NCBI RefSeq assembly: GCF_900111995.1
Contig: NZ_FOKF01000025.1
Coordinates: forward strand, 1-64,000
Length of the DNA stretch: 64,000 nt
Direction of reading: 5' to 3'
Source: Collimonas sp. OK607
GTDB taxonomy: Bacteria > Pseudomonadota > Gammaproteobacteria > Burkholderiales > Burkholderiaceae_D
Every line of letters begins with the position of its first letter. Position 1 is the stretch's first letter. The notes below the pieces were generated by a model. That model ran no database searches and had not been told where the DNA came from. It saw only the letters and a program-made list of their open reading frames with translations. The position numbers and the translations under genes are program-made. Positions 1-64,000 of this stretch are shown piece by piece.

Positions 1-115
1 TCTACTGATGCAAGCACGGACCCCAGCAAGAGAGATGCTGCGAAAATACGACCATCCGAAAAAGGCTAAGTAAGTGCCATTCGGGTCAGAGTCGAATTGA
101 TTGGACGATCTGGCG

Positions 116-1557
<1,442 letters not shown>

Positions 1558-1560
1558 CTA

Positions 1561-2010
1561 TTAGCGGTCTTCGGAAATCTCGGCCCAGCAATTGGGCGTT
1601 TCATGCAGCACCAGTTTTTGCAGATGCAAACCCGTGCCGTAGTGATCCTTGTAAGCCGCCTTGAGAATATCGTAGGCGGTGCGCGCCAGGTTCTCGACGG
1701 TCGGGATGCGATCGATGATGACGGTCTTGTGATCCGGCAGGGTCGCCAGGAAATCACGCACTGCCGTGTCTTTTTCGTAGACCAGGAAAGCGTGATCCCA
1801 CACGTCCACCAGATGCTGTTTCGCCAGCGTCTTGATATCGGAGAAATCCATGATCATGCCGTTGTCGGAGCTGCCTTCGACTTCAATCACCGCGCCGACC
1901 AGGGTAATTTCCAGCGTGTAGCGATGGCCGTGCAGGTTGCGGCACTGGCTCTTGTGATCGGGAATCCGGTGTCCGGCGTCGAATTCCAGTTTGCGGGTGA
2001 TGGTAAGCAT
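1561..2010 (-). CDS. queD: 6-carboxy-5,6,7,8-tetrahydropterin synthase QueD
   Basis: Second step of 7-deazaguanine (preQ0, queuosine) synthesis: converts 7,8-dihydroneopterin triphosphate to 6-carboxytetrahydropterin. PTPS-family zinc ligands are seen as His14 in FDAGH and His27/His29 in NLHGH, with the catalytic Cys23 just before. The conserved C-terminal LHETPNC is present. 149 aa, somewhat longer than the shortest family members. Its start is 27 nt downstream of the queE stop, and its product is the QueE substrate, so the pair forms a pathway operon. Confidence 0.94.
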   Translation of the reverse strand: MLTITRKLEFDAGHRIPDHKSQCRNLHGHRYTLEITLVGAVIEVEGSSDNGMIMDFSDIKTLAKQHLVDVWDHAFLVYEKDTAVRDFLATLPDHKTVIIDRIPTVENLARTAYDILKAAYKDHYGTGLHLQKLVLHETPNCWAEISEDR

Positions 2011-2037
2011 AGGTAATCGGTTCTTTATAAAATCTGT

Positions 2038-2673
2038 TCAGGGAATCTGCAGCAGCTTGTGGGTCTGCAAGCTCAGCTTCCATTTCGGGTTGCGCTTGCA
2101 AGTCTCAATCGCCAACTCCAGATTGTGCGCCAGTTGCGGGCCATCCATGGCCTGCACATAGAAATGTTCGAAATCAAGCGATTCGTATGCCGCCAGCGAT
2201 TGGCCGATTTGCGGAATCACCACTTTCAACTCATTACCCTTGCGCAGCTTCAATACCGAACCCATCTTCGGGCTGACACAAATCCAGTCTATACCCGGCG
2301 GCGGTAGCAGCGTGCCGTTGGTTTCGATAGCGATTTCAAAACCGGTAGCGTGCATGCTGTCGATCAACGCGGCATCCAGTTGCAGCAGCGGCTCGCCACC
2401 GGTGAACACCACGAACTTGCTGGCGGCGTAAGTCTCCGGCCAGAGCGCATTGATGGTGCTGGCGAGCGATTCGCTATCCTTGAACTTGCCGCCGCCCTCG
2501 CCGTCGGTACCGACAAAATCGGTATCGCAGAATTGGCAGACCGCCGTGCTGCGGTCTTCTTCGCGGCCGGTCCACAAATTGCAGCCGCTGAAGCGACAAA
2601 ACACCGCAGGGCGGCCGGCATGGGTGCCTTCGCCTTGCAGTGTGTAGAAAATTTCTTTAATGCTATAGGTCAC
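2038..2673 (-). CDS. queE: 7-carboxy-7-deazaguanine synthase QueE (radical SAM)
   Basis: Radical SAM enzyme that rearranges 6-carboxytetrahydropterin to 7-carboxy-7-deazaguanine. The cluster-binding cysteines are Cys31, Cys46 and Cys49, spaced CX14CX2C instead of the classic CX3CX2C; this matches the variant described for Burkholderia QueE. The N-terminal IFYTLQGEGTHAGRPA and the FTGGEP motif are typical of the family. The start codon is GTG at 2673. First gene of the queE-queD-tadA-ldcA run. I looked for a preQ1 riboswitch in the 264-nt leader and saw none. Confidence 0.93.
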   Translation of the reverse strand: MTYSIKEIFYTLQGEGTHAGRPAVFCRFSGCNLWTGREEDRSTAVCQFCDTDFVGTDGEGGGKFKDSESLASTINALWPETYAASKFVVFTGGEPLLQLDAALIDSMHATGFEIAIETNGTLLPPPGIDWICVSPKMGSVLKLRKGNELKVVIPQIGQSLAAYESLDFEHFYVQAMDGPQLAHNLELAIETCKRNPKWKLSLQTHKLLQIP

Positions 2674-2937
2674 GATACTTCTCGCAAATTCTCGTCAGTT
2701 GGGAATAAAACAAAGACTGTTACTGGTGTGGGAGATAGGTCGATTTGCGGGAAAGCCACATTTCTGCCGCAATTATTTATGAGCAGATGCCGACCCAACC
2801 CTGTATTTTAACGTAAAAAGACTGTTTCTGCGAAACGAGGGTTGTGCCCGAGAGGCAAATAAAAGTACTTTTTGACAACAATTCAGCGCACACACTGCTC
2901 TCGTCAATTGCCATCGAAGGTGATTTGCCGGCCCATA

Positions 2938-3516
2938 TCATGATAAAAGTGACCACCGCGCCAGCGGCACATGACGAGTCCGGCCAAGCAGGCTGTGCAT
3001 CAAGACAAACTCGCTCACCCTCCAACGGATGGGCTCAATCGTCCCTGCGGGAACGAGGCGATTGTCGTACAACAAAGTGACGTGGGGCGTGTAATGCACA
3101 CTTGCAGCCGCGATTCCTACCTTTTGCAGCGCCCTGCCAAGAGTCTGCTGAAACGCTGTCACAGCGGCGACGCCATCGTCGCCCAGCAAGACCAACGGTC
3201 GGTTGCGCGGCCTGCCGTGAAAGCTCATCGCGCGGTCGAACTCGACGTCGAACGGCGCCGCCTTGACACTTGCGGCGGCCTTTATCGCTGCAGCAACGAT
3301 GCCTTCCGGCAGGCCCAGATAATCCCCCAGAAAATTCAAGGTGACATGCAAACGGCCGACCCCGATCGAGCGCCCTTTCAACTCATACATATCGCGCAGC
3401 AGCCCCCTCTGCCGCGCGATACCTGCGGCAGCATCCGGAGTCGGGGTAAGCGCAAAGAACAGGCGGTCGGTGGGGTGCGGTGCGTCGAAGCCCGGTAGAA
3501 AAAACTGTTCAGGCAT
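2938..3516 (-). CDS. thpR: RNA 2',3'-cyclic phosphodiesterase (2H family)
   Basis: LigT/ThpR-type 2H phosphoesterase acting on 2',3'-cyclic phosphate ends of RNA; the family was first described as a 2'-5' RNA ligase. Both signature HxTx motifs are present: HVTL at residues 57-60 and HVTL at 145-148, each in a beta-strand context (LHVTLNFLG and YTPHVTLLY). The length of 192 aa is normal. It stands alone on the minus strand between queE and pldA, with about 120 nt to pldA and a 264-nt gap to queE. Substrate in this organism is unknown. Confidence 0.88.
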   Translation of the reverse strand: MPEQFFLPGFDAPHPTDRLFFALTPTPDAAAGIARQRGLLRDMYELKGRSIGVGRLHVTLNFLGDYLGLPEGIVAAAIKAAASVKAAPFDVEFDRAMSFHGRPRNRPLVLLGDDGVAAVTAFQQTLGRALQKVGIAAASVHYTPHVTLLYDNRLVPAGTIEPIRWRVSEFVLMHSLLGRTRHVPLARWSLLS

Positions 3517-3639
3517 AGGGTGAATGCATCCGGGAGGCGGATGGCTGCAAATGAAAAAGGGAAAACCAGTTTACGCCTTTCTGGCAAGGCTGGCGCAAGC
3601 CCGGGACGTACATGGCCGCGCCGTGTGATCCCGGTTAAT

Positions 3640-4686
3640 TTAGAAGTCGATCAAGAATCCCGCACCGATCGATTTCTGCGAATAGTTGTAATCGATCAGG
3701 CTTTCGCCGTAGCCCGAAAATAACTGCACATAGCCCTTCAAATTAGTCGTAACCGGAAACGCCCAGCCAGCCTCGATCGCACCGTGCCCGGTCTGGAAGT
3801 TGTGCCGTGCCGTCATCGAATATTCGTAACCATTCTGGCGGTACGTGGCGCGCACGTCGCCATGCCCCATGTAGTCGACGATATCGATGTTGTCGTTGTT
3901 GGCTGCAGCATTGTCAAGACGTTTCCAAATCCTTGCTGACAGAGCCAGTTTGCCATATTCGGCTCCCAATTCAGTGTAGAAACGATTCCAGCTACGAGAC
4001 AAATTAGCGGACTGCCCATTCGATTGATGCACCAGTCCAAAATTGAGATAGCGGAAGTTGAAGTCACCGATCTTCATATTCAACGGTACCACCGCCATCA
4101 ACTCAGGCTGGTAATTTGTCTCGCGAAACGGGCTGGAAGCGGCTCGGCTATAGGCTTGCCAAAAACTTTGCTGCGTGTAGGCCAGCCACAGGTCGACCGG
4201 GCTGCCGGCGACGTTTTCCGCCATCTTCATCTTAAAACTGAGCTGATAAGTCAATTCCACGTGCTTCGGTTTGATTCCCTCCGAAATATATTTGGAGAAC
4301 GGTGCATCGTTGGTGGACGTGCTGTAGTTGGCCAGCAATACATAATTATTCATGTAAGGCTTAAGGGTAAACACGCCACGCTTGGCATTGGGATCGAGCT
4401 CCCAGCTCTGCACGGTACGCGAGATCGGCGACTCGCCCGGTGGGGCAATATTCTCTGCACTGACTGAGGGCTGCGGCATCGTTGGCGTAACCTGGGGCTC
4501 TGCAACGGCAACGGGAGCAGGCACATCCGCCGCGGCCTTGGCTAAAGCATCAAAGCAACCCAGGCGTGCGCTGGCGTCACCCAATACGGAACAGCGCGCC
4601 AGCTGTTGTTCGAGCTCAGCCGCATGCGATAGCGCTGATGACATGCAGGTTAAGGAAAGAACGATTCTCTTGATGTTTTTTTTCAT
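3640..4686 (-). CDS. pldA: Outer-membrane phospholipase A1
   Basis: OMPLA-family beta-barrel lipase that hydrolyses phospholipids misplaced in the outer leaflet. With the ATG at 4686 the protein is 348 aa and starts with a Sec signal (MKKNIKRIVL, cleavage near SHA-AEL). The catalytic region is conserved: His220 and Ser222 in HQSNGQS and Asn234 in SWNRFY. The mature N-terminus before the barrel (about residues 24-85) is low in complexity and rich in Pro, Ala and Val. No strong ribosome-binding site precedes either this start or the ATG 24 nt upstream; the choice rests on the signal peptide. Confidence 0.9.
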   Translation of the reverse strand: MKKNIKRIVLSLTCMSSALSHAAELEQQLARCSVLGDASARLGCFDALAKAAADVPAPVAVAEPQVTPTMPQPSVSAENIAPPGESPISRTVQSWELDPNAKRGVFTLKPYMNNYVLLANYSTSTNDAPFSKYISEGIKPKHVELTYQLSFKMKMAENVAGSPVDLWLAYTQQSFWQAYSRAASSPFRETNYQPELMAVVPLNMKIGDFNFRYLNFGLVHQSNGQSANLSRSWNRFYTELGAEYGKLALSARIWKRLDNAAANNDNIDIVDYMGHGDVRATYRQNGYEYSMTARHNFQTGHGAIEAGWAFPVTTNLKGYVQLFSGYGESLIDYNYSQKSIGAGFLIDF

Positions 4687-4876
4687 GCGGCATTTTAAAA
4701 CAAATACCATCCTGCCCTAGCCATGTGCATCCAAAGCTAAATTTGTGCCCTGCGCTCACTTCTTCCGCACCCTATCTTCATTTCACGGCTGAATTGACGC
4801 ACTTCGTCGCAATTGTATTGATTGCCTCTCCCGATGCCATAGACAATTATTCCTCTACAAACATTCGGGGAAAAAG

Positions 4877-5860
4877 ATGAAACTAAATATACCCGTCGCC
4901 CTAATCACGCTATTGCTCGCCCTGTTCAGCACCGGCGCCCAGGCAGTCGGATTCCAGCACGTTACCGCTCCAGACCCGGACGGCGCGCCGCTGGAGGTGG
5001 GCATCTGGTATCCCAGCAACGCATTGCCTGCACCGGTACCGATGGGGCGAATTACCCAGACCGTTGCTGTCAACGGCGCGATTGAGGGCAAAGGATTACC
5101 CCTGATTGTGATTTCCCATGGAACCGGCGGTTCTTTCCTTGGACACTATGACACCGCTATTGCTTTTGCCGAGGCCGGATATGTGGTTGCTGCAGTTACG
5201 CATACCGGTGACAACAACGCAGACCAGAGCCGCAGCGTCTCCATCATGGAGCGGCCGAGGCATATCAGCCGCCTGATCGATTACATGCTGTCCGATTGGG
5301 CGGGTCGTAATCAAATCAACCCGGCGCGTATCGGCATGTTTGGATTTTCTGCCGGCGGCTTCACCACCCTGGTGAGCATTGGCGGTGTCCCCGACCTCAC
5401 CAAGGTTAGCCCTTTCTGCCGAGAGCACACCACTGATTTCGCCTGCCAGCTGGTCGCCAAACATCCCGAGGCTAGCGTTGCTCCTTCTGTCAGCCACGAC
5501 GGTTCACAAGACCTGCGGATCAAAGCGGCTGTCGTTGCAGCACCGGCGCTGGGCTTCACGTTTGCGCCGGATGGGCTCAAGAACGTGACTATTCCCGTCG
5601 CGCTTTGGCGGGCGGAAAATGACGCTGTCTTGCCGCATCCCTGGTATGCCGAAGCTGTACACCTGGCGCTGCCGCGGGCGCCGGAATACCACGTAGTGGA
5701 AAATGCCGGACATTTCGATTTCCTGGCGCCTTGCGGCACGGCCCTCGCCTCTGTAGCGCCGTTTATATGTACCAGCGCACCGGGCTTTGATCGCACGGCA
5801 TTCCACACCAGACTCAATGCATCGGTAGTCGATTTTTTCGACAGGGTCCTGAAGCATTGA
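4877..5860 (+). CDS. Secreted alpha/beta hydrolase, dienelactone-hydrolase-like
   Basis: Predicted periplasmic or secreted alpha/beta-hydrolase of 327 aa. It has a clear signal peptide (MKLNIPVALITLLLALFSTG, cleavage after AQA). The nucleophile elbow is GFSAG with Ser158, an oxyanion-type HGTGGS lies near residue 81, and the acid and His candidates are in ENDAVLPHP and NAGHFDF. It resembles the lipoprotein-signal-peptide-like or platelet-activating-factor-acetylhydrolase-like hydrolases often annotated as dienelactone hydrolases; the substrate cannot be inferred. A GGGG-rich ribosome-binding site precedes the ATG. No operon partner: pldA is divergent, and the next gene is convergent. Confidence 0.8.
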   Translation: MKLNIPVALITLLLALFSTGAQAVGFQHVTAPDPDGAPLEVGIWYPSNALPAPVPMGRITQTVAVNGAIEGKGLPLIVISHGTGGSFLGHYDTAIAFAEAGYVVAAVTHTGDNNADQSRSVSIMERPRHISRLIDYMLSDWAGRNQINPARIGMFGFSAGGFTTLVSIGGVPDLTKVSPFCREHTTDFACQLVAKHPEASVAPSVSHDGSQDLRIKAAVVAAPALGFTFAPDGLKNVTIPVALWRAENDAVLPHPWYAEAVHLALPRAPEYHVVENAGHFDFLAPCGTALASVAPFICTSAPGFDRTAFHTRLNASVVDFFDRVLKH

Positions 5861-5927
5861 GGCATGGATTTATTACTCGTGCTGCAGACACGATGCATTC
5901 AAAATTACCGGCCGTGGCGTAGGGTGG

Positions 5928-5982
5928 GTGAAGTCGACCGAATGCCATCGAGGCGGTCTGGCAGCGTGAATCGCGACTTCAC
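5928..5982. repeat. Inverted repeat between convergent genes
   Basis: GTGAAGTCG at 5928-5936 and its reverse complement CGACTTCAC at 5974-5982 enclose a 37-nt loop, just after a GTAGGGTGGG motif. The site lies between the 3' ends of the hydrolase gene and the convergent 115-aa gene. It could form a hairpin in RNA from either side but has no adjacent T-run, so it is more likely an extragenic palindrome than a strong terminator. Confidence 0.4.
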
Positions 5983-5987
5983 GTCAA

Positions 5988-6335
5988 CTAAGACTTATCT
6001 CGCAAATTCTCGCCACGCCGATCACCCACTGTCGCCCGGATGCTTTTCGCGTGGTAGTCCATCAGGAGAATTTTGAGGTCCGACTGCAAGGACGGATCGT
6101 TGTAGAGGCTATGCAATAGCTGCGATTGCACGAACATGGTTTGCCGTTTGATGATTTCACAATCGTTGTGGCTGACGCCATGATTCATGTTGGCGACGAG
6201 TTCCAGAACATCGCGCTTGAGACGGTAAAAGAGTGAGCTGGCGAGGATGCTTTCAGCAGTAACGGGTATCTCTTTATCAGCCGTCTCCGTTGCCTGGGAC
6301 AGTACAAACTGATTCTCCGTTTTTTTCAAAAGCAT
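5988..6335 (-). CDS. Hypothetical protein, 115 aa
   Basis: I do not recognise this protein. It is predicted to be mostly alpha-helical, with no signal peptide or membrane segment, and has a charged C-terminus (RATVGDRRGENLRDK). The start is supported by a GAGGG ribosome-binding site 5 nt before the ATG at 6335. It is flanked by the hydrolase (convergent) and by a degenerate receiver protein on the same strand, 177 nt upstream. A role linked to the neighbouring signalling genes is possible but not shown by the sequence. Confidence 0.55.
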   Translation of the reverse strand: MLLKKTENQFVLSQATETADKEIPVTAESILASSLFYRLKRDVLELVANMNHGVSHNDCEIIKRQTMFVQSQLLHSLYNDPSLQSDLKILLMDYHAKSIRATVGDRRGENLRDKS

Positions 6336-6512
6336 GGTTTTCCCTCAATACATTGCAACACTGCATTTAACTCGGATTTAACACATTAGTTGATCGAATT
6401 ACATAACGAAACTACGGTTAATATGCCGCGTATATCAGCGACAAATCCGGTTGTGCGCGCCGAAAAATATTGTCGTCGCGTCCCCGATAACCTAAATGGA
6501 TCCGGCATTTCA

Positions 6513-7361
6513 TCACTGCTCGGATCGTCGCCACGATAGAAATTTTCCCAGCGCCGCCAATATCTGCGGCTGCTCTAAATGCCTGCTCAGGAAGCCGTCA
6601 CATTCAACCTGCCGCGCCCGCGCGTGATCGTACACAAAATTTCTATCAACCAGAAAAATGACTGCGACTCTTGTGTTTCGATACTGATGCTTGATCGTTG
6701 TGCACAAATCATAGGGATCAAAATCAGATAACTCCGGATTGATCAGTACCATCGAAATGGTTAGCCCGGTATACACTTCGGCGGCGGCGTCAGGATTTCC
6801 GACCCATTCGACTGGCACCACATAGTGCGCCATGGCGACTGACAGACTATCGCGAAACGTCGATTCTTCATCAATTACCAAGATACGATCGGTCGGCGGA
6901 GGTTTGGTCCGCATCCGCTCGTATTCAAGCGGATCGGTCAAATCCAGGTCGAGACGCTCACGCCGGCGACGTTCCGACACGCTGTTGTGCAATGCGCCGT
7001 CAGCGGAATCTTGCTTTGCCAGCATGATCAAACGCCGCTCAATCAAGGTATCCAGCGCGCTGAACAGTTTCAACCAGCGTATCGGCCGCTCGACAGTGGC
7101 AAACGGCAATTCCACATGGGGTGCGCCGACCAGCAACGCTGGCCGCAGATTATTGGGTTCCATGTCAGCCAGGATCGCCAGGGCTTTCAGGTCGTCGGCG
7201 TTCACCAGATACAGGTCCGGCTCCTGCAGGCTCTCGACGGACAAGCGGCAATATTGTTTCTGGCGGTTCTGCTGAACCGAAAAAGTGGCGTCGAAAATAT
7301 TAATTTCACGCGCAGAAAACCCGAGGAAACGAACTGCAAACGGGGTCTTTTGGTTTTTCAT
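6513..7361 (-). CDS. Response-regulator-like protein with degenerate receiver domain
   Basis: 282-aa soluble protein from the ATG at 7361, which has an AAGGG ribosome-binding site; an in-frame ATG at 7469 would add a non-homologous leader. Residues 157-275 look like a receiver domain: acidic pair in LVIDEES, a beta-3 strand MVLINPELSD and a beta-5 strand ending FLSR. The phosphoacceptor Asp position is Asn208 and the usual beta-5 Lys is Arg260, so normal phosphorylation is unlikely. Residues 8-110 also have alternating strand/helix texture (DLYLVNADD, RPALLVGAP, VERPIRWLKL) and may be a second pseudo-receiver. It is divergent from the LuxR-type regulator and hybrid kinase genes. Function unknown. 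Confidence 0.7.
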   Translation of the reverse strand: MKNQKTPFAVRFLGFSAREINIFDATFSVQQNRQKQYCRLSVESLQEPDLYLVNADDLKALAILADMEPNNLRPALLVGAPHVELPFATVERPIRWLKLFSALDTLIERRLIMLAKQDSADGALHNSVSERRRRERLDLDLTDPLEYERMRTKPPPTDRILVIDEESTFRDSLSVAMAHYVVPVEWVGNPDAAAEVYTGLTISMVLINPELSDFDPYDLCTTIKHQYRNTRVAVIFLVDRNFVYDHARARQVECDGFLSRHLEQPQILAALGKFLSWRRSEQ

Positions 7362-7628
7362 TTTTGTATGCCCTTTTGGACGAACACCGATGAAACCATG
7401 ACTTGCCGAGGAGAAAATCCCTACACCGCCGGGGTATTCGCCTCCACAACCGGTAAGCGCCATGCCCAACGCCTACGGCACCGGGATGTATTGAAAATAT
7501 TCTTGTTCTTTTTATAGTCGTTATATCTTCGATAATAAAGTCGTAGTTACACGTTGCCAATAGTCTGTTTGGACTGGCGGTGTTAAAAACGCTTGCGCTG
7601 CCCGCTCTGAAAAGGTTTAATCGGCGTC

Positions 7629-8240
7629 ATGTTTCCACTTAGCATTCTTCTCATTGACGATCACGCGATGTTCCGCAGCGGTATGGCTATGGTGCTGCGA
7701 GCGGGTATTTCGAACATCGACGTGTTCGAGGCCGGCTCACTAGAAGAGGCCATGCGCAGTCCGATCGAAGCACCTACCATTTTGCTGCTTGATATTCAGC
7801 TTCAAGGCTTGAACGGGCTGGAATGCATTGCCATACTGCAACGAAAATGGCCGCAGGTATCAATCATCATGTTGTCTGCCGATGCCACGCCTGCCACCAT
7901 GCGACTGGCGATGGAGCGCGGCGCGGCGGCATTCGTCTCCAAAGCAGATACCGCGACGAATATTCTTGCTGTCATCGAACAGTTGCTGCGCAAGGAACCT
8001 GCCGCAGGCACGCCCGGAGGAATCAGCGGCAACACTTCTTCCGAGCCACACCTGACGCCGCGTCAGTGCGAGGTACTCGATCTGCTATGTCAGGGATTGC
8101 CGAACAAGACGATCGGAAAACGGCTGGGTCTTTCGGAAAATACAGTGCGCGGACATGTGCAGGCGTTGCTGAGTTTCTTACAAGTGTCCAGCCGTTCCGA
8201 AGCGGCCTTTGCAGCGCGTCGTAGCGGCTTGGTTAGTTGA
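7629..8240 (+). CDS. Two-component response regulator, NarL/LuxR type
   Basis: 203-aa regulator with an N-terminal receiver (acidic Asp10/Asp11, phosphoacceptor Asp55 in LLLDIQ, Lys105 in FVSKA) and a C-terminal LuxR/GerE helix-turn-helix at about 142-195 (LTPRQCEVLDLL, NKTIGKRLGLSENTVRGHV). It should bind DNA as a dimer after phosphorylation. It precedes the hybrid histidine kinase by only 4 nt, so the two very probably form a signalling pair. The stimulus is unknown. Confidence 0.9.
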   Translation: MFPLSILLIDDHAMFRSGMAMVLRAGISNIDVFEAGSLEEAMRSPIEAPTILLLDIQLQGLNGLECIAILQRKWPQVSIIMLSADATPATMRLAMERGAAAFVSKADTATNILAVIEQLLRKEPAAGTPGGISGNTSSEPHLTPRQCEVLDLLCQGLPNKTIGKRLGLSENTVRGHVQALLSFLQVSSRSEAAFAARRSGLVS

Positions 8241-8244
8241 GGTG

Positions 8245-10008
8245 ATGCGCCGCTTACTGCGCCTTAGCGAAGGTCGCATACTGGCGGAACAGTTGCGGCT
8301 GCTGCTAGGTAATGTCGGCAGCTCGGTCATTCCTGCGCTGCTGTTGGCCGTGGTCCTGGTCTGGGCGTTATCCAACGACAGCAACGCCTTGGGACTGAGG
8401 GTGTGGTGCGCAGCAGTGGTCTTGTCCAAGCTTTACTCTGCGCATCACGCGCGCCGCATTCTTGCCTCAGGCATTACAATTGAACATGCTCACCGCCTGG
8501 TCTTGATGTTGCTGGCGCTGAACATGGTGGATGGCGCGGCTTGGGGCGCATTGGCTTGGGTTACGCTCGATACGGCCTCGGTCACCGGGAGCATATTGGT
8601 AATCTCTGTCTTGGCGGGCATTGCAGGCAGCTCAATGTCGCTGCTTGCACCGGTGCTGCCGGTCTTCCTTGTGTTTATCGCGCTCGAGTGTATCGTCACG
8701 GCAACCAAGTTCTGGCAGATGGGAGATCCAGCCTATAGCGCGCTGGCGCTGGCGCTCACATTGTTTCTTATCACGCTCGTCCTGCAGGCACGTAACAGCG
8801 CTATTGCCGTGCGCGCCGCAATCAACCTGCGCTTCGAGAATGTCGAACTGCTGGCGCGCTTACGCGATGAAACCATGAAGGTACAGGACGCGCATCGGGA
8901 GGCGGTTCTGGCCAATCTGGCTAAATCCAAATTCCTCGCGGCGGCCAGCCATGATTTGCGCCAGCCGATTCACGCGCTGGGGCTGTTTCTGGAAGTGCTG
9001 GCGCGCAGCGAACTTACCGCGACCCAGCGCACTGTGCTTGGCAGCGCCCGCTCGGTGTCCGAGGCATCCGCCGGGATGCTCAACACACTGCTGGATTTTT
9101 CACGAATCGAAGCGGGTGTCGTCGATGCACAAGTATTACCATTTCACCTGCAGCCATTGCTACACAAGATTGAAAATGAACTGGCGCCGCAAGCCAACGC
9201 TAAGGGGCTCATTTACCGCACGCGCGAGACCCATGTGGCCTTGCAGTCTGATCCGGCGCTGGTGGAACTGATTCTGCGCAACCTGGTATCCAATGCAATC
9301 CGCTACTCCGAGCGGGGTGGCGTGCTGGTAGCTTGTCGTACCCGCGGCAATCAAACGCGACTGGAAGTGTGGGATACGGGTATCGGTATCGACGCGCTTC
9401 AGCACCAGGAGATATTTCGCGAATTCCATCAGCTTGGCAATGTCGAGCGGGACCGCAGTAAAGGGCTTGGTTTGGGCTTGGCTATTGCGGATGGCCTGGC
9501 GCGCAAGCTGGGACATGAATTATCGTTGTCGTCCATACCGGGACGTGGCAGCGTATTCAGGCTGACCTTGCCTAATGCGCGCGTTCCGGTGATAAGCGAT
9601 GAGCTTGAAACGACGCATACGTTTGTGCAAAGGCTCGACATACGCGTACTTGTCATTGATGATGATGAAGCCGTGCGCGCAGGCATGCTGCAACTGCTAC
9701 ACGATTGGGGCTGCAAGTGCGAGGCGGTTGAATCGATCGAGGAAGCACTAATCTCGGCACGCACCCATCGACCGGATATCGTCATCAGCGATTTCCGATT
9801 GCGCAAGCAGCACACGGGGGCACAGGCTATTGCCGCGTTGCGCGAAGAGTTCGGCAAAGATTTGCCGGCACTTCTCATTACTGGCGACACGGCGCCAGAG
9901 CGGTTGCGCGATGCACGTGCCAGTGGCATACCGCTGTTGCATAAACCCGTAGCACCGAGCCAGTTGCATAGGAGACTGGCGAGCATATTGGCCGATATGG
10001 ATAAATAG
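8245..10008 (+). CDS. Hybrid sensor histidine kinase / response regulator
   Basis: 587-aa membrane kinase. About five or six hydrophobic segments lie in residues 20-190, followed by a short coiled linker, HisKA with His236 in ASHDLRQPIHAL, HATPase with N-box LRNLVSNAIRYSE, DTGIGID and GLGLGLAI, and a C-terminal receiver with Asp516 in ISDFRL and Lys in LLHKP. The HDLRQP H-box is the type common in Burkholderiales hybrid kinases. ATG at 8245 or GTG at 8242 is likely, because GAGG overlaps the end of the preceding regulator; an ATG at 8209 inside that gene is possible. No periplasmic sensor domain is seen, so sensing is probably membrane-embedded. Confidence 0.88.
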   Translation: MRRLLRLSEGRILAEQLRLLLGNVGSSVIPALLLAVVLVWALSNDSNALGLRVWCAAVVLSKLYSAHHARRILASGITIEHAHRLVLMLLALNMVDGAAWGALAWVTLDTASVTGSILVISVLAGIAGSSMSLLAPVLPVFLVFIALECIVTATKFWQMGDPAYSALALALTLFLITLVLQARNSAIAVRAAINLRFENVELLARLRDETMKVQDAHREAVLANLAKSKFLAAASHDLRQPIHALGLFLEVLARSELTATQRTVLGSARSVSEASAGMLNTLLDFSRIEAGVVDAQVLPFHLQPLLHKIENELAPQANAKGLIYRTRETHVALQSDPALVELILRNLVSNAIRYSERGGVLVACRTRGNQTRLEVWDTGIGIDALQHQEIFREFHQLGNVERDRSKGLGLGLAIADGLARKLGHELSLSSIPGRGSVFRLTLPNARVPVISDELETTHTFVQRLDIRVLVIDDDEAVRAGMLQLLHDWGCKCEAVESIEEALISARTHRPDIVISDFRLRKQHTGAQAIAALREEFGKDLPALLITGDTAPERLRDARASGIPLLHKPVAPSQLHRRLASILADMDK

Positions 10009-10121
10009 TGGGCGGCAAGAGGAAATGGTCACGCTCAATGCCAGCATAGTTGCGTTAGTTGCCGCTATCACGCACTAGTATGAAAAAAACGCAATGCCGA
10101 ACCAAAAGGTAAAAAAGTAAA

Positions 10122-10145
10122 AAATCCCGCATTTACGCGGGCTTT
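10122..10145 (-). terminator. Intrinsic terminator, probable ancestral guaA terminator
   Basis: Stem CCCGC/GCGGG at 10126-10130 and 10137-10141, extended by A/T pairs to AAATCCCGC and GCGGGCTTT with one mismatch, followed on the minus strand by a T-rich run. The same hairpin with slightly different sequence lies at 15141-15164, directly after the intact guaA. The duplication of terminator plus gene end is part of the evidence for an inserted island. Confidence 0.65.
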
Positions 10146-10185
10146 CAGTCATTTTCCACTTTTGAGTACTAGCGAGTGCCAGGCA

Positions 10186-10205
10186 TCAGATCATTCCCAC
10201 TCAAT
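10186..10205 (-). repeat. Direct repeat of guaA 3' end (putative att site, left)
   Basis: The 20 bp tcagatcattcccactcaat are identical to 15201-15220, which encode the last codons and stop of guaA. Similarity continues leftward in diverged form (AGCGAGTGCCAGG against GGCGAGTACCAGA) through the terminator hairpin. This is the expected footprint of site-specific insertion at the 3' end of guaA. Confidence 0.7.
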
Positions 10206-10264
10206 TGTTTCTTGCTTTTGCGAACCCGCATGGATATTAGGTCCAGCGAGAAAGAGACATGCTG

Positions 10265-10286
10265 TTTACCGTCATTTTTACCGTCA
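10265..10286. repeat. Tandem 10-bp repeat near island edge
   Basis: TTTACCGTCA occurs at 10265-10274 and again at 10277-10286, giving a 12-bp period. It lies 60 bp inside the left repeat. Short direct repeats at this position could be arm-type integrase binding sites, but no integrase is present to support this. Confidence 0.35.
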
Positions 10287-10382
10287 AAATATGACCCTCA
10301 GTCATGCAACAACTGACAGTTGCTATCGGCTGAAGCAAAAGATGCATTTTCAATATTACCTCCCAGTCGCGCAAATCGTAGT

Positions 10383-12782
10383 TCAAATCAGGCGAGGCGC
10401 GGTCTCCCCATCAATGCCGATCCGATATCCCATGGCACGGTATCCTTTCTGGCGTTTGTCCCACATGCGCAGCAACGCTGGATGACCGGCATCAACGTAG
10501 TCGATAATGCGCACGTCGGTCTTGCTAGCGTGCTCCCGATGCAGACGACCGGCATACTGCTGTAACGTGCCCTTCCACGATATCGGCATCGCTAGCACGA
10601 GCGTATCGAGCGGAGGATGGTCGAAACCTTCGCCGACGAGTTTGCCGGTGGCGAGAAGAACGCGGGGTGCGTCTGACGACAGAATTTCAAGTGACTTGAG
10701 TATCGTGGCTCTCTGCTTTTTCGATAGTCGGCCGTGTAGCGTAAAGAAGTGTTCTACGCGTCCACCCAACGCAGTGTTGATCGCCTCCAAATGCTCGGTT
10801 CGCTCAGTCAAGACCAGCACTTTGCGCCCCTGACGAAAAGATTCAACGATTTCATCAGCGATGGCTTGCGTTCGACCTGCATCGTTCGCTACATGCCGAA
10901 AAATGTCCTGAATAGCAGCGTCTGGAGGCAACTCAATCCGGTTATCTATCATGCGCGGCAATACCACCAAATCATGTGGCGCGTTGGCGGGCTTGGCTGC
11001 AGTGTGCCGAATTGGCCCGCACTGCATGAAGATGACCGGCTGCTGCCCATCGCGGCGAATCGGGGTGGCAGTCAGCCCAAGCACGTACTTAGCCTTGGCA
11101 CGCTTCAGAATCGCCTCAAACGAAAACGCAGACAGATGGTGACATTCATCAACCACGATGTGGCCGTAGTTTTCGATCAGATCGCTGGTCTCTCCTTGTC
11201 GTGACAAGGACTGCATCACTGCGATGTCGATCTTACCGGTGGACTTGACCTTGCCTCCGCCAATAGTGCCGACCACGCCTTTGCCTATACCGAGAAAGGT
11301 TTGCAACCGCTCCTGCCACTGCTTGAGCAATTCAGTTCGATGCACCAGCACCAAGGTGTTCACACCGCGCCTCGCGATCAGCGCTGCAGCAGTCACAGTT
11401 TTCCCGAAGGCGGTTGGCGCACACAGCACGCCGGTATCGAAACGCAGCATCGCGGCTACCGCAGCCTCTTGATCGGTACGTAGCGTCCCGGCGAAGCCTA
11501 CGTCTAGCGGCTCACCTGAAAAGCGCTCATCGTTGATGTCACCGCGAATACCGTTATTGCGCAGCAATTCGATGGCTTCATCCAGGCAGCCACGCGGCAA
11601 TGCGATGTGTTTCGAATAGTTCTCAGCGCAGCCGATCACGCGCGCCTTATCCCAAGTGCTCAAGCGCATTGCTTGTGCTTTGTAAAACTCCGGGTTCTGG
11701 AATGCCGCCAGACGGATCAGCCTGTTGGCCAACGGCTGGGGTAGTTGCGCTTTCTCGAAATAGAGTAAATTCGCCAGCGTCAGCTTGACTGTCTGAGGCA
11801 TCTCCCCAGCCAATTTCGTCGATGCAGCCGCCGCGCGCTTCCACGGCTCCTGTTGATCCTCATCGGCGATGAAGGTAACGTCCAGTGGATGCGTGCCACC
11901 CGTGGCTTGCAGGATGGTGGATTCAATGTAGCTCGGTGACATCGGCCGGATGGACGCAAGAAAAGCCCATTGGTCGGGATAAGGATGAAATTCATCGTCC
12001 ACGAACACGCTGCAACCGTTCTCGCGTGGCTTTTTCTGCAAGGGCAACGCGATCAGGTTGCCGAAGCCGCCTTTTGGCACGGTGTCCTGATTCGGAAACA
12101 GCCGATCGTAAGAACTGAGCTTCAATTGCCTGGTGCGAGCGCAAGTGTGGCTAATGATGGCAGTGCCGAGCCGCCGGGCGTCCCGCGCCGGAACGCTGGA
12201 GGCAAAGAATATCCATGCGTGGGCACCGTTGCCTGAGCGTGAAATTTCCAGCGCTACCGGCACGCCCAGTTCACGACACGATTGCACAAAGGCCCGTGCG
12301 TCGGCGCGCCACTCGGCCTCGTCAAAGTCAACTGCCAGGAAGTGACAGCTGTCATCCGTCAACAACGCATAGACGCCGACCGTGTGTTCGCCAGCGAGGT
12401 GATCGTAGATGATCGAGTCCGATAGCGGAATCAATAGCCGGTTGCCACAATCGGAGCATTTTATGCGTGGCTTGTTGCAGACACCCGCGCGCCACTCGTT
12501 GGCGCAGGCGGGTGAGTACCCGGCTTTGCCGGCCTTGCTTTCCCAGCGGATCGGATAGACGTCAGTGCGGCCATGAAACAAACGGCGGAACAGGTCAAGC
12601 TTTTCCTTCGTACTCAGTGATGGTGGTTCGACGCATAGTTCCGGCGCGAGCACTTCAATACTTGCTGGCCGCTGGGATAATTGCCAGCGGATTTTATGGG
12701 AATCTAGCAGGTCGATCAAGCGGGCGTTCTCGGCGCGCAGGCGCTCCAGCTCGGCCCCTGAATCGCCTGTCATACTGCTCAT
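10383..12782 (-). CDS. Primase-helicase fusion (AEP primase domain plus SF2 DEAD/DEAH helicase)
   Basis: 799 aa. A short coiled coil (10-30) is followed by a Cys cluster (C93, C102, C109, C112) and an archaeo-eukaryotic primase-like domain with the metal motif VDFDE (151-155) and GNGAHAW (185-190), as found in TOTE-type conflict proteins. An SF2 helicase follows: Walker A PTAFGKT (456-462), DECH (545-548), TATP (571-574) and motif VI QYAGRLHR near the C-terminus. Both enzymatic halves keep their key acidic and P-loop residues. It is the largest gene of the guaA island, preceded by a 34-aa ORF with ATGA overlap. A defence or mobile-element replication role is likely; which one is not decided by the sequence. 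Confidence 0.82.
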   Translation of the reverse strand: MSSMTGDSGAELERLRAENARLIDLLDSHKIRWQLSQRPASIEVLAPELCVEPPSLSTKEKLDLFRRLFHGRTDVYPIRWESKAGKAGYSPACANEWRAGVCNKPRIKCSDCGNRLLIPLSDSIIYDHLAGEHTVGVYALLTDDSCHFLAVDFDEAEWRADARAFVQSCRELGVPVALEISRSGNGAHAWIFFASSVPARDARRLGTAIISHTCARTRQLKLSSYDRLFPNQDTVPKGGFGNLIALPLQKKPRENGCSVFVDDEFHPYPDQWAFLASIRPMSPSYIESTILQATGGTHPLDVTFIADEDQQEPWKRAAAASTKLAGEMPQTVKLTLANLLYFEKAQLPQPLANRLIRLAAFQNPEFYKAQAMRLSTWDKARVIGCAENYSKHIALPRGCLDEAIELLRNNGIRGDINDERFSGEPLDVGFAGTLRTDQEAAVAAMLRFDTGVLCAPTAFGKTVTAAALIARRGVNTLVLVHRTELLKQWQERLQTFLGIGKGVVGTIGGGKVKSTGKIDIAVMQSLSRQGETSDLIENYGHIVVDECHHLSAFSFEAILKRAKAKYVLGLTATPIRRDGQQPVIFMQCGPIRHTAAKPANAPHDLVVLPRMIDNRIELPPDAAIQDIFRHVANDAGRTQAIADEIVESFRQGRKVLVLTERTEHLEAINTALGGRVEHFFTLHGRLSKKQRATILKSLEILSSDAPRVLLATGKLVGEGFDHPPLDTLVLAMPISWKGTLQQYAGRLHREHASKTDVRIIDYVDAGHPALLRMWDKRQKGYRAMGYRIGIDGETAPRLI

Positions 12783-12883
12783 TGCGGGCGCTCCGCATTC
12801 GGCGCGGAGTCATCGCCGAGGTGAAAGAAAATGTGGCCGACGACGCGCCAGGTGCCGATGAAAGATTGTGCAGCTTTCTTCAT
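12779..12883 (-). CDS. Small ORF, 34 aa, coupled to the primase-helicase
   Basis: ATG at 12883 to TGA at 12779, encoding a 34-residue basic and aromatic peptide starting MKKAAQSFIGTWRVVGHIFF. Its stop overlaps the helicase start codon as ATGA, the arrangement of a translationally coupled pair. No convincing ribosome-binding site precedes it. It could be a true leader peptide or small partner, or the tail of a decayed gene such as darG, whose remnant lies just upstream. Confidence 0.35.
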   Translation of the reverse strand: MKKAAQSFIGTWRVVGHIFFHLGDDSAPNAERPQ

Positions 12884-12988
12884 AACTCATATTCCAGTCA
12901 GGCAAACTGCGTCAAGACGGATTGTTCAATCTCGCTGTATTCCGACATACCTGCCTTCAAGCTATAGTGGTTTGACTGTCCCGCGCGC

Positions 12989-13066
12989 TCACGCGTTCCA
13001 ACGCAATGCCAATCGCTCGCTCATCGAACAAGCGGCTAGTAAATTGCCTTGCGCAAATATCATCAT
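12989..13066 (-). pseudogene. darG-like antitoxin remnant (N-terminal fragment)
   Basis: From the ATG at 13066 the frame reads MMIFAQGNLLAA, which matches the start of DarG macrodomain antitoxins (typically MI-TQGNLLEA). It is followed after an apparent internal deletion by MSERLALRWNA, which resembles the MGKGIALQFK region, then a stop at 12989. The order downstream of a darT remnant on the same strand is the normal darT-darG order. Identification rests on recalled family motifs over a short fragment. Confidence 0.45.
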
Positions 13067-13460
13067 CAGAATTACCGCCATGTCCGGGCGAATCGACAGG
13101 GCAAGGGTGCGCGCCTGGACCTGCTGATCAATGCTTTGTTTCAGCGTTTCAGTATAGCAAACGTACCGAGCACGCCTTGAATTGGCAAATGTCGATACAG
13201 CAACGCCTCGGCCTGATAGCGCTCCATCTTCCGTGGATCGTCAGCATCGCGCTTGAAGTCTCGCCGCTGCAGGAGAGGCCAGTCAATCTCCCTCAATTGT
13301 GCCAGATCACTATATTAATTAGTCCAGTCCGGGATGGCAGCGCACCATCGGCAAGAAAACCACCCGTGCCTGAAAATTTCCTCAGTTCATCGACCGGTTT
13401 TCAGAAGACATCGACTTGCAAGCGGTCAAGCGATAACTGCTGACAATTCGGAATCTGCAT
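13067..13460 (-). pseudogene. darT-like toxin remnant (DUF4433 ADP-ribosyltransferase, frameshifted)
   Basis: The C-terminal half of a DarT-type DNA ADP-ribosyltransferase can be read if the frame is changed twice. One frame gives GTGGFLADGALPSRT, the next gives SDLAQLREIDWPLLQRRDF and then MERYQAEALLYRHLP, and a third gives a Cys-containing segment ending SIRPD. These correspond to the FSDGHG, LDxIDW, RxxQAEFLVHR-P and C-terminal RPxW regions of DUF4433. A stop also interrupts the upstream part (VDVF*KPVDE), and no N-terminal NAD-binding region remains. It is therefore inactive. Confidence 0.6.
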
Positions 13461-13512
13461 CCGCAAATGAAGCTCTGCGCCACGGCGGTGGTGGACTATC
13501 AGGAACTCGGCC

Positions 13513-13558
13513 GTTCCATTTATTCGTCACTTATTTGCATTCGACGAATAAATGGAAC
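13513..13558. promoter_or_regulatory. Perfect 16-bp inverted repeat, putative AbiEi operator
   Basis: GTTCCATTTATTCGTC at 13513-13528 and its exact reverse complement at 13543-13558 are separated by 14 bp. The right arm covers an ATG at 13552 and ends 14 bp before the preferred abiEi start at 13573. AbiEi antitoxins of characterised type IV systems repress their own operon by binding inverted repeats of this kind, so autoregulation is likely. Confidence 0.65.
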
Positions 13559-13572
13559 ATACTGAACGGACC

Positions 13573-14178
13573 ATGCGCCATGAAACCCACACCCAACGCG
13601 TCCTTGACCTGCTTCGTCAGAAGGGGATGCTGCGTCCCAGCGATCTTGATGGCATCGGCGCTCCCCGGGTGGTCCTGACGCGCATGACGGCTAACGGGCA
13701 ACTGGAGAAAGCAGGTCGCGGCCTATATCGGCTGCCCGACAGCCAAGGCTCCGAACATGAGAGCCTGGCCGCCATCGCAACCAAGGTGCCACAGGCGGTA
13801 TTTTGCCTGCTCACCGCCCTGCAGTTCCACGAACTGACCACGCAACTGCCACGCCAGGTCTGGATCGCCATGCCGCGCGGCAGTCATGTGCCCAAGGTCG
13901 ACTATCCGCCGATCAAGATGGTCCAGTACTCCGGCGAAGCGTATTCCGAAGGGATTGAGGTTGTTGAACGTGATCAAGTCGCGCTGCGGGTCTACTGTGT
14001 GGCCAAGACCATCGCCGACTGCTTCAAGCACCGCAACAAGATCGGACTGGACGTGGCGCTGGAGGCACTCAAGGATGCACGATCGCAAAAGAAGGCCAGC
14101 GCTGACGACCTCTGGCGCTTCGCCAAGATTTGCCGCGTCGCTAATGTGATGCGCCCCTACCTCGAGGTGATTGAATGA
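13573..14178 (+). CDS. AbiEi family antitoxin (type IV toxin-antitoxin)
   Basis: About 201 aa. The N-terminal winged helix-turn-helix reads QRVLDLLRQKGMLRPSDLDGIG, then VVLTRM and GRGLYRLP, and a C-terminal domain follows. In characterised systems AbiEi represses the operon and neutralises AbiEii without direct binding. An in-frame ATG at 13552 lies inside the palindromic operator, so I prefer the ATG at 13573. It overlaps abiEii as ATGA. The pair lies in the guaA island and is opposite in strand to the primase-helicase. Confidence 0.85.
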   Translation: MRHETHTQRVLDLLRQKGMLRPSDLDGIGAPRVVLTRMTANGQLEKAGRGLYRLPDSQGSEHESLAAIATKVPQAVFCLLTALQFHELTTQLPRQVWIAMPRGSHVPKVDYPPIKMVQYSGEAYSEGIEVVERDQVALRVYCVAKTIADCFKHRNKIGLDVALEALKDARSQKKASADDLWRFAKICRVANVMRPYLEVIE

Positions 14179-15077
14179 CCAAAGATCTCGCCGCGTCGGT
14201 GCGGGCACGCCTTCTGAATGTCGCCAAGGCGCAGGGCACGGACTTCAACCAGGTTCTGGTGCGCTTTGCGCTGGAGCGCATGCTGTACCGCCTGAGCCAA
14301 TCCAAGCATGCCGATCAATTCCTTCTCAAGGGGGCATTACTGTTTACGCTCTGGTATGACATGCCCCACCGGCCAACGCGTGATGCAGATCTGCTCGGCT
14401 TCGGGCCGAGCGACCTTGCATCGATCACCCAGACGTTCCGTGACATCGCAGGCGTCGATGTTGAGGATGGCATCATCTTCGATCCTGCAACGGTGAGCGT
14501 TGAAGAGATCCGTAAAGATGCGGGGTACCCCGGCGCTAGGGTGTTGATTACGGGCGAAATTGCCAAGGCACGGTGCAGGACGCAGATCGACATCGGGTTC
14601 GGTGACGCGGTCACGCCTGGCCCGGTTCACGCCATCTATCCGGTGCTGATCGAAGACCTCCCGGCTCCTCGGCTGCGCACATACCCTGCCTACACCGTCG
14701 TCTCGGAAAAGCTTCACGCTATTGTCTTGCTCGGCATGACCAATAGTCGCTTGAAGGATTACCTAGACATCTGGGTGCTGCTGGATCGCGAAGCGCTCAA
14801 CGCCCACACTTTGGCCAGAGCGATCGCTGCAACCTTCGTTCGGCGGGGGATGTCGGTTCCGGTCGCTCTGCCCATTGGCCTGACTGATGAGTTTGCTACC
14901 GATCCATCACGGCAGACCATGTGGCTTGCATTCCTCAAGAAGAACCAACTCGCCGTTACGCCACTGCTCGAAGTGGTGACGACCCTTCGAACAATGCTGG
15001 GGCCAGCACTCATTCTGGCCACAGCGCTCGAGGCCACAGCAGGCGCAGTTGATGTTGACAAACAGCCCTCTTCGTAG
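14175..15077 (+). CDS. AbiEii family nucleotidyltransferase toxin
   Basis: 300-aa member of the DUF1814 nucleotidyltransferase family, the toxin of type IV abortive-infection modules. Motifs are intact: LKGALLF (Lys52, Gly53), RPTRDADLL with Asp70/Asp72, QIDIGFGD with Asp139, SEKLHA with Lys179 and RLKDYLD (192-198). Related toxins add nucleotides to tRNA acceptor stems. Everything visible suggests an active enzyme. Translation is coupled to abiEi through the 4-nt overlap. Confidence 0.87.
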   Translation: MTKDLAASVRARLLNVAKAQGTDFNQVLVRFALERMLYRLSQSKHADQFLLKGALLFTLWYDMPHRPTRDADLLGFGPSDLASITQTFRDIAGVDVEDGIIFDPATVSVEEIRKDAGYPGARVLITGEIAKARCRTQIDIGFGDAVTPGPVHAIYPVLIEDLPAPRLRTYPAYTVVSEKLHAIVLLGMTNSRLKDYLDIWVLLDREALNAHTLARAIAATFVRRGMSVPVALPIGLTDEFATDPSRQTMWLAFLKKNQLAVTPLLEVVTTLRTMLGPALILATALEATAGAVDVDKQPSS

Positions 15078-15140
15078 GTCTCAGTGTCTCAGCCGGCAGG
15101 ATGAGCACAGGTGTCCATCCTACGACTAACAAGAAAACAA

Positions 15141-15164
15141 AAAGCCCGCATTCACGCGGGCTTT
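15141..15164 (-). terminator. guaA intrinsic terminator
   Basis: AAAGCCCGC (15141-15149) pairs with GCGGGCTTT (15156-15164) around a 6-nt loop; the minus strand then runs TTGTTTT. It is positioned 42 nt after the guaA stop. A diverged duplicate is found at 10122-10145. Confidence 0.8.
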
Positions 15165-15200
15165 GGAGCAGTATCTACTTCTAACTGGCGAGTACCAGAC

Positions 15201-15220
15201 TCAGATCATTCCCACTCAAT
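15201..15220 (-). repeat. Direct repeat within guaA 3' end (putative att site, right)
   Basis: Partner of the repeat at 10186-10205, 20 of 20 bases identical. It covers the stop codon and the last four codons of guaA, so insertion at this site restores an intact gene. Confidence 0.7.
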
Positions 15221-16786
15221 CGTAGCTGGCGGTTTACCCGAAATGTCATACACCACGCGATTGATCCCACGTACTTCATTGATGATGCGGTTAGACACCC
15301 GCCCCAGCAACTCATGCGGCAGGTGCGCCCAATGCGCAGTCATGAAGTCCTGCGTTTGCACTGCACGCAAGGCAACCACGTATTCATAAGTACGGCCATC
15401 GCCCATCACGCCAACCGACTTGACTGGCAAGAACACAGCAAACGCCTGGCTGGTCTTGTCGTACCAGGACTCATCCTCGTCGTCTTTGGTATTGCGCAGT
15501 TCTTCAATGAAGATGGCGTCGGCGCGACGCAGCAGGTCGGCGAATTCCTTTTTGACTTCACCAAGGATCCGTACACCCAAACCCGGGCCAGGGAACGGAT
15601 GGCGATACACCATTGAATGCGGCAAACCGAGCGCAACGCCCAGCTTGCGCACTTCATCCTTGAACAGTTCGCGCAGCGGTTCCAGCAATTGCAGGTTCAG
15701 CGTTTCCGGCAAACCGCCGACATTGTGGTGGCTCTTGATGGTGTGCGCGGCGTTCTTGCCCTTGCCTGCACTTTCGATCACATCCGGGTAAATGGTCCCT
15801 TGTGCCAGCCACTTTGCATTCTTCAGCTTGGCAGATTCGACCTGGAACACTTCGACGAATTCACGGCCGATGATCTTGCGCTTGGCTTCCGGATCGGTGA
15901 CGCCGGTCAGGTGGCCCATGAACTGTGCGGTGGCGTCGACATGGATCACCTTGACGCCGAGATTCTGGGCAAACATCTCCATTACCATCTTGCCTTCGTC
16001 GAGGCGCAACAGGCCGTGGTCGACGAATACGCATGTCAGCTGATCGCCGATGGCTCGATGGATCAGGGCTGCGGCGACACTGCTGTCGACGCCGCCGGAC
16101 AAGCCCAGGATTACCTCGTCGCTACCAACTTGCTTACGGATCGACTCAACCGCCTCGGCGATGTAGTCCGGCATGTTCCAGTCTGGTGTGCAGCCGCAGA
16201 TATCGATGACAAAACGCGTCAGGATCGCTTCGCCTTGCACGGTGTGTGTGACTTCCGGATGGAACTGCACAGCATAAAATTTACGCTCTTCGTCGGCCAT
16301 GCCGGCGACCGGGCAGTTCGGGGTCGATGCCATCAGCTTGAAGCCGGGCGGCATTTCATTGACCTTGTCGCCGTGGCTCATCCAGACCTTCAGCATGGCA
16401 TGCGAATCGGGTGTAACGAAATCGCTGATATCTTTCAGCAGCGCTGTATGACCGCGCGCGCGGACTTCGGCGTAACCGAATTCACGGACCTTGCCCATCT
16501 CGACCTTGCCGCCCAGTTGCTCGGCCATGGTTTGCATGCCGTAGCAGATGCCGAACACCGGCACACCAAGCTCGAATACCGCTTGCGGCGCGCGTGGGGT
16601 ATCGCCGTCGGTGACGCTATTCGGGCCGCCTGACAAGATCACGCCGGCAGCGCCGTAGTTACGGATGAATTCGTCGGACACATCGTAAGGATAAACTTCA
16701 GAAAACACGCCGGCTTCGCGCACGCGCCGTGCGATCAGTTGGGTTACCTGGGAGCCGAAATCGAGGATGAGGATTTTTGAGTGCAT
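15206..16786 (-). CDS. guaA: GMP synthase (glutamine-hydrolysing)
   Basis: Amidates XMP to GMP in purine synthesis. The N-terminal class I glutamine amidotransferase domain has Cys81 in GICYGMQ and the His176/Glu178 pair in FHPE; the ATP pyrophosphatase domain has the PP-loop SGGVDSS at 230-236; the C-terminal dimerisation domain ends in ATIEWE. 526 aa, full length. It lies 114 nt downstream of guaB on the same strand, the standard purine pair. Its 3' end is the insertion site of the accessory island. Confidence 0.98.
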
Positions 16787-16900
16787 GGTGGAGGCCTGGT
16801 AGCTGATTTAGCAAAAAATGAGAATCTTTAAACTGCACGCGCCACCTGCGACTATGCCGCAGGTGGCGCGTTCATGAGACAGAGTCAAGACTGAACCAAA

Positions 16901-18393
<1,493 letters not shown>

Positions 18394-18571
18394 CAGAAAT
18401 CCAGGCAAGTCGCCTAACGCTGCGCGATTTTACGCAGCAACAGATAAAATATTTCCACAAAGCACTATCCTTCAATTGACACGACTGGTAAAACATGGCG
18501 AAATCTGCGCACTGTTTTTAGTTCGACTTTTCCGTTTTTTTTCACTTTTAATGCGCCACCAAGGACAAGCA

Positions 18572-19114
18572 ATGAATGCACCTCGCCTGAAACAGGTTTT
18601 CTCCGCCACCGCGGCACTGGTTTTGCTCAGCCTGGCGACTTCCGCCCTGGCGCAGTTCGTGTGGCTGGATGAAAAAGGCGTCAAACAATATTCAGACCAA
18701 CCGCCCCCGCCTTCGGTCCCGAACAAGCGCATCCTGAAAGCACCGGGCCAGCACCTGCCGCGCAATGCCGGCTATGCCGGTTCAGAAGATGCCGCGGCTA
18801 ACGCAACGACTGCGGACGCTGCCGGCGACAGCAAGCCAGATGCAAAAGCGGCGCCGACTGTCGCCGAGCAGAATGCCGCATTTCAAAAACGTAAGGCTGA
18901 GCAGGCTGAAAAGAGCAAGAAAGCCGAGCAGGACGCCAAACTGGCCTCTAACAAGGCAGAAAATTGCAACCGTGCCCGCGCCAACCAGCGCGCCTTGGAT
19001 ACCGGCGCACGGATTGCCCAGACCGACGCCAACGGCGAGCGCTCATACATGACCGATCAGCAGCGAGCGCAGCAAAGCGCGCAGAACCAAGAGGCTCTGA
19101 ACGACTGTCAGTAA
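18572..19114 (+). CDS. DUF4124 domain periplasmic protein
   Basis: 180 aa from the ATG at 18572, which is preceded by an AAGGA site; an in-frame ATG 96 nt upstream has no such site. A signal peptide ends at SALA-QFVW. The DUF4124 core follows (FVWLDEKGVKQYSDQPPPP). The rest is Ala/Lys/Glu-rich and likely coiled (about 95-140), with a Cys near the end. Its function is unknown; such proteins are common in Betaproteobacteria. Transcribed alone, divergent from guaB, and ended by a strong hairpin. Confidence 0.78.
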   Translation: MNAPRLKQVFSATAALVLLSLATSALAQFVWLDEKGVKQYSDQPPPPSVPNKRILKAPGQHLPRNAGYAGSEDAAANATTADAAGDSKPDAKAAPTVAEQNAAFQKRKAEQAEKSKKAEQDAKLASNKAENCNRARANQRALDTGARIAQTDANGERSYMTDQQRAQQSAQNQEALNDCQ

Positions 19115-19147
19115 GCCAGTGAATTAGGAAGTGAAATAGAAAACCGT

Positions 19148-19175
19148 AAAAGCCCGCCGGTCAGCGGGCTTTTTT
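19148..19175 (+). terminator. Intrinsic terminator of the DUF4124 gene
   Basis: AGCCCGC (19151-19157) pairs with GCGGGCT (19164-19170) with a 6-nt loop and is followed by six T. The loop contains the stop codon of the convergent rnfH gene, so the site serves the plus strand and overlaps the end of the minus-strand gene. Confidence 0.85.
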
Positions 19176-19475
19176 ATCGGCGCGTTTGCGGCGCGACTCC
19201 ATCGGATCGGCAATCAGCGGACGATAGATTTCAATCCGGTCCTGATCGCGCAATACGGTATCCAGCGTCTTCAGCTTGCCATAGATGCCGACCCGCCAGC
19301 AGCTAAGGTCGATTTCGCGTATTTCCTCCAGCAAGCCGCTGCGTTTGATACCGTCGTGCAGCAGCGTGCCAGCCGGTACCGACAGCTGCTTCAGGGCCTG
19401 AACACCAGGGCTGGCGTAACAGACCTGGATCTGTATCAGTGTTTCGTTAGCGGCCTTGTCAGTCATGATGGCCAT
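19161..19475 (-). CDS. RnfH family protein
   Basis: 104-aa UPF0125/RnfH protein with a ubiquitin-like beta-grasp fold expected. Typical features are IQVCYASPGVQ, VGIYGKLKTLDTVLRDQDRIEIYRPL and a basic C-terminal tail (ESRRKRADKK). The cellular role is not established. It overlaps the end of ratA (start ATG at 19475 or 19466), the conserved pairing ratA-rnfH next to smpB seen in many proteobacteria. Confidence 0.85.
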   Translation of the reverse strand: MAIMTDKAANETLIQIQVCYASPGVQALKQLSVPAGTLLHDGIKRSGLLEEIREIDLSCWRVGIYGKLKTLDTVLRDQDRIEIYRPLIADPMESRRKRADKKAR

Positions 19476-19899
19476 ATACCACGTCGGCGCGCTTGCAGAA
19501 GGAATCGACGAAACTGTTGGCGATCATGCTGAATACCGGTCCGATCAGTTTTTCCAGGATCTTGCTGGAGAATTCGTAGTGCAAATCGAATTCGATCTTG
19601 CAGGCATCGGCCCGCAATGCCTTGAAACTCCAGTTGCCGTCGAGGTGCTTGAACGGCCCTTCGACCAGGCGCATCTGCATCGCGCTGGGCGGCGTGTTGC
19701 TATTTTCAGTAGTAAACGATTGCTTGATACCGTGGTAATGTATGTTCAGCGTCGCAACCAGCTTGCCGGCACCCCGCTCACGTACGTCCACCCCGCCGCA
19801 CCACGGCAGGAATTGCGGGTAGTCTTCGACCCGATCGACCAGCGCAAACATCTGTTCAGCGCTATATCCCAAAAGAACCGTTTTATGCACTACTGCCAT
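19459..19899 (-). CDS. ratA: RatA/COQ10-like START-domain protein
   Basis: 146-aa polyketide-cyclase/START fold protein. Typical motifs are YSAEQMFALVDRVEDYPQFLPWC near the start and FSSKILEKLIGPVF near the end. In E. coli the relative RatA was reported to inhibit 70S assembly; mitochondrial COQ10 binds ubiquinone. Which role applies here cannot be read from sequence. It diverges from smpB across 67 nt, a conserved arrangement. Confidence 0.88.
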   Translation of the reverse strand: MAVVHKTVLLGYSAEQMFALVDRVEDYPQFLPWCGGVDVRERGAGKLVATLNIHYHGIKQSFTTENSNTPPSAMQMRLVEGPFKHLDGNWSFKALRADACKIEFDLHYEFSSKILEKLIGPVFSMIANSFVDSFCKRADVVYGHHD

Positions 19900-19966
19900 T
19901 GAATATCAACCATTTGATAGAATCACAACTTGAAATTTTAACCGACCTGCGCGATTTTCCTAATAC

Positions 19967-20416
19967 ATGAGCATTATTGACAACAAAAAAGTCTTCCACG
20001 ACTACTTCATCGAAGAGCGTTACGAGGCAGGCATGGAGTTGCACGGCTGGGAAGTGAAGTCCATCCGCGCCGGCCGCGCCAATCTGAAAGAATCCTATGT
20101 CATTGTCCGCAACGGCGAAATCTACCTGTTTGGCGCCCACATCAGCGCCCTCCTCAGCGCGTCCAGCCATGTCCATCCGGAAGCAGTGCGCACCCGCAAG
20201 CTACTGCTGCACGCGGAGGAAATCAAGAAGCTGATCATGAAGGTCGAGCGTTCCGGCTACACGCTGGTGCCAATCAACCTGCATTATCTGCGTGGCCGCA
20301 TCAAATGCGAAATCGGCCTGGCCAAGGGTAAGAAACAGCACGACAAGCGCGATACCGAGCGCCAGCGCGACGGTGAGCGTGAAGTGCAGGCTGCGATGAA
20401 GCAGCACCGGCGCTAA
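19967..20416 (+). CDS. smpB: SsrA-binding protein SmpB
   Basis: Partner of tmRNA in trans-translation: binds the tRNA-like part and supports ribosome rescue. 149 aa with the OB-fold core ([32 protein letters not shown]) and a basic C-terminal tail ([20 protein letters not shown]) that enters the mRNA channel. Full length. Transcribed alone and terminated by the hairpin after it. The ssrA gene itself was not seen in this window. Confidence 0.97.
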
Positions 20417-20458
20417 CCCAGAAAGCCATTAAGTCATTAAGCCAGACACAATAAAAAA

Positions 20459-20499
20459 CGGCCCCGGCGAAATTTGATTTTCGCCGGGGCCGCTTTTTT
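20459..20499 (+). terminator. Strong intrinsic terminator after smpB
   Basis: A perfect 14-bp stem, CGGCCCCGGCGAAA (20459-20472) with its complement at 20479-20492, a 6-nt loop, and a T-run at 20494-20499. An A-run precedes it, so it may also end the convergent qmcA transcript. Confidence 0.92.
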
Positions 20500-20508
20500 A
20501 TACCTGGA

Positions 20509-21426
20509 TTACGATTTGGTCTGAGACTTGACCACTTGCAAAGCAGTGGCAATCAGGCCGCTGATATCGCCCATGTTGGCCGGTACGATAATCGAATTAT
20601 TCGTCTTTGCCAACTGGCCGAAAGCAGCCACATACTGCTCTGCCACTTTCAGATTGACCGCATCCGAGCCGCCTGGCGACTGGATCGCAGCCGCGGTCTT
20701 GCGGATCGCTTCGGCGCTGGCTTCGGCGATCGACAGGATCGCTGCAGCCTGACCCTGGGCGCGGTTGATGGAAGCCTGCTTCTCGCCTTCCGACTTGGCA
20801 ATCGATGCTTCACGCTCACCGGTTGCAATATTGATCTGTTCCTGCTTGCGGCCTTCAGATGCAGCAATCAGCGCCCGCTTCTCACGCTCGGCGGTAATCT
20901 GCGCCTGCATCGCGTGCAAGATTTCCTTAGGCGGCGTCAGATCCTTGATTTCATAACGCAGCACCTTGACGCCCCAATTCGCGGCGGACTCATCAATCGC
21001 GTTAACAATCGTGGTGTTGATGTGATCGCGCTCTTCAAATGTCTTGTCCAGTTCCATTTTACCGATCACGGAACGCAAGGTGGTTTGCGCCAGTTGCGTG
21101 ATAGCGGCGATATAGTTGGAGGAGCCGTAGGAAGCGCGCATCGGATCGGTAATCTGGAAATACAAGATGCCGTCTACCTGCAACTGCGTGTTATCGCGGG
21201 TAATACAAACCTGCGGCGGCACATCCAGCGGAATTTCTTTCAAGATGTGCTTGTAGGCGACGCGGTCGATGAACGGCACCACAATGCTCAGCCCCGGTCC
21301 TAGGGTGGCGTGATATTTACCGAGACGCTCAACTACCCACGCATGCTGCTGCGGTACCACTTTGATCGTCTTGGCGATAAATATGACAACAATCACCAGC
21401 AAAATTAACGAGACGCTTCCGAACAT
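20509..21426 (-). CDS. qmcA: SPFH/Band 7 membrane protein (QmcA-like)
   Basis: 305 aa with an N-terminal membrane anchor (residues 3-18), an SPFH domain (20-190) and an Ala/Glu-rich coiled-coil repeat of the KSEGEKQASINRAQGQAAAILSIAEA type. Such stomatin-like proteins form large oligomeric cages in the inner membrane and interact with FtsH-type proteases in relatives. It follows nfeD on the same strand after 81 nt, the standard SPFH-NfeD pairing. No catalytic function is expected. Confidence 0.9.
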   Translation of the reverse strand: MFGSVSLILLVIVVIFIAKTIKVVPQQHAWVVERLGKYHATLGPGLSIVVPFIDRVAYKHILKEIPLDVPPQVCITRDNTQLQVDGILYFQITDPMRASYGSSNYIAAITQLAQTTLRSVIGKMELDKTFEERDHINTTIVNAIDESAANWGVKVLRYEIKDLTPPKEILHAMQAQITAEREKRALIAASEGRKQEQINIATGEREASIAKSEGEKQASINRAQGQAAAILSIAEASAEAIRKTAAAIQSPGGSDAVNLKVAEQYVAAFGQLAKTNNSIIVPANMGDISGLIATALQVVKSQTKS

Positions 21427-21507
21427 GATTTTTTTCCTTATGAATTGAAAATAGGAGAGAGCGGGATCGATCGCCTCGTTACTCCAGGGCGAAAGACAAG
21501 ATACGTG

Positions 21508-21969
21508 CTAGTGCTGATCCGGGCTGTTACCTACTATCAGCCGGCTGCCGCGTATTTCGTGAATAAAAAACAGACCGGCATCGGCATTTGCCGCCGGCGC
21601 CAGCTCGACATCCCACAGCGCGCCGCGATACTTGACGCGCGCTGTATATGTCCCCTCGCCATTGGTGCCGGCATCATGCTGCCACTGTTCGACCGTGATC
21701 GACTGGCCGATATCCAGATTGACATTAGGGTCGCGCTCAGCCTTGACTCTCGTGCGGCGGCCGAATTTACTCCGTCGCAACACATAAGTAGCGGCCAAAG
21801 CTACCACGGCAGCAGCCAGTAGTTGCCATTCCACGCCAAATCCCAGCAGCGCGACGACACTGCCGACGGCGAGGCCAATCGCCACCATCAATAAATACAA
21901 GGTAGTAGTGACTAGCTCCGCCATCACCAGTACGCCAGCCGCCAACATCCACATCACCCATCCGGCCAT
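21508..21969 (-). CDS. NfeD family membrane protein
   Basis: 153 aa: two or three membrane segments at 5-70 (VMWMLAAGVLVMAELVTTTL, LLAAAVVALAATYVL) and a C-terminal OB-fold NfeD domain (NLDIGQSITVEQW to AALWDVEL-like sequence). This is the short form, lacking the protease domain of long NfeD. It is upstream of the SPFH gene in the same operon; the two protein types act together in membrane organisation. Confidence 0.88.
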   Translation of the reverse strand: MAGWVMWMLAAGVLVMAELVTTTLYLLMVAIGLAVGSVVALLGFGVEWQLLAAAVVALAATYVLRRSKFGRRTRVKAERDPNVNLDIGQSITVEQWQHDAGTNGEGTYTARVKYRGALWDVELAPAANADAGLFFIHEIRGSRLIVGNSPDQH

Positions 21970-22153
21970 ATGCCATTCTCCGTTATGTAGAACACCCAGT
22001 GTAATCTATTTGACAACTGAAGTTGCAATAACTTGCTTCTCATTTCACTCATTTCTAAAGCGGCAACTGCTGAAGCCAGCTCAATCCAGTGCTATCCTCC
22101 CCACTTCTCCATAGGCTGCGGGTGGTTATTCCAAACACTCCGGCCAGCTAAAC

Positions 22154-23923
22154 ATGAACACGATCAATCTTATCAAGCAAGCATACAAGAATTTCCAGGA
22201 AGGAAATGTTGGCCACGCCGAACGGTCGCTCAAGGATATTTTAAAGAGCCAGCCAAACAATTTCGATGCCTTGCATATTCTCGGCGTGATCTGTGCCGCC
22301 ACCGGGCAAAAGGACGAAGCGGCTCAGTTGTTCCGGCAGGCCCTGGCCTTGGATGGCAAGAACGTATCGCTGTATTACAAACTGGCGCGGGTGCAGTTTG
22401 AATCGGGTCAGCTCGAGGCCGCTCTGCTTGCCTACGAAAAAATTATTGCCTTGGGTTATATCAAACCCGAAATCCTGCTGGCCAAGACTGTCGCCCTGAT
22501 CAATCTGCAGCGCCACCGGGAGGCGCTGGATTGCATCGAACAGGCACTCGCCGAATGGCCCGATTACGCAGATGGCTGGTCGCACAAAGGCAGCATTTTG
22601 TACCAGCTGGGGCATTTTGAAGAAGCATTGGCCTGCTTTGACCAGGCGCTGTCTCTGCAACCGGCAACGGCCGACAGCTGGTATAAAAAGAGCATGGCGC
22701 TGGACAAGCTGAAACGCCATGCGGATGCGCTCACCAGCGTTGACCGCGCCTTGGCGATCGCGCCAAAAAACGCTGCATACTTGCTGGACCGCGCCGTCAT
22801 CTTGCATCAACTGGAGCGCTACGCCGAATCCCTGAGCGACAATGAAACAGCCCTGGCGCTGGTTCCCGGGAATGCCGAAGCGTGGGGCGATCATGGCCTG
22901 ACCCTGAGCCGCATGAAACGCCACCAGCAAGCGCTCGGCAGCTATCAGCGGGCGCTTGGCTTGCGCGCGGATTACGCGGATGCGCTGTCGAATCAATCGC
23001 TGTCGCAACTGGTGCTGGGTCAATTTGAGGCGGGTTGGCAAAGTTATGAGTACCGGTGGAAGAAAGGTAATGCGGACTTTCCGCGCCATACCGAAATCCC
23101 TTTGTGGCTGGGCCAGCAAGCCATCAGCGGCAAGCGGATTCTGCTCTGGTCGGAACAAGGCTTGGGCGACACTATCCAGTTTTGCCGCTATGCTGCACTG
23201 GTCGCGGCGTCAGGGGCGGAGGTGGTGCTGGAAGTCGATCCCGCACTGAAAACAATCGCCCAGACCATGGGGGATTTCAAGGTTATCGCCATCGGGGAAA
23301 AATTTCCACAGGTCGATTATCAAACGCCGTTGATGAGCCTGCCGCTGGTATTCAAGACCGACCTGGAAACCATCCCGGCCTCGCCCTTTTACTTCAAAGC
23401 CGATGACGAAAAAAAGGAAAGCTGGAAAAACCGCCAGAGCTTCGCCAATGGAAAACTGAAAATCGGCTTGGTCTGTTCCGGTAATGCGGGCAATACCAAC
23501 GATCATCGGCGCTCCATGCCGCTGCAGGAATTTGCGCCGCCGCTGCAGCTGGATGGCGCGGAATTCTTCCTGGTGCAAAAGGATATCAGGGAGGCGGATC
23601 AGACATATTTGCTGCAAGCCTCAAAGCTCAGGCTAGTGGCAAATGACATTGCAGATTTCGACGACACCGCAGCGATCATCGCCAATCTCGACCTGGTGAT
23701 CAGCGTCGACACTTCCGTCGCCCACCTCAGCGGCGCCCTCGGCACGCCGGTCTGGATTCTGCTGCCTTGGGCACCTGACTGGCGCTGGTTGCTAGATCGC
23801 GATGATAGTCCCTGGTATCCGAGCGCGAGATTGTTCAGGCAAGACCAGGCTGGCGACTGGCAGAGTGTGATTGAACGAGTATCCAGCGCACTGCACGAGT
23901 ATCTAAGTATCGCCTCAAAATAG
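22154..23923 (+). CDS. TPR protein with C-terminal glycosyltransferase-like domain
   Basis: 589 aa. Residues 1-300 contain about eight tetratricopeptide repeats (e.g. HFEEALACFDQALSLQP, RHADALTSVDRALAIAP). Residues 320-589 resemble glycosyltransferase family 9/41-like domains: ILLWSEQGLGDTIQFCRYA, SGNAGNTNDHRRSMPL and ISVDTSVAHLSGALGTPVWILLP. Predicted cytoplasmic. Related TPR-glycosyltransferases modify proteins or surface glycans; the acceptor is unknown. It stands alone with its own promoter region of 184 nt. Confidence 0.8.
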   Translation: MNTINLIKQAYKNFQEGNVGHAERSLKDILKSQPNNFDALHILGVICAATGQKDEAAQLFRQALALDGKNVSLYYKLARVQFESGQLEAALLAYEKIIALGYIKPEILLAKTVALINLQRHREALDCIEQALAEWPDYADGWSHKGSILYQLGHFEEALACFDQALSLQPATADSWYKKSMALDKLKRHADALTSVDRALAIAPKNAAYLLDRAVILHQLERYAESLSDNETALALVPGNAEAWGDHGLTLSRMKRHQQALGSYQRALGLRADYADALSNQSLSQLVLGQFEAGWQSYEYRWKKGNADFPRHTEIPLWLGQQAISGKRILLWSEQGLGDTIQFCRYAALVAASGAEVVLEVDPALKTIAQTMGDFKVIAIGEKFPQVDYQTPLMSLPLVFKTDLETIPASPFYFKADDEKKESWKNRQSFANGKLKIGLVCSGNAGNTNDHRRSMPLQEFAPPLQLDGAEFFLVQKDIREADQTYLLQASKLRLVANDIADFDDTAAIIANLDLVISVDTSVAHLSGALGTPVWILLPWAPDWRWLLDRDDSPWYPSARLFRQDQAGDWQSVIERVSSALHEYLSIASK

Positions 23924-23981
23924 AGCTCGGACAAAGTAATTTTTTGAAAACAACCAACGATCGCGAGAAAGTGAAATGCCA

Positions 23982-24009
23982 TTGATTTAAGTATCCAATC
24001 GGATACAAT
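23982..24009 (+). promoter_or_regulatory. Promoter and palindromic operator of the HigBA-like module
   Basis: A -35 TTGATT (23982-23987) and -10 TACAAT (24004-24009) have 16-nt spacing. Between and partly over the -10 lies the palindrome GTATCC-AATC-GGATAC (23991-24006), suited for repressor binding by the antitoxin. Transcription would begin within a few nucleotides of the toxin ATG at 24016. Confidence 0.65.
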
Positions 24010-24015
24010 GCAGAT

Positions 24016-24312
24016 ATGCTTGAGATTTCGCTCTCGAACGTCTTTAAAGACTGGCTTCTTGATTTACGTGATGTTCAAGGCAAAGCCAAAATCCTGACCC
24101 GCATCCGCTCAGTCAGTCTCGGTAATCTTGGCGATGTTGAACCGGTCGGGGAAGGCGTTAGCGAACTACGCATTCACTACGGCCCTGGTTACCGCATTTA
24201 TTTCACCAGGCGCGGAAAAGCAATGGTATTGCTGTTTGTGGGTGGCGACAAGTCTTCGCAAAAGAACGATATCAAGCTAGCCAGGCAAATGGCGAAATCA
24301 CTAAAGGAGTGA
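24016..24312 (+). CDS. RelE/ParE superfamily toxin (HigB-like, addiction module)
   Basis: 98-aa protein of the 'addiction module killer' family: FKDWLLDLRDVQGKAKILTRIRSVSLGNLGDVEPVGEGVSELRIHYGPGYRIYF, then GGDKSSQKNDIKLARQMA. (Sequences quoted here are fragments.) Basic residues and the final KxDI motif match RelE-type mRNA interferase folds, though activity is not proven. The toxin is first and the antitoxin second, separated by 3 nt. The -10 box ends only 6 nt before the ATG, so the mRNA may be leaderless. Confidence 0.88.
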   Translation: MLEISLSNVFKDWLLDLRDVQGKAKILTRIRSVSLGNLGDVEPVGEGVSELRIHYGPGYRIYFTRRGKAMVLLFVGGDKSSQKNDIKLARQMAKSLKE

Positions 24313-24315
24313 AGC

Positions 24316-24627
24316 ATGAAACAGACATTTTCGCCATTTGACGCTGCAGACTTTCTAGACAGCGATGAAATCATCGCCGCCTATCTTACCGAAGCGCTGG
24401 CAGACGACAATCCTGATGTATTTATTGCCGCGCTGGGCGATGTCGCAAAAGCGCGCGGGATATCGCAGATAGCGAAGGATGCCAAGCTTGGCCGCGAGAG
24501 CTTGTATAAGGCACTCGCGCCGGGCGCCAAACCACGTTTTGAAACCATCGCCAAACTGATCAACTCTCTCGGCGTCAAGATCGCCATCGTGCCTGGCGCC
24601 CATTTAGAGGCGACGACGCAGCTGTAA
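24316..24627 (+). CDS. Addiction module antidote protein (HigA-like helix-turn-helix)
   Basis: 103-aa antitoxin of the COG3636 type. An N-terminal segment (FDAADFLDSDEIIAAYLTEA) is followed by a Cro/C1 helix-turn-helix (VAKARGISQIAKDAKLGRESLYKAL) and the conserved KPRFETIAKLINSLGVKI. It should bind the toxin and the palindrome at 23991-24006 for autoregulation. The start has an AAAGGAG site (in the end of the toxin gene). Confidence 0.9.
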   Translation: MKQTFSPFDAADFLDSDEIIAAYLTEALADDNPDVFIAALGDVAKARGISQIAKDAKLGRESLYKALAPGAKPRFETIAKLINSLGVKIAIVPGAHLEATTQL

Positions 24628-24738
24628 CCTCATCTGTAAACGCGGCTATAAAATATACAAATCGTGATTCGTCCCGATCGGTCGCGAGCACCCGAATTCG
24701 ACCCCAAGCGGAAATAGATAGAACGTGAAGGCAGCCGT

Positions 24739-25233
24739 TCAAAGTCGCGCATCGGTTCCTTCAATGTGATCCAGTCCCCAGGTCTTGATCTGGGCCATCA
24801 CCCCTTGAAGCGAACGTCCTTTCTCAGTCAATCGATACGCCTCCCTGCCGGTAATATCGCTGGATGGATAGCGTTCGACAAGACCGTTGGCGGAAAGTCG
24901 GGCGAGTCGCTCTGCAAGGATATTGGTCGCGATTCTCTCCGGTGACGCGAGGAACTCCTTGAAATGCGACTTGCCGTGCATCAAATCTCGAACTACAAGC
25001 AGCGTCCACTTGTCGCCTAAAAGGTCCAAGGTGCACGCGACCGGGCATACCGAGCGACGGTTCTCGTTTTGAACCGAACTCGCGTTGTTTATGGGATGGG
25101 CAGTGCCCTGTTTAGCACGTGGCAAAGAAGCTCCTGCGTAACGGTGGTCGGGATCAAATCGGATTTTTACTGTTCGCACCTTGACTTTATTCAAAATACT
25201 TGCAAAATGCAAGTGTAAACTTGCATTTTGCAA
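24739..25233 (-). CDS. HxlR family transcriptional regulator
   Basis: Winged-helix regulator with the HxlR core from about residue 62 of the longest frame: CPVACTLDLLGDKWTLLVVRDL, FKEFLASPERIATNILAERLARL and YRLTEKGRSL. Conserved Cys63 could sense oxidants or electrophiles as in some HxlR proteins. The ATG at 25233 is inside a palindromic operator and encodes residues not found in the family; the true start is probably an internal GTG or TTG within the next 50 codons. Divergent from a membrane protein gene that it likely controls. Confidence 0.82.
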   Translation of the reverse strand: MQNASLHLHFASILNKVKVRTVKIRFDPDHRYAGASLPRAKQGTAHPINNASSVQNENRRSVCPVACTLDLLGDKWTLLVVRDLMHGKSHFKEFLASPERIATNILAERLARLSANGLVERYPSSDITGREAYRLTEKGRSLQGVMAQIKTWGLDHIEGTDARL

Positions 25234-25234
25234 G
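25199..25234. promoter_or_regulatory. Double palindrome, putative HxlR operator
   Basis: A perfect 16-bp inverted repeat (25199-25214 and 25219-25234, 4-bp spacer). Each arm itself contains the palindrome CTTGCA-N3-TGCAAG, so two operator half-dimers lie side by side. It sits between divergent hxlR and the membrane gene and overlaps a -10-like CAAAAT paired with TTGACT at 25181-25186. Confidence 0.7.
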
Positions 25235-25259
25235 TTACAGCCAGATATTGGAGGCTTGT

Positions 25260-25787
25260 ATGGAACCCGTCAGAAATCTTGAAACGTTACTCCCCTTTGC
25301 GGCGAGCGTTACCTTCGGCATGCTCGCGTGGGGAGCAGTTTTCCTTAACTATGTCTGGCCGCGCTTGCGCGAGCTTCCCCTGCACGCGGCGGTACGTCCC
25401 ATCCTTCATCTGAATTTGTTCCGGTTTATAGGCTTGGCGCTCACTGTGCCGGGCGTCGTCGGTCCAAGTCTTGCAGCGGGGTTCAGCGCACCCGCGGCGT
25501 ACGGCGATCTCGTTGCAATGACTTTGGCGTGGGTGGCTTTGATGATGGGATCAGGTCGCTATTCGCGCATCGCGATCTGGACCTTCAACTTGTGGGGTTT
25601 TGCCGACCTTTTGTTTGCCTTCTACCAAGGCGTGATCGGCGTAGGCATCGACCCGGCTTCGCTCGGCGCCGCCTGGTTTATCCCGACCGTCTGCGTTCCT
25701 CTCTTGCTTTGGTCCCATGTGTTGGTATTCGCGATCTTGCTGCGTACTTCCCGGTCCGCCAGTTTCCTGGCCCGTGCAGCGCAGTAA
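25260..25787 (+). CDS. Integral membrane protein of unknown function
   Basis: 175 aa with about five hydrophobic segments (around 10-30, 45-68, 78-97, 103-125, 138-160). I do not recognise the family with certainty. The ATG at 25260 has a GGAGG site 5 nt upstream, so an in-frame ATG at 25200 within the operator is not the start. Divergent from an HxlR regulator across the double palindrome, which suggests induction by whatever HxlR senses. Confidence 0.7.
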   Translation: MEPVRNLETLLPFAASVTFGMLAWGAVFLNYVWPRLRELPLHAAVRPILHLNLFRFIGLALTVPGVVGPSLAAGFSAPAAYGDLVAMTLAWVALMMGSGRYSRIAIWTFNLWGFADLLFAFYQGVIGVGIDPASLGAAWFIPTVCVPLLLWSHVLVFAILLRTSRSASFLARAAQ

Positions 25788-25856
25788 CCGCCGTGGGGAC
25801 ATGCATTGCCGAGGACTGGCCGCTTGAGCGCCGGGAAACCGTACGCTCTATCCATC

Positions 25857-26726
25857 CTATGCTGGCATGGTAGTCCCCAACTTGGCGGCCAATGCCAGCA
25901 CAACCAGCAGCACCCCCGCTTCAACCAGCAGCACCTGCCTGAAGCCCGTGGCGCCGACGGCCTGATCACGATCCAGAAGTGCCAACCAATGCCAGCGATT
26001 TCGCGCTCCCAGGCCGGCGGCAATCCCGACTGCACAAAGTTTCGCCAGCAATATCCAGGCGTAGGCAGAGCTCCAAGGATTGTCGGCATGCCCAAGCGTC
26101 CGTGCCACATTAAACAGACCGCTGCCGACCACCAACAGCAGCGCCAGCGTAGCAATTTTCGATACGCGATGCGCCAATGCACTGCGCTGCTGCAACGGCC
26201 AGCTGGACCAGTCGGATGTCAGCAGCACGCAGATCCCTACTGATCCAGCCCAGGCTGTCGCTGCCAGTACATGTACAGTGTGGATCAATACGGAAAAGCT
26301 GGCGAGGCCTTGATCTGCCGCGTGCCCGGTCGCCGCTCGCGCCAGCGCGAATCCAACCAGGCCAGTCACGAACAGGGTATTTCGAAGCGGCAATGCAAAA
26401 CTGGCGGTCGACACCATCAATATGATCCAGCCAGTCAACGCGAGCCAGATCATGCCGCCAAAATGTGACTGCGTGAGTACCAGCCAGAGTGCGGCAGGCA
26501 AGCCGGCGATACTGGCTTCCGTCATGGCGACGGTGCCGGCGTACAAGTAGGCCGCTAGTACGACTCCGAGAAGTACGCAAACCTGGCGAGCAATGTCGGC
26601 GAGTCGTGCCGAGGTAACGGTCGACGACACGCCCCCTTGCAGCACGGCGACGCCGACGGCGGCTGCCAGCGTGATATCCAGCAATCCCGCAAATAGCGGT
26701 TGCATCAAGTTCGCGGCCAGACTCAT
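25857..26726 (-). CDS. copD: Copper resistance protein CopD
   Basis: 289-aa inner-membrane protein with about eight predicted membrane segments. The CopD-type C-terminal domain contains HTVHVLAATAWAGSVGICVLL and repeated Trp/His-rich turns. The ATG at 26726 overlaps the copC stop as TGATG, so the two are co-translated. CopD in relatives works with CopC in moving copper across the inner membrane. Confidence 0.85.
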   Translation of the reverse strand: MSLAANLMQPLFAGLLDITLAAAVGVAVLQGGVSSTVTSARLADIARQVCVLLGVVLAAYLYAGTVAMTEASIAGLPAALWLVLTQSHFGGMIWLALTGWIILMVSTASFALPLRNTLFVTGLVGFALARAATGHAADQGLASFSVLIHTVHVLAATAWAGSVGICVLLTSDWSSWPLQQRSALAHRVSKIATLALLLVVGSGLFNVARTLGHADNPWSSAYAWILLAKLCAVGIAAGLGARNRWHWLALLDRDQAVGATGFRQVLLVEAGVLLVVLALAAKLGTTMPA

Positions 26727-27118
26727 CACTTCACCGTGAATTTATAGTTTCCTTGAGTACGGTGACCATCGCCGGCAACAGCGACCCATTTCACTTGATA
26801 TACGCCGCTTGGCAGGCTCGGTAGCGCTACGCGCATGGTCTTCTGCGTGGTGGTATCAACCTCGGCTTTGGCGCTGTTGACTTGCTTGCCCTGCGCATTG
26901 CTGACAACCAGGCTGCTAAATGCCGGTTCCAGTCCTTCGTTGTAAGTGATGCTGACTTCCTGCGGCGCACTCACGACCGCACCGGCGAGGGGAGCCTGGG
27001 TTTCAGGCCGGGCGTGTGCCCATGCCTGACCGATGCTGCTTAAGCTCAGTACGCCGGCGATGGCGGACAAGCGTAAAAAGGAGTGAATCGCAGATCCGTG
27101 AAAAAATGATTTATGCAT
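26726..27118 (-). CDS. copC: Copper-binding periplasmic protein CopC
   Basis: 130 aa with a signal peptide (cleavage IGQAWA-HARPE). The mature N-terminal His, a later Asp and the His in GDGHRTQG form the Cu(II) site of the CopC family; no Met-rich Cu(I) loop is apparent, so a single-site type is likely. Domain ends in NYKFTVK. Lies between copD and the putative outer-membrane gene on the same strand. Confidence 0.9.
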   Translation of the reverse strand: MHKSFFHGSAIHSFLRLSAIAGVLSLSSIGQAWAHARPETQAPLAGAVVSAPQEVSITYNEGLEPAFSSLVVSNAQGKQVNSAKAEVDTTTQKTMRVALPSLPSGVYQVKWVAVAGDGHRTQGNYKFTVK

Positions 27119-27130
27119 GATAAGTACTTT

Positions 27131-28027
27131 TTAAAAAATTGGTTTCCCGATGGATTTCGGGAAAATATCGTCGAAGAAGAAGTGAGTTTGCAGCAACACG
27201 CCTATGCCGCGCCCACTGGCGCGATTGGCGGGGATTTGCATTTCCAGTCCGATCTGACCTGTACGCGACTCCCAAATGATCCCAGGGTTGATAGTACCCG
27301 TGGTGCGGCCTGAGCAACTGCCGCTGGTGCAGGTGCTCATGGCCAGCTCCACTACCGGAATCAGGTTTGAGAATGGCTTAGACAACCCGACGTTTTTGAC
27401 GAACGATTGCAGGTACGGCAAGCTGTATTGTAGCGTCATGCCCCAGTTCAGGGCATTCGAAACACTGCTGTCGCTTGCGTATTGCTGGCCAACCGTGCCG
27501 GTAATTGCGAATGGCTTGAGCCAGCCCAACGCATCCGGCAGATCGCCAAAGCCTTTGCCTGCATAGATCGTCGGTGTATAGGTCGAATAGCTGCTGCCGA
27601 TGGCCTTGCTGCCGCTGCCGCCGATGGCGCCATTAACGCCGACCGATAGCATGAATTCGTGTACAGGATTAACGTACACCAGATACTTGATGCCGAGTCC
27701 GAGGTTATCAAAGCCTTTGGCAGCGGGACTGCCGCTGACGCGCTGGGTGGCGTAATTGTCGCCGACGCTGAACCCCAGGTTCGGTGTGATGGTTTTGGAA
27801 TAGTTGGCCGACCAGGTATTCACACTGGCGGTGCCGCTGTCGTCATTAGGTGTCCGGATGTGGCCGAACTGAAAATCCAGTTCGTCGCCGACGCCGGGAT
27901 CGTCGACCGCCATGGTGGCCGGAAAGATACGGTTGCCTGCGATCGCATGCGCGTGGCCAAGCGGGGTCATGCTTGCAATAGCAAGTCCGAACGTCGCGCG
28001 AACGAGTACAACGAGTACGTTTCGCAT
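27131..28027 (-). CDS. Putative outer-membrane beta-barrel protein of the copper operon
   Basis: 298 aa with a signal peptide (residues 1-27, ending GHAHA). The remainder shows alternating Gly/aromatic strands and ends in a terminal aromatic residue (KSIGKPIF), as expected for a beta-barrel. Family not recognised with certainty; it resembles phenol-degradation or transporter-like barrel proteins. It is first in a run with copC (12 nt) and copD, so a role in copper or metal transport is a context inference. Confidence 0.65.
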   Translation of the reverse strand: MRNVLVVLVRATFGLAIASMTPLGHAHAIAGNRIFPATMAVDDPGVGDELDFQFGHIRTPNDDSGTASVNTWSANYSKTITPNLGFSVGDNYATQRVSGSPAAKGFDNLGLGIKYLVYVNPVHEFMLSVGVNGAIGGSGSKAIGSSYSTYTPTIYAGKGFGDLPDALGWLKPFAITGTVGQQYASDSSVSNALNWGMTLQYSLPYLQSFVKNVGLSKPFSNLIPVVELAMSTCTSGSCSGRTTGTINPGIIWESRTGQIGLEMQIPANRASGRGIGVLLQTHFFFDDIFPKSIGKPIF

Positions 28028-28051
28028 AGTGTTGATCCAACCTCTCGAATA

Positions 28052-28089
28052 AAAAAATCCTCCCCTGGTTACAAACGGGGGAGGATTTT
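28052..28089 (-). terminator. Intrinsic terminator of ppsA
   Basis: TCCTCCCC and GGGGAGGA form an 8-bp core, extended by A/T pairs, with about a 12-nt loop. The minus strand then carries a run of T. It follows the ppsA stop at 28123 and precedes the copper group on the same strand, so it separates the two units. Confidence 0.85.
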
Positions 28090-28122
28090 AGAGTACCGCA
28101 GAATCGCCTGATTATAGGCAGA

Positions 28123-30549
28123 TTACTGTGCAGCCGCCAGCTTCTGCCAGGTATCGATCACCGAATCGGGATTCAGTGAAATCGATTCGATACCCTGCTT
28201 CATCAGCCATTCGGCAAAATCCGGATGGTCCGATGGGCCCTGGCCGCAAATGCCGACGTACTTGCCCTTGGCGATACAAGTCGCAATGACTTTCTCCAGC
28301 AATGCCAGGATCGCTGGATCGCGTTCGTCGAAATCGGCAGCCAGCAACTCCATGCCGGAGTCGCGATCCAGACCCAGGGTCAGCTGGGTCAGATCGTTGG
28401 AACCGATCGAGAAGCCATCGAAAAATTCCAGGAATTGCTCAGCCAGGATGGCGTTCGAAGGCACTTCGCACATCATGATGACGCGCAAATCGTTTTCGCC
28501 GCGTACCAGGCCGTTCTTGCCGAGCAGGCCGATGACCTTCTCTGCCTGACCCAGGGTCCGCACGAAAGGCACCATGATCTCGACGTTGGTCAAGCCCATG
28601 TCGTTACGCACGCGCTTCATTGCCTGGCATTCCATTTCGAATGCTTCGGCAAAGTCGCTCGCCAGATAACGGGCAGCGCCACGGAAGCCCAGCATCGGAT
28701 TTTCTTCATCCGGCTCGTAACGCGAACCGCCGATCAGCTTCTTGTACTCGTTCGACTTGAAGTCGGACAAGCGCACGATCACTTTTTTCGGCCAGAACGC
28801 GGCGGCGATGGTGGCGATACCCTCAGCCAGTTTGTCGACATAAAAAGCCTTTGGCGACGCATGGCCACGGGCCACCGACTCCACTGCCTTCTTCAAGTCA
28901 GCATCGATGTTCGGGTATTCCAGAATCGCACGCGGGTGCACGCCGATGTTGTTGTTGATGATGAATTCCAGACGCGCCAGACCGACGCCGCCATTTGGAA
29001 TCGACTGGAAATCGAATGCCAGTTGCGGGTTACCGACGTTCATCATGATCTTCAACGGCAGCGCAGGCAATTCGCCACGCGCCACTTCGGTGACTTCGGT
29101 TTCCAGCAGGCCGTCGTAAATCTTGCCTTCGTCGCCTTCGGCGCAGGAGACAGTCACCAGCGTGCCGTCTTTCAGCACATCGGTAGCATCGCCGCAGCCG
29201 ACTACCGCCGGCACGCCCAGTTCACGCGCAATGATCGCGGCGTGGCAGGTACGGCCGCCACGGTTGGTGACGATCGCCGAAGCGCGCTTCATCACCGGTT
29301 CCCAGTTAGGATCGGTCATGTCGGCTACCAGCACGTCGCCCGGCTGCACTCTTTCCATTTCGGACGCGTCATGAATCACGCGAACCCGGCCGGCGCCGAT
29401 TTTCTGACCGATGGCGCGGCCATGGGTCAACACATTGCCGATGCCCTTGAGTTTGAAACGTTGCTGGGCGTCGGTGGATTTTTCTTGCGACTTAACAGTT
29501 TCCGGACGCGCTTGCAAAATGTACAGCTTGCCGTCGCGGCCGTCTTTGCCCCACTCGATATCCATCGGGCGCTCGTAGTGCTTCTCGATGATGGTGGCGT
29601 ACTTGGCCAGCTCGACGATTTCGGTATCGTTCAGCGAATAGCGATTGCGCAGCTCGATAGGGACGTCGACAGTCTTGACCGAACGGCCAGCCTTGGCTTC
29701 GCCGGTGAATTCCATCTTGATCAGCTTGGAGCCGATATTGCGGCGGATGATCGGCAGCTTGCCTTGTTCCAGCATCGGCTTGTGAACATAGAATTCGTCC
29801 GGATTGACCGCGCCCTGCACCACTGTTTCGCCCAGGCCGTAGCTAGACGTGATGAAGACCACATCCTTGAAGCCGGACTCGGTATCCAGGGTGAACATGA
29901 CGCCGGCAGCGCCGAGATCGGAACGGACCATGCGCTGGACGCCGGCCGACAATGCCACTTCGGCGTGCGTAAAGCCCTTGTGCACGCGATAAGAGATAGC
30001 GCGATCGTTATACAGCGATGCGAACACATGCTTCATGGCTTCCAGCACGTTGTCGATGCCGACCACGTTGAGGAAGGTTTCCTGTTGGCCGGCGAATGAC
30101 GCATCCGGCAAATCTTCTGCCGTTGCCGAAGAACGCACGGCAAACGACATCTCGCTGGAAGAATCTTCAACCAGGCGTTTGTAGAAGGCGTGGATTTCCT
30201 GTTCCAGACGCGGCTGGAACGGTGTTTCCACTATCCATTGACGGATCTCGGCGCCGGCTTGCGCCAGTGCCCGTACATCTTCAACGTTCAGGGTTGCCAG
30301 ACGATCGGCAATCCGGTCGGCCAGGGCCGGGCCGCCATCGGCGCTGTGCGACAGGAAATCGCGAAACGCCTGCGCAGTAGTAGCAAAGCCGCCCGGCACG
30401 CGTACTCCGGCGCCGGCCAGCTGGCTGATCATTTCACCCAGTGATGCATTTTTGCCGCCGACGGAATCGACATCCGTCATTCGCAGATTTTCAAAGGAGA
30501 TGACGTAAGCCGCCCCCTGGGTAGCACCCATCTGTATTGCATTGGACAT
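28123..30549 (-). CDS. ppsA: Phosphoenolpyruvate synthase
   Basis: Converts pyruvate and ATP to PEP, AMP and phosphate for gluconeogenesis. 808 aa: N-terminal ATP-binding domain ([12 protein letters not shown]), the mobile phosphohistidine domain ([15 protein letters not shown]) and the C-terminal PEP/pyruvate barrel ([28 protein letters not shown]). An AGAGG site precedes the ATG. Divergent from ppsR, which encodes the kinase/phosphorylase that inactivates and reactivates PEP synthase. Confidence 0.97.
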
Positions 30550-30870
30550 AACAACCTCTAGTTTGATGATAAGAAATCTTCACAATTGCCTTCGCCGCCC
30601 TTTGCTTTTTGTTATTCTTCGTCAGGTAGCTTTAAATATTCAGTTGGCAGCCATTTTATGCCAATTTAGCGGCAAAAGGCACATTCGAAAACAAGCGGGC
30701 AGCAAGCGATACACTTTGCTACAGTCGGCACTCTGTTAAAAGTTTCTGCGCCGCCATGGGCATCGGTGTGGCCGCCCGCGTGGTTCTTGTATTCCACCTT
30801 GGTGCCCGGCCTTGGTACGCCACCTTGTTTCGCTTTTTTATTTTAATTTATTTAATTTTTTGACAATACC
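30550..30870. other. ppsA-ppsR divergent control region
   Basis: 321 nt without a gene. It holds one clear short inverted repeat, TTGGCA-N9-TGCCAA (30644-30664), which could be a repressor or LysR-type site. I could not place confident promoters for either gene. The last 30 nt before ppsR are very A/T-rich. Confidence 0.45.
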
Positions 30871-31719
30871 ATGCTAGATGCTGCTCCTGTTCAACTGGTC
30901 CCTGCCAATCGCACGGTATTCTTTGTTTCCGACGGCACCGGCATAACCGCCGAGACTTTCGGCCACTCGGTGTTGACGCAGTTCGAGTTGCGTTTCAAAC
31001 AAGTACGCCTGCCCTTTGTCGATACCCTGGACAAGGCATACGACGCAACCCGCAAGATCAACGAAGCTTTTGCAGCAGACGGCAAATTGCCAATTGTTTT
31101 TTCGACACTGGTTAAAGCCGACTTGTCAAAAGTCATCCAGCACGCCAAGGCGATGCACATGGATTTGATCCAGACGTTTGTCGAACCGCTGGAAAATGAA
31201 CTGGGGGTCAAATCCACCCACACTATCGGCCGCAGCCATAACACTGCCAACACCGACGAATATAAGAACCGGATCGAAGCGATCAACTTTTCACTGGCGC
31301 ATGATGATGGCCAGTCGCACAAGAACCTGGCCGATGCCGACGTCATCCTGGTTGGCGTATCGCGTTCGGGCAAAACCCCTACCAGTCTTTACCTGGCGAT
31401 GCAGTTCGGCGTCAAAGCGGCCAACTATCCATTGATTCCGGAAGATTTCGAGCGCGACAAATTGCCTAGCGGCCTGTTGCCGTTCAAGCAAAAGATTTTC
31501 GGGCTGACGATTGCGGCCGACCGTTTGTCGGAAATCCGCAATGAGCGTCGGCCGGGCAGCAAATATGCGGCGCTGGCAAATTGTCGTTATGAGGTGAATG
31601 AAGCGGAAAAGATCATGCGGCGCGAAGGGATTCGCTGGATGTCGTCTACTACCAAGTCGATTGAGGAAATCGCGGCGACGATTTTGCAGGATATCAAGCC
31701 GGAGATACGGACTTTCTAG
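30871..31719 (+). CDS. ppsR: PEP synthase regulatory protein (kinase-pyrophosphorylase)
   Basis: DUF299-family bifunctional enzyme that phosphorylates PEP synthase on a Thr using ADP, and removes the phosphate with inorganic phosphate. 282 aa with [17 protein letters not shown] at the start, IGRSH in the middle and the P-loop-like [15 protein letters not shown] near 157. Full length. The gene next to ppsA in divergent orientation is the usual arrangement in Betaproteobacteria. Confidence 0.95.
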
Positions 31720-31758
31720 GCAGAAGGAATCGTCATTCAGTTGCGAATCGACGACCTG

Positions 31759-31993
31759 GTGATCTGGGGTCGGAGTCAACTTTCGCAGGGTTTATCGCGA
31801 AACTTGACTCGGACCCCACATCACGGCTACGGAGAAAGGTAGTTCACTTATCGCAGGTTTGGTTCTTTTTTGTTTTACTGCTCTCGCTCCGTGGCCCACT
31901 AAGTGGGGTCAGAGTGAAGTTTCGGCGGTATAGCATACCGAAAGTTCACTCTGACCCCAGTTAGTTCGTGCTCTCGTCGCGTAGATCGTAAAA
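31759..31993. repeat. Double-hairpin extragenic repeat, copy 1
   Basis: About 235 bp, close to 90% identical by eye to 60549-60784. It holds two long inverted repeats. The first starts TGGGGTCGGAGTCAA and closes at TTGACTCGGACCCCA with inner TTTCGC/GCGAAA; the second starts GGGGTCAGAGTGAA and closes at TTCACTCTGACCCC with inner TTTCGG/CCGAAA. It lies between convergent ppsR and the SpoU methyltransferase. The form resembles REP/BIME elements mobilised by REP-associated transposases; no transposase is present here. Confidence 0.75.
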
Positions 31994-32001
31994 AACCATT
32001 G

Positions 32002-32790
32002 TCATTTGGCTTGCGACTGGCGCAGCTGCTCAAAAATACATACTGCCGCAGCGGCGGCAGCATTCAATGATTCCATTTGTCCGCGATGCGGAATCACGAC
32101 TTGCTGGCTGGCCAGCCGTAGCAAGTCTTCCGCGACGCCCTGGCCTTCATGGCCGAACAGCCACGCCAGCGGTCCGCTCAAATCAGCCTGATAGATGCTT
32201 TGCGTTGCATACGAGCTGGTGGCAAGCACCGGTATCTGTGTCGTCGCCATCAACGCGGCCAGATCGACGCCTTCGAAAATGTCCAGTATGAAATGGGCGC
32301 CCATCCCTGCCCGCAGGACTTTGGGCGACCACGCTGATGCGCTACCTTCCGAACAATATATCTGCTTGATGCCGGCAGCGGCGGCGCTGCGCAAGATCGA
32401 GCCGAGATTGCCTGGATCCTGCAAGTTATCGAGCAGCACGGCGGATTGCGTCAACACTGACGGCGCGGCCGTTTTCGGTGTTTCAATCACGAACATCAGA
32501 CCGACACCATGCTCAACCTGGCTCAGCGCGTGATATTGGCCATCCGGCAGCACGATGCATTGCACTGCGTCGGCCTGGCATTGGCGGATCACTACGGCAG
32601 CCTCGGCATGGGTCAGCGCAGTTTCGCTGGCGACGCACAATACCGGCTTGCCGCCATGCTGCAAATACGATTCGGTCAGGTGAATCCCGTCCAGCAAGGT
32701 GCGGCCCGCCTTGCGTCGCGCATGGGCGTTGGTCGCAAGATGCTTCAATTCCTTGTATAAAGGATTGGCTGACGAGGTGATGCTTTTCAT
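32002..32790 (-). CDS. TrmH/SpoU family RNA 2'-O-methyltransferase
   Basis: 262 aa. The N-terminal substrate-binding domain ([29 protein letters not shown]) precedes the SPOUT catalytic domain with three SpoU motifs: [28 protein letters not shown] and [18 protein letters not shown]. This knot fold binds SAM and methylates rRNA or tRNA; the exact target is not readable from sequence. The start ATG overlaps the rnhB stop, ending the long envelope cluster. Confidence 0.9.
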
Positions 32791-33410
32791 TTTATTGCTC
32801 CGTCGGTATTCGCTGCCAGCAAAGCCCGCACCGGTGCATAAGATTTGCGATGCACCGGCGACACGCCATGCAGGCGCAGGCGCTCCATGTGCAATGCGGT
32901 CGGATAGCCTTTGTGCTGATCGAATGCGTAATGCGGATATTCTGCGTGCAATACTTGTAGCGCGGCGTCACGCGCCGTCTTGGCCAGAATCGACGCCGCC
33001 GAAATGGCTTGCACCTTGTCGTCGCCCTTGATGATCGCTTCGGAACGGATGCTGAGTTGCGGACAACGGTTGCCGTCAATCAGTGCCAGCGTCGGCGCCA
33101 TGGGCAACCCTTCCACCGCACGCCGCATTGCCAGCATGGTTGCCTGCAAAATATTCAAGGTGTCGATTTCGGCTTCGGAGCATTCGGCGATGGCCCACGC
33201 CAGCGCGTTGGCTTTAATTTGCTCAGCCAGCGCTTCGCGCCGTTCAGCAGTCAGTTTCTTGGAGTCGCGCAAGCCGCTGATCGGTTTTTCCGGATCGAGT
33301 ATCACGGCCGCCGCAAACACCGGGCCGGCCAACGGACCACGGCCGGCTTCATCGACGCCACAGATAATTTCGCCGTCGTAGTTAAAAAGAGAAAAATTGG
33401 AATCGGACAT
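32787..33410 (-). CDS. rnhB: Ribonuclease HII
   Basis: Removes RNA primers and single ribonucleotides from DNA. 207 aa from the ATG at 33410 (a GTG lies two codons upstream). The catalytic [14 protein letters not shown] with Asp and Glu is present, followed by [11 protein letters not shown] and later [21 protein letters not shown]. Co-translated with the SpoU gene by a 4-nt overlap. Its position after lpxB is the common proteobacterial order. Confidence 0.97.
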
Positions 33411-33474
33411 GGTCACGGCTGCTAAAAAAATGGAGCAAAAAATGAAGCAAAATCAGCGGACAATCAACTAAAAA

Positions 33475-34677
33475 TCAGTGTCGATGTTGTTCGATAACTT
33501 GCAATACCGCCTGCGCACTTTCGCCGGCGGTATCGCGCAGCAGAGTGTGGTGCATGTCGGTAAAGCGTTGCCGCAGCATGGCCTGGCGAGCCGGATCTTC
33601 CAGTTGCGTCCAGAGCGCATCCGCCAGCGCCTGCGGCGTTGCATTGTGCTGCAGAAGCTCAGGCACCAGGAATTCACGCGCCAGGATATTCGGCAAGCCG
33701 ATCCACGGCTGGTAACTCATGTGGCGCATGATTTCCCAGCTGGCGCGCATCATCTTGTAGGCGATCACCATCGGCTTCTTGTACAACGCGACTTCCAGCG
33801 ATGCGGTTCCGGAGGCAACCAGCACCCCGTCGGCGGCCGCCATTGCAGTATGCGACTGGCCGTCCAGCAGCTGGATCGGCAGATCCTGCAAACCGGCCTC
33901 GGCCACCAATTCGCTAAAGAATTTGCGCTGTTTCTCTCCCGCCATCGGGGCCACGAAGCGCATGCCGGGATCGCGCTGCGCCAGTATCTTTGCGGCTTGT
34001 ACAAAGGCGATCGTGTTGTGCTTCAGTTCGCCCATGCGGCTGCCGGGCAAGATCGCCACCACCCTGCCGGTCGCAGGCAATCCAAGCGCGCTACGCGCCG
34101 CAGCCACATCCGGCACCATCGGGATCACTTGCGCCAGCGGATGGCCGACGTAAGTTACCGGAATCCCGGCTTTGCGATAGATTTCTTCTTCAAACGGGAA
34201 GATGACCAGCATATGCGATGCCGCCCGTTTGATCTTCTTGATACGGCCGCCGCGCCAGGCCCAGATTGAAGGACCGATAAAATGCACGGTCGGAATGCCG
34301 GCCTCGCGCAACTGCGCTTCCAGGCCGAAATTGAAATCAGGAGCATCGACACCGATAAACACGCTCGGTTTTTCAGCCAGCAGCCGATCGCGCAGTGCAA
34401 TCTGGATGCCTTTGATCTCGCGATAATTGGCTAGCGCTTCGAAGAAACCGTGGACCGACAGTTTTTCCATCGGCCAGCCGCTGACAAAACCATACTCAGC
34501 CATCTTGGCGCCGCCGATGCCGTACATGGGCGCATCAGGCAGGTGCGGCCGCAGGCCGGATAACAGGCGGCTGGCAAGCAGGTCGCCGGAGCTTTCTCCG
34601 GCGACCATTGCGATTGCTATATTGGAATTGTTGTCCGCCACGGCTGCTACGTTAGCCACGTTAGCGGATGATGCCAC
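33475..34677 (-). CDS. lpxB: Lipid-A-disaccharide synthase
   Basis: Joins UDP-2,3-diacylglucosamine and lipid X to form the lipid A disaccharide. 400 aa with [15 protein letters not shown] at the N-terminus and [17 protein letters not shown] in the middle, GT-B type. The longest frame starts with GTG at 34677, inside lpxA; a GTG at 34641 is an alternative because the first 20 residues (low-complexity Asn/Ala/Val) are unlike the family. Follows lpxA in the same operon. Confidence 0.95.
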
Positions 34678-35449
34678 GCGAAGAGGTCGCGACGAAATCG
34701 CGCATCAACTTCAGATAGGCAGCGGAGTCAGGCACTTTCAGTTCTTCCTGCGCCAACGCGGCCATGGCATCTTCCAGCGCCAGGCCGGAACGATAAATGA
34801 TCCGGTAAGCGCGCTTGATCGTCATGATCTGTTCGCTGCTGAAACCACGACGCCGCAGGCCTTCGCTATTGATCCCTGCCGGTTCGGCACGATTGCCGGC
34901 GGCAGTCACGAACGGTGGCACATCCTGGCTGACCGCAGCTGTGAATGCTGTCATCGCATGGGCGCCGATACGGCAAAACTGGTGCACGGTGGTAAAGCCG
35001 CCGAGCAGCACCCAATCGCCAATATGTACATGTCCGGCCAGCGTTGCGTTGTTGGCGATGGTGGTGTTGCTGCCAATTTGACAATCGTGCGCCACGTGGA
35101 CGTAGGCCATCACCCAATTATCGTCGCCGATACGGGTGACGCCGCCATCCTGCACGGTGCCAAGATTGAGAGTGACAAACTCGCGGATGGTGTTGCGGTC
35201 GCCAATCTCCAGCCGGGTTGGTTCGCCCGCATATTTCTTGTCTTGCGGCGCAGCGCCAATCGAACCGAACTGGAAAATCGCATTGTCGCGGCCGATCGTG
35301 GTGTGGCCTTCGATCACGGCGTGCGGACCGATCTTGCTGCCGGCGCCGATGGCGACGTGCGGGCCGATCACCGCATAGGCGCCGACTTCCACGGTACTAT
35401 CGAGGGCTGCCTTAGGATCGATGACTGCGGTAGGGTGAATGCGCGTCAT
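34661..35449 (-). CDS. lpxA: UDP-N-acetylglucosamine acyltransferase
   Basis: First committed step of lipid A synthesis. 262 aa from the ATG at 35449 ([12 protein letters not shown]), the standard family length; a longer frame upstream into fabZ is discarded. It shows left-handed beta-helix hexapeptide repeats and the catalytic His in [11 protein letters not shown]. It sits 4 nt after the fabZ stop. Confidence 0.97.
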
Positions 35450-35453
35450 CGGA

Positions 35454-35957
35454 TCACTCTGACGGGGTGGCATCCACGACAGACGGTGCTGCGCCAGGGC
35501 TGACAGCACTACGCATGGTGCACATGAATTCGGCTTCCACGGCCATTTCGCCGTCGACGCTGGCGACTGCCTTGTATTTCCAGATGCCGCGCACTACGCG
35601 CACGATCTCGACCTGCAGCTTGATCTGGTCGCCAGGTTCAACCGGACGGCGGAAACGAGCTTTATCGATGCCAAGGAAATACACCACGGTATTTTCATCC
35701 GGCTTGCGGCCTTCGGTCAGGAACGACAGCAAAGCGGCGGTTTGCGCCAACGCCTCGATGGTCAGGACGCCTGGCATTACCGGCTTGTTGGGGAAATGGC
35801 CGTTGAAAAATTCTTCGTTGATAGTGACATTCTTGATCGCGGTGATCGACTTGCCACTTTCCCAATTCAATACGCGATCAACCAGCAACAGCGGATAACG
35901 ATGCGGCAGGTAGGTTTTGATCTGATTGATATCTAGCGTTTGGTTTGGACTATTCAT
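35454..35957 (-). CDS. fabZ: 3-hydroxyacyl-ACP dehydratase FabZ
   Basis: Dehydrates beta-hydroxyacyl-ACP in fatty-acid synthesis and competes with LpxA for the same acyl-ACP pool. 167 aa from the ATG at 35957. Motifs are [13 protein letters not shown], the catalytic His in [13 protein letters not shown] and Glu in TIEALAQ. A C-terminal tail ([17 protein letters not shown]) extends about 15 residues beyond typical FabZ. Overlaps lpxD by 8 nt. Confidence 0.96.
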
Positions 35958-37017
35958 TATCTTCTTGGGTAGACTGTTGCGACAATTGTTTGACGGATTT
36001 TTCCAGAGACCGGATTTTCTCACGCATTGTATTCAGATTGCGTACCAAAGCGGCAGATTTTTCCCAATCGCCATGTTTGGCAATCGGATAAAAGCCGGTA
36101 TATTGGCCCGGCTCGGAGATCGAGCGCAACGCCAGCGTACCTGCTGACACATGCACATGATCGACGATGGTAATGTGGCCATGGATCATGGCAGCCCCGC
36201 CTATCGAGCAATATTTGCCGATCCTGGCGCTACCTGCAATGCCGGCGCACGCCGCAATCGCAGTATGCGCGCCGATATGGCAGTTGTGGGCAATCTGGAT
36301 CTGATTGTCCAGCTTGACGCCCTCTTCAATCACGGTATCGGCCAAAGCCCCACGGTCGATGGTGGTATTGGCGCCGATTTCAACGTCGTCGCCGATCAGT
36401 ACCCGGCCGGTCTGAGGAATTTTGACCCAGGTTCCGCCGTCATTGGCAAAACCGAAACCATCGGCGCCGATCACTACGCCGGAATGGATGATGGCGCGCC
36501 GGCCAATCTGACAAGCGTCATAAATGGTGACATTGGGATAAAGACAACTTTCTGCGCCAATGCTGACATCCCGCCCGATCACACACCCGGCGCCGATCCG
36601 GACGTGCTCGCCGATCGAAGCGCCAGCACCGATAACCGCATTCGCGCCGATATAGGCGGTCGCCGCAATGTGGGCGGCAGGATCGACATTGGCTGCGGGA
36701 TGAATGCCAGGAACGACAGGAATCGCATTGTTTGCGGCAAAGAATTGCGCCGCCCGGGCAAAATAGGCATAGGGATTGGCTGCAACAATACGTACGCCGT
36801 GAAAATCGGCGCCGACCACTGCATCATCCGCGGCAGACAAAATGATAGCTGCCGCCTGCGTTTGCGACGCCTGAGGGCGAAACTTGGGATTGGACAGGAA
36901 GGTAATCTGTGATGCGCTGGCGTCGCTCAGTGGCGCGATGCCGGATACCTGGGTATCCGCATCACCGATCAATTGGCCACCCAAGCTTTCGACCAGTTCT
37001 TTTAGCCGAATGGTCAT
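35950..37017 (-). CDS. lpxD: UDP-3-O-(3-hydroxyacyl)glucosamine N-acyltransferase
   Basis: Third step of lipid A synthesis. 355 aa with an N-terminal uridine-binding domain (ITFLSNPKF), long hexapeptide beta-helix and the catalytic His in [16 protein letters not shown]-terminal helical extension ([19 protein letters not shown]) is typical. Lies 34 nt downstream of skp. Confidence 0.96.
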
Positions 37018-37051
37018 ATAGTGGCCCTAACGAACTGAATTCAGAATGGTT

Positions 37052-37579
37052 TTACTTATTGAGGATTTTCAATACTTTATCGGTGATATCGATACGCGGG
37101 CTCACATACACGCCGCCTTCCTGAAACACCATATCGTACTTCTCGGCTTCAGCAATCTGCTTGATCGCCTTGGTCGAACGCTCCAGGACGATCGCCAGCT
37201 CTTCGTTGCGGCGCTGGTTCAGATCTTCGCGGAATTCACGTTGCTTGCGCTGAAAATCCTTGTCCAGATCGCTCAACTCGCGTTGACGCTTGATCCGTTC
37301 GGATTCCGAAATCACGGCTGAATCCTTGTCCAGCTTGTCTGCCATGGATTTCAAACGGGTAGCCTGGTCTTGCAGATCTTTATCGCGCTTGGAAAACTCG
37401 GCTTCGATCTTGGTTTGTGCAGTCTTGGCTGGAATCGCCTCGCGCAAAATACGCTCGCTGCTGACGAAGGCGATTTTCGAACCTTCATCCGCGTGCGCCG
37501 GCAGCGCCGACAATAAGCACACCGCCATCAAACCGGCTGATGGCAAAAACGTAAAGGATTTTATTAGAGATTTCAACAC
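37052..37579 (-). CDS. skp: Periplasmic chaperone Skp/OmpH
   Basis: 175 aa from the GTG at 37579, which has a GGAG site at the right distance; the longest frame begins further upstream without one. Signal peptide ends near LPAHA-DEG. The rest is the helical Skp arm: KIAFVSSERILREA, then long heptad-rich Lys/Glu/Arg helices (about 70-150). It carries unfolded outer-membrane proteins to the BAM complex, encoded by the gene just upstream. Confidence 0.92.
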   Translation of the reverse strand: MLKSLIKSFTFLPSAGLMAVCLLSALPAHADEGSKIAFVSSERILREAIPAKTAQTKIEAEFSKRDKDLQDQATRLKSMADKLDKDSAVISESERIKRQRELSDLDKDFQRKQREFREDLNQRRNEELAIVLERSTKAIKQIAEAEKYDMVFQEGGVYVSPRIDITDKVLKILNK

Positions 37580-37660
37580 TATTCTCCGCAATTCAAATGA
37601 TGCAACTTGTGCATTATGCCACGCTTGCCGGGATCTGCAATTGTGCAGCATCCCGACGAA

Positions 37661-40039
37661 TTAAAAGCCCGTGCCTAACTGGAATTGGAACGACTGCAGC
37701 TTGTCGGTCGGTTTCGCGTTCAAAGCCTTGCCGTAACTGATCTTCAAAGGACCGATAGGCGACACCCAGCTCAAACCGATACCAGTAGAATAACGCAACT
37801 CGCTCAACTGCATCGGCGCCTTGTCGGCATACACCTGGCCGGCATCGAGGAAGGTAAACCAGCGCAGGCTACGGTCGGTGCCTGAACCAGGGAACGGGAA
37901 TTGCGTTTCCAGATTACCGAATACCCGCGAAGCACCGCCCATCGAATCGCCGTACTGGTCGACGTTAGTGCCGACGCCCAGTGTCGAGCCTTCAAATCCG
38001 CGCACAGTGCCGATACCGCCGGCATAGTAGTTCTTGAACACAGGATAAGGCTTGCCGCCCATGCCGCGGCCATAATCGATTTCGCCGTTCATGGCCAATG
38101 TCACAGCATTGCTGAACAGCGGCTTGAAGTACTGATGCTGATAACTTGCACGGTAATAGCGCAAGGTACCGACTGCGGAAACTTCGAGAGTGGCGCGCTG
38201 GTAACGTCCTGTTGTCGGCACCAGTGCACTGTCGCGGCTATCGCGCTGCCAGGCTGCCGTCAGCGGGAAACTGTTGGTGGTTGCGCTTGCAGGATTTGCG
38301 AGCACGTTATAACCCAGGCCGCTGTTGATCAGTTGTCCGTTACCGAAGTCGGTGACATATTGCTGATAGAGCAGCGGGCTGGTCGAGTCGGCCTGAACGT
38401 TGGTGTTTTCCACACCGACGCCGAAGAATACCGTGTCCAGTTCCGAGAATGGCACACCGAACTTGATATCGCTGCCGATGGTCCGCACTTTGTAGTCACC
38501 GGTGGTGTACTGCGACGGCCGCACGGTACGGTAGTAGACATCGTAGGTACGGCTGATGCCGTCGTCGGTAAAGTACGGATTGGTTTGCGACAGCGCAATC
38601 ACCCGCGAGTAACTGCTGGTATTGATATCGAGACCAATGGTGTTACCGCTGCCGAAAGCATTCTGTTGCTGGATCGAACCGGACAAGCTCAGCTTGTCGG
38701 TCTGCGAAAAGCCGGCGCCGACCTGGATATTACCGGTCGGTTTTTCGGTGACTTCCATGTTGATATCAACCTGGTCGGAAGTGTTTGCCACTTCCGGTGT
38801 TTCAATCTTCACGTCCTTGAAGTAGCCAAGGCGGTCAACCCGGTCACGCGAAAGCTTGATCTTCGAACCGTCGTACCAGGAATCTTCGAACTGACGGAAT
38901 TCGCGGCGCACCACTTCGTCACGTGTCTTGGTATTGCCCGCAACGTTGACATGGCGCACGTACACGCGCTTGCCGGGGTCGACCAGAATGGTAAACGCCA
39001 CTTCTTTCTTTTCGCGGTTCAATTCCGGATTGGCGTTGACGTTGGCAAATGCGTAACCGAAGTTACCCAGGCGCTCCGACATCTTCTTGGTGCTGTTGTT
39101 GAGTTTTTCGCCGTTGAATACGTCGCCCTTTTTCAGGGTCAGCAGCGACCGGAGTTCATCCTCACGGCCAAACATCTCGCCTTCCAGCTTGATGTCGGAA
39201 ACTGTGTACTTCTCACCTTCATTGATATTGACGGTGATGTAGATATCTTTCTTGTCCGGCGTAATCGAGACCTGAGTCGACTCCACCTGCATCTCGATAT
39301 AACCGCGATTCAGGTAATACGAACGCAGGGTTTCGATATCGCCCGAGAGTTTTTCTTTCGCGTACTGGTCAGCCTTGGTGTACCAGGTAAACCAGCCCGG
39401 CGAACGCAATTTAATCTGGTCGCGCAGAGTGCTATCGGAGAATGCCTTATTGCCGACGAAACGGATTTCCTTGATGCGCGATACTTCGCCTTCATCCACC
39501 GCAAACGTCACATTGACCCGGTTACGCTCGATAGGCGTGACGGTAGTAGTCACTTTCATGCCATACAGGCCGCGTGACAGATATTGTTTCTTCAATTCCT
39601 GCTCAGCGCGATCAACTTGCGCCTTGTCGAAAATACGCGATTCGCCAACGCCGATTTCTTTCAGGGCCTTGGTCAATTGATCTTTATCGAATTCCTTGAT
39701 GCCGGAAAACTCGACGGCCGCAATCGACGGCCGCTCTTCCACCATGACCACCAGCACATCGCCTTCAGACTCGACCCGGACATCCTTGAAGAAACCGGTT
39801 GCGTACAGCGCCTTGATCGCCGCGGTACCTTTTTCGTCGGTGAAGGTTTCACCGACGCGCACCGGCAGGTAGCTGAAAACAGTGCCTGCCTCGGTACGTT
39901 GAATACCTTCAATGCGGATATCCTTGACCACAAACGGTTGCACCGCGAGCGCCTGGCCGGAACACACGGCAAAGGCTGCAGCAGCAATCAAACGACGGGG
40001 AAGAATCGACAAAGGGAAGTGCTCAGAATGTAATTTCAT
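37661..40039 (-). CDS. bamA: Outer membrane protein assembly factor BamA
   Basis: 792 aa from the ATG at 40039. A signal peptide (cleavage near GQALA-VQPF) is followed by five POTRA domains (about 30-430) and a C-terminal Omp85 beta-barrel. The lid-loop region near VRGF (GIGTVRGFEGSTLG) and the terminal aromatic (FQLGTGF) are in place. Inserts beta-barrel proteins in the outer membrane. It is upstream of skp in the same operon. An in-frame GTG at 40075 gives a non-signal extension. Confidence 0.97.
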   Translation of the reverse strand: MKLHSEHFPLSILPRRLIAAAAFAVCSGQALAVQPFVVKDIRIEGIQRTEAGTVFSYLPVRVGETFTDEKGTAAIKALYATGFFKDVRVESEGDVLVVMVEERPSIAAVEFSGIKEFDKDQLTKALKEIGVGESRIFDKAQVDRAEQELKKQYLSRGLYGMKVTTTVTPIERNRVNVTFAVDEGEVSRIKEIRFVGNKAFSDSTLRDQIKLRSPGWFTWYTKADQYAKEKLSGDIETLRSYYLNRGYIEMQVESTQVSITPDKKDIYITVNINEGEKYTVSDIKLEGEMFGREDELRSLLTLKKGDVFNGEKLNNSTKKMSERLGNFGYAFANVNANPELNREKKEVAFTILVDPGKRVYVRHVNVAGNTKTRDEVVRREFRQFEDSWYDGSKIKLSRDRVDRLGYFKDVKIETPEVANTSDQVDINMEVTEKPTGNIQVGAGFSQTDKLSLSGSIQQQNAFGSGNTIGLDINTSSYSRVIALSQTNPYFTDDGISRTYDVYYRTVRPSQYTTGDYKVRTIGSDIKFGVPFSELDTVFFGVGVENTNVQADSTSPLLYQQYVTDFGNGQLINSGLGYNVLANPASATTNSFPLTAAWQRDSRDSALVPTTGRYQRATLEVSAVGTLRYYRASYQHQYFKPLFSNAVTLAMNGEIDYGRGMGGKPYPVFKNYYAGGIGTVRGFEGSTLGVGTNVDQYGDSMGGASRVFGNLETQFPFPGSGTDRSLRWFTFLDAGQVYADKAPMQLSELRYSTGIGLSWVSPIGPLKISYGKALNAKPTDKLQSFQFQLGTGF

Positions 40040-40099
40040 TAGCGATCGTTTTTTATCAATGTCCTTGTCTGCCACGATTGTCAGACAAGAGAGCGGAAC

Positions 40100-41482
40100 T
40101 TAAAATATGAGCCGAACGATGTCGTTAAACATGGCGACTATCATCAACGTCATCAAAATACCGATGCCCGCGCGCTGTGCAATTGCACCAACTCGCTCGG
40201 GAATGGGACGTCCAGTCAAAACTTCCAGCGAATAATACAGCAAATGGCCACCGTCTAGAACCGGAATGGGCAGCAAATTCATGACGCCAAGACTGATGCT
40301 GATGAAGGCGATAAAACTCAGATAGCTGAATGCACCGATACGCGCAGTCTGGCCTGCATAGTCGGCGATAGTAATAGGACCGGTGATATTTTTCCAGGAA
40401 ACCTCACCAATCACCATTTTACCCAGCATCTTGAGGGTCAAGATACTGCTATCCCAGGTCTTCGTTGCTCCCTTGACAAGTGCTTGTAGCGGCGGGCTGC
40501 TGGACAGGATCATTTCCGGCATCATGGGCATCTCCACCTTGATCAGGCCGATTTGTCCATCTTTACCTGCTTGCGCTTGCGGCGTCACGCTCAGCGTGAA
40601 GCTATTGCCGTTCCTTATACCTGTCAGGCTCAGTGCTTTGCCCGGCGATGCCTTCACCTTATCGATGAAGGCGACACCGTCGGCAACCGGCTCGCCATTG
40701 ACGCTGGTGATCAGATCGCCTTCATGCAAACCGGCCTGCATGGCAGGACCATCCGGCACGATTTTGCCCAAAATCGGCTTGGCGCGCGCCAGCTTGATGC
40801 CTAGCTTGCCGAGAAAATCGCCTTCGAGGTCTTTCGCCGCCAGGGCTTCTATCGGCAAACTGACCGTGTCAAGCGGTTCGCCGCCCGGTAAACTGCCGCC
40901 TGTCGGACCAGGATTTGTCCTGCGGACGTCAAGCTTGACCGGCGTCTTGTCGATCACTCCCTGCAGTACCTTCCAGCGCAGATCGGACCAGGTCTGGATC
41001 GCTTCGCCGTTCACGGCGGTAATCAATTCGCCGCCACGCAAACCGGCCTGGTAGGCCGCGGTCTGCTCCGCAACGGCGCGTACTCTTGGCGTCGGCTCCA
41101 TCTCGCCATACATGTACAAGCCAGTAAATAACAAAATGGCAAGGACAAAGTTGGCCAAAGGTCCGGCCGCCACGATCGCCATGCGCCGCCATACCGACTG
41201 ATTGGTGAATTCGCGCTTCAGTTCCTGCGGCGATAAACCGGTTACGTCTTGCTCACGCGCGTCGAGCATCTTCACATAACCACCCAGAGGCAGGATGGAA
41301 ACGGCCCACTCGGTTTGATCCGGACCGAATCGACGCGAGAAAACGATCTTCCCCATGCCCACCGAAAAACGCAGCACCTTGACCCCGCACAAACGCGCGA
41401 TCCAGTAATGGCCCAGCTCATGGATGATGACCAGAGAGCCAAGTGCGACGACAAATGCGAGGATTGTTTGCAGGAAGGCCAT
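40100..41482 (-). CDS. rseP: Site-2 protease RseP
   Basis: Inner-membrane zinc protease that cleaves anti-sigma RseA in the envelope stress response. 460 aa with HELGH at 21-25 in the first membrane helix, two periplasmic PDZ domains (about 110-320) and the second catalytic motif LLPIPVLDGGHL. Four membrane segments. Lies between dxr and bamA, the conserved order. Confidence 0.96.
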   Translation of the reverse strand: MAFLQTILAFVVALGSLVIIHELGHYWIARLCGVKVLRFSVGMGKIVFSRRFGPDQTEWAVSILPLGGYVKMLDAREQDVTGLSPQELKREFTNQSVWRRMAIVAAGPLANFVLAILLFTGLYMYGEMEPTPRVRAVAEQTAAYQAGLRGGELITAVNGEAIQTWSDLRWKVLQGVIDKTPVKLDVRRTNPGPTGGSLPGGEPLDTVSLPIEALAAKDLEGDFLGKLGIKLARAKPILGKIVPDGPAMQAGLHEGDLITSVNGEPVADGVAFIDKVKASPGKALSLTGIRNGNSFTLSVTPQAQAGKDGQIGLIKVEMPMMPEMILSSSPPLQALVKGATKTWDSSILTLKMLGKMVIGEVSWKNITGPITIADYAGQTARIGAFSYLSFIAFISISLGVMNLLPIPVLDGGHLLYYSLEVLTGRPIPERVGAIAQRAGIGILMTLMIVAMFNDIVRLIF

Positions 41483-41506
41483 TAGTTACTAAGAGTTACT
41501 CTGTAA

Positions 41507-42676
41507 TCAGGAAATCAGGGAGTGTACCGTCTGGCGTGCAAGACGATCCTGCTCAAGCAATAAATCAATATCGCTTACAGTACACAGCGGCACCGTATCC
41601 ATGGTGCGCGCTATCAGTTGATCGATCATGCGGAAGCCGATTTTTCCATCCAGAAAAGCTTGGACAGCTATTTCATTCGCCGCGTTCAATATAGTTGCGG
41701 CAGAACCGCCGGCTTGCAATGCATCATACGCGAGTTTCAGGCAAGGAAAACGCTGCAAGTCGGGACGGGAAAATTGTAACTGTCCGATCACAGTCAGATC
41801 GAGCGGACTGACGCCGGACGCCATCCGCTCCGGATAGGCCAGCGCATGGGCAATCGGCGTGCGCATGTCGGGATTACCCAATTGCGCCAGGACCGAGCCG
41901 TCGACATAAGACACCATGGAGTGAATCACGCTTTGCGGGTGGATCACTACCTCGATCTGACTGGCAGTGGCGCCGAACAACCAATGCGCCTCGATTACTT
42001 CCAGGCCTTTATTCATCATGGTGGCCGAATCGACTGAAATCTTGCGCCCCATGACCCAGTTCGGATGGGCAATCGCTTCTGCCGGCGTGACTGATTCCAG
42101 CGTTTCCACTGCCCTGTTCAGAAACGGGCCGCCAGATGCAGTCAGCAGGATTTTCTCGACGCCGAGCGCGGCCGGCTGGCGTTGATAGCCATGCGGCAGA
42201 CATTGGAAAATCGCATTGTGCTCGCTATCGATAGGCAACAACATGGCGCCGCTCTGTGTCACCGCATCGATGAACAGCTGGCCGGACATGACCAGCGCTT
42301 CCTTGTTTGCCAACAGGATTTTTTTCCCGGTCCTGGCGGCAGCCAACGTCGGCGCCAGGCCCGCAGCGCCTACAATGGCGGCCATCACGGAATGACAAGC
42401 CTCGGCACTGGCAACCTGGCACAGCGCAGCGTCGCCATACAGCACTTCGATCGCGGGCGCTTTTGCGCGCAGCAAGGCGCTCAGTTGCTGGGCCGCCGCG
42501 GCGCTGCCGACCACGGCCACCTGTGGTTTGAACTGCAGGCATTGCTCCGCCAGTTGCTCAACGCGTGTGTGTGCAGTCAGGGCATACACCGAATAACGTT
42601 CAGGATGGCGCGCTAGCACATCCAGCGTCGACATGCCGATCGAACCGGTGGAGCCGAGAATAGTAATATTTTGCAT
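41507..42676 (-). CDS. dxr: 1-deoxy-D-xylulose-5-phosphate reductoisomerase
   Basis: Second step of the MEP isoprenoid pathway: NADPH-dependent conversion of DXP to MEP. 389 aa with the Rossmann [25 protein letters not shown], metal-binding region [10 protein letters not shown] and active-site loop [21 protein letters not shown]. Full length. Six nt after cdsA; its product ultimately feeds the undecaprenyl synthase encoded two genes upstream. Confidence 0.98.
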
Positions 42677-42682
42677 ACTGAC

Positions 42683-43507
42683 CTAAAACCAAAAACTCAA
42701 TAACGCGGCCAGCGGCAGCACCGGGATCAGCGCATCGACGCGATCCAGCACGCCGCCGTGGCCAGGCAACAGATTGCTGCTGTCCTTGATGCCGGCCCGC
42801 CGCTTCAGCATCGATTCGAACAGATCGCCGGCCACACTGGCAGCCACCAGCACGGTCATCGCCGCCAGCAATCCGGCCCAGCCCCAGGCTGCCAGCAAAC
42901 GCATCGGGAAAGTCTCCGCCAGCGCAGGCGCCAGGCTGAATCCGAACGCCATGAGCAATACCAGTATCCAGCCGCCAAGTGCCCCTTCCCAGGACTTGCC
43001 GGGAGAAATAGACGGCGCCAGCTTATGACGGCCGAAGGCCTTACCGGAAAAATAGGCACCGATATCAGCCACCCAGACAATCACCAGGACCGACAACAAA
43101 TACATGGGAGAGTGATGAAACAACACCACAATCGCCAGAAAACAGCCAAAAATCGCGATGGCGTAACTGCCGGCAACCAGGCGGTTGCCAAGACTGGCCA
43201 GAGGCGGCAGGCCCAAGCCTAGTGACGGCACAAAACGCAAACACCAGATTGCCACGCACAGTACAAACAATAAACGAATATTGGGGCCGCTGCCGTAGGC
43301 CATGATAGCCGCGAACAAGGCCAGTCCAGCCAGTCCCCAGGCGAGAGCGGCTTTAGCGGAAGCGCCGAAGATCCTGGCGCTTTCCCAGATCGCCGCTGCA
43401 AAAAAAAGCGTCGAGACGACGGCGAATCCCGGGAAATAATTGAAGTATAAAATCGGCAGCAAGACTGCCAACAAGAGTAAGGCCGTGATGACACGCGTCC
43501 TGAGCAT
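42683..43507 (-). CDS. cdsA: Phosphatidate cytidylyltransferase
   Basis: Makes CDP-diacylglycerol from phosphatidate and CTP for phospholipid synthesis. 274 aa, about eight membrane segments, with the C-terminal signature SxxKRRAGIKDSSNLLPGHGGVLDRVD complete. Start overlaps uppS stop by 1 nt (TGATG). Inner membrane. Confidence 0.97.
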   Translation of the reverse strand: MLRTRVITALLLLAVLLPILYFNYFPGFAVVSTLFFAAAIWESARIFGASAKAALAWGLAGLALFAAIMAYGSGPNIRLLFVLCVAIWCLRFVPSLGLGLPPLASLGNRLVAGSYAIAIFGCFLAIVVLFHHSPMYLLSVLVIVWVADIGAYFSGKAFGRHKLAPSISPGKSWEGALGGWILVLLMAFGFSLAPALAETFPMRLLAAWGWAGLLAAMTVLVAASVAGDLFESMLKRRAGIKDSSNLLPGHGGVLDRVDALIPVLPLAALLSFWF

Positions 43508-44289
43508 CAGGAAGCCTGTTCCAGCAGTTGCGCACTGGTGCGCCCGAAACGACGCTCCCGTTGCTGATAAGAGGCAATTGCCTTATCCAGTTCGTCAGCG
43601 CCGAAATCCGGCCAATAGGTATCGGTAAAATACAGCTCGCTGTACGCCAGTTGCCATAGCAGGAAATTGGAAATACGCTGCTCGCCGCCGGTACGGATAA
43701 ACAGATCCGGCTCCGGTGCATAGGCCATGGCGAGGTGCTGCGCCAGTTCCTCTTCGGAAAACACATCGGGATCTTGTTCGACATTGGCCGTAGTGCCTGC
43801 TGCACGACGGGCAGCCAGCATTTTTTGCACTGCCTGCATTACATCCCAACGGCCGCCGTAGTTCGCGCAGACGGTGACAGTCATTGCAGTGTTACCAGCG
43901 GTTTTGCGTTCGGCGTTGTCAATCATTGCCTGCAGCTTGGCATCGAAACGGCTTAAATCGCCGACTACTTTCAGGCGTATGCTATTGGCGTGCATCTTGC
44001 CGACTTCGCGCTCCAGCGCCACCATGAACAAACGCATCAGCAACGACACTTCATCGGCGGGCCGGCGCCAGTTTTCAGAACTGAAAGCGAACAGCGTCAG
44101 GTATTCGACGCCGCGCACGGCACAAGCTTCGACCACCGCGCGCACTGCCTCGACGCCCTTGCCGTGACCGGCAACACGCGGCAAGAAGCGACTGGTCGCC
44201 CAGCGGCCGTTGCCGTCCATGATAATGGCAACGTGCCGTGGCACCGTCGGGCTGGCTGGCAGCGCTTGCGTGGAACTTGTATGGACCAT
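43507..44289 (-). CDS. uppS: Undecaprenyl diphosphate synthase
   Basis: Cis-prenyltransferase that makes the lipid carrier for peptidoglycan and O-antigen. 260 aa with the catalytic [23 protein letters not shown] and the later [20 protein letters not shown] and DTYWPDF. Full length. Follows frr by about 55 nt. Confidence 0.97.
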
Positions 44290-44344
44290 AAATAATGAAG
44301 TAAGAAAATAGAGAACGGCGTGGAGAGCGGCAGAGCAGCTCCGA

Positions 44345-44905
44345 TTACACCGTCAAGATCTCTTTTTCTTTATCGATCACTTGCTTGTCAATTTCAGCTA
44401 CGGCTTTGTCGGTCAGCTTCTGGATTTCGTCCTGTGCACGACGCTCGTCGTCTTCTGAACATTCCTTGTCCTTGACCAGTTTCTTCAAGCCTTCGTTGGC
44501 ATCGCGCCTGATATTGCGAATTGCAATTTTTGCATCTTCCGCTTCACCCTTGACCAACTTAACCATTTCCTTGCGACGTTCTTCTGTCAGCGGCGGTGTC
44601 GGTACCCGGATCATCTCACCCTGGGTCGATGGGTTGAGGCCCAGATCGGCTTCACGGATGGCCTTCTCGACTACTGCGATCATTTTCTTTTCAAATGGCT
44701 GCACACCGATAGTACGCGCATCGATCAGCGTCACATTGGCAACCTGGCTCAGATTGGTCGGACTACCGTAGTACTCGACCGTGATGTGATCGAGAATCCC
44801 GGTGTGGGCGCGGCCGGTACGTACTTTCGCCAGATCGGCACGCAAAGTCTCAAGCGACTTTTGCATTCTTAATTCGGTGTTCTTTTTAACTTCAGCAATA
44901 CTCAT
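44345..44905 (-). CDS. frr: Ribosome recycling factor
   Basis: With EF-G splits post-termination ribosomes. 186 aa, standard length, two-domain L shape expected: [20 protein letters not shown] at the start, [37 protein letters not shown] in the middle (given here as known fragments) and a long final helix. Follows pyrH by about 124 nt, the usual order. Confidence 0.98.
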
Positions 44906-45029
44906 GCTGCTCTCCTATTCGAAAACTTTAAAACGAAACTTTGAAAATTGATTACTTATTTGTGTAACGCATTTGCGCAACTTACTTGCTTAACTTATCT
45001 GCGCGAATATTGCAAATTACACAAACAAT

Positions 45030-45746
45030 TTAAACGTGCACCAAAGTACCTTCATCTTCACCCATGATGACCCGCTTCAGCGCGCCCGGCTTGACGATGG
45101 AGAATACCTTGATCGGCAGTTTCTGGTCGCGACACAGGGCAAACGCGGTGGCATCCATGACTTGCAGATGCTTGGTGATCGCCTCATCGAAAGTGATGTG
45201 CGAATAACGCGTTGCAGTTGGATCCTTGTTTGGATCTGCGCTATACACGCCGTCGACCTTGGTCGCCTTCAGTACGATTTCCGCGCCGATTTCCGAACCG
45301 CGCAATGCCGCTGCGGTATCAGTGGTAAAAAACGGATTGCCGGTACCTGCTGCAAAGATGACAATTTTATCTTCTTCCAGATATTGCAGGGCTTTAGGCC
45401 GCACATACGGCTCAACTACCTGTTCGATGCTGATTGCCGACATGACACGGGCCGTGAGGCCTTTTTGCCGCATGGCATCTGCCAGCGCCAGCGAATTCAT
45501 CACCGTTGCCAGCATCCCCATATAGTCGGCAGTGGCGCGATCCATACCCTGGGCGCCCGGCGCTACGCCGCGGAAAATATTACCGCCGCCGATCACGATC
45601 GCCAGTTCAACGCCTAATTCGGCCACTTCGGCGACATCGGCAACCATACGATCGATCGTCACACGATTGATGCCATAGGCGTCATCGCCCATCAGGGCCT
45701 CACCGGAGAGTTTCAGGAGAACACGCTTATAAGCTGGTTTTGTCAT
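45030..45746 (-). CDS. pyrH: UMP kinase
   Basis: Phosphorylates UMP to UDP. 238 aa of the amino-acid-kinase fold: [42 protein letters not shown] and [18 protein letters not shown] activation and UTP inhibition are family properties. Preceded by a 250-nt gap that holds the tsf terminator, so it probably has its own promoter. Confidence 0.98.
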
Positions 45747-45966
45747 GGTCTGGGCCCCTTGTGGCTTTCCGATTGATTTACATTTGTATTGGTCAATGCC
45801 TGGACTGCAGCGCCATTGTCAGGCCAAACCGCAGCAAAATCCACTATCAGCGCGATTTAGAACGATCAGCGCCGATTCCTGCGACTTCCCTCACTCCTGG
45901 ATGCGGGGCGAGGATTCAACAAGGCATTCCTTAGTCTTTGGTCTGGGGAGAAAATTCCTCAGAACC

Positions 45967-45990
45967 AAAAAAACGGGCCTTTCGGCCCGT
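45967..45990 (-). terminator. Intrinsic terminator of tsf
   Basis: ACGGGCC (45973-45979) pairs with GGCCCGT (45984-45990), 4-nt loop TTTC; the minus strand then has seven T. It lies directly after the tsf stop. Confidence 0.9.
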
Positions 45991-45998
45991 ATTCTTGC

Positions 45999-46880
45999 TT
46001 ACGCCTGCTTGGCCGCAGCAACTGTCGCTGCAACTTCTGCAGCGAAGTCATCTTGTTTCTTCTCGATGCCTTCACCGACTACAAACATGGTGAACGATTT
46101 AACGCTGGTATTAGTTGCTTTCAGCATTTGTTCAACAGTTTGCTTGTCGTTCTTGACGAAAGTCTGGTTCAGCAGGGAAACTTCCTTCAGGAATTTCTGT
46201 ACCGAACCTTCGATCATCTTGGCCGCGATGTCAGCCGGCTTGCCGGATTCAGCCGCCTTCAACGTTGCTACCGAACGCTCTTTTTCGATCAGCTCTGCAG
46301 GCACCTGGTCCGAAGACAACGATACCGGCTTCATCGCAGCGATGTGCATGGCTACGTCTTTACCGACTTGTTCGTCAGCGCCGTCGAATTCAACCATCAC
46401 GCCGATACGTGTGCCGTGCAGGTAGGAAACCAGCTTGGCAGTTGTATCAAAACGTGTGAAACGACGAATCGACATGTTTTCGCCGATGCGGCCGATCAAG
46501 GCAGCACGGGTTGCTTCAACAGTGCTACCGTCGAGTGGCAGAGCCGACAAGGCAGCCACGTCGGCAGGATTGTTTTCTGCTACCAGCTTGGCGCAAGCAT
46601 TTGCCAGACCCAGGAAATCGTCGTTCTTGGTGACGAAGTCGGTTTCGCAGTTAACTTCCACCAGGGCGCCAACGCCGCCGGCGATATAAGCTGCGACTAC
46701 GCCTTCAGCTGTAACACGGGAAGCGGCCTTGGAAGCCTTGCCACCCAGTTTTACGCGCAGAATTTCTTCTGCTTTGTCCATGTCGCCGCCAGCTTCGGTC
46801 AACGCTTTTTTGCATTCCATCATAGGCGCATCAGTCTTTGCGCGCAGTTCGCCTACCAGTGCTGCTGTAATTGCCGCCAT
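45999..46880 (-). CDS. tsf: Elongation factor Ts
   Basis: Nucleotide exchange factor for EF-Tu. 293 aa: N-terminal UBA-like domain ([23 protein letters not shown]), the core motif [17 protein letters not shown] and the C-terminal coiled-coil segment. Full length. Follows rpsB after 199 nt that contain a terminator-like hairpin, as in other rpsB-tsf operons. Confidence 0.98.
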
Positions 46881-47019
46881 ACTATTCTCCTAGCTCAGTT
46901 GATGCTTTTCTTGCTGTCCTGCCGACCTGTCACCGCTGTGCAGTGCGCCCGATCATCAGCTTCCGAGCATCATCATTCAAAATATATTCGGGTAAAAAAT
47001 AAGCAAATAATGCTGATAC

Positions 47020-47048
47020 AAAAAAAGGGGCAACCAGGGCCCCTTTTT
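47020..47048 (-). terminator. rpsB-tsf intergenic terminator or attenuator
   Basis: AAAAAGGGGC (47022-47031) pairs with GCCCCTTTTT (47039-47048), 7-nt loop; the minus strand continues in T. Since tsf follows 140 nt later, it is likely partial, reducing tsf transcription relative to rpsB. Confidence 0.8.
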
Positions 47049-47079
47049 ATTCTGAAGTATAAGACCTCAGATTCAGGGC

Positions 47080-47835
47080 TTAAGCCTGATCGTTAACTTC
47101 AACGAATTCGTCGCCTGCCGCGCCTTTGATAGCTTCGACCACGTCGTTCACTGCATTGGCACGACCTTCCAGGATCGCATCGGCAACGCCGCGAGCGTAC
47201 AGGGCGATTGCCTTGGACGAGTCATCGTTACCAGGGATAACGTAAGTCACGCCGTCTGGCGAGTGGTTGGTATCAACCACGCCGATAACCGGGATGCCCA
47301 GCTTGGCAGCTTCAGTGATTGCGCCCTTGTGGTAGCCGACGTCGATCACGAAAATTGCGTCAGGAATGCCGCCCATGTCCTTGATGCCGCCGATAGCTTT
47401 TTGCAGCTTGATCAGCTCACGCTGGAACATCAGGCCTTCTTTTTTGCTCAGCTTCTCGAACGAACCGTCTTCAATCGCAGCTTCCATTTCTTTCAGGCGC
47501 TTGATCGATGTCTTGATGGTCTTGAAGTTGGTCAGCATGCCGCCCAACCAGCGTTGGTCAACGAAAGGCGAACCCGAACGTGCTGCTTCAGCAGCAACGA
47601 TTTCGCGTGCTTGACGCTTGGTGCCGACAAACAGGATGTTGCCACGATTGGATGACAATTGACGGATGTACTTCATCGCCTCCTGGTACATGCCCAGGGT
47701 CTTTTCCAGGTTGACGATATGAATTTTGTTGCGGTGACCGAAGATGAACGGCGCCATCTTTGGGTTCCAGAAACGAGTTTGGTGACCGAAATGGACACCG
47801 GCTTCCAGCATTTCACGCATTGTTACTGACGACAT
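47080..47835 (-). CDS. rpsB: 30S ribosomal protein S2
   Basis: 251 aa from the ATG at 47835, which has a GGAGA site; a longer frame starting at 47901 is leader sequence. The family landmarks [41 protein letters not shown] and [17 protein letters not shown] are present (as separate fragments). First gene of the translation cluster. Confidence 0.98.
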
Positions 47836-47997
47836 AATTTTCTCCAGGGTTAGGTCTGGAACCCGCTCAGTCACCGTAGTTGCCGTGTTACACACCGGCA
47901 AAAAACAGCACCCTTTTCGAGCGGATTCGCGCTTTTAGAACAATAAATTAACTACTCAAACAACGATATAGCCCATAGCAATTCGAGCTAACCCAAG

Positions 47998-48027
47998 ATT
48001 GTACCCTAAAACCCAGGACTTCTTCAA
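47998..48027 (-). promoter_or_regulatory. rpsB promoter
   Basis: Minus strand: -35 TTGAAG (48022-48027), 18-nt spacer, -10 TACAAT (47998-48003). It leaves a leader of about 155 nt before the rpsB ATG. Confidence 0.6.
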
Positions 48028-48070
48028 GCGCCGCGAGGCATATCTTTAAGCGCATCTTGTTGGCGTCGTT

Positions 48071-48076
48071 TATAAT
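48071..48076 (+). promoter_or_regulatory. Putative map -10 element
   Basis: TATAAT on the plus strand about 90 nt before map. No good -35 at the standard spacing, so confidence is limited. Confidence 0.4.
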
Positions 48077-48165
48077 CGTCTCCTGACTGAATCCAGGCGC
48101 TTTTAGTACCATTTGCGGCGCCTTTTGCTAAAGAATTCACCGAATTTTCTCGATTTCCCTATCTT

Positions 48166-48984
48166 ATGACCTCTATCTCCATAAAAACTGCTGAAGATAT
48201 TGCCGGCATGCGTATTGCCGGCAGGCTTGCTTCGGAAGTGCTCGATTACATCACGCCCTTTGTCAAAGTCGGCGTCACCACCGGCGAGCTGGATCGCCTG
48301 TGCCACGAATACATGACAAATGTGCAAGACACCATCCCTGCCCCGCTGAACTATTGTCCGCCTGGCTATACGCCTTATCCGAAAGCCATCTGCACGTCGG
48401 TCAATGACGTCATCTGCCACGGCATCCCGGGCGACAAGGTACTGAAAAACGGCGATGTCGTGAATCTCGACATCACTGTGATCAAGAACGGCTATCACGG
48501 CGACACCAGCCGCATGTTCTACGTCGGCGAACCGTCGATCATGGCCAAACGCCTGGGCGACATCACCTATGAGTGCATGTGGCTGGGCATTGCCAAGATC
48601 AAACCGGGCGCGCATCTGGGCGATATCGGCTACGTGATCCAGCAACACGCTGAAAAAGCCGGCTACAGCGTAGTCCGCGAATTCTGCGGCCACGGCATCG
48701 GCAAGGTATTCCACGAAGAGCCGCAGGTATTGCACTATGGCCGCCCCGGCACCTTGGAACGACTCGAGGCCGGCATGATTTTCACGGTCGAACCGATGAT
48801 CAACGCCGGCCGCCGCGACATTCGCGAAATGGGCGACGGCTGGACCATCAGGACCAAGGATCGCAGCCTGTCGGCACAATGGGAACACACCGTGCTGGTC
48901 ACCGAAACCGGCTACGAGATACTGACCCAATCCGCAGGTACGCCGCCGCCGCCCGCCTTTATCCAACAAGCAACCGCCGCCTAA
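48166..48984 (+). CDS. map: Methionine aminopeptidase, type I
   Basis: Removes the N-terminal Met of new proteins. 272 aa with the pita-bread fold metal ligands in LDITVIKNGYHGDTSRMF, EFCGHGIGKVFHEEPQV, FTVEPMINAG and the final Glu in SAQWEHTVLVTETG (separate fragments). Divergent from rpsB and 12 nt upstream of glnD, the usual rpsB/map/glnD arrangement. Confidence 0.97.
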   Translation: MTSISIKTAEDIAGMRIAGRLASEVLDYITPFVKVGVTTGELDRLCHEYMTNVQDTIPAPLNYCPPGYTPYPKAICTSVNDVICHGIPGDKVLKNGDVVNLDITVIKNGYHGDTSRMFYVGEPSIMAKRLGDITYECMWLGIAKIKPGAHLGDIGYVIQQHAEKAGYSVVREFCGHGIGKVFHEEPQVLHYGRPGTLERLEAGMIFTVEPMINAGRRDIREMGDGWTIRTKDRSLSAQWEHTVLVTETGYEILTQSAGTPPPPAFIQQATAA

Positions 48985-48996
48985 GCCCAGGAAGAC

Positions 48997-51549
48997 ATGA
49001 CGACCCTTGCCGCGACTCTCAAAAATCAGCTTAGGACCGAGCGGCAAACAATCATCTCTACCTTCCTGGCAGACGGTAAACCGGGCGAGTTGTTAACGGC
49101 GTTACGCCGCAGTGTCGACATCGCCCTGACGCAAGCCTGGAAAATGCTGGAAATGCCGCCTAGCGCGGCTCTGGTAGCGGTTGGCGGTTATGGCCGCGGT
49201 GAGTTGTTTCCGCATTCTGACGTTGACGTCCTGATATTGCTGGATGCCAGCCCTGACGCCGAATTGCGCACCAGACTGGAACAACTGGTACAGCTGTTCT
49301 GGGATATCGGCCTCGAAATCGGCCACAGCATCCGCACCGTAGACGAATGCCTGAGCGAAGCCGCTATCGACATCACAGTCCAGACCAGCTTGCTGGAAGC
49401 GCGGCTGGTGAGCGGTAATCCGCCGCTGTTTGCGCAACTGCAGGAGCGCTGCAGCGCGGCCATGGATCCGTGCGCCTTTTTCCAGGAAAAAATCCTGGAA
49501 ATGCGCCAGCGCCACGTCAAGTATGAAGATACGCCGTACAGCCTGGAACCGAACTGCAAGGAAAGCCCGGGCGGCCTGCGCGACCTGCAAGTAATCCTGT
49601 GGGTGGCGAAGGCTGCCGGCCTTGGCGAATCGTGGCCGAAGCTGGCCAAGCACGGCTTGATCACCGCCGCCGAAGCACGGCAGCTATCGCGCCAGGAGCG
49701 CGCTTTCAAGGATATCCGGATTCGCCTCCACATCTACACCAATCGCCGCGAAGATCGCCTGGTGTTCGATGTCCAGACCCCGATCGCCGAATCGCTGGGT
49801 TTCGAGACCACGGAAACCCGCCGCGCCAGCGAATATCTGATGCAACGCTATTACTGGGCCGCCAAGGCAGTGACCCAGCTCAACACCATCCTGCTGCAGA
49901 ACATTGAAGTACAGTTGTTTCCGCAGCCGATGGTGCCGCAACGCATCAACGACCGTTTCAACCAGCTTAACGGCCTGATCGACATCGCTCACGACAACGT
50001 GTTTAAAACCGCCCCGTCGGCGATGCTGGAAGTGTTCCTGTTGCTGGCCCAGCATAGCGAGCTGAAAGACATGACCGCGCGCACCCGGCGTGCCCTGTGG
50101 CATGCGCGCGTCAAGATCGACAACAGTTTTCGCCGCGATCCCGTGAATCGCTCGCTGTTCATCCAGATCATCCAGGCGCCGCAAGGGATTACCCACGCAC
50201 TGCGCGGCATGAATGACACCAGTATCCTGGGCCGTTACCTGCCGAATTTCCGGCGCATCGTCGGCCAGATGCAGCACGACCTGTTCCATGTCTACACGGT
50301 GGACCAGCACATCATGATGGTGGTGCGTAACGTGCGGCGCTTCACGATGAGCGAACATGCGCATGAATACCCGTTTTGCAGCCAGCTGATCGCCAATTTC
50401 CCGCGCCCCTGGTTGTTGTATGTGGCGGCCTTGTTCCACGACATCGCCAAGGGCCGCGGCGGCGATCACTCCAAACTGGGCATGACCGACGCCCTGCATT
50501 TCTGCCAGCACCATGGCTTGTCGACGGAGGATACGGCGCTGGTGGTATTCCTGGTCGAGCATCACCTGACCATGTCGCAAGTGGCGCAGAAGCAGGATTT
50601 ATCGGACCCCGAAGTAATCCTCAACTTTGCCAATACTGTCAAGGATGAACGGCACCTGACCGCGCTGTATTTGCTGACCGTGGCCGACATACGCGGCACC
50701 AGCCCCAAGGTGTGGAACGCCTGGAAAGGCAAGTTGCTGGAAGACTTGTACCGCATGACGTTGCGGGTACTCGGCGGCGAAACGCCGTCGGCCGATCGCG
50801 AATTGAAGAATCGCCAGGAAGAAGCGTTGAAAACCCTGCGCCTGTACGGTTTGCCGCAAGATGCTCACGAGCATTTGTGGCAGCAGCTCGATGTTGCCTA
50901 TTTCCTGCGCCACGACGCCTCCGACATTGCCTGGCAAACCCGCTCCTTCTACAACCAGACCGACAGCGCCGTACCGATAGTCAAATGCCGTCTGGCGCCG
51001 ATCGGCGAAGGTTTGCAGGTTGCGGTCTACACCAAGGACCGGAGCGACCTGTTCATCCGCATCTGCAGCTATTTCGACAGCAAGAATTTCAGCATCCTCG
51101 ACGCCAAGATCCAGACTACCAAACATGGCTACGCGCTCGACTCGTTCCTGATCAGCGCACCGCTGTTTGCCAAGCATTATCGCGACATCATCAATCTGAT
51201 CGAGCATGAACTGACCTTGTTGCTGCAAGCCGATAATCCTCTGCCCGCGCCATCCAAAGGCCGCCTGTCGCGCCTGTCGCGTACCTTCCCGGTGACGCCG
51301 ACGGTCGATCTGCGCCCGGACGAGCGCGGCCAGTATTACCTGTTGTCGATTACGGCCAACGACCGCACCGGGCTGCTGTTTTCGGTTGCCAGCGTCCTCG
51401 CCAGGCACAAGATCAATTTGCACACCGCCAAGATCATGACGCTTGGCGAGCGGGTCGAAGACGTGTTCCTGGTCGACGGCAATGCGCTTAATCATGCGCG
51501 CTTGCAGATCCAGCTTGAAACCGATTTGCTGGATGCGTTGCATATCTAG
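48997..51549 (+). CDS. glnD: PII uridylyltransferase / uridylyl-removing enzyme
   Basis: Senses glutamine and modifies PII proteins accordingly. 850 aa: nucleotidyltransferase motif [16 protein letters not shown] (63-78; Asp75, Asp77), HD hydrolase domain with His481-Asp482 in ALFHDIAKG, and two C-terminal ACT domains (from about 670 and 780; [18 protein letters not shown]). All active-site groups intact. An AGGA site precedes the ATG. It stands close to the cyanophycin locus, whose nitrogen store it might indirectly regulate. Confidence 0.97.
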
Positions 51550-51648
51550 TTGCATAATAAGTTACATAACATCTAACTACGCATCCAGTTACATATCCAG
51601 TCTGCCTTGCAGTTTTGTTTTTTATATTTTTCTTATTTTTTGCACTCC

Positions 51649-52395
51649 ATGACCGAACCATTACGCCTTTCCAAACGCATGTCTGAACTCGGGCTATGCT
51701 CGCGCCGCGAGGCCGACGAGTGGATAGCTCGCGGCTGGGTCCGGGTTGACGGCATCGTCGTATCGGAACTCGGCAGTAAAGTACTGCCGAGCCAGCGCAT
51801 CAGCGTAGAACGCCAGGCCGCGGCCGAGCAATCGAAACGTGTCACCATCCTGATCAACAAACCTGTCGGCTATGTCAGCGGCCAGGCTGAAGACGGTTAT
51901 CAACCGGCGGTAGCGCTGATAAAGGAAGCCAATCGCTGGGGCGAAGACCGCTCGCCGACTTTATTCCATCCAACCCAGCTGCGCAGCCTGGTGCCTGCCG
52001 GCCGGCTCGACATCGATTCAGTCGGTTTGCTGGTGCTGACCCAGGATGGCCGCATCGCCAAGCATCTGATCGGTGAAGAAACCAGCGTCGACAAGGAATA
52101 CCTGGTGCGGGTGCGCTATACCAAAGGCGATAAACTGCCCGACGCTGAGTTGCGCCGTCTCAATCACGGCCTGACGCTGGACGGCAAGAAACTCAAGCCG
52201 GCCATCGTCAAATGGCAAAATGAAGACCAGCTGAGTTTTACTTTGCGCGAAGGCAAAAAGCGCCAGATTCGCCGCATGTGCGATATGGTTGGGCTTAAGG
52301 TGCTGGGGTTGAAACGGGTGCGGATTGGTGGTGTGAAATTGGGCAATCTGCCGGAAGGGCAATGGCGTTATCTGGGTGCGGACGAGCAGTTTTGA
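51649..52395 (+). CDS. Pseudouridine synthase, RsuA/RluB/RluF family
   Basis: 248 aa from the ATG at 51649; the preceding frame is a pyrimidine-rich leader. N-terminal S4 RNA-binding domain (RLSKRMSELGLCSRREADEWI), catalytic LVPAGRLDIDSVGLLVL with the Asp in GRLD, then QIRRMCDMVGLKVLGLKRVRIG. It most resembles the RluF branch, which modifies 23S rRNA, but the target cannot be settled from the sequence. Confidence 0.88.
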   Translation: MTEPLRLSKRMSELGLCSRREADEWIARGWVRVDGIVVSELGSKVLPSQRISVERQAAAEQSKRVTILINKPVGYVSGQAEDGYQPAVALIKEANRWGEDRSPTLFHPTQLRSLVPAGRLDIDSVGLLVLTQDGRIAKHLIGEETSVDKEYLVRVRYTKGDKLPDAELRRLNHGLTLDGKKLKPAIVKWQNEDQLSFTLREGKKRQIRRMCDMVGLKVLGLKRVRIGGVKLGNLPEGQWRYLGADEQF

Positions 52396-52397
52396 AC

Positions 52398-52469
52398 TGT
52401 AGGGTGGGCAAGGTTTTTTGCCCACGCTGAAGCGCAACCATCCGCGTGGGCATAAGTGCCCACCCTACA
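52398..52469. repeat. Nested extragenic palindrome
   Basis: Outer arms TGTAGGGTGGGCA (52398-52410) and TGCCCACCCTACA (52457-52469); inner arms TGCCCACGC (52419-52427) and GCGTGGGCA (52444-52452). It lies between convergent genes, overlapping the last bases of the DUF1854 gene. GTAGGGTGGGC-type palindromes are common extragenic elements. It may also act as a terminator. Confidence 0.65.
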
Positions 52470-52935
52470 AAAACCGGTCCAGGATTTTGCGACTGGCTTT
52501 GTCCAAAGCTTGCGTGTCGCGTATCAAAAACTGCACACCATGGCTATCGGCGATCAATAAACTGGTCGCCACTATACGGCGGATATCCTCTTCGCCTTTC
52601 AGCGTAAAAGAAGCATCGCCGCGATTGGTTTCTACGTACCAGGTGCTGGGCGTAGTAAAACTCGAGACCCGTTGAATCCGCCGGATTTCGGGCATGAATT
52701 CGCGGCTCGCCAATTCCTGTTCGACGATGACCCGGGTTGCATCCGGCAAATCCGTCAGGCGTGAAATCCAGGCGAGCTCCTGGCCGTCGGCACTCACCAG
52801 GGAAATACCGTCATCCGGCGCGCCGATAGGAAAAGCACGTACCGGCACCACGCCTTCGTGCACGTCACCATCCACGCTGGTGAATACCAGGCGACCAAAA
52901 GTGTTGCGGCTTAGTTTGAAATCATGTGTTGTCAT
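52465..52935 (-). CDS. DUF1854 protein of the cyanophycin locus
   Basis: 156-aa soluble protein. DUF1854 proteins are found next to cyanophycin synthetase genes in Betaproteobacteria, usually with an ABC transporter gene as here. Conserved segments are GVVPVRAFPIGAPDDGISLV and WISRLTDLPDATRVIVEQEL. No catalytic motif is recognisable. ATG overlaps the ABC transporter stop (ATGA), so the two are co-translated and probably act together. Confidence 0.85.
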   Translation of the reverse strand: MTTHDFKLSRNTFGRLVFTSVDGDVHEGVVPVRAFPIGAPDDGISLVSADGQELAWISRLTDLPDATRVIVEQELASREFMPEIRRIQRVSSFTTPSTWYVETNRGDASFTLKGEEDIRRIVATSLLIADSHGVQFLIRDTQALDKASRKILDRFL

Positions 52936-55244
52936 GCGACGCTTTCATCACTGTCTGCACTGTCTTCATCGACCAAGGTCGGCTCGGCGTCGACATTGCG
53001 CAACTGCGCCTGATAGAGACGATAATAGGCACCTTCGCGCAGCATCAGCTCATCATGGCTGCCGACTTCGACAATCTGGCCGCGATCCAGCACCACCAGC
53101 CGGTCGGCCTTGCGCAAGGTCGATAAACGATGGGCGATCGCAATCGTGGTACGGCCTTGCACCAGGTTGTCGAGCGCTTTCTGGATCTCTTTTTCTGTGG
53201 TGGTATCGACCGATGAGGTGGCTTCATCCATGATCAGGATGCGCGGATCGATCAGCAAGGCACGGGCAATCGAAATACGCTGGCGTTCGCCGCCGGACAA
53301 CGCCTGGCCGCGTTCGCCGACCAGCGAATCGTAACCTTGCGGCAAGCGCAAAATGAATTCGTGGGCATGGGCGGCACGTGCTGCGGCAACGATTTCTTCG
53401 CGTGTGGCTTCCGGCTTGCCGTAGCAGATATTTTCCGCGATCGTACCGAAAAACAGGAACGGCTCTTGCAGCACCAGGCCGATATTGCGGCGATATTCCG
53501 AGATCGGCATCGAGCGGATATCGACGCCGTCAATCCGTATCGATCCTTCCGATACATCATAAAAACGGCAAATCAGATTGACCAGCGTGCTCTTGCCAGA
53601 ACCGCTATGTCCTACCAGACCAATCATCTCGCCCGGCGCAATCGTCAAGTTGACGTCGCGCATCACAGCCCGGTTACCGTAACGGAAACCGATGTTGCGC
53701 AATTCGATGGCGCCCTTCACATGTTCCAGGTGAACCGGGTTGGCCGGCTCTGGCACACTCGATACATGATCCAGGATTTCAAAGATGCGCTTGGCGCCGA
53801 CTGCAGCTTTTTGCGTTACCGAGACGATCCGGCTCATCGAATCGAGACGGGTATAGAAACGGCTGATGTAAGCCAGGAACGAGGCCAGCACACCGACCGT
53901 GATTTCATTTTTCGAGACTTGCCAGATACCGAAGATCCAGACCACGAGCAGCCCCACTTCAGTCAGCAAAGTCACCGTCGGCGAGAACAATGACCAGATT
54001 TTATTGACCCGGTCGTTGACCAGCAGGTTGTGCTGGTTGGCGTCGCGGAAACGCGTAGCTTCACGCTTTTCCTGGGCAAACGCCTTGACCACGCGAATCC
54101 CCGGAATGGTATCGGCCAGGACATTGGTTACCTCGGCCCAGATGCGGTCGATCTTTTCAAAACCGTGCTTCAACCGGTCCCGTACCAGATGGATCATCCA
54201 GGCAATGAACGGCAACGGCACCAGGGTCACCAGCGCCAGCCAGGGATTGATCGAGAACAGGATCACGGCGGTCATGACGATCATCAGCACGTCAATCGCA
54301 AAGTCCAGCAGATGCAAGGACAGGAAGACGCAAATACGATCGCTTTCGGAACCGATTCGGGCCATCAGGTCGCCAGTACGTTTGCCGCCGAAATATTCTT
54401 GCGACAGACGCAGCAGATGCTCATATGTAGTTGTGCGCAAATTGGCGCCGATACGCTCGCTGACCAAAGCCAAAATATAGGTACGGGCCCAGCCCAGACT
54501 CCAGGCCACCAGGGCCGAAGCCAGCAAACCGGACAGGTAAAGCTTGACCAGGTCGTGATTGATCGGCTTGCCGTTCTGATAAGGAATCAGCACGTTGTCC
54601 ATCAACGGCCCCATCAGATAAGGCGGCACCAGCGTGGCAGCGGTAGAAATCAGCATCAGGATAAACCCCAGCGCCAGCATGCCTTTGTATGGCTTGGCAA
54701 ACCGCGCGAGCCGGAACAAAGCCCAGGTCGACGATGGCGCTTCGCCTTTTTCCGGACAAATCAGGCATTCATCGCTGTCAGGCGGCAACGGCGCTTTGCA
54801 CTGCGGACAGGTAGCCTGCTCCTCGCGTAACGCAGCGCGTCCCGCCAGATGATCGTCGCGCTGCTGCTCGAAGACTTTAATCAGGCGCAGTGCTTCCAGG
54901 TTGAGACCGAGCGTGTAGCGCCAGCAAGCCAGCTGCTGTTGTTCATCGTGCAACTCCAGGCTACCGACGCCGGCATGGTCATGATGCCCCAGCGTTAAGC
55001 CCCGCCGGTAGACCCATTCGCTCCAGCTGCTGTCGCCGTCCATTTTTGCCAGTACGCGGCGATTGGTGATTAACAAAACGCCGTGTGCAAAATGCAGTGA
55101 CGCATTGAGGTCGACTTCCAGCGACGCCAGCACTTCCTCGGCAGGCGCGAGCAAAGTTGTCACTTCGGCACGCAGGGAAGCGGTCAAAATATGGGACAAA
55201 TAAATACCGGTGGTAGGCACAGGGGATAAAGGGTTGCTTTTCAT
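52932..55244 (-). CDS. Cyanophycin-associated ABC transporter with N-terminal accessory domains
   Basis: 770 aa. Residues 1-130 resemble a pleckstrin-like membrane or peptide binding domain (VLLITNRRVLAKMDG); 146-163 is a Zn-ribbon of four Cys (CPQC, CLIC); a six-helix exporter domain spans 185-480; the NBD has Walker A GHSGSGKST, signature LSGGERQRISIA and Walker B ILIMDEATS. It is an exporter-type half transporter, likely homodimeric. It is co-translated with DUF1854 and divergent from two cyanophycin synthetase genes. Substrate unknown; a link with cyanophycin, its precursors or breakdown is inferred from context. Confidence 0.85.
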   Translation of the reverse strand: MKSNPLSPVPTTGIYLSHILTASLRAEVTTLLAPAEEVLASLEVDLNASLHFAHGVLLITNRRVLAKMDGDSSWSEWVYRRGLTLGHHDHAGVGSLELHDEQQQLACWRYTLGLNLEALRLIKVFEQQRDDHLAGRAALREEQATCPQCKAPLPPDSDECLICPEKGEAPSSTWALFRLARFAKPYKGMLALGFILMLISTAATLVPPYLMGPLMDNVLIPYQNGKPINHDLVKLYLSGLLASALVAWSLGWARTYILALVSERIGANLRTTTYEHLLRLSQEYFGGKRTGDLMARIGSESDRICVFLSLHLLDFAIDVLMIVMTAVILFSINPWLALVTLVPLPFIAWMIHLVRDRLKHGFEKIDRIWAEVTNVLADTIPGIRVVKAFAQEKREATRFRDANQHNLLVNDRVNKIWSLFSPTVTLLTEVGLLVVWIFGIWQVSKNEITVGVLASFLAYISRFYTRLDSMSRIVSVTQKAAVGAKRIFEILDHVSSVPEPANPVHLEHVKGAIELRNIGFRYGNRAVMRDVNLTIAPGEMIGLVGHSGSGKSTLVNLICRFYDVSEGSIRIDGVDIRSMPISEYRRNIGLVLQEPFLFFGTIAENICYGKPEATREEIVAAARAAHAHEFILRLPQGYDSLVGERGQALSGGERQRISIARALLIDPRILIMDEATSSVDTTTEKEIQKALDNLVQGRTTIAIAHRLSTLRKADRLVVLDRGQIVEVGSHDELMLREGAYYRLYQAQLRNVDAEPTLVDEDSADSDESVA

Positions 55245-55715
55245 CTAAACGGCATGGTGTGGCCCGTATATTTTTACACGGACCGGATGGAATTTTGTGT
55301 GAAATCGCCTTAATTGGCGCACATCGTCTGCCGCAAGTATTATATCCTATCGTGTTTTTCAGAAATGTTACTTTTCGTTACCAATTAAACATATCTTTTC
55401 TATATTTGGTAACTCTCTGTAAACCAATTCACGGTTTAGCGCGTTACAGCAAGGAGCCTGTCTGACTTAGGGGATCGAAGCGAAAAAATAGCTGGGCGAG
55501 AACAGATTTTGCCGGGTTCGCAGCGTCAATAGCCTGGCTATTGACCAAGAGGCCGGTGAAATATGGACCGTCCAGCTATTTTTGGAGCCGATCACCTAAG
55601 TCCGACAGGTTCCGAACTACAGGGTGTTGAAAACAAAAAAATATTAAAACTGGCACACTCAAAAATTCAGCACTCACGCCTCATAAGCCTTATTGCATAG
55701 CCTCATTGCTCACTC
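55245..55715. other. Divergent control region of the cyanophycin locus
   Basis: 471 nt without a gene between the ABC transporter and the first synthetase gene. The right half is occupied by the 161-bp cruciform at 55453-55613. The left half is A/T-rich; I could not place promoters confidently. Confidence 0.5.
55453..55613. repeat. 161-bp imperfect cruciform (MITE-like)
   Basis: Arms of about 42 bp (55453-55494 and 55572-55613) share the cores CTGACTTAGG/CCTAAGTC, GATCG and AAAAATAGCTGG with a few mismatches. The centre holds a second hairpin, GTCAATAGCC-T-GGCTATTGAC. Nothing codes here. The size and shape suggest a miniature inverted-repeat element or a large regulatory structure. Confidence 0.6.
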
Positions 55716-57872
55716 ATGAAAAACATTGAAATCCTCCGTATCATGTCGCTGCGCGGACCAAACATCTGGACGTATCGATCAACCCTAGAGGCGTGGATCG
55801 ACATTGGCGAACTGGAAGATTTCCCGTCCAATACCCTGCCCGGTTTTAACCAGCGCCTGACCAGCTGGCTGCCATCCCTGATCGAGCATCGCTGCAGCTA
55901 TGGCGAACGCGGTGGTTTTGTCCAGCGGCTGCAGGACGGCACCTGGCCCGGCCACATCCTGGAACACGTCACGTTGGAACTGCAAAACCTGGCTGGCATG
56001 CCGGGCGGTTTCGGCAAGGCGCGCAGCACCTCGGTGCGCGGCGTCTATAAAGTGGCGGTCCGCGCGCGCCATGAGCAAGTAACCCGCGCCGCCCTGCACG
56101 CGGCCCGCGACCTGGTGATGGCCGCAATTGAAGACAAACCATTCGACGTCCACGCTAGCATCACTGAACTGCGCAGCATGGTTGATTCGCGCTGCCTGGG
56201 GCCAAGCACGGCCTGCATCGTCGAAGCCGCGGACGAACGACGCATTCCCTCATTCCGCCTGACTGAAGGCAATCTGGTCCAGCTCGGCCATGGCGTACGC
56301 CAACGTCGTATCTGGACCGCAGAAACCGATCAAACCAGCGCGATCGCCGAAAGTATCTCGAGCGACAAAGACTTGACCAAAACCTTGCTGCAAGCCTGCG
56401 GTGTACCGGTCCCTGAAGGACAGGTCGTGGAAAGCGCCGCCGAAGCCTGGGAAGCGGCCGAAGATATCGGTTTGCCGGTGGTCGTCAAGCCTTCTGACGC
56501 TAATCACGGCCGCGGCGTATTCACCGATCTGAATACACGCACCGAAATCGAAACCGCTTACGAGCTCGCATTGCAAGAAGGCAGCAGCGTGATTGTCGAA
56601 CGCTTCATTCGCGGTAATGAGCATCGGCTATTGATTGTCGGTGGCCGGCTGGCGGCAGCTGCGCGCGGCGAGCCGCTTTCAATCACCGCTAATGGCACTT
56701 CGACAATCCGGCAACTCATCGATGACCAGATCAATTCCGATCCGCGCCGTGGCGAACTTGAAGAGTGCCCGCTCAGCCCGGTATTGCTGGACGAAGAACC
56801 TGTGGTACGGGTCGAGCTCGAACGACAAGGTTTTACCGGCGAATCGATTCCAGCAGCAGGCCTGCAAGTATTGATCCAACGTAACGGCAATGTGTCCATC
56901 GACGTCACCGACCTGGTGCACCCGAGCGTCGCCGCGGCAGCTTCTCTCGCCGCGCGGGTGGTGGGCCTGGATATTGCCGGTGTCGACCTGGTGGCGGAAG
57001 ATATTTCCCGGCCGCTGGAAGAACAACGCGGCGCTATTGTCGAAGTCAATGCCGGCCCTGGCCTGCTGATGCATCTGAAACCGGCGCAAGGCAGAGCGCG
57101 CCCGGTCGGCAGAGCCATCATCGAGCACCTGTTTGCGGCGGCTGACAATGGCCGCATCCCGATTGTCGGCGTCACCGGCACACATGGTAAAACCACAGTC
57201 TCGCGCCTGATTGCCTGGCAACTCCATTTGAGCGGCAACCATGTCGGCCTGGCTTGCGGCGACGGATTGTATTTCGCGCAACGGCAAGTTGAAAAAGGCG
57301 ACCGCGCCAATTGGGAATCGGCGCAGCGCATACTGATCAACCGTGCCGTCGACGCGGCCGTGTTCGAGAACAGCCACGACACTATCCTGTCTGAGGGCCT
57401 GGTCTACGATCGCTGCCAGGTCGGCGTCGTCACCAACATTGCCGCCGACGACAGCTCGCCGCAGTACTACATCGCCGATGCCGAGGAAATGGTAAAAGTC
57501 ACCCGCACCCAGGTCGATGTCGTCCTGCCGAGCGGCGTCGCGGTATTGAACGCAGCCGATCCGCTGGTGGCCGGCATGGCGCCGCTGTGCGACGGCGAAG
57601 TGATTTTCTTTGGCATCGACCCTGCCCTGCCAGTGATTGCAGAGCAGCTTGAACAAGGCAGGCGCGCAGTCTTTATCCGTAATGACCAGATCATGCTGGC
57701 GGTCGGCAAAAGCGAAATGCTGCTGGCAGACATCACCACTGTGCCATTGATTGCACGCAGCAAAGATAGCTTCCAGGTTGAAAACGTGCTGGCGGCGGTC
57801 GGTGCTGCATGGGCACTGGATATCTCTCACGACTTGATACGTGCAGGGATAGAGACTTTCGAGATGATTTAA
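55716..57872 (+). CDS. Short cyanophycin synthetase-like protein (CphA')
   Basis: 718 aa, homologous along its length to the neighbouring CphA: N domain (1-160), ATP-grasp G domain (about 200-470; VVVKPSDANHGRGV, EVNAGPG) and the Mur-ligase-like M domain P-loop GTHGKTT (Lys492). It stops at the point where the C-terminal Mur domain begins in CphA, so about 140 residues are missing. Two M-domain motifs differ: ARGGILREGL is SHDTILSEGL, and TNIGMGDHLG is TNIAADDSSP. The ATP-grasp site looks intact. This points to a single-active-site enzyme or partner of CphA rather than a full polymerase. Confidence 0.85.
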   Translation: MKNIEILRIMSLRGPNIWTYRSTLEAWIDIGELEDFPSNTLPGFNQRLTSWLPSLIEHRCSYGERGGFVQRLQDGTWPGHILEHVTLELQNLAGMPGGFGKARSTSVRGVYKVAVRARHEQVTRAALHAARDLVMAAIEDKPFDVHASITELRSMVDSRCLGPSTACIVEAADERRIPSFRLTEGNLVQLGHGVRQRRIWTAETDQTSAIAESISSDKDLTKTLLQACGVPVPEGQVVESAAEAWEAAEDIGLPVVVKPSDANHGRGVFTDLNTRTEIETAYELALQEGSSVIVERFIRGNEHRLLIVGGRLAAAARGEPLSITANGTSTIRQLIDDQINSDPRRGELEECPLSPVLLDEEPVVRVELERQGFTGESIPAAGLQVLIQRNGNVSIDVTDLVHPSVAAAASLAARVVGLDIAGVDLVAEDISRPLEEQRGAIVEVNAGPGLLMHLKPAQGRARPVGRAIIEHLFAAADNGRIPIVGVTGTHGKTTVSRLIAWQLHLSGNHVGLACGDGLYFAQRQVEKGDRANWESAQRILINRAVDAAVFENSHDTILSEGLVYDRCQVGVVTNIAADDSSPQYYIADAEEMVKVTRTQVDVVLPSGVAVLNAADPLVAGMAPLCDGEVIFFGIDPALPVIAEQLEQGRRAVFIRNDQIMLAVGKSEMLLADITTVPLIARSKDSFQVENVLAAVGAAWALDISHDLIRAGIETFEMI

Positions 57873-57879
57873 AAATTTA

Positions 57880-57915
57880 AGCAGGGTCGGCAAGTTTTTG
57901 CCCACCCTGCTTTTT
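57880..57915 (+). terminator. Intrinsic terminator between the two synthetase genes
   Basis: AGCAGGGTCGGCAA pairs with TTGCCCACCCTGCT (one mismatch), 4-nt loop, then TTTTT. It lies 8 nt after the CphA' stop and 37 nt before CphA, so the two may be only partly co-transcribed. Confidence 0.75.
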
Positions 57916-57952
57916 GACTAGTATTAGCAGGAAAAAATAGGAAAACTTGTTG

Positions 57953-60523
57953 ATGGACGTATCACGTATCCGAGTACTTCGCGGCCCCAATCTGTGGAGT
58001 CGACATACCGCTATCGAAGCCATCGTGTCTTGCACCGAGGCCGAACGCGCCATTGCTGGCATTACCGGTTTTGAAGCCAAGCTGCGTGAACGCTTTCCGC
58101 AGATCGGTTTTTTGCAAACCAGTGGCAAGAACGAAGTCGTATCAATGGCGCACGCGCTGGAGATTGCGGCGCTCGGACTGCAATCGGAAGCCGGATGCCC
58201 GGTGACCTTCAGCCGCACCGTACCTACCGTGGAAGCCGGCGTCTACCAGGTGATCGTTGAATACACTGAAGAAGAAGTCGGCAAGATGGCGTTCCAGCTG
58301 GCGCAGGAACTATGCCTGGCAGCGCTGCAAGACCAGCCCTTCGATCTCGCCAGCGCCTTGGCCAACCTGAAGGAACTGGACGAAGATATTCGCCTCGGCC
58401 CAAGCACCGGCTCCATCGTGCAAGCGGCCGTCATGCGCGGGATTCCGTTCCGGCGCCTGACCGGTGGCAGCATGGTGCAGTTCGGCTGGGGTAGCCGGCA
58501 ACGTCGCATCCAGGCCGCCGAAACCAACCATACCAGCGCGATCGCAGAATCGATTGCCCAGGACAAAGACCTGACCAAGAAGCTGCTGAATGCGGCCGGT
58601 GTGCCGGTGCCTTTGGGCCGGGTTGTCACCAGCGCCGAAGAGGCCTGGGCTGCAGCGCAGGAAATCGCCGGCGCGGTGGTGCTCAAACCGCGCGACGGTA
58701 ATCAAGGCAAGGGAGTGGCAGTCAACATCACCGCCCGTGAACAAGTCATGGCAGCCTTTGAAGTCGCCGCAAAAATCTGTTCGGAAGTGATCGTCGAGCG
58801 CTATTTGCCAGGCCACGATTTCCGTCTGCTGGTGGTCGGCAACCAACTGGTGGCCGCGGCCCGCCGTGATCCGCCGCAGGTTATCGGCGACGGCGTGCGC
58901 ACCATCGGCCAACTGGTGGAGCAAGTCAACAGCGACCCGCTGCGCGGCGATGGCCACGCAACCTCGTTGACCAAGATCCGCTTCGATGCGATTGCCCTGG
59001 CGACCTTGGCCAAGCAACATTACACAGCCGACTCGATTCCGCAGCAAGGTGTACGCGTGGTCTTGCGCAACAACGCCAACCTGAGCACCGGCGGCACGGC
59101 GACCGATGTCACCGAGGATGTCCATCCTGAAATGGCGGCGCGTGCCGTGGCTGCAGCGCAAATGGTGGGACTGGATATCTGCGGCGTCGACGTGGTCTGC
59201 AACAACGTCCATCAACCGCTGGAAGAACAAGAAGGCGGCGTGGTAGAAGTCAACGCCGCACCTGGTTTGCGGATGCACATCAGCCCTTCCTACGGCAAGG
59301 GCCGCGCGGTCGGCGCTGCGATCATGTCGACCATGTTCGACAGCGGTGACAATGGCCGCATCCCTCTAGTAGCGGTGGCGGGCACCAACGGTAAAACCAC
59401 TACCGTACGCCTGATCGCCCATTTGCTGGGACGCAAGGGATTACGCGTCGGCATGACCAATTCCGATGGCGTATATATCGAACAGCAACGTATCGACACC
59501 GGCGACTGCAGCGGCCCGCGCAGCGCCCGTAATGTCTTGATGCATCCTGACGTCGATGCTGCCGTATTTGAAACTGCACGCGGCGGCATCTTGCGTGAAG
59601 GCCTGGGTTTCGATCGCTGCGATGTCGCCGTGGTCACCAATATCGGCATGGGCGATCACCTCGGCTTGAGTTATATCAGCACGGTCGAAGATTTGAGCGT
59701 GGTCAAACGTGTGATCGTCGAAAACGTTTCCCCTGGCGGTCACGCAGTCTTGAACGCGGCCGATCCCATGGTCGCCAGCATGGCCAAATCCTGCCCGGGT
59801 TCGGTCACCTTTTTCGCCCACGATTTCCATCACCCGCTGATGACTACGCATCGCGCGCAGGGACATCGTGTGGTGTACCAGGACGGCAATGCCATCGTCG
59901 CCGCCAAGGGTAAGCAAGAACATCGGATAGCGCTGCATGATATCCCGCTGACCCGTAACGGTACGATCGGCTTCCAGATCGAAAATGCGATGGCTGCCAT
60001 CGCTGCCGCCTGGGCCCTGGATCTGGATTGGGAAGTGATTCGGGCCGGCCTCGGCACCTTCATCAACGATGCTGCTACCGCACCAGGCCGCTTCAACGTA
60101 TTCGACTATCGCGGTGCGACCCTGATTGCCGACTACGGCCACAATCCCGATGCGATCCAGGCGCTGGTAAAGGCTATTGACAGCATGCCGGCCAAACGCC
60201 GCTCAGTGGTTATCAGCGGCGCCGGCGACCGGCGCGATATCGACATCCGTCACCAGACAGAAATCCTGGGCGATGCTTTCGACCAGGTGATTCTGTATCA
60301 GGATCAATGCCAGCGTGGCCGTGCCGATGGTGAGGTGCTCGGCCTGTTGCGCGAAGGCTTGAAAAATGCCCGCCGTACGACGTCGACCGAGGAAATCAAT
60401 GGTGAGTTTATCGCTATCGATACCGCGCTATCGCATCTGTCGCCGGGCGATCTGTGCCTGATTCTGGTGGACCAGGTGGAAGAGGCGCTGGCGCATATTG
60501 CGAAACGCATTGCTGAGGTTTGA
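57953..60523 (+). CDS. cphA: Cyanophycin synthetase
   Basis: Builds the Asp backbone with Arg side chains of cyanophycin, an insoluble nitrogen store. 856 aa from the ATG at 57953 (AGGA site upstream; two TTG codons before it are less likely). The ATP-grasp domain (VVLKPRDGNQGKGV, EVNAAPGLRMHISPS), M domain P-loop GTNGKTT (Lys481), ARGGILREGL and TNIGMGDHLG, and the Mur C-terminal domain (DYGHNPDAI) are complete. Cyanophycinase is not in the window. Confidence 0.95.
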   Translation: MDVSRIRVLRGPNLWSRHTAIEAIVSCTEAERAIAGITGFEAKLRERFPQIGFLQTSGKNEVVSMAHALEIAALGLQSEAGCPVTFSRTVPTVEAGVYQVIVEYTEEEVGKMAFQLAQELCLAALQDQPFDLASALANLKELDEDIRLGPSTGSIVQAAVMRGIPFRRLTGGSMVQFGWGSRQRRIQAAETNHTSAIAESIAQDKDLTKKLLNAAGVPVPLGRVVTSAEEAWAAAQEIAGAVVLKPRDGNQGKGVAVNITAREQVMAAFEVAAKICSEVIVERYLPGHDFRLLVVGNQLVAAARRDPPQVIGDGVRTIGQLVEQVNSDPLRGDGHATSLTKIRFDAIALATLAKQHYTADSIPQQGVRVVLRNNANLSTGGTATDVTEDVHPEMAARAVAAAQMVGLDICGVDVVCNNVHQPLEEQEGGVVEVNAAPGLRMHISPSYGKGRAVGAAIMSTMFDSGDNGRIPLVAVAGTNGKTTTVRLIAHLLGRKGLRVGMTNSDGVYIEQQRIDTGDCSGPRSARNVLMHPDVDAAVFETARGGILREGLGFDRCDVAVVTNIGMGDHLGLSYISTVEDLSVVKRVIVENVSPGGHAVLNAADPMVASMAKSCPGSVTFFAHDFHHPLMTTHRAQGHRVVYQDGNAIVAAKGKQEHRIALHDIPLTRNGTIGFQIENAMAAIAAAWALDLDWEVIRAGLGTFINDAATAPGRFNVFDYRGATLIADYGHNPDAIQALVKAIDSMPAKRRSVVISGAGDRRDIDIRHQTEILGDAFDQVILYQDQCQRGRADGEVLGLLREGLKNARRTTSTEEINGEFIAIDTALSHLSPGDLCLILVDQVEEALAHIAKRIAEV

Positions 60524-60548
60524 TTTTCCGTAGCGAGTCAATGACATA

Positions 60549-60784
60549 GTGATCTGGGGTCAGAGTCAACTTTCGCAGGCTTTATCGCGAAACTTGACTC
60601 TGACCCCACATCACGGCTTCGGAGGACGGTAGTTCACTTATCGCAGGTTTGTTTCTTTGCATTTTTACTGCTTCTGCTCCGTGGTCCACTAAGCGGGGTC
60701 AGAGTGAAGTTTCGGCGGTGAACCATACCGAAAGTTCACTCTGACCCCGGTTAGTTCGCCCTGCTCATCGCGTAGAGTGTAAAA
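60549..60784. repeat. Double-hairpin extragenic repeat, copy 2
   Basis: Second copy of the element at 31759-31993, here with a perfect first stem: GGGGTCAGAGTCAA and TTGACTCTGACCCC, where copy 1 has G opposite G. It also lies between convergent genes (cphA and the MFS gene). Identity continues over the linker between the hairpins (TAGTTCACTTATCGCAGGTTT). Confidence 0.75.
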
Positions 60785-60803
60785 ATCCGGTATTACAATT
60801 TTC

Positions 60804-62192
60804 CTATGCTGGCTTATGCCCGGTTAGCGCGGCGCCGGCGTTGAGTGGCAGCCGGCGGGTTACCGGTATCGATGCCATCGAAAACAGGCCGATGACGATG
60901 AAGGCGGGCCAGAAATCTCCGGCCACGATGGTTGAATGACCTTGCAGGCGGCTCGACATATGTACCGCCAGACCGCCGATGGTCACTCCCAAACCTAAAG
61001 AAATCTGCTGCACGACGCTGGCCAGGCTGGTGGCGCGGCTGACGTCTGCACTATCGAGATCGGCGTAAGCCATGGTGTTGAGACAGGTGAATTGCATGGA
61101 AGGGAAAAATCCACCCAGCAGAACCACCGCCATCATCACCAGATACGGCGTGGTCGGCGTGAATAAACCATACGATGCCAGCGCCAGCCCGGCTAGCACC
61201 GCATTCCAGATCAGCACTGAACGAAAACCGTAACGGCGCAGCACCGAAGTACCGATGGCTTTCATGAAGATCGCGCCGAAGGCCGAGGCGCAAGTGATGG
61301 TCCCGGCGTGAAAGGCATTCATGCCAAAACCAACCTGCAACGCCAGCGGCAACAGGAACGGCACCGCACCCAGCCCGATCCGGAACAGCGAACCGCCCAG
61401 TACGCTGGCGCGGAAGGTCGGAATCCGCAACAGACGCAGATCCAGCAACGGGAACGGCTCACGCCGCGCGTGCAGCAAATACACGTATAAGGTCAAACCG
61501 CCCAGCACCATCATGGCGAATGCCCATTCCGAGGACAGCAACTCGCCATCGATCATCGACAAGCCCAGCATCATCAGCGTGCTGCCAACTGCCGACAGGA
61601 CAAAACCCTTCATGTCCAGCGGCTGCAAATCATCGGAACGGTAATTCTCGATATAGCGGCTGGCGAGGTACATGCCGAGAATGCTGATAGGTACATTAAT
61701 CAGGAAGATCCAGCGCCAATGGAAATAAGTCGTGATGAAACCGCCCAACGGCGGACCGATCACCGGTCCAAGTTGCGAGGGAATGGTCAGATAGCTGATG
61801 GCTTTGACCAGTTCGGTACGCGGTACCGAACGGAAAATTACGATGCGCCCGACCGGCACCATCATGGCGCCGCCTATGCCTTGCAAAAAGCGCGCAGCGA
61901 CAAATGCAGCCAGCGAGCTGGATGCCGCGCACATCAGCGATCCCGCCAGGAACACCATGATGGCGGAACGGAATACGGTACGCGCACCGAAGCGATCGGC
62001 GACCCAGCCGCTGATTGGGATGAACACGCCGAGCCCGACCACATATGAGGTCAGCGCCAATTTAAGAGTAAGGGGATCTTGTCCGAGGTCGCGCGCCAGT
62101 ACTGGCAGCGACGTGGCAATCACCGTCGCATCCATGTTTTCCATGAACAACGCACAAGCGACAATTAGCGGAATGAGAAGAGTACGTTGCAC
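60804..62192 (-). CDS. MFS transporter, DHA2 (EmrB/QacA-like)
   Basis: 462 aa from the GTG at 62192; a TTG eight codons upstream is also in frame. About 14 membrane segments with the motifs MENMDATVIATSLP, GWVADRFGARTVF and FLQGIGGAMMVPVGRIV and the C-type motif GPVIGPPLGGFI. A drug or metabolite exporter driven by proton motive force. No TetR/MarR regulator lies next to it; a hairpin precedes it. Confidence 0.88.
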   Translation of the reverse strand: MQRTLLIPLIVACALFMENMDATVIATSLPVLARDLGQDPLTLKLALTSYVVGLGVFIPISGWVADRFGARTVFRSAIMVFLAGSLMCAASSSLAAFVAARFLQGIGGAMMVPVGRIVIFRSVPRTELVKAISYLTIPSQLGPVIGPPLGGFITTYFHWRWIFLINVPISILGMYLASRYIENYRSDDLQPLDMKGFVLSAVGSTLMMLGLSMIDGELLSSEWAFAMMVLGGLTLYVYLLHARREPFPLLDLRLLRIPTFRASVLGGSLFRIGLGAVPFLLPLALQVGFGMNAFHAGTITCASAFGAIFMKAIGTSVLRRYGFRSVLIWNAVLAGLALASYGLFTPTTPYLVMMAVVLLGGFFPSMQFTCLNTMAYADLDSADVSRATSLASVVQQISLGLGVTIGGLAVHMSSRLQGHSTIVAGDFWPAFIVIGLFSMASIPVTRRLPLNAGAALTGHKPA

Positions 62193-62214
62193 TGCCGATG
62201 ACCGTAAGGTAAAC

Positions 62215-62248
62215 AAAAAGACAGATGCACGCAGTGTTGCATCTGTCT
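62215..62248 (-). terminator. Hairpin with T-run upstream of the MFS gene
   Basis: A perfect 11-bp stem, AGACAGATGCA (62219-62229) and TGCATCTGTCT (62238-62248), followed on the minus strand by TTTTTG. It can terminate transcription from the SnoaL-like gene upstream, or act as an attenuator in the MFS leader. Confidence 0.6.
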
Positions 62249-62327
62249 GTCCGATAGTTTACACCTATTCCTGAAAATCGGCAGTAAGTATGAATGCCGT
62301 TCTATCTTGCGGAACGCAGACAATCCA

Positions 62328-62696
62328 TCAGGTCAGTTTGCGCTGCCCCGGATCGTAGTAAAACTGTTCTTCAACAATCTTGTCGCCGCGCCAAAGCTGC
62401 CAGGCAATTTCGTCTTGCCGAAAACTGCGACCGTCGTGGGCCGTTATTTCGAACAACCAATTGATGGCAACCCGGTCACCATCGATCAGGAAGGATTTGG
62501 CCGCCAGCGTGCGAATTTCCTTGAAAGCTGCCAGCGCTTTTTCTTCCCCCGCCACTAACAATTGCATTCCCTTGCGCGGCGGCTCCTGGTTTTCCTGCAT
62601 GAATGCATCTTCGGTATAAAATTCCTGGATCGCTTCTACATACTTGCCTTGCACAACCAGAGCGATGAAGCTTTCAACATGTTCTCGACTTGGCAT
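62328..62696 (-). CDS. SnoaL-like (NTF2 fold) protein
   Basis: 122 aa from the ATG at 62696, with an AGGA site; the longer frame upstream is not supported. NTF2-like cone fold: VESFIALVVQGKYVEAIQEFYTEDAFMQEN at the start (quoted as family pattern), INWLFEITAHDGRSF and EIAWQLWRGDKIVEEQFYYDP. Such proteins are often small isomerases or binding proteins; function here is unknown. Confidence 0.75.
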   Translation of the reverse strand: MPSREHVESFIALVVQGKYVEAIQEFYTEDAFMQENQEPPRKGMQLLVAGEEKALAAFKEIRTLAAKSFLIDGDRVAINWLFEITAHDGRSFRQDEIAWQLWRGDKIVEEQFYYDPGQRKLT

Positions 62697-62805
62697 GGAA
62701 TTATCCTGTAAGTGTAGGTCGGAACCAAAACTATACTCGGCTTCAGAACGGCCCGTTGGACTCGCGCAATTTATCCGGCAAGCCATCTTGCGGACCGAGT
62801 TATCT

Positions 62806-63507
62806 CTATTGCGAAAGCAGAATCCGATAGCCAACTGCGGTTTCGGTAAGCAGATGTTTGGGCTGGGCCGGATCGTCTTCCAGTTTTTGCCGCAAGTGTC
62901 CCATATAAATCCGTAGATAGTGGCCGCTCTCCGAATGCGATGGCCCCCACACTTCCTTCAGCAGCTGCGGATTGGTCACCACCCTTCCGGCGTTAGCTAC
63001 CAGCACCGTCAGCAACCGATATTCGGTCGGTGTCAGATGCACTTGCTGTTGCGCCTTGGTGACCAGCCGTGCCTGCAGATCGAGCGTAACGTCGCCGAAA
63101 CGGATCAGTCCATCGTCGCCAGCCAGAGGCTGGTGTTGGCGCCGCAACGTAGCACGTACCCGCGCCAGCAATTCGCCGACGCCAAACGGCTTGCCGAGGT
63201 AATCGTCGGCACCGGCATCCAGCGCTTTGATCTTGTCGGTTTCGTTGACCCTTGCCGACAGCACGATGATAGGCACACGCGACCATTTCCTGACATCCTG
63301 GATGAAGTCGACGCCGTCGCCGTCCGGCAGGCCGAGATCAAGTACTACCAGATTCGGTTTGCGTGTACCGCAATCAATCAGGCCACGCTGCATGGTTTCT
63401 GCTTCAAAAACCTGCCAGCCTTCGCTCTCCAGGGCGGCGCGTACAAAACGCCGGATCTGCGGCTCGTCTTCGACCAGCAGCGCTACGGGTGTCGGTTGCA
63501 TTGTCAT
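62806..63507 (-). CDS. kdpE: KDP operon response regulator KdpE
   Basis: OmpR-family regulator of the high-affinity K+ pump genes kdpFABC. 233 aa with receiver acidic residues in LLVEDEPQ, phosphoacceptor Asp57 in VVLDLGLPDGDG, Lys106 in DYLGKPFG, and a winged helix with LTPTEYRLLTVLVANAGRVV and YLRIYMGHLRQKLE. ATG overlaps the kdpD stop by 4 nt. Confidence 0.93.
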   Translation of the reverse strand: MTMQPTPVALLVEDEPQIRRFVRAALESEGWQVFEAETMQRGLIDCGTRKPNLVVLDLGLPDGDGVDFIQDVRKWSRVPIIVLSARVNETDKIKALDAGADDYLGKPFGVGELLARVRATLRRQHQPLAGDDGLIRFGDVTLDLQARLVTKAQQQVHLTPTEYRLLTVLVANAGRVVTNPQLLKEVWGPSHSESGHYLRIYMGHLRQKLEDDPAQPKHLLTETAVGYRILLSQ

Positions 63508-64000
63508 GCCTTCTCTGCGTCGTCGCCGACGCTCGGTTCGTGTTCTTCCGGGTCGGGCATGCTGGGAGGCGTGCCGAGCGGAATGGTGAAGATGAATTCA
63601 GCGCCGTGATGGCCGCTTTGGACGCTGCGGGCATGGATGGTGCCGCCATGCGCCTCGACAATCGCGCGGCAAATCGCCAGCCCTAGTCCGACGCCCGGCT
63701 TGGCCGATTCGCGCTCACCGCGTGTGAATTTCTCGAATATTGCGTCTTCCATGCCGGCTGGCAGGCCTGGGCCATCATCGGCCACGGTAACCGCCAGAAA
63801 ACGACCATTGACCATCGCCGCCAATACGATATGCGAACCAGCTGGCGTGTACTTGGCGGCGTTTTCCAGCAAATTGCACAGCACGCGCTCAATCAATACC
63901 GCATCGAAACGGATCAGCGGCAGCTCGTGCGCAACCCGGATTTCCACTCCATGTCCGAGCAGCGCAGAGCCGCTGGCGCGTAATGCGCTGCCGACCACTT
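63504..64000 (-). CDS. kdpD: Sensor kinase KdpD, C-terminal part (cut by window edge)
   Basis: The frame runs out of the window at 64000, so only about 165 C-terminal residues are seen. HATPase motifs are visible: LLENAAKYTP (N box), VADDGPGLP (G1), FTRGERES and GVGLGLAICRAIVEAHGG (G2). Coupling to kdpE identifies it as KdpD. Its N-terminal Usp-like and membrane parts lie outside. Confidence 0.9.
   Translation of the reverse strand, partial: VVGSALRASGSALLGHGVEIRVAHELPLIRFDAVLIERVLCNLLENAAKYTPAGSHIVLAAMVNGRFLAVTVADDGPGLPAGMEDAIFEKFTRGERESAKPGVGLGLAICRAIVEAHGGTIHARSVQSGHHGAEFIFTIPLGTPPSMPDPEEHEPSVGDDAEKA

What the first reader, a model, noticed from the sequence alone, without database searches (positions are those of the whole stretch)
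10186..15220. A guaA 3'-end genomic island with defence cargo and no integrase
A 20-bp stretch including the guaA stop codon is repeated exactly at 10186-10205 and 15201-15220, and diverged similarity extends through the terminator hairpin in both copies. Everything between is accessory (primase-helicase, AbiE, darTG debris). guaA is a known integration site, but the recombinase is missing, so the island may be stranded or maintained for its cargo. The doubled terminator suggests the insert brought its own guaA end from a diverged donor.
Basis: partly seen in the sequence, partly recalled or inferred. Interest (0 to 1): 0.75.

Follow-up and report, generated by a model that had tools for sequence, protein, structure and literature searches.

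The report
Stranded defence island at gene guaA
A 5-kb piece of foreign DNA carrying two phage-defence-like systems sits at the end of the guaA gene; it looks like the worn-down remnant of a known kind of mobile island that has lost its integrase but still carries one intact integrase-recognition end.

Summary
The repeat is real: ATTGAGTGGGAATGATCTGA occurs at 10186-10205 and 15201-15220 and, with up to 3 mismatches, nowhere else in the window. The 5 kb between is one layer of a stack of site-specific insertions at the guaA 3' end. In 14 of 40 same-family loci of other genera queE starts within 150 bp of guaA, so window 2674-15205 is inserted DNA. Collimonas relatives keep intact guaA integrases there (3 of 14) or truncated ones (2 of 14), and tandem cores.

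The window's far end has the complete class II pair (10267-10285). Its guaA end has core and terminator but no such sites and no integrase. The genome's nearest integrase is 38% identical: the island looks stranded. AbiE and the TOTE primase-helicase are open, with dN/dS 0.12-0.16. A 95% identical copy lies 28 kb downstream of guaA in C. antrihumi, beyond an integrase-bearing stretch.

Verdict: a decayed, probably chimeric, CIME-like guaA island.

The parts
15206..16786 (-). guaA (GMP synthase), host gene whose last 15 bp lie in the core
   Evidence: ORF; Pfam GATase + GMP_synt_C
15201..15220 (-). guaA-proximal core ATTGAGTGGGAATGATCTGA; no class I or II heptamer in the 320 bp inside the island
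15132..15165 (-). terminator hairpin with T run, 40 bp after the proximal core, the island's guaA-side end
   Evidence: hairpin 40-48 bp after 23 of 27 genus cores
14175..15077 (+). AbiEii nucleotidyltransferase toxin, 300 aa, open
   Evidence: PF08843 4.3e-44; PADLOC AbiEii 2.4e-100
13552..14178 (+). AbiEi antitoxin/repressor, 208 aa, open
   Evidence: PF13338; PADLOC AbiEi 1.7e-91
13513..13558 (.). perfect 16-bp inverted repeat (GTTCCATTTATTCGTC), possible AbiEi operator
   Evidence: I5; operator role inferred
12947..13333 (-). darTG relic (darT end/darG start and darG end)
   Evidence: 77-79% DNA match to an open darT-darG pair in G007
10383..12782 (-). AEP-TOTE primase/polymerase + superfamily-2 helicase, 799 aa, open
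   Evidence: PF22548 1.9e-101, ResIII, Helicase_C
10279..10285 (-). class II heptamer GACGGTA, 80 bp before the distal core (probable integrase arm site)
10267..10273 (-). class II heptamer GACGGTA, 68 bp before the distal core (probable integrase arm site)
10186..10205 (-). distal core, exact copy of the proximal core; with the two heptamers a complete element right end
10113..10146 (-). terminator after the distal core, i.e. the guaA end that stood here before this layer inserted
   Evidence: flank 0.80-0.82 identical to guaA ends of G002, G005, G008, G013 against 0.70-0.73 for the proximal copy, but equal (0.70) against G014
2674..10185 (.). older accessory layer (histidine kinase 8209-10008, regulators, esterase-like, PLA1, 2'-5' RNA ligase) up to queE 2038-2673
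   Evidence: window 4001-10075 shared with G014 contig C35 at 90-93% in pieces; absent where queE abuts guaA

Best explanation
The segment is the remnant of mobile islands that a tyrosine integrase inserted at the last 15 bp of guaA. Shown: the far (right) end is complete, with two class II heptamers at -80 and -68 and a perfect core, the geometry found at the ends of related elements. Shown: the guaA-side (left) end keeps the core and a terminator, while the heptamers and integrase gene found there in intact relatives are absent. Inferred: the heptamers are integrase arm sites. Inferred: two elements had stacked at guaA, a class I element nearest the gene (terminator, ATGGTAT arms, integrase) and a class II element behind it (GACGGTA arms, integrase, AbiE + TOTE-helicase cargo); one deletion from just behind the class I terminator to just before AbiE removed both integrases, the left arms and the inner junction. 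Inferred: the result cannot excise by itself in this genome, guaA still ends correctly and is terminated by the island's hairpin, and the defence cargo is kept by selection.
For: Exact cores. 28 core copies in 14 of 15 genus genomes, 0 reversed-pattern control hits; the 10 extra copies that share a contig with guaA (7 genomes) all lie downstream of it on its strand. Intact guaA integrases in G001, G004, G008, truncated in G003, G012; the G001 one has Pfam arm-binding, central and catalytic domains. Heptamer pairs at fixed distance: 9 of 14 distal cores have both and 3 have one. Family search: 18 class II places in 16 of 392 genomes (matched length 90 or 91 although 15 lengths were allowed) and 19 class I places in 17 of 392 (88-90), no control hits. 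L041, another genus, is an intact class II case: integrase after guaA, pair at -79/-67, right core 41 bp before queE. Empty guaA-queE sites in 14 of 40 loci. Cargo copy in C. antrihumi behind an integrase-bearing stretch and a core with the same right end. dN/dS 0.12-0.16 for the cargo.
Against: No genome was seen with this layer missing and the next layer joined to guaA, so the excision product is inferred. G014 holds AbiE next to the histidine kinase without the distal core, and C. antrihumi has a different sequence left of AbiE, so the one-deletion history is one of several that fit. 2 of 14 distal cores have no heptamer. 4 of 27 genus cores and 13 of 24 family loci without adjacent queE have no hairpin after the core; class II left ends (G004, L034, L036, L041) lack it. 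G010 and G011 could not be examined because their contigs end 189 and 93 bp after guaA.
Confidence: 0.83

Rival explanations
1. A non-autonomous cassette that still moves: any incoming guaA integrase recombines its two cores, as GIsul2 integrase does for the integrase-less CR2-sul2 unit, and modules at guaA are shuffled in trans.
For: 8 of 13 core-to-core segments in the genus have no integrase hit, 6 of them 1.3 to 5.0 kb long. CR2-sul2 precedent (PMC9376610 passages). AbiE genes of the window and C. antrihumi differ at 7-9% of 4-fold sites against 19% in guaA and the histidine kinase.
Against: The window's guaA-side end has no heptamers and its genome has no guaA-type integrase (best 38%). 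guaB in the same pair also differs at only 9.0% of 4-fold sites. G014's AbiE divergence matches its chromosome.
Confidence: 0.22
2. Not site-specific recombination: the guaA end and terminator were duplicated by homologous or illegitimate recombination.
For: Similarity of the two copies runs about 100 bp past the core, more than an integrase should need.
Against: Sequence upstream of distal cores is not guaA but carries heptamers at fixed register; integrases lie next to guaA in relatives.
Confidence: 0.03
3. The window's layer is a class II element whose left end was swapped by recombination between two terminator-bearing cores, rather than by one deletion.
For: Core plus terminator is repeated (23 of 27 genus cores) and could serve as homology; G014 shares the same left end.
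Against: No donor stack with the required order was found; the integrase would still have to be lost.
Confidence: 0.25

Closest known systems
guaA-3'-end genomic islands and ICEs (GIsul2, ICERspD18B)
   Same: Same gene end and core (GAGTGGGA within the repeat; PMC9376610 and PMC7775301 passages). Tyrosine integrase next to guaA in the relatives; the C. antrihumi stretch also has TrfA and TrbL. The G004 integrase is 66.5% identical to one on a Sphingomonas plasmid and 57.6% to integrases on Acinetobacter, E. coli and other plasmids.
   Different: No integrase and no transfer genes here; cargo is AbiE plus a TOTE primase-helicase; the guaA-side heptamers are missing. The GIsul2 integrase itself was not compared by name.
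CIME (cis-mobilizable element) in tandem accretions, definition seen in passages of PMC5704250
   Same: Core-bounded, no integration or transfer genes, lies in a tandem stack.
   Different: attL is incomplete: core and terminator only.
CR2-sul2 unit of GIsul2 (PMC9376610, passages)
   Same: Integrase-less unit between two guaA-type cores.
   Different: CR2-sul2 was shown to excise with the integrase of its own island; here no integrase is present and nothing is shown.
AbiE type IV toxin-antitoxin; AEP-TOTE primase-helicase; DarTG relic
   Same: Family matches.
   Different: Nothing unusual in the proteins was found; no structure was predicted.

Membership tests
guaA-3'-end genomic island | insertion at the guaA 3' end between direct repeats holding GAGTGGGA | tested here: met
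guaA-3'-end genomic island | empty site in relatives | tested here: met
   guaA-queE within 150 bp in 14 of 40 family loci of other genera; in 0 of the 12 genus relatives with more than 200 bp fetched; the exact single-layer empty site was not found
guaA-3'-end genomic island | own tyrosine integrase | tested here: not met
CIME | no integration or transfer genes | tested here: met
CIME | retains attL and attR | tested here: inconclusive
   right end complete with heptamers; left end has the core but no heptamers
CIME | can be mobilised together with, or by, an adjoining element | not testable with these tools
   needs an excision assay
AbiE type IV toxin-antitoxin | adjacent AbiEi and AbiEii of the families | tested here: met
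TOTE conflict system | AEP-TOTE primase joined to a helicase | tested here: met
   that the fusion defines the system is recalled, other parts of such systems were not looked for, function not tested

The most novel reading that the evidence does not exclude
The guaA end in Collimonas and its family works as a cassette array. Two classes of guaA integrase with different arm sites but a shared core stack, trim and reshuffle short modules of one to three genes. Class I ends bring their own terminator, so that guaA stays insulated while defence and other cargo is exchanged. This would be an integron-like gene store built on a phage-type tyrosine integrase, and the window island one of its integrase-less cassettes.
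Probability: 0.18. Interest if true: 0.62.

Novelty: new member of a known kind. Interest (0 to 1): 0.36.

Why it matters
guaA is a known hotspot, but how islands there lose their integrase while keeping their cargo is rarely visible step by step. The heptamer pairs give a simple DNA signature, without a single reversed-control hit in 392 genomes, for finding the far end of such islands even after the integrase is gone. The core-plus-terminator end suggests how these elements avoid harming an essential gene. If short modules can be moved in trans, the guaA site would be a gene-exchange platform for defence systems.

Tried and rejected
A third core in the window's older layer (2674-10150, guaA's strand) was sought: nothing better than 5 mismatches of 15. 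The far border near queE in the window is decayed; G013 keeps a core-like relic there (3 mismatches), and G002 and G009 look, by eye, as if they keep remnants of a class II right end. tRNA-type attachment sites: no tRNA gene in the window. Homologous duplication of guaA: rejected, see rivals. Helper integrase elsewhere in the genome: best 38% identity to the G004 and to the G001 integrase. Helicase relatives in other genera, 73-78% identical among the 80 loci kept of 312, were used only to find the C. antrihumi copy. Papers: Collimonas islands (listing; PMC4690342 passages, no occurrence of guaA in its main text); guaA with terminator (listing of 5, none opened for this) and 'TOTE conflict' (0 papers). 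This is no proof that anything here is unpublished; most subscription papers are not in the library. Song et al. 2012 and Pavlovic et al. 2004 were seen only as citations inside other papers.

Rows left out of counts: in the core scan two 2-mismatch hits in G004 (one on the other strand, one at 30985 without any of the end features) were dropped before the counts (27 cores); 3-mismatch hits were not counted. The places of the class I and II family hits were checked against guaA only for the Collimonas genomes and L041 (G145).
Full report
THE OBSERVATION. The 20-mer ATTGAGTGGGAATGATCTGA stands at 10186-10205 and 15201-15220 on the minus strand and nowhere else in the window with up to 3 mismatches; shuffles give none. 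The proximal copy holds the guaA stop (guaA 15206-16786). After each core come a diverged stretch and a terminator hairpin. Between the copies lie an AEP-TOTE primase-helicase, AbiEi, AbiEii and a darTG relic. No integrase: none of the genome's 16 PF00589 matches is on contig C89, and three guaA integrases find nothing in the window (one search had used only two true integrases, because one query was an antisense ORF by mistake).

WHAT SURROUNDS IT. The genus search gave 15 genomes, all with guaA. I fetched the downstream DNA of the 14 relatives; two of these contigs end within 200 bp. guaA integrases are intact in G001, G004 and G008 and truncated in G003 and G012. The core pattern is found 28 times in 14 of 15 genomes, with no hit of the reversed control: 14 at guaA itself; 10 more on the same contig as guaA (7 genomes), all downstream on its strand; 2 on G014:C35 beside the histidine-kinase layer; and 2 that are not part of a stack, G006:C235 (another guaA end, possibly a contaminating contig) and G014:C24 (before an RNA-ligase-like gene). 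For 40 loci of other genera in the same family, queE begins within 150 bp of the guaA stop in 14, and guaA-type integrases were found in 4 (L034, L036, L041, L057). Window 2674-15205 is therefore inserted relative to the guaA-queE order.

THE STACK. I count 13 core-to-core segments in 9 of the 13 genus genomes with enough sequence, the window's included. Three hold an intact integrase: 27.9 kb in G001, 18.8 kb in G004, 36.8 kb in G008. Two hold a truncated one: G003 11.8 kb and G012 5.0 kb. Eight have no integrase hit: G013 1.3 and 2.3 kb, G014 1.9 kb, G008 2.6 kb, G012 3.1 and 11.3 kb, G005 11.0 kb and the window's 5.0 kb. Cargo of the short ones is mixed: AbiE pairs, a DUF4382 protein and a protein without Pfam match; further open frames were listed but not assigned.

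THE HEPTAMERS. Upstream of distal cores two heptamers recur at fixed places: ATGGTAT near -78/-66 (class I) or GACGGTA near -80/-68 (class II). Of 14 distal cores, 9 have both, 3 have one and 2 have none. Behind guaA the same heptamers stand at +128 to +276 in 7 of 13 genomes, among them the three with an intact integrase; the window has none there. Background density is 0.15-0.18 per kb. In 392 family genomes the class II pair plus core occurs 18 times in 16 genomes and the class I pair 19 times in 17, with no control hit. The matches are 90 or 91 bp long (class II) and 88 to 90 bp (class I) although 15 lengths were allowed in each. The window's distal end is one of the class II matches. L041, from another genus, is an intact counterpart: class II integrase after guaA, right core with the pair at -79/-67, queE 41 bp beyond. 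That these heptamers bind the integrase arm domain (PF13356) is inferred.

THE TERMINATOR. A hairpin with a T run follows within 150 bp of the core at 23 of 27 genus cores (40-48 bp after it), in 0 of 16 loci with queE within 170 bp, where there is often little room for one, and in 11 of 24 other family loci. L057, another genus with a class I integrase 92% identical to that of G001, has the same kind of hairpin at +45. So the hairpin most likely travels with class I ends; four class II left ends (G004, L034, L036, L041) lack it. It may also have become native in Collimonas; the data do not exclude this.

THE CARGO ELSEWHERE. Window 10569-15099 matches C. antrihumi contig NZ_JAGQED010000024.1 (= G001:C16, by equal length and coordinates) at 94.8% over 4542 bp. 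There it lies about 28 kb downstream of guaA, after an integrase-bearing stretch with a Wadjet set and after a core with the same class II right end as the window's distal one; an unrelated sequence, probably an insertion element, breaks its helicase at the contig end. The integrase next to guaA there is class I, so that stretch is itself composite. G014 has AbiE and the same left end at 88.7%, but its AbiE joins the histidine kinase directly and its AbiEii is broken into shorter frames. Fourfold-site divergence between the window and G001 is 7-9% in AbiE and 12% in the helicase, against 19% in guaA and the histidine kinase and 25% in the response regulator; guaB, at 9.0%, weakens the contrast. 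For G014 cargo and chromosome agree. dN/dS is 0.12-0.16 for the cargo against G001, so selection has kept the proteins, though part of that history may lie in other hosts.

MECHANISM. Shown: site-specific layers at guaA; complete class II right end; core-and-terminator left end without heptamers or integrase. Inferred: a class I element stacked before a class II element, then one deletion that took both integrases. Because no integrase above 38% identity to the class I or class II type remains, the layer should be immobile now.

COMPARISON. GIsul2 uses the core GAGTGGGA, has three att sites, and its integrase excises the integrase-less CR2-sul2 unit (PMC9376610, passages). ICERspD18B has the repeat ACAATNGAGTGGGAATNNTT at guaA (PMC7775301, passages). 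The CIME definition and the accretion model are from PMC5704250 (passages). The window island works like a decayed CIME in such a stack; full membership is open because attL is incomplete.

LIMITS. No excision was observed. The family loci are 40 of the 143 non-genus genomes in which guaA was found, chosen mostly by nearness of guaA, so fractions should not be read as frequencies.

Noticed in passing
L153:1354-9611: C. antrihumi carries matches to all four Wadjet proteins (JetA, B, C, D) inside the guaA stack, followed by a second AbiE-type pair just before the inner core.
   Followed up: partly
L214:9767-11402: G014 has a 1.9-kb core-bounded module that consists of one AbiE-type pair (DUF6088 + AbiEii) and little else; AbiE pairs occur in the guaA stacks of the window, G001 and G014.
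   Followed up: partly
L038, L039, L043: In three loci of other genera queE begins within the last 4 bp of guaA, so the genes overlap and may be translationally coupled; the insertions break this.
   Followed up: no
L239:1501-1515 (G014:C24:248327): A core copy away from guaA, shortly before a 2'-5' RNA-ligase-like gene (by eye), the same gene type that lies in the guaA-queE gap of the window.
   Followed up: no
L020 (G013), first 1.3 kb behind guaA: A minimal module with class I heptamers at both ends and one 166-aa gene without Pfam match; no integrase hit.
   Followed up: partly
window 13513-13573: Perfect 16-bp inverted repeat across the predicted AbiEi start; the true start may be the ATG at 13573, since the G014 copy has a stop codon in the extension before it.
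   Followed up: partly
L243 (G006:C235): A second guaA end in G006 on another contig with a different downstream sequence; perhaps a contaminating contig.
   Followed up: no
L256 (G044:C261:1734-1823 and 4988-5077): Two class II right ends 3.3 kb apart on one contig of a genome in which the guaA search found no match; a possible stack at another place.
   Followed up: no
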